From Halanaerobiales bacterium (GTDB lineage Bacteria > Bacillota > Halanaerobiia > Halanaerobiales > DATFIM01): DNA of 33,481 nt. Positions 1-33,481 of this stretch are shown here, piece by piece (within the stretch, counting starts at the first letter, position 1; each line of letters opens with the position of its first letter). The translations under genes were made by a program, and so were the position numbers. The notes below the pieces were generated by a model that was not told the origin of the DNA, ran no database searches, and was given only the letters and a program-made list of their open reading frames with translations. Location: the NCBI GenBank assembly GCA_035270125.1, contig DATFIM010000074.1, forward strand, positions 1 through 33,481, in the 5' to 3' direction.

Positions 1-1
1 A

Positions 2-502
2 AAAAAAGTTTTAAAAGAGGTTAATAAATATAATTATCCTCTACCAGAATTATTACTTGAGCCAGGGAGATCAATTATTGGAACAGCAGGAACTACTCTT
101 TATGAAATTGGAATGATCAAGGAAATTGAAAATATAAAAAAATATATAACAATAAATGGAGGTATGAGTGATAATATTAGACCTTCCTTATATGGGGCAG
201 AATATGAGGCATTTTTAGCTAATAAAATGAATGCTGAACCTGAGGAAGAAGTAAGTATTGCTGGTAAATGTTGTGAAACTGGAGATATACTTATTAAGGA
301 TATTAAACTTCCAGTAAGTAAGAGAGGGGACATATTGGCAGTAACCTGTACAGGAGCTTACACTTATGCTTTGTCAAATAATTATAATGGTATACCTCGT
401 CCAGCAATAGTTCTTGTAAATGAGGGAGAGGCTAATCTTATAGTAAAAAGAGAAAGTTATAAAGACTTAATAAAAAATGATGTTATTCCTGCAGGGTATT
501 AA
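2..502 (+). CDS. lysA: Diaminopimelate decarboxylase, C-terminal part (5' end outside window)
   Basis: Decarboxylates meso-diaminopimelate to L-lysine, a PLP enzyme of the alanine racemase-like fold III group. The reading frame is open from base 2, so about 166 C-terminal residues are present and the PLP-lysine domain lies upstream. Visible family motifs are EPGRSIIG near the edge, GGMSDNIRPSLYGA, the CCETGD segment with the active-site cysteine, and GAYTYALSNNYN with the substrate-binding tyrosine. The C terminus looks complete. The next gene begins 28 bases downstream on the same strand. Since that gene probably releases meso-DAP from wall peptides, LysA may use salvaged as well as newly made DAP; this link is inferred from position only. 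Family assignment is very secure. Confidence 0.96.
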   Translation, partial: KKVLKEVNKYNYPLPELLLEPGRSIIGTAGTTLYEIGMIKEIENIKKYITINGGMSDNIRPSLYGAEYEAFLANKMNAEPEEEVSIAGKCCETGDILIKDIKLPVSKRGDILAVTCTGAYTYALSNNYNGIPRPAIVLVNEGEANLIVKRESYKDLIKNDVIPAGY

Positions 503-530
503 AAAGAGAATTAAGGAGATGATAGCTTAA

Positions 531-1898
531 ATGTCTAAATTACAAAAAATAAAGTTAGCTCCTGGTGTAAAAGAAAATATGCTCAAACCAGAATTTTGGT
601 TAGCAGATAATAAAAAAAATGAAGTTATGACTAAAAAAGAAATAAATGAATTTAATAAAATAATTTTTGAAAAGGCTAAAGAAAAGGGAAAAGAAGAAGA
701 ATTTTGTGAACTAAGCAATTATCCTGACATAATAACTGATAAAAATTTATATTCATTAATGGAAGATTATTCTCTTCCTGAAAAAATAAAAGAAAAAGAT
801 TATTATAATAAAAACTCAAAAAAAATATCCAAAAAAGAAAAAAAAGAATTAATTAAAAAAACTAATTTAGAAAATATAAAGAAAAACATTGAAGTTGATT
901 TTGGGATTATAGTTAAAAGAGCAAATGTCAGATCTTTCCCTAGTAGTGAAATATATGCTAAAAGTCCTGAAACTATAGATCAGGATATATTACAACTTAC
1001 TGCCTTATCAGTAGGCACATCATGTGCGATTTTACATTCAAGTAGTGATGAGAACTGGTATTTTATTCAGGCCAAAAGATATAGAGGGTGGGTAAAAAGA
1101 GATAAAATAGCAATTACAGAAAATAAAAAAGAAGCTTTAACTTATTTTGATACTGAGAGATTTTTAGTTGTTACAGAAAGCAGAGTAGAAACTGAACCCA
1201 ATCCATTTGACAGACAAATATCTAATATTTTATTTCAAATGGGGGATAAAATTCCTCTTGTAAAAAATGAAGATTTACCAGACTCTATTCCTGAAAACAA
1301 TGGACAGGCCCAATCACCTGAAGGAGCTTATGTCATCTGGCTTCCAGTAAAGGGAGAAAAAGAAAAGGTTAAATTTAAAAAAGCTTTAATTGCCAGGTCT
1401 AATGATTTAAATGAAGGATATCTTAGTTATACCAGAGAAAATTTGGTTAAACAGGCTTATAAACTTTTAGGTGAAAGATATGGTTGGGGAGGACTTTATA
1501 AAAGAAGAGATTGTTCACGTTTTATTATGGATGTTTATAGAACGGTTGGTATTCAAATTCCAAGAGATGCTGGTTTCCCTCAGGAAGAAATATCAGCTGG
1601 TAAGATCTATGAATTTAATGGTGATTTAAAAAACAGGAGAGAAGTTTTAGATAAATTAGAAGCTGGAGACCCAATATATATGAAAGGCCATGTTATGATG
1701 TATCTTGGAAAAGAAAAGGGAGAACATTACTTAATACATTCTGGTTCTGGTTATGGTAAATATGATAAAAATGGAGAATATAAAGCAATAACAGTTCATG
1801 GAGTTTTTGTAATGAAGGCAGAACAATTGATGAAAAGCAGTGAAAACACTTATTTAGAATCATTTAAATTAGCTAAAAAATTTCTGTTAGAAAACTAG
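531..1898 (+). CDS. NlpC/P60 cysteine endopeptidase with SH3-type domains (YkfC-like gamma-D-Glu-L-diamino acid peptidase)
   Basis: Predicted to cut the gamma-D-Glu-meso-DAP bond of stem peptides, giving L-Ala-D-Glu. The 455 residues read as an N-terminal stabilising segment (about 1-60), a Lys/Glu-rich linker (85-118), two SH3b-like domains (about 120-290) and a C-terminal NlpC/P60 domain (about 300-430). The catalytic cysteine is C328 in RRDCSRF, preceded by YGWGG at 317-321. The histidine is H387 in GHVMMYLG and the third polar residue is probably H403 in YLIHSGSG. No signal peptide is seen, which fits the cytoplasmic recycling enzyme YkfC of Bacillus rather than a secreted autolysin. The ATG is preceded by AAGGAGATGA. 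The epimerase that would process its dipeptide product lies two genes downstream. Exact cleavage specificity is inferred from family and context. Confidence 0.88.
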   Translation: MSKLQKIKLAPGVKENMLKPEFWLADNKKNEVMTKKEINEFNKIIFEKAKEKGKEEEFCELSNYPDIITDKNLYSLMEDYSLPEKIKEKDYYNKNSKKISKKEKKELIKKTNLENIKKNIEVDFGIIVKRANVRSFPSSEIYAKSPETIDQDILQLTALSVGTSCAILHSSSDENWYFIQAKRYRGWVKRDKIAITENKKEALTYFDTERFLVVTESRVETEPNPFDRQISNILFQMGDKIPLVKNEDLPDSIPENNGQAQSPEGAYVIWLPVKGEKEKVKFKKALIARSNDLNEGYLSYTRENLVKQAYKLLGERYGWGGLYKRRDCSRFIMDVYRTVGIQIPRDAGFPQEEISAGKIYEFNGDLKNRREVLDKLEAGDPIYMKGHVMMYLGKEKGEHYLIHSGSGYGKYDKNGEYKAITVHGVFVMKAEQLMKSSENTYLESFKLAKKFLLEN

Positions 1899-1912
1899 AG
1901 GGAGGAATTTTT

Positions 1913-2695
1913 TTGAAAAATGAATTAAAAAAAGAAATCAGCCAATATCTAAAAAATAGAAAAGGAGACTATTCTCTCTATTATAAAGATTTATTGAATG
2001 AGGATGAATTAAAAATAAATGAAGATGAGATATTTTTGGCAGCCAGTGTTATTAAAATACCTATTATGATTGAATATTTTAGACAATTAGAAGCAGGTAC
2101 TATTGATCCAAATGAACTTTTTATTATCCCTTCTTCTAAAAGAGTGGGAGGTTCAGGGATATTATCTGAACTTAGAAAAGATATTAAAATGAGTCTTTCA
2201 GAAATGATTTTATTAATGATTGTTTTAAGTGATAATACAGCTACAAATTTAGTTATTGAAAAACTTGGTATTAATAATATTAACAATTTTTTAGAAAACC
2301 GCAATTATGATAGTTGTTTAAAAAGAAAAATGATGGATTATGAATCAAGAAAAAAAGGGATAGAAAATTACATAAAAGCAGATGAGATTGGTGAAATTTT
2401 GCAAGATATTTATGAAAGTAATTTTTCAATAATTTCTAAAAAAAGTTGCGAAAAAATGTTTTCAATTATGAGTAGACAAAAAATAAGAGATAAACTTTCT
2501 TTTTATATTCCAGAAGATGATTGGGTAAAAGTCGCCAGTAAAACAGGTACTTTAGATAAAGTAGAACATGATGCTTCCATATTTAATTTTGCTAATAATA
2601 AATTTGTTTTAGTAGTTCTTTCCAAAAATTTACCGACAAATGCCTATGGTAATGTTACAATTGCTAAAGTTGCCAAAAAGATCTGTGGATTATAA
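1913..2695 (+). CDS. Class A beta-lactamase-like serine hydrolase, cytoplasmic
   Basis: A 260-residue protein with the serine beta-lactamase/DD-peptidase fold. The nucleophile motif is SVIK (S45, K48), the second motif is SDN (106-108) and the third is KTG (210-212). I cannot place an unambiguous omega-loop E-x-x-x-N motif, so true penicillinase activity is doubtful. No signal peptide is present, unlike secreted beta-lactamases or penicillin-binding proteins. Translation starts at TTG 1913, supported by GGGAGG about seven bases upstream. It sits 14 bases after the endopeptidase gene and 24 bases before the epimerase, so it is probably part of the same wall-peptide salvage operon. A role as an intracellular muropeptide carboxypeptidase or amidase, filling the place of YkfA/LdcA, is plausible but only inferred. 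Confidence 0.8.
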   Translation: MKNELKKEISQYLKNRKGDYSLYYKDLLNEDELKINEDEIFLAASVIKIPIMIEYFRQLEAGTIDPNELFIIPSSKRVGGSGILSELRKDIKMSLSEMILLMIVLSDNTATNLVIEKLGINNINNFLENRNYDSCLKRKMMDYESRKKGIENYIKADEIGEILQDIYESNFSIISKKSCEKMFSIMSRQKIRDKLSFYIPEDDWVKVASKTGTLDKVEHDASIFNFANNKFVLVVLSKNLPTNAYGNVTIAKVAKKICGL

Positions 2696-2719
2696 AATTC
2701 ATTAACCGAGGTGGAAAAA

Positions 2720-3808
2720 ATGAAAATAACTGATATAAAATTATATCATCTTAGTGTGCCTTTAAAAAAACCATTTAAAACTTCATTAAGGACTGTTGAA
2801 TCAGCTGAAGAAACAGTGGTAAAAATTATAACTGATAGTGGTTTGGTAGGTTTAGGTGAAGCGCCTCCAACTGCTGTGATTACAGGAGATATGAATGAAG
2901 GTATTAGAGGTTTAATAATGGGAAAGATAAAACCATTACTAATTGGAGAAAAAGCAGATAATCTTGATAGATTACATTATCTTTTAGAAGAATCAGCTGT
3001 TAATAATCATAGTGCTAAGGCGGCAATAGATATGGCTTTATATGATTTGTATGGTAAAATTTATGATGCGCCATTATATAAATTATTAGGTGGCTATCAA
3101 GATGAAATTATATCTGATTTAACAATTAGTGTAAATTCTCCGATTGAAATGAGTGAAGATGCTCTCCAGGCGGTAAAAGAGGGCTATAAAACGCTCAAGT
3201 TAAAAGTTGGTAAGGGGATAAATCTTGATTTAAAAAGGATAAGAGCTATAAGAGAAGCGGTTGGACCAGAAATAAAAATAAGATTAGATGCAAATCAGGG
3301 CTGGGAAGCAAAAGAAGCGGTTTATGCCATAAAAAAGATGGAAGAAGAAAATTTAAATATAGAATTGGTTGAACAGCCAGTAAAAGCAGCTGATTATAAA
3401 GGAATGAAATTTGTTCGGGATAATGTATTAACTCCTATTATGGCTGATGAAAGTTTATTTAGGGCAAAAGATTGTTTGAAACTTCTGGAGATGCAGGCCT
3501 GTGATTTAATAAATATTAAATTAATGAAAGCAGGAGGAATTTATAATGCACTTAAGATAAACTCTATTGCTGAAGCTTATGGTATAGAATCAATGTTAGG
3601 AAGTATGTTAGAAGCAAAGATTTCTGTAACTGCAGCGGCTCATCTGGCTGCAGCCAAAAAAAATATTACTCGCCTTGATCTGGATGCTCCAAGTTTATTG
3701 GCAGAAGATCCAGTTGATGGTGGAATAAAGATAAATGGACCGAAGATAATTTTGGCTGATGGTCCAGGATTGGGAATTAATAAAGTTAATAATTTAAAAG
3801 AATTATAA
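2720..3808 (+). CDS. ykfB: L-Ala-D/L-Glu (dipeptide) epimerase, enolase superfamily
   Basis: Epimerises L-Ala-D-Glu from murein peptides to L-Ala-L-Glu, which ordinary dipeptidases can then split. The 362-residue protein has the full enolase-superfamily set: the acid/base pair K160/K162 in KLKVGKG, metal ligands D190 (RLDANQGW), E218 (VEQPV) and D243 (MADES), and the second base K267 (INIKLMKAGG). The D-x-D motif near the C terminus (D320, D322, in RLDLDAP) is the specificity signature of Ala-Glu epimerases that grips the dipeptide amino group. I chose ATG 2720 rather than the in-frame GTG 2711, because GAGGTGG covering that GTG is the SD sequence. Together with the upstream endopeptidase it forms a ykfB/ykfC-type pair. 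Confidence 0.93.
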   Translation: MKITDIKLYHLSVPLKKPFKTSLRTVESAEETVVKIITDSGLVGLGEAPPTAVITGDMNEGIRGLIMGKIKPLLIGEKADNLDRLHYLLEESAVNNHSAKAAIDMALYDLYGKIYDAPLYKLLGGYQDEIISDLTISVNSPIEMSEDALQAVKEGYKTLKLKVGKGINLDLKRIRAIREAVGPEIKIRLDANQGWEAKEAVYAIKKMEEENLNIELVEQPVKAADYKGMKFVRDNVLTPIMADESLFRAKDCLKLLEMQACDLINIKLMKAGGIYNALKINSIAEAYGIESMLGSMLEAKISVTAAAHLAAAKKNITRLDLDAPSLLAEDPVDGGIKINGPKIILADGPGLGINKVNNLKEL

Positions 3809-3843
3809 TATTTATGTTTTTTGTTTTATTGGTACCTTCTCAG

Positions 3844-3871
3844 CCCACCTGTGAATTAGGGCACAGGTGGG
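3844..3871 (+). repeat. Strong hairpin without a U-tract
   Basis: Perfect 10-bp inverted repeat, CCCACCTGTG / CACAGGTGGG, with an 8-base loop. It lies between the epimerase and the EamA transporter. It is unusually GC-rich for this DNA, but neither strand continues into a T-run, so it is not a canonical intrinsic terminator. It ends 37 bases before the transporter start and could act as an RNA stabiliser, a weak terminator or a protein-binding palindrome. Confidence 0.7.
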
Positions 3872-3908
3872 TAAAATAAATAAATTTTATCATATTTGGG
3901 GTGTTAAT

Positions 3909-4826
3909 TTGGCAGATAATAATCTTGTTAAAAAAAACAATAAAATAGGATATATAGCAGCTGTTTTATCAGCTATTTGTTTTGGTAGTGCAGGACTTTT
4001 TGTAAAATATATTTATAGTTTTGGTTTAAGTGCTGGAGAGATGTTGATTTTACAATATTTAATAGCTGTAGTAGTTTTATGGATAGGTTCTTATTATATT
4101 TATGGTTCCAGAATTATTATTTCCAGTAAATTACTAAAAAAAGTATTAATCCTTGGTGTATTTGGTAATACTTTTATGACTCTATTTTATTATAAATCTT
4201 TTATGTTTTTAGATGTAGCAGTTGCAACTATTCTTTTGTTTACCTATCCTATTTTAGTAACAATCTATTCATTTGTTTTTGGCAATGAAAAATTTGATAA
4301 AATTATTTTATTTTCGCTAATAATTGCTTTTACAGGAAGTTTTTTAGTTCTTGATTTATTTAATTATAATAGTAATGTAGAAAGTCTGGGGGTTATTTTT
4401 GGGATTTTAGGTGCTGTTTTTTATGCTTTTATGAATGTTTATTCTGAATCATTTTTGGATAAAATAGAGCCAATAATTTTGACTGCTTATGTTAATACTT
4501 TTTCCTTAATTACACTTATTATTTATTATCGGCCCTTTCATTTATTTAATTATAGTCTTGAGACTAAAGCCTGGTTGGGAATTTTAATGCTTGCTATTAT
4601 TGCCGGTGTTTTACCTGTTGCTCTTTTATATACAGGTATTAAAAATATAGGGGCTGTAAAAGCTTCTATTATTGCAAATTTTGAAATTCCTGTATCGGCT
4701 ATTTTATCTTATTTAGTTTACAATGAACGATTAAATTCTTTTCAAATGATAGGTATGTTTTTAGTTTTAATTGGAATTATTATTTTACAAAATAAGGATA
4801 AAATAATTAAAAAAATAAGAATTTAA
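3909..4826 (+). CDS. DMT-superfamily transporter (EamA type), about 10 membrane helices
   Basis: About 305 residues, almost wholly hydrophobic, with the duplicated EamA architecture. The first half begins IAAVLSAICFGSAGLFVKY and the second LGVIFGILGAVFYAFMNVYSE. The late motif ASIIANFEIPVSAILSYLVYNE (split here only for description) contains the typical N-x-x-P-V of drug/metabolite transporters, followed by a last helix ending in LQNKDK. The open frame extends upstream to GTG 3867, but that codon lies inside the hairpin. TTG 3909 has TGGGGTG at a good distance and gives a normal family length, so I prefer it. Members export amino acids, nucleosides or drugs; the substrate cannot be read from sequence. 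Its position between wall-peptide enzymes and importers makes export of surplus amino acids possible, but this is inference. Confidence 0.82.
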   Translation: MADNNLVKKNNKIGYIAAVLSAICFGSAGLFVKYIYSFGLSAGEMLILQYLIAVVVLWIGSYYIYGSRIIISSKLLKKVLILGVFGNTFMTLFYYKSFMFLDVAVATILLFTYPILVTIYSFVFGNEKFDKIILFSLIIAFTGSFLVLDLFNYNSNVESLGVIFGILGAVFYAFMNVYSESFLDKIEPIILTAYVNTFSLITLIIYYRPFHLFNYSLETKAWLGILMLAIIAGVLPVALLYTGIKNIGAVKASIIANFEIPVSAILSYLVYNERLNSFQMIGMFLVLIGIIILQNKDKIIKKIRI

Positions 4827-5002
4827 TTTTTTTTACCTTGTTATAAAAATAATTTTATTAAAAAATAAAAAATAAGAAGGAAATTTTATTATTGTATTGA
4901 ATATAGTAATATATACATTTTAGTTATGGGAGGTGAGAAAAGCTTCTGATAATTAAATATTTTGAATATTTACTTTAATAAAAAAACGGGAGGTAATTTT
5001 TA
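4827..5002 (+). promoter_or_regulatory. Intergenic leader before the first ABC operon: possible promoter, orphan SD and inverted repeat
   Basis: This 176-base gap is very AT-rich. A poor sigma-70-like pair can be drawn (TTGTAT at 4892, TACATT at 4914, spacer 16). Downstream, GGGAGGTGAG (4928-4937) is a near-ideal SD with no normal start codon at the right distance. ATG 4926 would give only a seven-residue peptide, and CTG 4946 a ten-residue one. An AAATATT-TTG-AATATTT inverted repeat follows at 4955-4971, then the real SD of the binding-protein gene. Promoter assignment is weak; the orphan SD is directly visible. Confidence 0.35.
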
Positions 5003-6664
5003 ATGCAAAGAAAAATAATATTTATTTTAAGTTTTCTGCTCATTTTTACTTTGACTACTGGAGTTATGGCTCAGGATGTCAATAGAGGAGGAATTGTTAG
5101 AGTAACAGCAAGTAAGCAGGGAGTGCTTGTTAAGAACTTTAATCCCTTTTCTCCAAATTCTTTACACATAACTTTTGGTGGTATTTATGAAACTTTAGTT
5201 TTTGCTAATTCTTATAAAGGTGAAATTGAACCATGGCTGGCTGAAAGCTATGAATGGTCTGATGACCTAAAAACTCTTACTTTTAATTTGAGAGAAGATG
5301 TTCAATGGAATGATGGCGAAAAATTCAATGCTGATGATGTAATGTTTACACTTAATCAGGCAAAAGAGGATAAGGCTCTTGACTTAGCTGGAATTTGGAA
5401 TCAAGGTTTAAAAGAAGTAAATAAACTTGATGAATATAAAGTAGAGTTTGTTTTTGAAGAAGCTAATACAACTGTTATGCCACAGGTAGGAAGTATTTAT
5501 ATTGTACCAGAACACATCTGGTCAGAAGTTGATAATCCATCTAAGTGGAGTGGTAATGAAAATCCTGTAGGTACCGGTCCATTTATGTTTAAAGAGGGTA
5601 CTTTTGCTGATCAATCTTTTCAGATGAAAAGCAATCCAAAGTACTGGAAAGAAGGTAAAGATGGTAAGCCTTTACCTTATATTGATGGTGTAGAATATAT
5701 CAGTGCAACTGGTAATTCACAGGCTGCTATGAAAATAATTTCCGGTGATGTTGATTGGGGTACTTACTTTATTTCCAATATCGATGAAACCTATGTCCAA
5801 AGAGATCCTGAACACAATCATTACTGGCTTCCTGAAGGAAATATTGTTTATTTAAACTTAAATAATGGAAAAGAACCATTTTCCAACCGCAATATGAGAA
5901 GAGCAATTGCAATGGCTATTGATCAGGAAGAAATAACAACTATTATGAATTCAGGAGCTGTTCCTGCTTCTAACACAGGAGTTAAAAAAGGTTATTTAAG
6001 CTGGCTTACTGATGAGACAATGGAATTTAACTGGGAATTAAATAGAAAAGTTGCTGAACAAATGATTAAACAGGAAGGATACAGCAGAAATAGTGACGGA
6101 ATTATGGAAAAAGATGGAGAAGAACTATCCTTTAGTCTTTATGTTCCAACTGGTTGGACAGACTGGATTACTGCTGTTGAAACAATTAGTAAGCAATTAG
6201 AAGAAATAGGGGTAAATGCTAGAGTAAAACAGGTATCATGGCCTTCTCCTTATTTAGATAATATCACTAATGGTAAATATAATATGTCAATTGATTATAC
6301 TAACTCTGGATTTTCACCTTACTATCAATTTAATAACATTTTACCTTCAAGACATTATGCACCTATAGGTGAAAGTGCAACTGGTCATTCACAGGTTAGA
6401 TATCAAAATGAAAGAGTAGATGAAGCAATTCAGGAATATAGTAAAACTGCTGATAAAGAAAGACAAAAAGAATTGATTAATGTAATAGTAGGTGAATTTT
6501 TGAAGGATAGTCCAATGGTACCTTTATTCTTTAATCCTGTCTGGTTTGAATATTCTACTGAAAATTTCACTGGCTGGCCAAGTGAAGATAATCCATATAC
6601 CGCACCTTCTACAGCCGGAATGAGTAAAATGCCAGTTTTCTTAAATTTAGAACCAGTAGAATAA
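5003..6664 (+). CDS. ABC transporter substrate-binding protein, family 5 (peptide/oligosaccharide type)
   Basis: A 553-residue extracytoplasmic binding protein with a Sec signal peptide (charged start, hydrophobic run at about 5-20, probable cleavage after VMA, giving QDVNRGG). There is no lipobox cysteine, so it should be soluble, as expected in a periplasm. The family 5 core is clear in WLAESYEWSDDLKTLTF, WNDGEKFNADDVMFTL and GTGPFMFKEG. The early NFNPFSPNS...GGIYETL pattern reminds me of family 5 proteins that bind beta-linked oligosaccharides in Thermotoga, so a wall disaccharide is as plausible as a peptide. It heads a five-gene importer operon. ATG 5003 has GGGAGG ahead of it. Family is certain; ligand is not known. 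Confidence 0.92.
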   Translation: MQRKIIFILSFLLIFTLTTGVMAQDVNRGGIVRVTASKQGVLVKNFNPFSPNSLHITFGGIYETLVFANSYKGEIEPWLAESYEWSDDLKTLTFNLREDVQWNDGEKFNADDVMFTLNQAKEDKALDLAGIWNQGLKEVNKLDEYKVEFVFEEANTTVMPQVGSIYIVPEHIWSEVDNPSKWSGNENPVGTGPFMFKEGTFADQSFQMKSNPKYWKEGKDGKPLPYIDGVEYISATGNSQAAMKIISGDVDWGTYFISNIDETYVQRDPEHNHYWLPEGNIVYLNLNNGKEPFSNRNMRRAIAMAIDQEEITTIMNSGAVPASNTGVKKGYLSWLTDETMEFNWELNRKVAEQMIKQEGYSRNSDGIMEKDGEELSFSLYVPTGWTDWITAVETISKQLEEIGVNARVKQVSWPSPYLDNITNGKYNMSIDYTNSGFSPYYQFNNILPSRHYAPIGESATGHSQVRYQNERVDEAIQEYSKTADKERQKELINVIVGEFLKDSPMVPLFFNPVWFEYSTENFTGWPSEDNPYTAPSTAGMSKMPVFLNLEPVE

Positions 6665-6697
6665 ATTTTTTAAGATATAAGGAAATAAGTATAAATA

Positions 6698-6726
6698 GCA
6701 GACCCTCGATTGCTTCGGGGGTTTGC
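6698..6726 (+). terminator. Imperfect intrinsic terminator or attenuator
   Basis: A 12-bp stem (arms 6698-6709 and 6715-6726, with two G-U pairs) and a five-base loop, followed only by TTTAATAAAA. The weak U-tract suggests partial termination between the binding-protein gene and its permease, which would leave binding protein in excess over membrane subunits. A similar arrangement recurs after the second binding protein. Confidence 0.65.
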
Positions 6727-6765
6727 TTTAATAAAATTTGTTTAGCTGGATAAAGGAGGGAAAAA

Positions 6766-7752
6766 ATGAAGTATTTTCTTCGCAGGATACTATGGTTAAT
6801 ATTCGCTATTTTTGTTGCTCTTACTATAAATTTTATTTTACCAAGACTTATGCCAGGAGATCCTGCTACAATTCTGATTCAAAGATTGGAAGGACTTGAA
6901 CCTTCTGCAATTGAAGCGGTAAGAACAGCTTTTGGTTTAGAAACAGATAAAAATATCGTTATTCAGTACTGGGATTATCTTGTAAATTTAGCTCATGGAG
7001 ATTTAGGTATATCAATCAGTCATTATCCTACCCCAGTCTGGGATGTTCTCAAAAAAGCTCTCCCCTGGACAATTGGTTTGATGGGTCTTTCTACAATATT
7101 TAGTTTTGTAATAGGTACCTTTATCGGGATTGGTATAGCCTGGAAAAGGAAAAGTAAAATTTCTGATGCAATTTTAGGACTATTTTTATTTATTAGATCA
7201 TTCCCCTATTTTTGGTTTGGACTTATTTTAGTCTATTTCTTAGCTTTTAATAATCCGTTTTTTCCTTTAGGAGGAGCTCACTCAACTAGATTAATGCCAG
7301 CTGATGGCTGGGCCTATTTTAAATCGGTTCTATATCATGGTTTTTTACCTGGTTTAACTATAACAATAAGCTCTATGGGATATTGGATATTAACTATTAG
7401 AAACAATATGATAAATGTACTTGCTGAAGATTATATTACTGTAGCTAAAGCTAAAGGACTTTCAGCCAGTAGAATTAGAAATTTATATGCTGCTAAGAAT
7501 GCAATATTACCCTCTATTTCAGGTTTTGCAATGGCTCTTGGCTTTGTTATTGGAGGTAGTTTACTTACGGAAATGGTATTTTCTTATCCTGGTGTTGGTT
7601 TTATGTTATTTCAGGCAGTACAACAGCAAGATTATCCACTTTTACAGGCAATCTTTTTATTTATAATACTTGGAGTTTTATTTTCTAACTTTATAGCTGA
7701 TATTGTGATTATGTTACTTGATCCTCGTGTAAGGGATGGTGGTAGTAGATGA
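6766..7752 (+). CDS. ABC importer permease, DppB/OppB type
   Basis: A 328-residue inner-membrane permease of the peptide/nickel ABC family. It starts with a membrane helix (LRRILWLIFAIFVALTINF) followed by PRLMPGDP, the usual mark of DppB/OppB proteins. The conserved cytoplasmic EAA loop is seen as EDYITVAKAKGLSASRIRNLYAAKNA, which contacts the ATPases. The C terminus carries FSYPGVG and the LDPRVRDG ending normal for this family. The start has AAGGAGGG just upstream. It overlaps the next gene by four bases (ATGA), indicating translational coupling and a paired heterodimer. Substrate follows the binding protein and is not fixed by this subunit. Confidence 0.94.
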   Translation: MKYFLRRILWLIFAIFVALTINFILPRLMPGDPATILIQRLEGLEPSAIEAVRTAFGLETDKNIVIQYWDYLVNLAHGDLGISISHYPTPVWDVLKKALPWTIGLMGLSTIFSFVIGTFIGIGIAWKRKSKISDAILGLFLFIRSFPYFWFGLILVYFLAFNNPFFPLGGAHSTRLMPADGWAYFKSVLYHGFLPGLTITISSMGYWILTIRNNMINVLAEDYITVAKAKGLSASRIRNLYAAKNAILPSISGFAMALGFVIGGSLLTEMVFSYPGVGFMLFQAVQQQDYPLLQAIFLFIILGVLFSNFIADIVIMLLDPRVRDGGSR

Positions 7753-8606
7753 TTAAAGATATGTTGAAATTATTTATATCAAATAAAAAAGCTTTAACTG
7801 GAGTTATTATTCTCATATTTTTTCTAACGATAGCTATTTTTGCTCCGATCATTGCCCCTTATGGACCAAAACAAAGTAGAGATGAATCAGGTAAATTTGA
7901 ACTTAGAGCTGAACCATCTCTTAAACATCCACTTGGGACAAGCCATGCTGGTTATGACCTCTTTTCAAGATTGATTTATGGAACGCGACTTTCTTTAGGA
8001 GTAGGTATCTCAACCGGTATAATAACAACTTTTATTGCTTTAACTTTAGGACTTTTCAGTGGTTATTATGGTGGAGTGATTGATGAAATAATCTCATTTA
8101 TTAATAATATATTTTTAGTAATACCAAGTCTACCCCTGGTTATAGTTGTTGCTTCTTATATTACAATTAAGGGTGTATTACCAATAATTTTAGTTCTATC
8201 CTTAACAGGCTGGGCCTGGGGAACACGAGTGATAAGGTCACAGGTTTTATCGGTTCGAGAAAGAGAATTTGTTAAAGTAGCTGAAGTTTTAGGTGAAAAA
8301 CCTTTAATTATTGTTTTCAGAGAAATATTTCCTAATATAATTTCTCTAGTTATGGCTACTTTTTTTACTTCTACTATAGCAGCAGTTATTGGAGAAGCTA
8401 CTTTAGAGTTTATTGGTCTTGGCAACCTTTCTACAGTAACCTGGGGAACAATGCTTTATTGGGCCCAAAACAATGCAGCCCTTCTTTATAATGCCTGGTG
8501 GTGGTTTTTACCTCCTGGATTATTTATTGGTTTACTGGGTACTTCTTTTGCTCTAATGAATTTTGCTATTGATGAAATATCTAATCCTAAAATAAGGAAG
8601 AGGTAG
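7749..8606 (+). CDS. ABC importer permease, DppC/OppC type
   Basis: A 285-residue second permease. The N-terminal segment KKALTGVIILIFFLTIAIFAP is the usual OppC_N helix, followed by HPLGTSHAGYDLFSRLIYGTR, the typical HxLGTDxxGRD-like signature with GYD in place of GRD. The EAA loop reads REREFVKVAEVLGEKPLIIVFREIFPN. Later helices include the family motif LEFIGLG. It is coupled to the upstream permease by a 4-base overlap and lies six bases from the first ATPase gene, so the unit is a normal B-C-D-F importer order. Confidence 0.94.
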   Translation: MIKDMLKLFISNKKALTGVIILIFFLTIAIFAPIIAPYGPKQSRDESGKFELRAEPSLKHPLGTSHAGYDLFSRLIYGTRLSLGVGISTGIITTFIALTLGLFSGYYGGVIDEIISFINNIFLVIPSLPLVIVVASYITIKGVLPIILVLSLTGWAWGTRVIRSQVLSVREREFVKVAEVLGEKPLIIVFREIFPNIISLVMATFFTSTIAAVIGEATLEFIGLGNLSTVTWGTMLYWAQNNAALLYNAWWWFLPPGLFIGLLGTSFALMNFAIDEISNPKIRKR

Positions 8607-8612
8607 ATATAG

Positions 8613-9593
8613 ATGTCTGATACAATACTGGAGATAGATCATTTAACAGCAGGTTATGAAACAAAAATGGGAGATGTGCTTGCTGTAAATGATGTTTCAT
8701 TTGATTTAAAGAAAGGTGAACTTATAGGAATTGCAGGAGAATCAGGTTGTGGTAAATCTACTCTTGCCTATTCAATAATGAATTTGCTAGAAGATAATGG
8801 GAAAATATACTCTGGAGAAATTAGATTTTCAGGAAAAAACATGGTTGACTTATCTGATAAGCAAATCAAAAATTTTAGATGGAAAAACATGTCTATGGTT
8901 TTTCAATCAGCAATGAATGCTTTAAATCCAGTTATGAAAATTAGTGAACAATTAATAGATGCTCTAAAAGCCCATGAGAAAAAAATATCTGATAAAGAAG
9001 CAAGAAAAAGGGCAAAGGAAATGCTCAAACTTGTAGATATACAAATTGATCGATTGGATGCTTATCCCCATCAACTTTCTGGTGGAATGAAACAAAGAGT
9101 TATGATAGCTATGGCCATGATTTTAAATCCTGATTTGATGATTATGGATGAGCCTACTACTGCTTTAGATGTTGTAGTTCAAAGAAATATAATAGAAAAA
9201 GTAGAGGAATTAAGACATGAATTTAATTTTTCAATAATATTTATTACCCATGATCTTTCCTTATTGGTTGAAATTTCGGATAAATTGGCAATTATGTATG
9301 CAGGTAAAATTTTAGAAATAGGGCCGGCAGATAGAATTTATCTTAATCCCTTACAACCCTATACTGAAGGATTAATGAATTCTTTTCCACCTCTGACTGG
9401 AGAATTAGAGGAAATGAGTGGAATAGCTGGGAAACCACCTGATTTATTAAATCCTCCTCAGGGATGCCCTTTTTATCCTCGATGTGATAAAAGAATGGAT
9501 ATTTGCCAGAAAACAATGCCTGAATTTAAAGAAATTGAAGAAAATCATAAAGTAAGATGTCACCTCTATACAGGAGGTAATAATAATGAGTGA
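8613..9593 (+). CDS. ABC importer ATP-binding protein, DppD/OppD type
   Basis: A 326-residue ATPase. Walker A is GESGCGKST (about 42-50), the signature is LSGGMKQR, Walker B is LMIMDEPTTALD and the switch histidine lies in FITHDLSL. The C-terminal oligopeptide domain carries CPFYPRC and another pair of cysteines near the end, a pattern known from this family in which some members bind an Fe-S cluster. Its 3' end overlaps the next ATPase gene by eight bases. With the permeases 6766-8606 and the partner ATPase it completes one importer. No other ATPase pair exists for the second binding-protein/permease set at 11559-14936. Confidence 0.95.
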   Translation: MSDTILEIDHLTAGYETKMGDVLAVNDVSFDLKKGELIGIAGESGCGKSTLAYSIMNLLEDNGKIYSGEIRFSGKNMVDLSDKQIKNFRWKNMSMVFQSAMNALNPVMKISEQLIDALKAHEKKISDKEARKRAKEMLKLVDIQIDRLDAYPHQLSGGMKQRVMIAMAMILNPDLMIMDEPTTALDVVVQRNIIEKVEELRHEFNFSIIFITHDLSLLVEISDKLAIMYAGKILEIGPADRIYLNPLQPYTEGLMNSFPPLTGELEEMSGIAGKPPDLLNPPQGCPFYPRCDKRMDICQKTMPEFKEIEENHKVRCHLYTGGNNNE

Positions 9594-10554
9594 AAAAATA
9601 TTAGAACTTGATAATGTATCAATGCATTTTCCAGTAAAAAAATTTGGAAGCAAAGAAGAATATGTACATGCTATGGATGATATTTCTTTTTCACTTTACA
9701 GAGGAGAAATACTTTCAATAGTAGGTGAATCTGGTAGTGGTAAAACTACTACTGCTAATGTTGTAGCCAAACTGCATCAACCTACTTCTGGGAATATATA
9801 TTATAATGACAAAAATATTTATGGAAAAGAAGTCCGAAAAAATAATTTAGCCTATAGAAAAAAAGTGCAGATGATCTTTCAGGATCCATTTGGAGCACTT
9901 AATCCTACTCATACCATCCGAGCTATTTTAGAGAGACCATTTTTGATTCATGGATTGGCAGATAGAAATAATGTAGAAGAAAAAATCAAAGATGTTTTAG
10001 TTCAGGTTGGTCTGGAACCTGCTGAACAATTTATAGACAAATTTCCTCATGAATTATCAGGAGGTCAACTGCAAAGAATAAATATTGCCAGAGCAATATC
10101 AGTTGATCCTGAATTGCTTTTAGCTGATGAACCTACTTCAATGCTTGATGTTTCTATTAGAATAATAATTATGAATATGATCAAAAAGTTTAGAGATGAA
10201 GAGAATATATCCTATCTTTATATTACTCATAACCTGGCAGGTGCTCGATATATTGCGGACAGAATAGGAGTTATGTACGCTGGAATGTTAATGGAATTAG
10301 GTCCGGCAGAGGATGTAATTAAAAAAGCCTATCATCCCTATACACAATTATTAAGATCGGCAGCACCACAACCTGAAAAAGGTTTTAGAGATGGCAAATT
10401 AACTACTCAGGGAGATATACCAAGTTTAGTAAATCCTCCTTCAGGCTGCCGTTTTCATCCTAGATGCCCTGAGGCAAAACCTGAATGTTCAAAAGCAATA
10501 CCGGAAATGAAAAAAATTGAAGATAATCATTATGTAAGATGTATTTTATATTAA
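9586..10554 (+). CDS. ABC importer ATP-binding protein, DppF/OppF type
   Basis: A 322-residue partner ATPase. Walker A GESGSGKTT is at about 47-55. It also has the Q-loop in MIFQDPFGALNPTHT, signature LSGGQLQR, Walker B LLLADEPTSMLDVS and switch histidine YITHNLAG. The C-terminal domain has CRFHPRCPEAKPEC, the usual cysteine-rich end of oligopeptide ATPases. It begins inside the end of the preceding ATPase gene, consistent with coupled synthesis of a heterodimer. The next gene is the RpiR-type regulator 50 bases on. It may also serve the second permease pair, which lacks its own ATPases; that is inference. Confidence 0.95.
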   Translation: MSEKILELDNVSMHFPVKKFGSKEEYVHAMDDISFSLYRGEILSIVGESGSGKTTTANVVAKLHQPTSGNIYYNDKNIYGKEVRKNNLAYRKKVQMIFQDPFGALNPTHTIRAILERPFLIHGLADRNNVEEKIKDVLVQVGLEPAEQFIDKFPHELSGGQLQRINIARAISVDPELLLADEPTSMLDVSIRIIIMNMIKKFRDEENISYLYITHNLAGARYIADRIGVMYAGMLMELGPAEDVIKKAYHPYTQLLRSAAPQPEKGFRDGKLTTQGDIPSLVNPPSGCRFHPRCPEAKPECSKAIPEMKKIEDNHYVRCILY

Positions 10555-10604
10555 TATTTTTAAATAGCAAAAATTAATTATTAATATTAAGGGAAGTGAG
10601 TATA

Positions 10605-11474
10605 GTGAGTAAAAATGCAAAAAATTTACCTCACGGTATTTTAAGAATAAATAGTTATATGGAACAATTAAAACCTGCAGAAAAAAAGGTGGCAAAATAT
10701 ATATTAAATAATCGTGAAGAAGTAATTCATCTATCAATTACTAAACTGGCCAGAGAAGCAGGAGTAAGTGAAGCTACTGTCGTTAAATTTTGTCAGCATA
10801 TTGGTTATTCTGGATATCAGGAATTAAAGATTATGTTAGCTCAGGCAGAAAAAAAAGGGAAGCAGGATCGTATCTATGGTGAGATAGAAGCAGAAGATAA
10901 TGTAGAAGAAATAATAAATAAAATTTTTCAAATATATGATCAATCCTTGCATAACACAAAAAAACTTTTTGATAATAATAATATTAAAGAGGCAATAAAG
11001 ACTGTAATAGATTCAAAAAGAATATACTTTTTTGGATTTGGAGCTTCAGGGATAGTTGCCAGAGACAGTGAATTGAAGTTTAAAAGAATTAATTATGTGG
11101 CTGAAGCTCTTTTAGATAATCATAAACAGAAAACTATAGCTTCTTTACTTACAGAAGATGATTTAGTAGTAGCTATTTCAGATTCAGGACGTACTAAAGA
11201 GTTGATGGAATCATTAGAGATAGCTAAAAATGCTGGAGCTAAAATAATTGCAATAACTTCTAATATGGATTCTCCAGTAACGAAAGTTTCTGATATAATT
11301 TTACTTACTTCTTCAAAAGAAACCCCATTTAGAGGAAGTGCTTTAGCTTCAAGGATGGCTCAACTGGCAGTCATTGATGTATTGTTTTTAGGAGTTGCCA
11401 GTTCTGAATATGATAAGACAATAGAAGCTTTAAGCAAGACAAGAGTAGTAATGCAGGATAGTCGATTAAAATAA
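10605..11474 (+). CDS. RpiR/MurR-family transcriptional regulator (HTH_6 + SIS)
   Basis: About 289 residues. The N-terminal HTH_6 domain (about 1-80) includes LTKPAEKKVAKYIL-like packing and the helix-turn-helix around LAREAGVSEATVVKFCQHIGYSGYQ. The C-terminal SIS domain (about 120-260) has IYFFGFGASGIVARD and VVAISDSGRTKELME, a phosphosugar-binding pocket. In Escherichia coli MurR of this family senses MurNAc-6-phosphate. The neighbouring murQ makes such a ligand the best guess here, so it is the probable controller of the salvage genes. GTG 10605 is chosen over GTG 10596 because GGGAAGTGAG (10591-10600) is the SD and covers the earlier codon. Ligand and operator are not demonstrated. Confidence 0.88.
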   Translation: MSKNAKNLPHGILRINSYMEQLKPAEKKVAKYILNNREEVIHLSITKLAREAGVSEATVVKFCQHIGYSGYQELKIMLAQAEKKGKQDRIYGEIEAEDNVEEIINKIFQIYDQSLHNTKKLFDNNNIKEAIKTVIDSKRIYFFGFGASGIVARDSELKFKRINYVAEALLDNHKQKTIASLLTEDDLVVAISDSGRTKELMESLEIAKNAGAKIIAITSNMDSPVTKVSDIILLTSSKETPFRGSALASRMAQLAVIDVLFLGVASSEYDKTIEALSKTRVVMQDSRLK

Positions 11475-11558
11475 TAATCTTTTAATTTCAGAAAGGGGGG
11501 TATAAATAATATTAATATTTTCTTTTAATAATAAGATACTAAAAAAGGAGTGGAGAAA

Positions 11559-13076
11559 ATGAGAAACAATTTAGTTAAAATAGTTGCAGTTTTATTATTA
11601 CTAGTTTTTAGTTTTGGTTTTGTTGAGGCACAGGCAGAAGATGTTCTAAAAGTAGCAAAGGACCAGTCAGCAGTTGGGTTTGATCCTCACCTTGTTCCGG
11701 CAGCTTCTTCCATTCAGGTTTATCAACATATTTATAATGGCCTTGTTGATATGGATGCAGAAGGTAATATTGTGCCTGAACTGGCAAAGAATTGGAGAAT
11801 GATAGATGAAAAAACTTATGAATTTGATTTGCATGAAGGAGTAAAATTTCATAATGGTCGGGAAATGACCTCAGAGGATGTAAAATACAGTTTTGAAAGA
11901 ATTCTTAATCCTGATACTTCTTCAATAGCTCAATCATATTTTACAATGGTTAAAGAAATAAAAACTCCTGATAAGTATACAGTAGTTTTTGAACTTGAAA
12001 AGCCGTTTGCAGGATTTTTAACAAATGTTGCTCATGTCTGGGCTGCAGTTGTTCCTAAAGAAGTTGTAGAAGAAAATGGAGATTTAAAACAGGCTGCCTG
12101 TGGTACAGGACCTTTTAAGTTGGAAGATTGGTCTCCAGATGAACATTCAATATTAGTCAAAAATGAAGATTATTTTGAAGAAGGCCTGCCCAAAGTAGAT
12201 AAAATAGAATTTTTGGTTATGAAAGATGAATCAGCCAGGATTGCTGCTTTAAGATCAGGTCAGGTACATTTGAGTAGTATTACTCCTGATGGTGCTGAAA
12301 TTTTAAAAAATCAAAAAAACATCAATGTTATAAATTATCCCAGTTTAAACTATACTTATGCTGGATTCAACACTACTAAGGCACCTTTTGATGATCCAAA
12401 AGTTAGACTTGCTTTAAGTTATGCAATTGATAGAGAAGAAATTGCCGAGATTGTATATAATGGAAATGCTTCTGTAACAGGCCCTGTGCCTCCTCCTCAG
12501 AAAAAATGGGCACTTCCTGTAGATAGTTATCCTTCCTATGGTGGAAGTCAAATTGAAAAAGCAAAAGAATTATTAAAAGAAGCTGGATATGAAGATGGAC
12601 TTGAATTTACAATAAAAACATCAAGTACTTATGATTATATGGTAGATACTGCTTTAGCTATTCAAAATCAACTTAAAAAAGCAGGAATTTCTACTAAAAT
12701 TGAATTAGTTGAATGGGGAACATATATAGATGCCTGGGTAAATACTGATCATCAATTTTTAGTTGGACTTAATGGATCAGGTGTTACTCCAGATAGAGCT
12801 CTTCATTTCTTTTTCCATACAGAAGGAACAGCTAATGTTTGGGGCTTTAGTAATGCTGAATTCGATAAATTAGTAGAAGAAGCAAGAGTTACAGCAGATT
12901 ATATGGATAGATCAGAGCTATATAAAAAGGCACAGAGCATGCTTGTAAATGAATTAGCTCCTAATCTTTTCTTAAATGCTCCTTATCAATTCTATGCTGT
13001 AAATCAAGATGTTGAAGGTTTTAATCCAACAGCACTTACTGGAGAATCTGTACTAAAACATGTAAATCTCAAATAA
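11559..13076 (+). CDS. ABC transporter substrate-binding protein, family 5 (second set)
   Basis: About 505 residues with a Sec signal peptide (MRNNLVK, then a Val/Leu/Phe core, probable cleavage after VEA or AQA) and no lipobox cysteine. The mature part starts EDVLKVAKDQSAVGFDPH, which is closer to classical peptide-binding DppA/OppA proteins than the first binding protein is. Other family marks are YEFDLHEGVKFHNGREMTSEDVKYSFERIL and GTGPFKLEDW. The in-frame GTG 11550 overlaps the SD AAAGGAGTGG, so ATG 11559 is preferred. It directly follows the MurR-like gene and precedes two permeases and murQ. Binding of muropeptides or wall peptides is the contextual guess. Confidence 0.92.
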   Translation: MRNNLVKIVAVLLLLVFSFGFVEAQAEDVLKVAKDQSAVGFDPHLVPAASSIQVYQHIYNGLVDMDAEGNIVPELAKNWRMIDEKTYEFDLHEGVKFHNGREMTSEDVKYSFERILNPDTSSIAQSYFTMVKEIKTPDKYTVVFELEKPFAGFLTNVAHVWAAVVPKEVVEENGDLKQAACGTGPFKLEDWSPDEHSILVKNEDYFEEGLPKVDKIEFLVMKDESARIAALRSGQVHLSSITPDGAEILKNQKNINVINYPSLNYTYAGFNTTKAPFDDPKVRLALSYAIDREEIAEIVYNGNASVTGPVPPPQKKWALPVDSYPSYGGSQIEKAKELLKEAGYEDGLEFTIKTSSTYDYMVDTALAIQNQLKKAGISTKIELVEWGTYIDAWVNTDHQFLVGLNGSGVTPDRALHFFFHTEGTANVWGFSNAEFDKLVEEARVTADYMDRSELYKKAQSMLVNELAPNLFLNAPYQFYAVNQDVEGFNPTALTGESVLKHVNLK

Positions 13077-13089
13077 TTATTTGAATAAT

Positions 13090-13125
13090 AAAATAAGGCC
13101 TGTGAATTCACAGGCCTTATTTTTT
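13090..13125 (+). terminator. Perfect palindromic intrinsic terminator inside the second importer operon
   Basis: A 34-base perfect palindrome (13090-13123) centred on GAATTC. Its arms contain AAGGCCTGTG and the run ends in TATTTTTT. It lies 13 bases after the binding-protein stop and just before the SD of the first permease. This looks like a real terminator or attenuator that separates high expression of the binding protein from lower expression of the permeases. Confidence 0.88.
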
Positions 13126-13139
13126 AAGGATGTGATTTG

Positions 13140-14084
13140 ATGAGAAGTTATTTAATAAGAAGATTATTATCTTTAGTTCCCTTAATTATTGGTGTTTCTT
13201 TAATTGTATTTTTAGCTATTAATTTTATTCCTGGTAATCCAATTAGAATAATGCTGGGGATAGAAGCAACTGCTGAAATGGAAGCAGAATTAAAGGCTGA
13301 ATATGGTCTGGATCAACCCTTAATAATAAGGTATACTAAGTGGTTTGGAAATTTTGTTCAGGGTGATTTTGGAAATTCAATTGTAACTGGAAGTCCTGTT
13401 AATATCGAAATAGCAAATAGATTTGGGGTAACTCTTCAATTAGCATTATTGAGTGTTATGCTATCACTTGTAATTGCTATCCCGGTAGGTATAATCTCAG
13501 CAACCAAGCATAATACTATCGTTGATTTTGTAGTTAGAATTGGGGTATTAAGTGGTATCTCTTTACCAAGTTTTGCTTTAGGTATTTTACTTATACTTTT
13601 TATGTCTAAGATATTTGGTTGGTTACCACCATTTGGATTTGTAAATTTGTGGGATAATTTTTTCTTAGCTGTTCAAATATTAATATTGCCTGTAATATCT
13701 CTGGGAGTTAGATTAGCAGCATCAGTAAGCAGGATGACCAGGTCTTCTATGCTTGAAGTATTAAGAAAAGATTATATTAGGACAGCCAGAGCCAAAGGCC
13801 TAAAAGAAATAGTAGTAACTTATAAACACGCTCTGCAAAATGCCCTTATTCCTATTTTGACTTTAGTAGGTCTCCAGATAGGGTATTTGTTTGGAGGAGC
13901 AGTTGTTATTGAACAAATTTTTTCTTTACCTGGCCTGGGTCGTTATCTGCTAACTGGAATATATAAAAGAGATTATCCAGTAGTTATGGCAGCAGTTTTA
14001 ATAATAGCTATCTCTTTTGCAATAGTTAACACCATAGTAGATATATTTTATGCCTTTGTTGACCCGAGGATAAAGTATGATTAA
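13140..14084 (+). CDS. ABC importer permease, DppB/OppB type (second set)
   Basis: About 314 residues. It opens YLIRRLLSLVPLIIGVSLIVF followed by NFIPGNPIRIMLG, the standard DppB/OppB N terminus. The EAA loop is RKDYIRTARAKGLKEIVVTYKHALQNALIP, and the late motif is IEQIFSLPGLGRYLL with the end FVDPRIKYD. ATG 13140 is used; TTG 13137 immediately before it is in frame and cannot be excluded. AAGGATGTGA is the SD and follows directly on the terminator. It pairs with the next permease, 12 bases downstream. Confidence 0.94.
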   Translation: MRSYLIRRLLSLVPLIIGVSLIVFLAINFIPGNPIRIMLGIEATAEMEAELKAEYGLDQPLIIRYTKWFGNFVQGDFGNSIVTGSPVNIEIANRFGVTLQLALLSVMLSLVIAIPVGIISATKHNTIVDFVVRIGVLSGISLPSFALGILLILFMSKIFGWLPPFGFVNLWDNFFLAVQILILPVISLGVRLAASVSRMTRSSMLEVLRKDYIRTARAKGLKEIVVTYKHALQNALIPILTLVGLQIGYLFGGAVVIEQIFSLPGLGRYLLTGIYKRDYPVVMAAVLIIAISFAIVNTIVDIFYAFVDPRIKYD

Positions 14085-14096
14085 GGAGGCATTATA

Positions 14097-14936
14097 ATGA
14101 ATGACCATAAAAAAGAATTAATAAGAAAATTTTCTAAAAACAAACTAGGAATGATAGGGGCTTTTTTAGTAGGGGTAGTTATTTTATTAGCAATTTTTGC
14201 TCCCTTTATTAGTCCTTATAGTCCTGAAGAAATGGATTTAATAAATAAAAGAGAAGGACCTCAAAAATCTCATTTATTTGGGACAGATAAATTTGGCAGA
14301 GATATTTTTAGTAGAATTATTTTTGGTTCAAGGGTTTCATTAACTGTGGGGATGATTTCAGTAGGAATTGGAGTCTTTTTTGGTATTTTCTTAGGTTTAT
14401 ATGCAGGATATACTGGTAATATAATCGATAATGTTATTATGTGGTTTATGGATATTTTAATGTCTTTTCCCTCCATTCTTTTAGCTCTGGTAGTTGTAAC
14501 AGTATTGGGGAGCAGCTTAACAAATACTATGATTGCAATTGGGATCACCTATATACCAATTTTCACTAGAATAATAAGAGGTTCGGTAATGGAAATCAAG
14601 GATCAGGAATTTGTTGAAGCTGCCCGGGCAACTGGATTAAAAGATGCCTTTATTCTCTTCAAACATATTTTGCCAAATGTAATGGCTCCAATTATAGTTC
14701 AGGCTACTTTAGCTTTATCAGGAGCTATATTGACAGAAGCTACACTTAGTTTTTTAGGCCTTGGAGTTCAACCCCCAATGCCATCCTGGGGTTCAATGTT
14801 GAGTAATGCCAGAAGTTATATGGAACTTGCTCCCTGGACAGTAATTTTTCCTTCATTAGCAATTATGTTTAGTGTCTTAGGTTTCAATATATTAGGTGAT
14901 GGCTTGAGAGATGTACTTGATCCTAAATTAAATTAA
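14097..14936 (+). CDS. ABC importer permease, DppC/OppC type (second set)
   Basis: A 279-residue permease. It has the OppC_N start (KNKLGMIGAFLVGVVILLAIF), the signature HLFGTDKFGRDIFSRIIFGSR, the EAA loop KDQEFVEAARATGLKDAFILFKHILPNVMAP and the end FNILGDGLRDVLDPKLN, all normal for DppC-type subunits. The start has AAGGAGG at good spacing. The next gene is murQ, 36 bases on, with no ATPase gene between. The only matching ATPases in the window are those at 8613-10554, so this permease pair may share them. Confidence 0.95.
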   Translation: MNDHKKELIRKFSKNKLGMIGAFLVGVVILLAIFAPFISPYSPEEMDLINKREGPQKSHLFGTDKFGRDIFSRIIFGSRVSLTVGMISVGIGVFFGIFLGLYAGYTGNIIDNVIMWFMDILMSFPSILLALVVVTVLGSSLTNTMIAIGITYIPIFTRIIRGSVMEIKDQEFVEAARATGLKDAFILFKHILPNVMAPIIVQATLALSGAILTEATLSFLGLGVQPPMPSWGSMLSNARSYMELAPWTVIFPSLAIMFSVLGFNILGDGLRDVLDPKLN

Positions 14937-14972
14937 TAAGTTTAAAATTTGATTATTGTGGAGGTTGAGAAT

Positions 14973-15869
14973 ATGTCACAAAATACTAAAAAAAGAATAA
15001 CTGAAAAAAGAAATCCAAGTAGTACAAAGATTGATCAAATGCGAACAAATGAAATACTTAAGTTAATTAATAAAGAAGATCAAAAAGTTGCCAAAGCAGT
15101 AAAAAAAGAAATTCCAAATATAGAAAAAATAGTAGAAATCATTACAGAAAAGATGAAAAAAGGTGGAAGATTATTTTATGTAGGAGCTGGCACAAGTGGA
15201 AGACTGGGGGTTTTAGATGCAGTTGAATGTGAGCCTACTTTTAGTATTAGTCCGGAAAAAGTAGTGGGAATTTTAGCCGGTGGTAAAGATGCAATGTTTA
15301 AAGCTCAAGAAAATATTGAAGATAACGAAAACTTAGGAAGCCAGAAGATTGCAGATTATAATATTCAAAAAAAAGATACAGTGGTCGGTATAGCAGCAAG
15401 TGGGAAGACTCCTTTTGTGTTAGGGGCTATTAAGGAAGCCAATCAAAGAAAGGCATTTACAGTTGCTTTAAGCTGTACAAAAGATTCTTTTTTAGAGGAG
15501 TTAAGTGAGCTGGCAATTATTCCAATAGTAGGACCGGAAGTAGTGACAGGTTCTACCAGAATGAAAGCCGGTACTGCTCAAAAAATGGTTTTAAATATGT
15601 TATCAACTACTGTTATGATTAAATTAGGAAAAGTTTATTCAAATTTGATGGTTGACCTTAATGCGACAAATGAAAAGTTAAGAGTAAGGGCCAGGGATAT
15701 TTTTACTTTAATTACTGATGGTGATAAGGAAATAGCAGGAAAATATTTAAAAGAAACAGATTATAATTTAAAAGAGGCAATAGTAATGTATGAAAAAAAA
15801 GTTGACTTAAAAGAAGCAAAAGAATTACTTAAAGTAAATGAAGGAATTTTAAGGAATGTTATAAATTAG
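14973..15869 (+). CDS. murQ: N-acetylmuramic acid 6-phosphate etherase
   Basis: Cleaves the lactyl ether of MurNAc-6-phosphate to GlcNAc-6-phosphate and D-lactate in the cytoplasm. The 298-residue length is normal. The SIS-type phosphosugar site reads GAGTSGRLGVLDAVECEPTF (about 71-90), in which E85 aligns with the catalytic glutamate of the Escherichia coli enzyme. Further marks are GIAASGKTPFVLGA and GPEVVTGSTRMKAGTAQKMVLN. The frame is open back to TTG 14949, but GGAGGTTGAG at 14960-14969 is the SD and gives ATG 14973. Its substrate would come from AnmK (anhydro-MurNAc) encoded downstream. The following step, NagA deacetylation, has no gene in this window. Confidence 0.96.
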   Translation: MSQNTKKRITEKRNPSSTKIDQMRTNEILKLINKEDQKVAKAVKKEIPNIEKIVEIITEKMKKGGRLFYVGAGTSGRLGVLDAVECEPTFSISPEKVVGILAGGKDAMFKAQENIEDNENLGSQKIADYNIQKKDTVVGIAASGKTPFVLGAIKEANQRKAFTVALSCTKDSFLEELSELAIIPIVGPEVVTGSTRMKAGTAQKMVLNMLSTTVMIKLGKVYSNLMVDLNATNEKLRVRARDIFTLITDGDKEIAGKYLKETDYNLKEAIVMYEKKVDLKEAKELLKVNEGILRNVIN

Positions 15870-15884
15870 GAAGGTGATTTTTCG

Positions 15885-17495
15885 ATGTCCATAGCTGAAA
15901 TTATTGAAAATATGTCTCTTGAAGAAAAAGTTGGACAATTATTTCAGGTGGGATTTTCTGATACTAAAGCCGATAATAATATAAAAGATATGATTGAAAA
16001 TTATCATATTGGTGGAGTTATTTATTTTAGTAGAAATCTCAATAGCCTTAAACAGACTGCTGAATTATCTAATCAACTTCAGGAGTTAGCTTTAAATTCA
16101 AAATCTGAAATACCACTTTTTATATCAGCCGATCAGGAAGGTGGAATTGTAACAAGATTGAGGGGAGGTACTCATTTCCCTGGTAATATGGCCCTGGGGG
16201 CCACAGGAAGTAATGTCCTGGCTGAAAAAGCAGGTAAAGCAACAGCAACAGAATTAAAAAATACAGGTATAAATATGAATTTGGCTCCTGTTCTTGATGT
16301 TAATAACAATCCTGCTAACCCAGTTATCGGTGTGCGTTCTTTTGGAGAAGATCCCGATTTAGTAGCAAACTTGGGCTATTCTTATTTTGCTGGTTTGCAG
16401 AGTGAAGGAGTAATTGCCTGTGGTAAACATTTTCCCGGTCATGGAGATACTGATTTAGATTCTCATTTAAGTCTCCCGGTAATTAGACATAATAGGGAGA
16501 GATTAAACAAAATAGAATTAGTGCCCTTCAAAAGAGCAATTGATCAGGGGATAGATAGTATTATGACTGCTCATGTGCATTTTCCCGCAATCGAAAAAGA
16601 AATAGGAATACCTGCTACTCTTTCCAAAAAAGTACTTACTGGACTTTTACGTAAAGAACTTAACTTTAAAGGACTTATTATTACTGATTGTATGGAAATG
16701 AATGCAATTGCTGATTCATTTGGAACAGTAGAAGGTGCTATTAGGGCATTTATTGCTGGAAGTGATGTTATATTAATTTCACATAGTTATCAAAAACAAA
16801 AAAGAGCTATTAAAGCAATGAAAGAGGCGGTAAAATCTAATAGAATATCTGAAAAGAGAATAAATAAGTCATTAAAAAGAATTTTGGAATTAAAGCAAAA
16901 AAGAATAGGAATTGGAAGAAGAAAAATTAAAAAAGCTGATCCTAAAAAAATAAATTTAAAATATAATCAAAGAATTGCTGAAGAAATTTCTCGAGCCAGT
17001 GTTACTCTGCTAAAAGGAGAAAATGTTGTTCCTATAGAAGATATAAAAAACAAGAAAATATCTGTAGTGAACTTTAGTATAAAAAAAGGTTCTTTAGTAG
17101 AAGATAATAAAAATGAAAATAATGTTTTTATAGATTATTTAAATAAAAAAATAGATGATTTAAAACATTTTGATTATAAGGATAGACAGGGAATTGATAA
17201 AAAGGATGACAAAGAATTTAAAAATAGTGATTATATAATTGTTTGTATTTCTGATGGAGAAAAAAACAGAAAACAAATTAAAATTGCTGAAAAAATAGCT
17301 GAAAATAACAAAGTTATTACTGTTGCCTTGAGAAATCCTTATGATTTTAAATATATCAAAAATTCAGATGCTTTTTTAACTACTTATGATTATAGTCCTT
17401 CAAATCAAAGAGCAGCAGTTGATATCATAACAGGAGAAATTAAAGCAAAAGGGAAATTGCCAGTCAAAGTGAGGAATGAAAAAAATGAGAAATAA
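15885..17495 (+). CDS. nagZ: Beta-N-acetylglucosaminidase, GH3 (two-domain NagZ)
   Basis: Removes GlcNAc from GlcNAc-(anhydro)MurNAc fragments. The 536 residues comprise the GH3 barrel (about 1-335) and a C-terminal domain, as in Bacillus NagZ rather than the short single-domain enzyme of proteobacteria. Visible sites are DQEGG (83-87), the loop KHFPGHGDTDLDSH (181-194) whose D192/H194 form the acid/base dyad of this family, and the nucleophile D268 in LIITDCMEM. There is no signal peptide, so it acts in the cytoplasm; the Bacillus enzyme is exported. The C-terminal domain is Lys-rich and divergent. The GNAT gene begins before this gene ends, showing tight coupling. Confidence 0.94.
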   Translation: MSIAEIIENMSLEEKVGQLFQVGFSDTKADNNIKDMIENYHIGGVIYFSRNLNSLKQTAELSNQLQELALNSKSEIPLFISADQEGGIVTRLRGGTHFPGNMALGATGSNVLAEKAGKATATELKNTGINMNLAPVLDVNNNPANPVIGVRSFGEDPDLVANLGYSYFAGLQSEGVIACGKHFPGHGDTDLDSHLSLPVIRHNRERLNKIELVPFKRAIDQGIDSIMTAHVHFPAIEKEIGIPATLSKKVLTGLLRKELNFKGLIITDCMEMNAIADSFGTVEGAIRAFIAGSDVILISHSYQKQKRAIKAMKEAVKSNRISEKRINKSLKRILELKQKRIGIGRRKIKKADPKKINLKYNQRIAEEISRASVTLLKGENVVPIEDIKNKKISVVNFSIKKGSLVEDNKNENNVFIDYLNKKIDDLKHFDYKDRQGIDKKDDKEFKNSDYIIVCISDGEKNRKQIKIAEKIAENNKVITVALRNPYDFKYIKNSDAFLTTYDYSPSNQRAAVDIITGEIKAKGKLPVKVRNEKNEK

Positions 17496-18444
17496 AATTG
17501 CATCTACTAAAAGTGAAATTATGAAAGGGATTGAGCTCTGGAATAAGGAAAATCCGGAATTTGAAATCAGGGAGAGATTGGTCGAACAAAATATTTTTTC
17601 ACCATTTGCAAATATTAATGTTGTCTGTATAAATTTTTATATGAAAAATGAGATCAGTGCTTTTGGAATAATAAAATATTTAGATAAAGAAATAAAAAAT
17701 TATGTAGACAAAACACAAGGGTGGATAAGTTTATTAGCTGTAGATCCTGATTGTAAGGAAAAAAAAGAAGTAATTGTTAATTCTTTAAAAATACTCGAAG
17801 AATTTTTAGTAATGAAAGGTGTTAAAAATATAAGATTTGGTGGTGACCCTCAAAACTTTTTAGCAGGTTTACCATCAAGTAGTTGGAATGATTATTTAGG
17901 TATTTTTAAAGAAATGGGATATAAAAAAGGGGTTATAGAATTTGATCTTAAAAGAAACATCAAGAAATTTGATTTTCAGAGAAATATAAAAGAATATAAG
18001 TCACTTTCCATAGAAAGAGTATATAAAACTAATGAAGATAAATTATATGATTTTCTTGAAAAAAATTTTCCAGGACGATGGTTTTTTGAAGCAAAAAATA
18101 TTGGCCATATTCCAGGTGGTTTAAGAGACTATTGGTTTCTTGAATATAATAAAAAAGTTGTGGGGTTTGCCAGAACTAATACAATAGACTCTACTTATAA
18201 AGGTCCAAATATCAACTGGGTAACAGAATTAGGTGATAAATATTGTGGACTTGGTCCTCTAGGAATAGCAAATGATTATAGGAATAAAGGATGGGGACTT
18301 TTTATGATAGCTGAAATCATAAAAGAATTAAAAAATGAAGGTTATAAAGAAATGGTTATTGATTGGACAACCTTAGTTGATTATTATAAAAAATTAGGAT
18401 TTGGAATATATAAAAAATATTTAACATTAGAAAAGAAGGTGTAA
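17485..18444 (+). CDS. GNAT-family N-acetyltransferase in the wall-salvage operon
   Basis: About 319 residues, longer than a single GNAT domain, so probably two GNAT-like halves. The N-terminal half includes WISLLAVDP and FGGDPQNFLAGLP. The C-terminal half carries GPLGIANDYRNKGWG, where RNKGWG (about 266-271) is the R-x-x-G-x-G acetyl-CoA pyrophosphate loop, and ends in YYKKLGF, typical of GNAT strand 5. The open frame starts at ATG 17476, but AGTGAGG ends one base before it; ATG 17485 is spaced better. It overlaps nagZ by 11 bases and lies three bases from the AmiE-like gene. Bacillus also has a GNAT gene (ybbJ) beside nagZ. The acceptor is unknown. Confidence 0.82.
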   Translation: MRNKIASTKSEIMKGIELWNKENPEFEIRERLVEQNIFSPFANINVVCINFYMKNEISAFGIIKYLDKEIKNYVDKTQGWISLLAVDPDCKEKKEVIVNSLKILEEFLVMKGVKNIRFGGDPQNFLAGLPSSSWNDYLGIFKEMGYKKGVIEFDLKRNIKKFDFQRNIKEYKSLSIERVYKTNEDKLYDFLEKNFPGRWFFEAKNIGHIPGGLRDYWFLEYNKKVVGFARTNTIDSTYKGPNINWVTELGDKYCGLGPLGIANDYRNKGWGLFMIAEIIKELKNEGYKEMVIDWTTLVDYYKKLGFGIYKKYLTLEKKV

Positions 18445-18447
18445 AAT

Positions 18448-19548
18448 ATGAAAGATTATTCAAATGATATTTCATTTTCACCTGTAGAAGAGTTGATTAA
18501 AGAAGAATTGGGAAAATCTACATTTCCTGGAGCTGTCTTAGGGATTGTTAGAGATGATAAAATTTTATATCAAAAAGCTTTTGGTTTTGCTCAACTTAAA
18601 GAAGAAAAAAGGAAAATGAAAAAAGATACTGTATTTGGTCTGGCTTCTTTGACAAAAGTGGTGGCTACAACCAGCTCGATTATGAAACTTATTGAAGAAG
18701 GTAAAATAAATTTATGGGATTATTTATATGAATATTTTCCAGAATTAACTGGAGATAAAAGGAATATTACAATTTATCATCTTTTAACACATACTTCAGG
18801 TTATCAGGCTATAATCCAATTATGGGATAATGTAAAAAGTTATGAAGAAAAAATAAAATATATATTAAGTTTACCTTTGCAAAATAAAGTAGGAGAGATT
18901 GTAAATTATAGTGATCCCAATTTTATACTATTAGGAGAATTAATTAGAAGAGTTACTAATAAAGATTTAGATGAATATACTCAGGAAAAAATATTTTCTC
19001 CTTTAAAAATGAATAAAACAGGCTTTAAACCTTTAGAAAATTTAAAAATAAGCAAAAAAGAAATTGCTGCTACTGAATATTGTAATTGGAGAGAAAGGAT
19101 GATTACTGGAGAAGTTCATGATAAGAATGCCTATTATTTGGGAGGGGTTAGTGGTCATGCCGGTCTTTTTTCTGATATAAATGATCTTTCTCAATTTGTA
19201 AGGATGCTTTTAAATTATGGAACACTAGATAAAGAAAAAATTTATAGTGAATTAACTATAAAAACTATGATAAGTAATTGGACTGAATCTAAAAATGAAA
19301 ATAGAGCTTTAGGTTGGGATCTTCGTGATAATTTTCGTTCTTCAGGAGGAATACTTCTATCAGATCAAGCTTTTGGTCATACTGGTTTTACAGGTACCTC
19401 TATCTGGATTGATCCTGTACTAAATATAGGTATTATATTTCTTACTAATAGAGTTCATCCAAGTAGAGATAATGTACAGATCATTTCTCTAAGACCCAGA
19501 TTACATAATCTAATTGTATCGACCTTAAACAAACAGGGATTAATCTAA
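18448..19548 (+). CDS. Class C beta-lactamase-family serine hydrolase, AmiE/YbbE-like (MurNAc-L-Ala amidase candidate)
   Basis: A 366-residue penicillin-recognising serine hydrolase. The nucleophile motif is SLTK (S67, K70), the second YSDPN (Y154) and the third HTG (H311). Segments GEVHDKNAYYLGGVSGHAGLFS and SLRPRLHN are typical of the YbbE subgroup. In Bacillus the YbbE protein AmiE removes the peptide from MurNAc after NagZ has removed GlcNAc, and its gene is next to nagZ, as here. The Bacillus protein is secreted. This one has no signal peptide, which matches the cytoplasmic NagZ and suggests that peptide removal also happens inside the cell. SD AGAAGGTG precedes ATG 18448. Activity is inferred from family and synteny. 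Confidence 0.86.
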   Translation: MKDYSNDISFSPVEELIKEELGKSTFPGAVLGIVRDDKILYQKAFGFAQLKEEKRKMKKDTVFGLASLTKVVATTSSIMKLIEEGKINLWDYLYEYFPELTGDKRNITIYHLLTHTSGYQAIIQLWDNVKSYEEKIKYILSLPLQNKVGEIVNYSDPNFILLGELIRRVTNKDLDEYTQEKIFSPLKMNKTGFKPLENLKISKKEIAATEYCNWRERMITGEVHDKNAYYLGGVSGHAGLFSDINDLSQFVRMLLNYGTLDKEKIYSELTIKTMISNWTESKNENRALGWDLRDNFRSSGGILLSDQAFGHTGFTGTSIWIDPVLNIGIIFLTNRVHPSRDNVQIISLRPRLHNLIVSTLNKQGLI

Positions 19549-19573
19549 ATTCATATAAAAAGGAGCTATTATT

Positions 19574-20758
19574 ATGGTGAAAAAAGTAATAGGATTGATG
19601 TCCGGTACTTCGCTTGATGGAATTGATGCTGCTTTAGTTAATATAAGTCAGGCTGAAAATGGGCTTAATATTGAACTTGTAGATTTTTTAAATATTGATT
19701 ATAAAAAAGAATTTAGACAAAAAATATTAAAAACTACTGCTTTAGATAAAAGTAATATAAAAGATGTGGCTCACTTAAATATTGATTTGGCAGAAAAATT
19801 TTCTGAGGCAGTTTTTAGTTTATTAAAAAAAAGCAACCTCACACCTGCTGATGTTGACCTGGTTGCTTCTCATGGCCAGACTATCTATCATAATGTAGAA
19901 GATAAAGAGGGGATTTCTACTCTACAGGTGGGATCTGCTTCTTTTATTGCAGAAAGAACAGGGATTACTACTGTATATAATTTTAGGATGAGAGATTTAG
20001 CAGCAGGGGGAGAAGGGGCCCCTTTAGTACCCTATACAGATTATCTTATTTATAATTCTGAGAACAAAAATAGGATTTTGCAAAATATAGGTGGAATAGC
20101 TAATTATAGTTATTTGCCAGCTAATGGAGAGTTAAATGATGTGGTCGGTAGTGATAATGGCCCAGGGAATATGATTATAGATAATGCTGTAGAAACTTTA
20201 ACAAACGGTAAAATGGATTTTGATAAAGATGGTAAAATGGCTGGGAAGGGAGAGGCTTCTCAAAAATTATTAACTGAAATGATGAATCATTCTTTCATTA
20301 AAAAAACCCCTCCTAAAAGCACTGGCAGAGCTGATTTTGGTAAAAGATATACTGAAAAAATAGTTAAAAAAGGTAAAAAAATGAATTTATCTAAAAATGA
20401 TATTATAACCACAATAACTTCTTTTACAGCTCTGGCAATAATAGATTCGTATCAAAAATATCTACCTACAGATATAGATGAAATCATTATAGGTGGAGGA
20501 GGAAGTTATAATCCTTATCTTTTAAATAAAATAAAAGAATATAAAAATGAAAAATTGAGAAAAGATATTAAGGTTTTAAAACAGGAAGATTTGGGATATA
20601 GTAGTGAGGCAAAAGAAGCAGTGGCATTTGCTGTTTTAGGATATCAAACTATGAAAGGGAAAAGTAATAATGTTCCAGGAGCTACTGGAGCTCAAAGTGA
20701 AGTTATTTTAGGTGAAATAGTACCTGGAGATGATTTTTATCAATTTTTGAATTGGTAA
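19574..20758 (+). CDS. anmK: Anhydro-N-acetylmuramic acid kinase
   Basis: Hydrolyses the 1,6-anhydro bond of anhydro-MurNAc and phosphorylates it to MurNAc-6-phosphate, the MurQ substrate. The 394 residues have the ASKHA kinase fold. The phosphate loop is GLMSGTSLDGIDAAL (7-21), SHGQTIYH follows at 99-106, then QNIGGIANYSY, and SDNGPGNMIIDN with the probable catalytic D194. A glycine-rich adenosine loop reads IIGGGGSYN. SD AAAGGAGC precedes the ATG. AnmK implies that the salvaged material contains anhydro ends made by lytic transglycosylases, a situation typical of diderm bacteria. It is 25 bases downstream of the AmiE-like gene. Confidence 0.96.
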   Translation: MVKKVIGLMSGTSLDGIDAALVNISQAENGLNIELVDFLNIDYKKEFRQKILKTTALDKSNIKDVAHLNIDLAEKFSEAVFSLLKKSNLTPADVDLVASHGQTIYHNVEDKEGISTLQVGSASFIAERTGITTVYNFRMRDLAAGGEGAPLVPYTDYLIYNSENKNRILQNIGGIANYSYLPANGELNDVVGSDNGPGNMIIDNAVETLTNGKMDFDKDGKMAGKGEASQKLLTEMMNHSFIKKTPPKSTGRADFGKRYTEKIVKKGKKMNLSKNDIITTITSFTALAIIDSYQKYLPTDIDEIIIGGGGSYNPYLLNKIKEYKNEKLRKDIKVLKQEDLGYSSEAKEAVAFAVLGYQTMKGKSNNVPGATGAQSEVILGEIVPGDDFYQFLNW

Positions 20759-20779
20759 AAAAATAGAAAGGAGTTAAAA

Positions 20780-21505
20780 ATGAGAGTAATTATTGAAAAA
20801 GATTATAAGGCAATGAGTAAAAAGGCGGCATTACTTGTGGCCAGTCAGGTAAGGTTAAAACCTGATAGTGTGTTGGGTTTAGCTACAGGTAGTACCCCCT
20901 TAGGAATGTATGATGAATTAATTGAAATGTATAATAAAGATGAGATTGATTTTTCAGAAGCTAAAACTTTTAATTTAGATGAATATTGTAATCTCTCTCC
21001 AGAAAATCCTCAGAGCTATCACTATTATATGAATGATAATTTTTTTAGTCATATAAATATTCCTGAAAAGAATATTAATATTTTGGATGGAATGACAGAT
21101 GATGTGAAAAGAGAATGTATAGAGTATGACATGAAAATAAAAAGAGCAGGAGGTATTGATCTTCAGGTTTTAGGGATTGGACCTAATGGTCACATAGGTT
21201 TTAATGAACCTGGAGAAAGATTAAATGTAAAAACTCATCAGGTTGATCTGGCTGAGGAAACTATTGAGGCAAATAGTAGATTTTTTGATTCAAAAGAAGA
21301 AGTGCCTAAAAAAGCAATCACTGTTGGTATAGCAACAATTCTTAAAGCCAGAAGAATTTTGCTTTTAGCAAGTGGCAAAAATAAAGCTCATGCAATAAAA
21401 GAAACAGTAAGTGGTCATGTTTCAACTCAAGTACCCTCGTCTTTATTACAAACCCATCCAGAAGTAACTATTATAATTGATGAAGCAGCTGCTGAATTAA
21501 TTTAA
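20780..21505 (+). CDS. nagB: Glucosamine-6-phosphate deaminase
   Basis: Converts glucosamine-6-phosphate to fructose-6-phosphate and ammonia, feeding wall sugar into glycolysis. The 241 residues match the short form without the proteobacterial allosteric extension. Motifs are [16 protein letters not shown] (phosphate binding), FNLDEY with catalytic base D67, and [14 protein letters not shown], where N136, H138 and E143 occupy the catalytic relay; N136 in place of the enterobacterial Asp is also usual in Bacillus. It is the last gene of the salvage series, 21 bases after anmK. NagA, needed between MurQ and NagB, is not in this window. Confidence 0.96.
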
Positions 21506-21511
21506 TTTATT

Positions 21512-21540
21512 TTGAATATATTAACCTCCAATGCTAAAAT
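21512..21540 (+). promoter_or_regulatory. Probable sigma-70-type promoter
   Basis: TTGAAT (21512-21517), a 17-base spacer and TAAAAT (21535-21540), the latter preceded by TG in the extended -10 position. It lies in the 77-base gap after nagB and 43 bases before the next start codon. It probably begins a separate unit. No clear terminator separates it from nagB. Confidence 0.55.
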
Positions 21541-21582
21541 ATAATTAAGAGAAAAAATTAATTTTATTAGGGAGGTAATGAA

Positions 21583-22926
21583 ATGGGGATTTTTAGAACG
21601 ATTTATTATAATTTGAAATTAAATAGGAATTTAAAAAAATCTAAAGATCAAATAAAAAATCTCCAATATAAAAAACTCAGAAAATTACTTTTTTATGCCT
21701 ATGATAATTCTCAATTTTATAGAGAATTATATGAAGACAATGGCATAAAAAGAAAAAACCTTTATGATATTAAAATTGAAGACCTCCCGCTAGTGAACAA
21801 AAAGATGATTATGGAAAATTTTAATAAAAATATTACTAAAGAAAATATCAGCAGAAAAAAACTGGAAGATTTTTTAGAAAAAAATGAAAAACCCAGTGAT
21901 TTATATAATAACAAATATCGAATTATACATACTTCTGGCTCAACGGGTAGAATTGGTATTTTTGTTTACAGTGCTGATGAATGGGATTTTATAAAAGCAG
22001 TATCACTTAGAATGTTTTCAAATTTTGGATTAAAACCAAAAAGTTATGCATATATAGGTGCAGTTGATGGACATTATGCTGGAATAAGCCTTTTTATGAG
22101 TCCTATTAATCAATTTGAAGAAATATTTTATAAAGATTATCTAATTATAAATATTAATAAAGTATTAAGTAGTTATTTGACTAAATTAAATAAGCTTAAT
22201 CCTCAAAACATAACAGGTTATCCTTCTGGAGTTAAAATGTTAGCAGAATTACAACTCAAAGGGGAAATAGATATTTCACCAGAGACTGTAATATGTGGTG
22301 GGGAACCGCTCTTAGATAATGATAGTGAAATTATCAAAAAAGCCTGGGATGTTAAACCTCTAAATTATTATGCCTCTTCTGAATCTTTGATGATTGGAAT
22401 TAAAAGACCACAGGATAACAATATGTTTTTAATGGATGATATTAATTATATTGAAATAAAAAAAGATAAAACAATAATTACTAATTTATATAATTATACT
22501 CAACCTTTAATCAGATATGAATTATCTGATGTTTTAGAAAAACCTAAAATTCAGGAAAAAGATTGGCCTTTTGAGCAGATAAAAAACATTATCGGTAGAA
22601 GAGAAGAAATGATCTGGTTTGATAATGAAAATGGTAATAGAGAATTTTTACATCCAATTGTACTTGCTGAATTTTATGTTAAAGGGTTAAAAAAATTTCA
22701 GATTGTTAAATTAGATGAAAAAAGCTTTTTAATGAAGGCTAAAATAAATAGTAATTATAATAAAGATGAAGTTAAAAATAAAATAAGAAAAAGAATGGAA
22801 AAATTGTTATCTCAGAAAAATATGAGTAATATTGATTTTATTATTAAAGAAGTGGAGAAATTAGAAGTAGATTCTGAAACAGGAAAATTTCAATTAATAA
22901 AAAAGAGAAGAAGAGGAGAGGATTAA
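21583..22926 (+). CDS. Adenylate-forming enzyme, PaaK/CapK-like
   Basis: A 447-residue member of the phenylacetate-CoA ligase/CapK branch of the ANL superfamily. The N-terminal helical part includes LRKLLFYAYDNSQFYRELY, common in these proteins. The P-loop is HTSGSTGRIGIF, then GYPSGVKMLAEL, GGEPLLDND, the A5-like YYASSESLMIG and IRYELSDV, and the hinge region IIGRREEMIWF. Such proteins activate carboxylates as adenylates; CapK-like members occur in surface-polysaccharide loci and often have no known acceptor. It is coupled to a PP2C phosphatase gene two bases downstream, an unusual partner. WecB lies next, so a cell-surface role is possible. Substrate not determinable. Confidence 0.83.
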   Translation: MGIFRTIYYNLKLNRNLKKSKDQIKNLQYKKLRKLLFYAYDNSQFYRELYEDNGIKRKNLYDIKIEDLPLVNKKMIMENFNKNITKENISRKKLEDFLEKNEKPSDLYNNKYRIIHTSGSTGRIGIFVYSADEWDFIKAVSLRMFSNFGLKPKSYAYIGAVDGHYAGISLFMSPINQFEEIFYKDYLIININKVLSSYLTKLNKLNPQNITGYPSGVKMLAELQLKGEIDISPETVICGGEPLLDNDSEIIKKAWDVKPLNYYASSESLMIGIKRPQDNNMFLMDDINYIEIKKDKTIITNLYNYTQPLIRYELSDVLEKPKIQEKDWPFEQIKNIIGRREEMIWFDNENGNREFLHPIVLAEFYVKGLKKFQIVKLDEKSFLMKAKINSNYNKDEVKNKIRKRMEKLLSQKNMSNIDFIIKEVEKLEVDSETGKFQLIKKRRRGED

Positions 22927-22928
22927 AT

Positions 22929-23693
22929 ATGTCTAAAAAAGGTCTAATTGATGAGTTAGAAGATTTGAAAGAAGTGATGAACCGGCAATTAAATATTGCC
23001 AGAAATTTGCAAAAAACAATAATCAATATTGAACTCCCTCAAGGACTGGATGGAGAAGTTTTTTATCGCCCTGTTTTAAAAAGTGGAGGAGATTTTTATG
23101 ATTTTGTTGAATTAGAAAATGGTAAATATGGTTATCTGCTGGCAGACAATAAAAGGCAGGGAATTTCTGCTATTTTAATTATGATAGCTTTAAAATATAT
23201 ATTTGAAAAACTTAATCACAACATACTTTCCCCAGGAGAAGTTTTAAAACAAATCGATAAAAAATTAAAAGAAAGATTTGGAGAAGAATTAAATGATATA
23301 AAAATCACTTTTTGTTATATTATTATTGATACCAAAAACAATAAACTTAGCTGGGCTAATGCCGGTCATCCTTATCCTCTTTTGATAGATGAACAAAATA
23401 ATTGGATGGGTTTAGAGATTACTACTCCAGCTTTTACTAAAGATTCTGTAGTAAATTTAGAGACTAGAGAAATCAGTTATAAAAATAACTCTAAAATTTT
23501 TTCTTATACAGATGGTCTGGCTGATTTTTTAACAACTGAAGAAGATTTTTTACCTCCAGAAATAATAGAAGATATTGTATCAGAATTTGCAATAGGTAGA
23601 AGTGGTAAAAGTGAGTTTTATGAATGGCTTATAACAAAACTTGATAATATAGAGTATTATGATAACATTTGTTATACATTGATAAATCTTTGA
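22929..23693 (+). CDS. Stand-alone PP2C phosphatase, SpoIIE/RsbU type
   Basis: A 254-residue single-domain serine phosphatase with a short N-terminal helix (about 7-33) resembling the linker helix of RsbU-type proteins but with no sensor domain. The metal-binding acids are D55 in SGGDFYDF, D73 in LLADNKRQGIS, D195 in SYTDGLADF and D245 in YYDNICYTL. WANAGHPYPLL (142-152) is the hallmark loop. The usual DVSGHG motif is replaced by DNKRQG, so the histidine is lost while the metal Asp and the Gly remain. Family members dephosphorylate anti-anti-sigma factors, but no STAS or HPK-like anti-sigma gene is nearby. It is two bases from the ligase-like gene, implying joint function. Confidence 0.85.
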   Translation: MSKKGLIDELEDLKEVMNRQLNIARNLQKTIINIELPQGLDGEVFYRPVLKSGGDFYDFVELENGKYGYLLADNKRQGISAILIMIALKYIFEKLNHNILSPGEVLKQIDKKLKERFGEELNDIKITFCYIIIDTKNNKLSWANAGHPYPLLIDEQNNWMGLEITTPAFTKDSVVNLETREISYKNNSKIFSYTDGLADFLTTEEDFLPPEIIEDIVSEFAIGRSGKSEFYEWLITKLDNIEYYDNICYTLINL

Positions 23694-23732
23694 TTATTCT
23701 AAAAATATAATTATAATAAGGTGGTTTAGAAA

Positions 23733-24851
23733 GTGGAAACAAAGAAAAAGATTATGTCTGTATTTGGTACAAGACCAGAGGCTATTAAAATGGCTCCTCT
23801 GATAAAAAAGTTAAAAAACAATAAAAATTTTGAAGTGACGATAGTAGTAACTGCCCAGCATCGAGAGATGTTAGACCAGGTTTTAGATCTTTTTGGGATC
23901 AAAACAAATTATGATTTGGATATAATGAAAAAAAATCAAAGTTTATCAGATATAACCTCTCGGGTTCTTAAAGGACTTGAAAGAATCTATAAAAAAGAAA
24001 ATCCTGATTTAGTACTTGTCCATGGAGATACTTCTACAACTTTTGTGGGAGCTTTAGCATCTTTTTATAATAAAATAAAAGTAGCTCATATAGAAGCAGG
24101 TTTAAGGACACATGAAAAATATTCTCCTTTCCCAGAAGAAATTAACAGACATTTAACAGGGGTTCTGGCTGATTTTCATTTTGCACCTACTGAAAGCACT
24201 TATAATAATTTAATAAAAGAAAATGTTTCAAAAGATAATATTTTTATAACCGGTAATACAGTGATTGATGCTCTTTATGAAATTAGAGACCCTGATTTTA
24301 AATTTTCTCAACCTGAATTAAAAAATATAAATTTTAACAGGAGAAAAGTTTTACTTTTAACAAGTCATCGCAGAGAAAATTTAGGTAAACCAATGGAAAA
24401 TATTTTTAAGGCAGTTAAAAGACTAATTTTAAAAAATAAAGATGTAGAAGTAATTTTTCCTGTTCATCTTAATCCTCGGGTTAGAAAAATAGCAAACAAA
24501 ATTTTTGCTGACATAGATAGGATTCATTTGATTGAACCTCTAGATTATAAACCTTTTATCAACTTAATGGATCGTTCTTACTTGATTTTAACTGATTCTG
24601 GTGGTATTCAGGAAGAGGCTCCTTCCTTAGCTAAACCTGTTTTAGTTTTGCGAGATACAACTGAAAGACCTGAAGCTATTGAAGCAGGAACGGTCAAGCT
24701 GGTTGGTACTGACCGGGAAAAAATATTTAATGAGACACAAAAATTATTAAATAATAAAAATCATTATAAAAAAATGGCTGAAGCAGTAAATCCTTATGGA
24801 GATGGAAAAGCAAGTGAAAGAATAATTGACTTTTTATTATCTAATTGTTAA
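23733..24851 (+). CDS. wecB: UDP-N-acetylglucosamine 2-epimerase (non-hydrolysing)
   Basis: Interconverts UDP-GlcNAc and UDP-ManNAc for surface polymers. The 372 residues show the GT-B-like fold with FGTRPEAIKMAPLIKKL near the start, HGDTSTTFVGALASFY, the AHIEAGLRTHEKYSPFPEE(INR) region with catalytic acids, and the UDP-binding DSGGIQEEAPSLAKPVLVLR followed by TERPEA. GTG 23733 is used, with AAGGTGG about eight bases upstream; the sequence ETKKKIMSVFGTRPE starts at the usual distance. It could supply ManNAc for a capsule or wall polymer, but no glycosyltransferase is seen in this window. Confidence 0.95.
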   Translation: METKKKIMSVFGTRPEAIKMAPLIKKLKNNKNFEVTIVVTAQHREMLDQVLDLFGIKTNYDLDIMKKNQSLSDITSRVLKGLERIYKKENPDLVLVHGDTSTTFVGALASFYNKIKVAHIEAGLRTHEKYSPFPEEINRHLTGVLADFHFAPTESTYNNLIKENVSKDNIFITGNTVIDALYEIRDPDFKFSQPELKNINFNRRKVLLLTSHRRENLGKPMENIFKAVKRLILKNKDVEVIFPVHLNPRVRKIANKIFADIDRIHLIEPLDYKPFINLMDRSYLILTDSGGIQEEAPSLAKPVLVLRDTTERPEAIEAGTVKLVGTDREKIFNETQKLLNNKNHYKKMAEAVNPYGDGKASERIIDFLLSNC

Positions 24852-24892
24852 AATACTTAATGAAGATTTTAAGATTTTAAAGGAGGGAGAAG

Positions 24893-26677
24893 ATGAATTT
24901 AGAAGATCTTGAAAATGACACCATAAATAATTATACTTACTTTGAAATTCTTAAGAAATTTTATAATACTTATCTCAAAAAATATAAGTTTTTATTTTTT
25001 GGAGTACAACTATTACACGTTTTAATTTCAGGACTTGCCTTAGTTCCTCCATTAATATTAAGACAGATTATTGATCAAGCTATACCAAGTGGTAATGTAT
25101 CTCGAATTGTCAAACTTGTATTTATTGCTTTTGGAGTATATCTGGCCAGTGCTATTTTTCGTTATTTACGCGTTTATCACGGCCATAAGGCAGCTCAATA
25201 CATTACTAGAGATATGAGGAATGATTTATATAATCATTATCAATATTTATCTTTGAATTTTCATGATAATAAAAAGACTGGTGAACTAATGTCCAGGGTT
25301 ATTGACGATTTAAATAGGTTACAGGAATTTATTCATCATGGGCCAGAAGCAATAGTTGGTTCTGCTGTGCTTTTAACTGGTACAGTTGTTATTATATTTT
25401 CTTTAAATATAAAATTAACTTTAGCTACTTTATTATATGTTCCTTTGCTTTTATATTTTGCTTATAAATTAATGCAGAAAATGCATCAGGCATTTAGGAA
25501 AACAAGAAGTGCAAAGGCTAATTTAAATGATAGACTAGAAGATAATCTAGCTGGTATAAAAGTAATAAAAGCTTTTGTTAATGAAGGTTTTGAAAAAGAA
25601 CGTTTTAGAGAAAAAAATCAGGAACATGCTGAAAATAGAATGGAAGCTATCTGGTATATAAGTGTTCTTTTTCCAGGTTCAAGACTTCTTAATAGTTTTG
25701 GGATATTAACAATTATAAGTTATGGAGCATATTTAACTATTGCCGGGGATATGACTGTAGGTACTATTGTTGCTTTTTATACTTATTTAATTCAGTTTAG
25801 AGAACCATTACTTAGAATTGTTAGAATGTCTCAGGGATTAAGTAGATTTTTTGCCAGTACAGAACGTTATTTTTCACATATGGATCTAAAACCACAGATT
25901 TTGTGTAATACCGGTGAACATGAAGAAAATAAACTTCAAGGTAGTGTAGAATATGAAAACGTTCATCTTAACTATGATGAAGATGAAGAAGTTCTTTCAG
26001 GTGTTAATTTTAAAGCTGAACCGGCTGAAACTGTTGCTTTAGTTGGTCCAAGTGGTGCTGGTAAAACCAGTATTGTAAGATTAATACCACGATTATATGA
26101 GGCTAATATTGGTAAAGTCAAAGTTGATGGAACAGATGTTAAAGATTATAATTTAAAGAATTTACGTAGTTTTATCGGTATGGTTATGCAGGAAGATTTT
26201 CTCTTTTCTGATTCTGTAGCAGAAAATATTGCTTATGGAAGACCTGATGCTTCCCGGGACGAAATTATTGAAGCAGCAAAAGAAGCTAATGCCCATGACT
26301 TTATTTTAGATCTTAAAGATGGTTATGATACTATGGTAGGTCAAAGAGGGATAAAATTATCAGGTGGACAGAGACAGCGTATTTCTATTGCGAGAGCTTT
26401 TCTTAATGATCCAAAGATTCTAATCCTTGATGAGGCTACTTCTTCAGTTGATCTCGAAACAGAACAACTAATTCAGGAAGCAGTAGATAAAGTTACAAGA
26501 GGTAGAACAACATTTATTATTGCTCATAGATTAGCCACTATTGTAAATGCAGATAAAATACTTTTTGTTGAAGATGGGAAAATAGTTGAACGTGGTAAAC
26601 ACCAGGAATTGATTGAAAAGAATGGTAAATATAAAGAATTCTATGAAATGCAGTTCAAAAAAGAAGAAGTTAGCTAA
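24893..26677 (+). CDS. ABC exporter half-transporter (fused TMD-NBD, multidrug/lipid type)
   Basis: A 594-residue type IV ABC exporter subunit. Six membrane helices occupy about 30-325 (LISGLALVPPLILRQIIDQ marks the start, with the coupling-helix region LMSRVIDDLNRLQEFIHHG). The ATPase domain follows: Walker A GPSGAGKTS (about 385), Q-loop MVMQEDFLFS, signature LSGGQRQR (about 490), Walker B ILILDEATSSVD and switch histidine IIAHRLATI. It probably works as a homodimer, since no partner half-gene is adjacent. SD AAAGGAGGGAG precedes ATG 24893. It ends the unit; a strong terminator follows 46 bases later. The substrate (lipid, drug or peptide) cannot be told from the sequence. Confidence 0.93.
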   Translation: MNLEDLENDTINNYTYFEILKKFYNTYLKKYKFLFFGVQLLHVLISGLALVPPLILRQIIDQAIPSGNVSRIVKLVFIAFGVYLASAIFRYLRVYHGHKAAQYITRDMRNDLYNHYQYLSLNFHDNKKTGELMSRVIDDLNRLQEFIHHGPEAIVGSAVLLTGTVVIIFSLNIKLTLATLLYVPLLLYFAYKLMQKMHQAFRKTRSAKANLNDRLEDNLAGIKVIKAFVNEGFEKERFREKNQEHAENRMEAIWYISVLFPGSRLLNSFGILTIISYGAYLTIAGDMTVGTIVAFYTYLIQFREPLLRIVRMSQGLSRFFASTERYFSHMDLKPQILCNTGEHEENKLQGSVEYENVHLNYDEDEEVLSGVNFKAEPAETVALVGPSGAGKTSIVRLIPRLYEANIGKVKVDGTDVKDYNLKNLRSFIGMVMQEDFLFSDSVAENIAYGRPDASRDEIIEAAKEANAHDFILDLKDGYDTMVGQRGIKLSGGQRQRISIARAFLNDPKILILDEATSSVDLETEQLIQEAVDKVTRGRTTFIIAHRLATIVNADKILFVEDGKIVERGKHQELIEKNGKYKEFYEMQFKKEEVS

Positions 26678-26723
26678 TAATTTTCTATAATTAAATAATA
26701 ATAGTATTTTTTAAATCATTATT

Positions 26724-26766
26724 TGCCTGTAAACTTTTTTAAGTTTGCAGGCATTTTATTTTTTTT
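26724..26766 (+). terminator. Strong intrinsic terminator
   Basis: A 13-bp stem (26724-26736 with 26741-26753, one G-U pair), a TTTT loop and a tail TTTTATTTTTTTT. It closes the unit ending with the ABC exporter. Confidence 0.93.
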
Positions 26767-26809
26767 AGAGAATATTAATAATGATATAGCAGAAAGGAGG
26801 GGAATATAG

Positions 26810-27454
26810 GTGCTTTTTAATAATAATTTGGAAAAAAAGAAAAAAAGAATGATAGAAAATGATTTAAAAGGGCGTAATATTAAGGATGAAAAAATATTAG
26901 AAGCTTTTTTAGAAGTTCCACGAGAAAAATTTGTCCCTGAAAGATTTTATGAAGATTCTTATGCAGATAGACCTTTACCAATTGGAGAAGGACAAACAAT
27001 AAGTCAACCTTATATTGTAGCTGAAATGGTTAGAGTAGCTAACCCCTCTGCAGATGATAAAGCACTTGAGGTTGGATCAGGTTCTGGTTATGCAGCAGCA
27101 ATACTTTCTAGAATTGTCAAAAAAGTTTATGGAATAGAACGTTTTGAATTTTTAGTTAAAGAATCCAAAAAAAGATTAGAAGAATTAAATTATGATAATA
27201 TAATTATTAAAAAGGGAGATGGGAGTAAAGGCTGGGAGGAAAAATCACCTTTTGATATAATAATTGTTAGTGCAGCAGCCAGTAGAGTCCCTGATAGGTT
27301 ATTAGAACAACTGGCTGAGAATGGAAGGATGATAATTCCAATAGGTAATCAATTTAGACAGGAATTAATTTATTATAAAAAAGAAAACGGGGAAATTAAC
27401 AAAAAAGTAATAACCTATGTTAGATTTGTTCCCTTGATAAGTGAAGAAGAATAA
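26810..27454 (+). CDS. pcm: Protein-L-isoaspartate O-methyltransferase
   Basis: Methylates isoaspartyl residues in damaged proteins using S-adenosylmethionine, starting their repair. The 214 residues include VPREKFVPERFYEDSYADRPLPIGEGQTIS-like family sequence (positions about 41-66), YIVAEMV, the SAM site LEVGSGSGYAAAILS and the downstream FDIIIVSAAASRVPDRLLEQL. Residue order and length are typical. The start is GTG 26810 with AAAGGAGGGG seven bases upstream. It is the first gene after the terminator, with the PD40 gene 36 bases downstream. In Halanaerobium-like salt-adapted cells such repair would be unremarkable. Confidence 0.94.
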   Translation: MLFNNNLEKKKKRMIENDLKGRNIKDEKILEAFLEVPREKFVPERFYEDSYADRPLPIGEGQTISQPYIVAEMVRVANPSADDKALEVGSGSGYAAAILSRIVKKVYGIERFEFLVKESKKRLEELNYDNIIIKKGDGSKGWEEKSPFDIIIVSAAASRVPDRLLEQLAENGRMIIPIGNQFRQELIYYKKENGEINKKVITYVRFVPLISEEE

Positions 27455-27490
27455 ATATTTATGACATATATTTAAGAGGAGGATTTAGTA

Positions 27491-28435
27491 ATGGAGGGCG
27501 TTGGAAGAAGTATAGTATTTTTGGTAGTAGTTTTAATAATTTTCACAGCTGCTGCATTTTTTGTAACACAGGTTGATTATCGAGGTAGAGATCCATTGGA
27601 AGTTGAATCAAGTTTTTCTAAAGAAAAAATTGTATTTTCTACAGAAAGAGAAGGAGATACAGAAATTGCTATTATAAATGTAGATGGCAGTGGAGAAAAA
27701 ATGTTAACTAAAAATCATGTTTCTGATGAGCAGCCTGATTGGTCACCTGATAATTCTCAAATAGTGTTCACATCATATAGAAGTGGAAATAAAGAAGTTC
27801 ATATTATGAATAGTGATGGAAGTAATATTAGAAAAATAACAAATATGAAAACAATTATTGATTATCCAAGTTGGTCACCAGATGGAGAATTAATAGCCTT
27901 TAGTGCCTGGAAAAATGGAACTAAAAATATTTATACTGTAAAAACTGATGGTAGTAATTTAAAAAAACTAACTAATAGTAAAAATGAGATCCATAATGAA
28001 TATCCTGCCTGGTCACCAGATGGGAAAAAAATCATATATCGTTCTGATAAAGGTTTAAATGCAGATATTTATATAATGAATCGAGATGGAAGTAATCAGA
28101 GGAAACTTGTAGAAAAATCTTTTTTTGATGGAGGATATGCTGACTATTCACCTGATGGTAGTAAAATAGTATTTACTTCTTATACAGAAGGAAGCAAAGA
28201 ATTATTTGTTATGGATGCAAATGGTAAAAACATAAAAAGGCTTACTGATAATGATATATATGAAGGTTTTCCCAGTTGGTCACCGGATAGTAAAAAAATT
28301 ACATTTATAAGATATGACAATAGATTTTTAAGACCTAAATATGCTGATATTCATATTATGGAGGTAGAAACAAAAAAAATAAGAGAAGTTACAGATAATT
28401 TATTCAAAGAAAATCATCCATCCTGGTCTAATTGA
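27491..28435 (+). CDS. Membrane-anchored TolB-like beta-propeller (PD40 repeats)
   Basis: A 314-residue protein with one N-terminal membrane segment (about 7-26) and little positive charge before it. The rest is a run of PD40/WD40-like repeats. The repeat core WSPD (or YSPD) with D-G-S and I-x-F/Y-x-S occurs five times, and a sixth truncated copy ends SWSN at the C terminus, so a six-bladed propeller like the TolB C-terminal domain is expected. The domain should face the periplasm. The TolB N-terminal domain and Pal/TolA genes are absent, so it is not TolB itself. Function unknown. SD AGAGGAGGA precedes ATG 27491. Confidence 0.85.
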   Translation: MEGVGRSIVFLVVVLIIFTAAAFFVTQVDYRGRDPLEVESSFSKEKIVFSTEREGDTEIAIINVDGSGEKMLTKNHVSDEQPDWSPDNSQIVFTSYRSGNKEVHIMNSDGSNIRKITNMKTIIDYPSWSPDGELIAFSAWKNGTKNIYTVKTDGSNLKKLTNSKNEIHNEYPAWSPDGKKIIYRSDKGLNADIYIMNRDGSNQRKLVEKSFFDGGYADYSPDGSKIVFTSYTEGSKELFVMDANGKNIKRLTDNDIYEGFPSWSPDSKKITFIRYDNRFLRPKYADIHIMEVETKKIREVTDNLFKENHPSWSN

Positions 28436-28464
28436 TTTATTTCTGGACATATATCTGATATAAT
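28436..28464 (+). promoter_or_regulatory. Probable sigma-70-type promoter with extended -10
   Basis: TATAAT at 28459-28464 is preceded by TGA, forming an extended -10; a weak TTTATT lies 17 bases further upstream. It begins in the 72-base gap after the PD40 gene and leads into the sulfotransferase-like gene 44 bases downstream. Confidence 0.55.
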
Positions 28465-28507
28465 AGATGTAGTTGTAAATAGCAAAAAAATGGAGGTTGA
28501 ATATATT

Positions 28508-29191
28508 ATGGGAAATAGTAAAAAAGATATAAAAGCCCTTATTTTAAAAGATGGAGTAATTGTAGGAGGACATCCGCGTAGTGGTACATCATTAGTTTGT
28601 CAACTTTTAGAAACAGCTTTTGTTAATTTTCCTTCTGATTTTGAAGGTGATGAATATAATCAAGGTGGATATTATGAACTTGCCAGAAGTAAAAAATTAT
28701 CTAAAAATTTAATAAATGAGGCAATGACAATTGAGAATACAAAAGAAATGAATAAAATTGTGAAATTATTAAATGAAAAAAGTGGAGTATCTGGTTTGAA
28801 ATTGGTAAGAATTGCAGCCTTTTTCTTTTATAGACATATTGCAAAAAAATTACGTTCAGTATTTGTTTTTAGAAACCCAGCTGATGTAAAAGCAAGTCTT
28901 TTTAGAAGAGGAATTTCTCAATTTGAACCTGACTGGATAGAAAATAATAATGCTTTAATAGCTGCTTATGAAAATATTGAAGATAGCATTATAGTTAGTT
29001 ATGAATCTCTTATAAATAATGATCCCAGTGTTGAAAAGAAGTTTAAATCTATTGGATTTAATGTAAATATGGGAATAATTGATGAATCACATCAAACCCA
29101 GAAAAAAAGTAGAGTGATGATAACTGATGAAGAAGAAAAAATGTATAAAATTCTAAAAGAATTGGAAGATGAACAGTCAGCTTCTCTTTAA
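28508..29191 (+). CDS. Sulfotransferase-family protein
   Basis: About 227 residues with the P-loop-like fold of PAPS-dependent sulfotransferases. The 5'-phosphosulfate loop is GGHPRSGTSLV (about 20-30) and the 3'-phosphate site FRNPADVKASLFRRG lies at about 119-133. The protein is at the short end for the family and has a Lys-rich, acidic C terminus. ATG 28508 is preferred over ATG 28490 because TGGAGGTTGA lies between the two at the right distance. No PAPS synthesis genes or obvious acceptor pathway are in the window, and some members of this fold are not true sulfotransferases. The TPR-like gene follows after 26 bases. Confidence 0.78.
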   Translation: MGNSKKDIKALILKDGVIVGGHPRSGTSLVCQLLETAFVNFPSDFEGDEYNQGGYYELARSKKLSKNLINEAMTIENTKEMNKIVKLLNEKSGVSGLKLVRIAAFFFYRHIAKKLRSVFVFRNPADVKASLFRRGISQFEPDWIENNNALIAAYENIEDSIIVSYESLINNDPSVEKKFKSIGFNVNMGIIDESHQTQKKSRVMITDEEEKMYKILKELEDEQSASL

Positions 29192-29217
29192 GAGGGGATA
29201 GAAAGCAGAGGTGTTAT

Positions 29218-29841
29218 ATGAGTTTTTTTGATAAAATAAAAGATATTTTTAATTTTAAAAAAGAAAAAAAGAAAAATGATTTTAATAATGAGGAAGAAAT
29301 GGAAGTAAAAGAAAATATAACTGAAGACATAGCAGATAATGAAAAAATGAAAAATGATACTGAAAATGCAAATACTAAACAAAAAGAAATACAAATACTA
29401 GCAGAAAAAGCCTTTGAAGCTAAAGTTAATGGAGAATATAAAAAAGCTTTAAAATTATGGGATAATTTTTGCAATGAATATCCAGAAGCAAAAGCTCAGG
29501 CTAAAGCCAGAAAAGCTAAGATTTATATTATTCTTGGAAAAAATGAAAAAGCTGAAAATGAATTAATAGAGTTTTTTGAATGGTATAGTAATAAAGGAAG
29601 TTTTGATTATAGTAGCAGTTATTTTACTGTATTTATTTCTGCTCTTCAGGACCTTGGATTTTATGTTGGAGAATGGGCTGATAGTAAAGATTACTTAAAA
29701 AATATTTCTGGTGAAGATGTTTCTTTAGACAAAAATTTAACTATGAAGAGGATTCAAAAAGGCTTAGATTATTTGAAGAAAAATGATATCTGGTCTTCTT
29801 CTCTAGAAGAAGTTGAAAAAAATCTTGGGATGTTATCATAA
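29218..29841 (+). CDS. TPR-like hypothetical protein
   Basis: A 207-residue protein not assigned to a named family. Residues 1-60 are a very charged Lys/Glu/Asn-rich, probably disordered or coiled segment. Residues about 60-125 contain helical repeat pairs resembling tetratricopeptide repeats (AFEAKVNGEYKKALKLWDNF, then ARKAKIYIILGKNEKAENEL). The C-terminal part is helical with aromatic clusters (FEWYSNKG, FYVGEWADS). No signal peptide or membrane segment. SD AGAGGTG precedes the ATG. It probably is cytoplasmic and binds protein partners, perhaps the neighbouring sulfotransferase-like protein, but nothing in the sequence shows this. Confidence 0.7.
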   Translation: MSFFDKIKDIFNFKKEKKKNDFNNEEEMEVKENITEDIADNEKMKNDTENANTKQKEIQILAEKAFEAKVNGEYKKALKLWDNFCNEYPEAKAQAKARKAKIYIILGKNEKAENELIEFFEWYSNKGSFDYSSSYFTVFISALQDLGFYVGEWADSKDYLKNISGEDVSLDKNLTMKRIQKGLDYLKKNDIWSSSLEEVEKNLGMLS

Positions 29842-29885
29842 CAAGATTCTAAGTAAAAAGGAAGAGGAAAGGAGAAGACTTTAAA

Positions 29886-30257
29886 ATGGAAGATAGAGAG
29901 TGTGAAGTATGTGAAGTTTTTAATCCTAATAAAAAAATAGTTGAGATTTTAAAAAGTAAACAATTAGATGATCAAACTATTAATAAACTGGCTGATTTAT
30001 TTAAAACAATGTCTAATCCAACGAGGATAAAAATAATTTATAGTCTTCGGGAAAAAGAATTATGTGTATGTGATCTTACAGAAATACTTGACATGAGTTC
30101 CTCAGCTGTTTCCCATCAATTAAGAGTTTTGCGTAATATGAATTTAGTAAAATACAGAAAAGAAGGCAGGTCTGTTTATTATTCTTTAAATGATAATCAT
30201 GTTTTGTGTCTTTTTACTCAGGGCTTAGAACATGTCCTTGAAGATGAGGTGAAATAA
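29886..30257 (+). CDS. ArsR/SmtB-family metal sensor, CadC-like
   Basis: A 123-residue winged-helix repressor. The recognition region is MSSSAVSHQLRVLRNMNLV and the wing KYRKEGRSVYYSL. Two metal sites can be traced. The alpha-3N site has C6 and C9 from the N terminus and C60 and C62 in ELCVCDL, as in the Cd/Pb sensor CadC. The alpha-5 site has D103, H105, H116 and E119 in the spacing of SmtB-type zinc sensors. A repressor released by Cd, Pb or Zn is therefore expected. The gene has its own SD (GGAAAGGAG) and is coupled to the alpha/beta hydrolase gene, whose start touches its stop. No metal efflux pump is in the window. Confidence 0.9.
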   Translation: MEDRECEVCEVFNPNKKIVEILKSKQLDDQTINKLADLFKTMSNPTRIKIIYSLREKELCVCDLTEILDMSSSAVSHQLRVLRNMNLVKYRKEGRSVYYSLNDNHVLCLFTQGLEHVLEDEVK

Positions 30258-31118
30258 TTGAGATCAAAATGGCCTATTATTTTAATAATTGTTGTTTTGG
30301 CTATTGTTTTTGCAAGAATGAGATATGGCCCTTTTTATTATGTAGGAGCTTACAATTTAGTTCCTGTTCCCGGGATTAAAGTAGAAAAGGATATTAGCTT
30401 TGGTGAAGATGAACGTTTAAGGTTAGATGTTTATTATTCTGAAGAAAAGAGCAAAGATAAAAAACCAGTAGTGATTTTTGTTCATGGAGGAAGCTGGAAA
30501 AGCAATAACAAAGATCAATTTAGATTCATAGGTAAAAATCTTGCTAGAAGAGGTTATATAGCGGTTTTGCCAAATTATCGTCTGGTTCCTGAGCATCGTT
30601 ATCCAGCTCAGATTAAAGATGTAGCCAGGGCTTTTAAGTGGACTGAGGATAATATTGATATTTATGGAGGAAGCAAAGATAAGATAATATTAAGCGGTCA
30701 TTCAGCTGGAGGACATTTAGCTGCTTTAATTGGTTATAGTGATTACTGGCAAAAAGAATATAATATTTCTAAAGAAAAAATAAATTATTTAGTTCTTCTG
30801 GCAGGAGTTTATAAATTTCCAGATGATTATGAAAAAGGAGCCGATGTAGTCAAAGATTTTGTTCCTAAAGAATCTTGGGTAGAGGCCCAACCAGTTTCAC
30901 ATCTTGATTCATCTGATCCACCTACTTTTATAATACAGGGGTTGGCTGATAAGACAGTTTCTCCTGAACAGGCAGATTATCTTGCGAAAAGTTTAGAGAA
31001 AAAGGGTGTTAAACACAAAAGTATTTTAAAAAATGATCTTAATCACATAAGCTTACTTTTTTCATTTGCAGATAATAGCCATCAAATATGGGATGAAATT
31101 AAATTTGATAAAAAATAA
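30258..31118 (+). CDS. Membrane-anchored alpha/beta hydrolase (esterase/BD-FAE type)
   Basis: A 286-residue hydrolase with one N-terminal membrane anchor (about 4-19), so the catalytic domain is probably outside the inner membrane. The oxyanion motif is HGGSW (76-80), the nucleophile is S149 in GHSAGG, the acid D231 in GLADKTVSP and the histidine H263 in LNHISLL. This is the HSL/carboxylesterase pattern of small-ester hydrolases. TTG 30258 is the first base after the ArsR stop, with GAGGTGA as SD, so the two are translated together and the metal sensor probably controls it. Substrate unknown; a metal-linked esterase is unusual. Confidence 0.88.
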   Translation: MRSKWPIILIIVVLAIVFARMRYGPFYYVGAYNLVPVPGIKVEKDISFGEDERLRLDVYYSEEKSKDKKPVVIFVHGGSWKSNNKDQFRFIGKNLARRGYIAVLPNYRLVPEHRYPAQIKDVARAFKWTEDNIDIYGGSKDKIILSGHSAGGHLAALIGYSDYWQKEYNISKEKINYLVLLAGVYKFPDDYEKGADVVKDFVPKESWVEAQPVSHLDSSDPPTFIIQGLADKTVSPEQADYLAKSLEKKGVKHKSILKNDLNHISLLFSFADNSHQIWDEIKFDKK

Positions 31119-31139
31119 AATCAGTTTAGATCTGATTTT
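31117..31139 (+). terminator. Weak hairpin between hydrolase and sigma-54 activator genes
   Basis: An 8-bp AT-rich stem (AAAATCAG / CTGATTTT) with a 7-base loop, ending in four T and then directly in the SD GAGGAGG of the next gene. It may only partly stop transcription. Confidence 0.4.
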
Positions 31140-31151
31140 GAGGAGGTTTTT

Positions 31152-32501
31152 ATGCTTTCCGATTTAAATAAAAAAGAATTATTATTGATTCTAGATAATT
31201 TACATGAAGCAGTCTGTGTAGTAGATAAAGAAAAACGAGTATTGTTTTGGAGCAAAAAATCTGAAGAGCTTTTTGAAATAAAAAAAGAAGAAATAATTGA
31301 TGAGAAATTAAGTGATTTTTTTCCTAATGCTCTTTTGCTTAAAGTAGTTGATGAAAGGAAAGCAATTGAAAATATTATTTTAAGTCCCAAAGAAGGCAGT
31401 TATGTTATTTTAAGTGGGATTCCACTTTATTCTGATGGTGAATTTTTAGGAGCGGTAGCTACTGATAGAGATGTAACAGAAATTATTAATACTTCAAGAA
31501 ATAATGAAAATGATAAATCAGGTGAAAATGTAACCAATTTTGAAAGAGGAGATTGTTTTGATAATATAATAGGACAAAGTGAAATAATCGAGAATAAAAT
31601 AAACAAAGCAGCTCGAGTTGCAAGGACAAATAGTAGTATAATTATTTCTGGAAAAACAGGAACCGGTAAAGAAATATTTGCTCGAACGATTCACTGTTAT
31701 AGTAAACGCAAAGGGGATTTTGTGCCTGTTAACTGTAGTGCTATCCCTGAAAGCCTTTTTGAAAGTGAGATGTTTGGTTATGTTGAAGGTGCTTTTACAG
31801 GTGCATCAACTAAAGGTAGACTTGGGAAATTTCAAAAAGCTCATAAGGGAACTTTATTTTTAGATGAAATAGAAGCTTTGCCTTTAACAATGCAACCCAA
31901 ATTACTCAGAGTTCTTCAGGATAAAGAGATTGTTCCTGTTGGAGGAGATAAAAAGATTAATGTTGATGTAAGAATAATTGCAGCAACTAATAAAGATTTG
32001 AGAAAATTAGTTGAGGAAGGTAAATTTAGAGAAGATTTATATTATAGATTAAATGTAGTAGATATTAATTTACCTGAACTACAGGAAAGGAAAAAAGATA
32101 TTCCGCTTTTTATCAATCATTTTATAGATCAATTTTGTCAGGAAAATAATATTTATACAAGACCCAAAATAGAACCTAAAGTTTTAAAATTTTTGATAGA
32201 ATATCCCTGGAATGGTAATGTTAGAGAATTGAAAAACACTGTAGAACATTTAGTGTTATTTTCTCGGAATGGAATGATTACTAAAGAGAGTATTCCAGAT
32301 TATATAATTGCTGAAAATGATAAAAAACAAAAGGAAACTTTTGATTTAAAAGAAAATTTGAAAGAAAAGGAAATTAATCTTATAAAAAAAGCCATGAAAA
32401 AAACAGAAGGGAATAAAAAATTAGCAGCTGAATTATTAAATATTCCTCGAAGTACATTGTATTATAAATTAAATAATTATAATTTAGAAGAATTAAAATA
32501 A
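31152..32501 (+). CDS. Sigma-54-dependent transcriptional activator (PAS - AAA+ - Fis HTH)
   Basis: A 449-residue bacterial enhancer-binding protein. An N-terminal PAS domain occupies about 8-112 (LDNLHEAVCVVDKEKRVLFW). The AAA+ domain (about 135-370) has Walker A SGKTGTGKE (166-174), the sigma-54-contacting GAFTGA at 213-218, Walker B GTLFLDEIE (233-241) and the arginine-containing FREDLYYRLNVV. The Fis-type helix-turn-helix is at the C terminus (NKKLAAELLNIPRSTLYYKL, 421-440). The PAS domain suggests it responds to a small ligand rather than to phosphorylation. Two dyads start two bases after its stop codon and a sigma-54 promoter lies 111 bases downstream, so it is very likely the direct activator of the symporter genes. 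SD GAGGAGG precedes ATG 31152. Confidence 0.95.
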   Translation: MLSDLNKKELLLILDNLHEAVCVVDKEKRVLFWSKKSEELFEIKKEEIIDEKLSDFFPNALLLKVVDERKAIENIILSPKEGSYVILSGIPLYSDGEFLGAVATDRDVTEIINTSRNNENDKSGENVTNFERGDCFDNIIGQSEIIENKINKAARVARTNSSIIISGKTGTGKEIFARTIHCYSKRKGDFVPVNCSAIPESLFESEMFGYVEGAFTGASTKGRLGKFQKAHKGTLFLDEIEALPLTMQPKLLRVLQDKEIVPVGGDKKINVDVRIIAATNKDLRKLVEEGKFREDLYYRLNVVDINLPELQERKKDIPLFINHFIDQFCQENNIYTRPKIEPKVLKFLIEYPWNGNVRELKNTVEHLVLFSRNGMITKESIPDYIIAENDKKQKETFDLKENLKEKEINLIKKAMKKTEGNKKLAAELLNIPRSTLYYKLNNYNLEELK

Positions 32502-32502
32502 C

Positions 32503-32538
32503 TGTCAAAAAACTGACATAACCGTCAGTATGTTGACG
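32503..32538 (+). promoter_or_regulatory. Tandem dyads, probable enhancer (UAS) for the sigma-54 activator
   Basis: Two inverted repeats with one architecture: TGTCA-N6-TGACA at 32503-32518 and CGTCA-N6-TGACG at 32523-32538. Consensus is YGTCA-N6-TGACR. Their centres are exactly 20 bp apart, about two helical turns, and lie near -127 and -107 of the start site expected from the sigma-54 promoter at 32612. This is the classical spacing of enhancer sites for proteins with a Fis-type HTH. The second dyad is also the stem of the terminator. Confidence 0.65.
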
Positions 32539-32550
32539 GTTATTTTTTTA
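32518..32550 (+). terminator. Intrinsic terminator after the sigma-54 activator gene
   Basis: Perfect 10-bp stem (32518-32527 with 32534-32543), six-base loop GTATGT and seven T in a row after the stem. It should stop transcripts of the activator gene, and its stem contains one of the two dyads described as possible activator sites. Confidence 0.88.
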
Positions 32551-32611
32551 TTTTAAGGTGTTAAACAATAAAAATCAGCATTATTATTAGTTTATAGTAA
32601 TTATTAGAGGC

Positions 32612-32627
32612 TGGTATAATATTTGCA
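32612..32627 (+). promoter_or_regulatory. Sigma-54 (-24/-12) promoter
   Basis: TGGTATAATATTTGCA matches the sigma-54 consensus: TGG at -24, TTGCA at -12, with the GG and GC dinucleotides at the exact required distance (ten bases between). The transcription start is expected near 32638. It faces the small membrane-protein/PutP genes, and a sigma-54 activator gene lies directly upstream. The TATAAT inside it is a coincidence of the AT-rich spacer or a minor alternative. Confidence 0.82.
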
Positions 32628-32681
32628 AGTTAATATAAGTGGTTAGGCACAGGGTACATATAATTTAAATTTTCTAAAAAT

Positions 32682-32718
32682 TATACCTATTATACCTATT
32701 GAATCTTTTGATAGGTAT
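32682..32718 (+). repeat. Direct repeat and hairpin in the symporter leader
   Basis: Two adjacent perfect copies of TATACCTAT (32682-32690, 32691-32699). The second, as ATACCTAT, can pair with ATAGGTAT at 32711-32718 (8 bp, 11-base loop), and the first copy offers the same pairing, so two exclusive hairpins are possible. They lie in the roughly 170-base untranslated leader. The remaining leader to 32810 is purine-rich with an SD (AAGGGAG) near its end and no other clear element. Confidence 0.55.
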
Positions 32719-32810
32719 TTTATGAAGGGGGTGAGTAAAGTAAAAAGTAGAGAGAAGTGAAACACAGTAAAATTTAGCAAAATATTAAAAAAAGAAGGGA
32801 GTAATTTAGT

Positions 32811-32924
32811 ATGAAAAGTAGTTTACCTTTTTTTACGACATTTTGGCTTCTTGCACCTAGTTTAGCAATTGTTATTTTATCCTTAATTAATGTTATTAAA
32901 AAAGAAACAGGTGATAACGAATGA
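32811..32924 (+). CDS. Small symporter accessory membrane protein (37 aa)
   Basis: A 37-residue protein with a short N terminus, one hydrophobic helix (about 7-28, rich in Leu, Ile, Phe, with FWLLAPSLAIVIL) and a charged tail (KKETGDNE). Its start has AAGGGAG upstream. It overlaps the symporter gene by four bases (ATGA), so the two are translationally coupled. Small single-helix proteins are known next to genes for sodium:solute symporters and related carriers, for example MetS with MetP. A role in assembly or stability of the symporter is the natural inference. It is too short for most gene finders. Confidence 0.82.
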   Translation: MKSSLPFFTTFWLLAPSLAIVILSLINVIKKETGDNE

Positions 32925-33481
32925 GCCCAGAAATAATTACCTTTATTATTTATATAGGCGGTATGATGGGAATTGGCTATTATTTTTACAAACAAAATGA
33001 ATCAACATCAGATTATTTTCTGGGTGACCGTTCTCTTAACCCTTATGTTACTGCCTTAAGTGCACAGGCAAGTGATATGAGTGGTTGGTTGCTTATGGGT
33101 TTTCCTGGAGCTGTTTATGCCGGTGGCTTTAATGCAATGTGGATTGGTATAGGTCTAGCTATAGGTACCTATTTAAATTGGCAATTTGTTGGGCAGAGAT
33201 TACGTCGTTATACTGAAGTAATAGATGCTATAACAATTGCTGATTTTTTTGAGAAACGTTTTAAAGATAATAGTAGGGTTTTGAGAATTGTAACAGGTTT
33301 AGTTATTTTAGTATTCTTTACTATCTATGTATCTTCTGGGCTTGTTGCTGGAGGTAAGCTTTTTGAAAGTCTATTAAATATAGACTATACAATAGCAGTT
33401 TATTTTTCAGTGGTTATTGTTGGTTTATATACAGTTTTAGGTGGTTATTTAGCTGTTAGTTGGACAGATTTTGTCCAGGGG
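32921..33481 (+). CDS. putP: Sodium:proline symporter (SSS family), N-terminal part, runs off window
   Basis: Imports a small solute, most likely proline, together with sodium. The first 187 residues are present, and the frame is open to the window end. It begins with a membrane helix (IITFIIYIGGMMGIGYYFY), then SDYFLGDRSLNPYVTALSAQASDMSGWLLMG, the PutP signature. D52 here corresponds to the sodium-binding D55 of Escherichia coli PutP. YAGGFNAMWIGIGLAIGTY and further helices follow the normal PutP order. The ATG lies within the stop of the small accessory gene. Control by the sigma-54 promoter upstream is strongly suggested. In a salt-adapted organism it could serve osmoprotection or proline catabolism; other SSS substrates remain possible. 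Confidence 0.93.
   Translation, partial: MSPEIITFIIYIGGMMGIGYYFYKQNESTSDYFLGDRSLNPYVTALSAQASDMSGWLLMGFPGAVYAGGFNAMWIGIGLAIGTYLNWQFVGQRLRRYTEVIDAITIADFFEKRFKDNSRVLRIVTGLVILVFFTIYVSSGLVAGGKLFESLLNIDYTIAVYFSVVIVGLYTVLGGYLAVSWTDFVQG

Follow-up and report, generated by a model that had tools for sequence, protein, structure and literature searches.

Two tandem dyads that follow a PrdR-like sigma-54 activator gene in a Halanaerobiales bacterium quite probably have two roles, as judged from sequence comparison. As DNA, they would be the upstream sites of the adjacent activator, and as RNA they would pair with each other to form the terminator of the activator mRNA. The window, that is the whole stretch of DNA analysed (33,481 nucleotides, contig DATFIM010000074.1), contains the following features around this region:

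31152..32501, + strand: PrdR-like sigma-54 activator gene, 449 aa, with PAS, AAA+ and Fis-type helix-turn-helix domains (Pfam Sigma54_activat, HTH_8, PAS; NF041552)
32370..32480, + strand: DNA-binding domain HTH_8, residues 407-443, with recognition helix IPRSTLYYKL (Pfam)
32495..32546, + strand: predicted hairpin formed by both dyads and their flanks, stop codon TAA 32499-32501 included (minimum-energy fold; covariation in relatives)
32503..32518, no strand: dyad 1, TGTCAAAAAACTGACA, pattern TGTCA-N6-TGACA, predicted upstream activator site that also supplies the 5' arm of the hairpin
32523..32538, no strand: dyad 2, CGTCAGTATGTTGACG, pattern CGTCA-N6-TGACG, predicted upstream activator site that also supplies the 3' arm of the hairpin and can fold alone
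32543..32549, + strand: T-run of the predicted intrinsic terminator (sequence)
32612..32627, + strand: sigma-54 -24/-12 promoter TGGTATAATATTTGCA of the next operon (pattern match; sigma-54 gene in the genome)
32811..32924, + strand: small ORF, 37 aa, membrane-helix-like, overlapping the symporter start by 4 bp (translation)
32921..33481, + strand: sodium/solute symporter, PutP-like, running off the contig (Pfam SSF; NCBIfam TIGR02121 Na_Pro_sym)

The activator gene and the next operon

The activator has the hallmarks of a sigma-54 activator (bEBP), with matches to PF00158 (231 bits) and PF02954 (48 bits) and a GAFTGA motif in its translation. Its best named family is PrdR (NCBIfam NF041552), the activator of proline reductase genes. 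The score of 640.7 bits lies under the curated cut-off of 795, and we therefore call the protein PrdR-like rather than PrdR. Unlike PrdR of Clostridiales, it matches profile positions 133-577 only and is not a full-length match, the N-terminal 132 positions being missing; its target is a symporter, and no PrdA above cut-off, and hence no proline reductase target, was found in the 96% complete genome. Because of the NF041552 score below cut-off, the lack of a PrdA above cut-off and the symporter as target, this PrdR-like activator has apparently been reassigned to uptake. Three hits in relatives (L118, L174 and L251) likewise begin near profile position 123-133, which suggests that the PrdR-like activators without the N-terminal profile region form a short subfamily.

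The promoter element TGGTATAATATTTGCA is the sole match to TGGYRYN6TGCW in the window. Its GG at -24 and its GC at -12 are separated by 10 bp, and sigma-54 itself is encoded in the genome (PF04552 match, at a contig edge). Overlapping the sigma-54 element, at 32591-32620, is a sigma-70-like promoter (TTTATA-18-TATAAT; its -10 is preceded by TG), from which the symporter could also be transcribed at a basal housekeeping level. Downstream, TIGR02121 Na_Pro_sym was the top NCBIfam match for the 187-aa symporter fragment. The 37-aa small ORF had no match in Pfam or NCBIfam; it resembles a small accessory subunit.

The two dyads and the predicted terminator

The gap between activator and promoter reads, in order, TAA (32499-32501), dyad 1, dyad 2, T-run (32543-32549) and -24/-12 element (32612-32627). 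An earlier note on this DNA, made from the sequence alone, had described two copies of YGTCA-N6-TGACR after the sigma-54 activator gene, beginning two bases past its stop codon and with centres exactly 20 bp apart, near -127 and -107. We found both copies in place. Dyad 1 starts at 32503, the centres lie at 32510.5 and 32530.5, and the same distances are obtained from the -24/-12 element with a start site near 32638.

These are the only two exact matches to YGTCA-N6-TGACR in the window, where shuffles gave an expectation of 0.03 and two matches were reached in none of 100 shuffles. They are also the sole exact matches in the whole 2.3 Mb genome. This genome-wide count is unremarkable by itself and proves nothing, because a backward control pattern occurs three times. 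We therefore rejected genome-wide counts as evidence and retained as informative the tandems and their position only. The tandem arrangement, its location and its recurrence in relatives are not due to chance.

PrdR sites belong to the TGT-N10..12-ACA class (PMC6615313). The window has the corresponding arrangement, with TGT/ACA repeats separated by a 10-12 bp spacer and located upstream of a -24/-12 promoter. Dyad 1 is a TGT-N10-ACA sequence and dyad 2 has CGT/ACG ends, which are also found in relatives.

The same DNA has the sequence of an intrinsic terminator, a stable hairpin followed directly by a T-run. When a 61-nt stretch was folded, the minimum-energy hairpin (32495-32546) had the two dyads paired with each other, with four of the six N6 positions paired, and extended by AAAAUAAC/GUUAUUUU (-23.8 kcal/mol, z -6.8). 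Dyad 2 alone, with its own ATAAC/GTTAT flanks, gave a weaker alternative hairpin (-13.1 kcal/mol, z -5.9), and both hairpins end at the same T-run. The earlier note had taken dyad 2 as the stem of the activator terminator (32518-32550). The terminator stands by sequence, but the strongest fold uses both dyads. The short hairpin may form when a ribosome stopped at TAA covers dyad 1.

Occurrence of the dyads in relatives

We collected 106 PrdR-family genes with downstream sequence from searches of whole and named genomes (L168 was out of frame and uninformative, and L008 was left out of the sample). Dyads were sought within 700 nt of the stop codon, and a tandem was defined as two dyads 18-20 bp apart with at most one mismatch. 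The relatives are non-independent samples. An exact GTCA-N6-TGAC was present in 45 of the 106 gaps, and most relatives with a Thr-Thr (C. difficile-like) recognition helix had no exact dyad. A sigma-54 promoter was found downstream in 91 of the 106, including 43 of the 45 holding an exact dyad. Tandem dyads followed 23 genes. Full searches of seven named genomes showed exact dyads at such close spacing only in the prdR gap. The next operon in relatives usually comprises prdC and the proline reductase genes; L116/L257 have another sodium symporter, then a proline-racemase-like gene (identified from translations). In L118, a short PrdR-like relative, the first dyad lies within the last activator codons and the second 20 bp further on (1412-1447), and the terminator detected is a separate hairpin.

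Conservation of the core and covariation of the flanks

In the alignment of the 23 tandems, GTCA/TGAC was invariant or nearly so, an invariance partly selected since the arrays were picked by core match (at most one mismatch). The flanks and the N6 vary in sequence and retain pairing between the dyads; around an unchanged core we observed, for example, gcccc/ggggc, gaaat/atttc, aaaag/ctttt and aatag/ctatt. Over the 14 non-core positions that flanks and N6 contribute to the cross-dyad stem, 77 compensatory cells were counted versus 32.3 (sd 5.0) in shuffles, and the covariation score was 0.537 versus 0.240 (sd 0.027). Such shuffles ignore descent. Controls that preserve it, in which the partner was slid by 1-3 columns, gave covariation of 0.08-0.22. 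Within single dyads there was no covariation (0.170 versus 0.163 in the 23 arrays), and self-pairing of one dyad was rejected as a conserved RNA fold. What these data predict to be conserved is the cross-dyad hairpin and not the fold of a single dyad.

A T-run follows 19 of the 23 arrays. N6 pairing is poor in the four arrays without one (p about 0.006), and their core is kept. Another dyad-bearing hairpin, further downstream, has taken over as terminator in L041 and L234. Flank pairing correlated weakly with T-run strength (p 0.13); a separation is given only by N6 pairing and the two-group test. The earlier note had proposed to align this gap in relatives, and took conservation of RNA pairing without YGTCA/TGACR as one finding that would speak against its idea. 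The alignment shows the reverse. The core letters stay the same, even where no terminator-like tail is present, and compensatory changes accompany the drift of flanks and N6. A fixed core with compensating flanks is the pattern expected of a DNA site lying within an RNA stem.

Mutation rather than selection for RNA pairing might instead account for the matching of the two dyads, if inverted duplication or template switching perfected imperfect palindromes. In several species (L033, L117) one dyad is nearly the exact reverse complement of the other, as a recent conversion would give. We regard this explanation as unlikely, given the low N6 complementarity of the arrays without T-run (four arrays only) and the pairing of flanks beyond the repeat. 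Such a process could supply the variation on which selection acts.

It seems quite unlikely that the dyads are activator sites only, with the hairpin an unavoidable by-product of adjacent palindromic sites. Every dyad can indeed self-fold, and the core alone provides about five pairs per arm; however, the flank and N6 pairs covary between dyads far above both shuffles and slid controls, and a binding site needs neither covarying flanks nor the T-run that most arrays have.

Association with the activator and with terminators

The base following TGTC was A in 158 of 212 half-sites where the activator has a Ser-Thr recognition helix (IPRSTLYYK-type) and in 23 of 80 where it has Thr-Thr. Such a helix-linked base is in keeping with a helix that reads the site, a supportive observation that is confounded with descent. 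It bears on whether the dyads are bound by another regulator with a TGTCA-type dyad and not by the adjacent PrdR-like protein. The genome encodes a dozen related activators and the site class is common to many activator groups; nevertheless the tandem follows PrdR-family genes despite differing downstream operons (prdC, proline racemase, symporters), and the shift of the base with the PrdR-family helix, with the same reservation on descent, points the same way. We hold binding by another regulator to be highly unlikely.

Terminators were detected by a fixed rule, a hairpin of -10 kcal/mol or below, then at least six T in nine. About half of the PrdR-family gaps had no terminator detected by it. 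The exact dyad was present in 24 of the 57 terminators of the 106 gaps versus 0 of 519 control terminators (Fisher 4e-27), the control being both strands of the remaining DNA of the sampled loci, with the L057 activator gap excluded. We also compared all 256 four-base inverted repeats with an N6 spacer, an enrichment test that does not presuppose the dyad and is free of core-match selection. GTCA/TGAC occurred in 23 gaps and the runner-up in 3, making it the sole strong enrichment. An intrinsic terminator only, its TGTCA/TGACA letters being incidental or a favoured terminator stem, would account for the stable hairpin and T-run but is very improbable, since the repeat is missing from all other terminators of the sampled loci and no other repeat is favoured in the gaps, since the core is kept in arrays without terminator-like tail (L041, L234) and in solitary copies closer to the promoter, and since pure RNA pairing would allow the core to drift like the flanks.

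Discussion

The claim of the earlier note that one sequence both ends the regulator mRNA and serves the next operon as an enhancer is well supported by the conserved core, the covarying stem and the association with terminators. In the mechanism that we propose, the PrdR-like activator would bind both dyads as two side-by-side dimers, on sites about two helical turns apart. The bound dimers would reach the sigma-54 polymerase at 32612-32627 by looping and switch the symporter operon on. Once transcription of the activator gene has run through the dyads, the cross-dyad hairpin and the T-run would terminate the activator mRNA. Selection would retain the GTCA/TGAC letters for the protein and the flank and spacer pairing for termination. 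Sequence and comparison show the putative sites and the conservation of their cores, the covariation of the stem, the promoter and the link with terminators. From them we infer binding of the activator to the dyads, termination by the hairpin in the cell and the looping step. It is doubtful that the overlap goes beyond economy of sequence to a mutual control of enhancer occupancy and activator mRNA 3'-end formation; dyad-bound activator would then stall or block polymerase reaching the end of the activator gene, or be displaced by it.

The window's layout resembles the PrdR upstream activator sites of Clostridiales (PMC6615313): a sigma-54 activator with a Fis-type domain, TGT...ACA dyads with a 10-12 bp spacer, and several sites that adjoin the activator gene and precede a -24/-12 promoter by 100-250 bp. 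In contrast to the sites described there, those of the window double as a predicted terminator, and PMC6615313 makes no mention of terminators or hairpins. The window's stem-loop and T-run after a stop codon are those of intrinsic (Rho-independent) terminators. Unlike in usual terminators of this kind, distant species share the same stem letters, GTCA/TGAC. In operators that overlap terminators, and in roadblock termination, DNA bound by a protein also serves RNA 3'-end formation. For sigma-54 activator sites overlapping terminators, we found no described case in the open-licence literature.

A comparable arrangement was seen in the first 200 nt past the stop codon of thiolase-linked Clostridium activators (L070-L104). 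Right after the stop comes TGTAAAC-N3-GTTTACA, often with caca/tgtg extensions and T-rich DNA behind it, and in several species it gives a hairpin with a T-run. This copy would be at once the first activator site and a terminator-like hairpin; another lies about 85 bp before the sigma-54 promoter. The site sequence differs from that of the window, and there is mostly a single dyad instead of a tandem pair. Flank pairing and covariation of this dyad were not above shuffles, so that the family shows the layout recurring and does not yet establish a dual constraint. The regulator matches the XcaA group, with thl as target (PMC6615313), an assignment made by target gene only.

In Syntrophomonadaceae, activator genes that precede an iron-sulfur protein gene (L050, L053-L059, L063, L065) are followed by a shared terminator whose outer arms TGTCAGTTT/AAACTGACA are fixed and whose inner arms drift; it may be a third case of overlap, with one half-site per dyad.

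As judged from these comparisons, the overlap is real and more general than the earlier note knew. The dual-role layout recurs across distant Clostridia-like lineages and apparently also in activators of a second family. Annotation usually treats enhancer-type sites and terminators as distinct elements, and one sequence here appears to carry both. Terminator predictors and site predictors may each detect half of one element, which calls for caution. A handle is also provided for locating activator sites, by searching the activator gene's own terminator, and these gaps offer a natural system for how transcription through an enhancer affects its occupancy.
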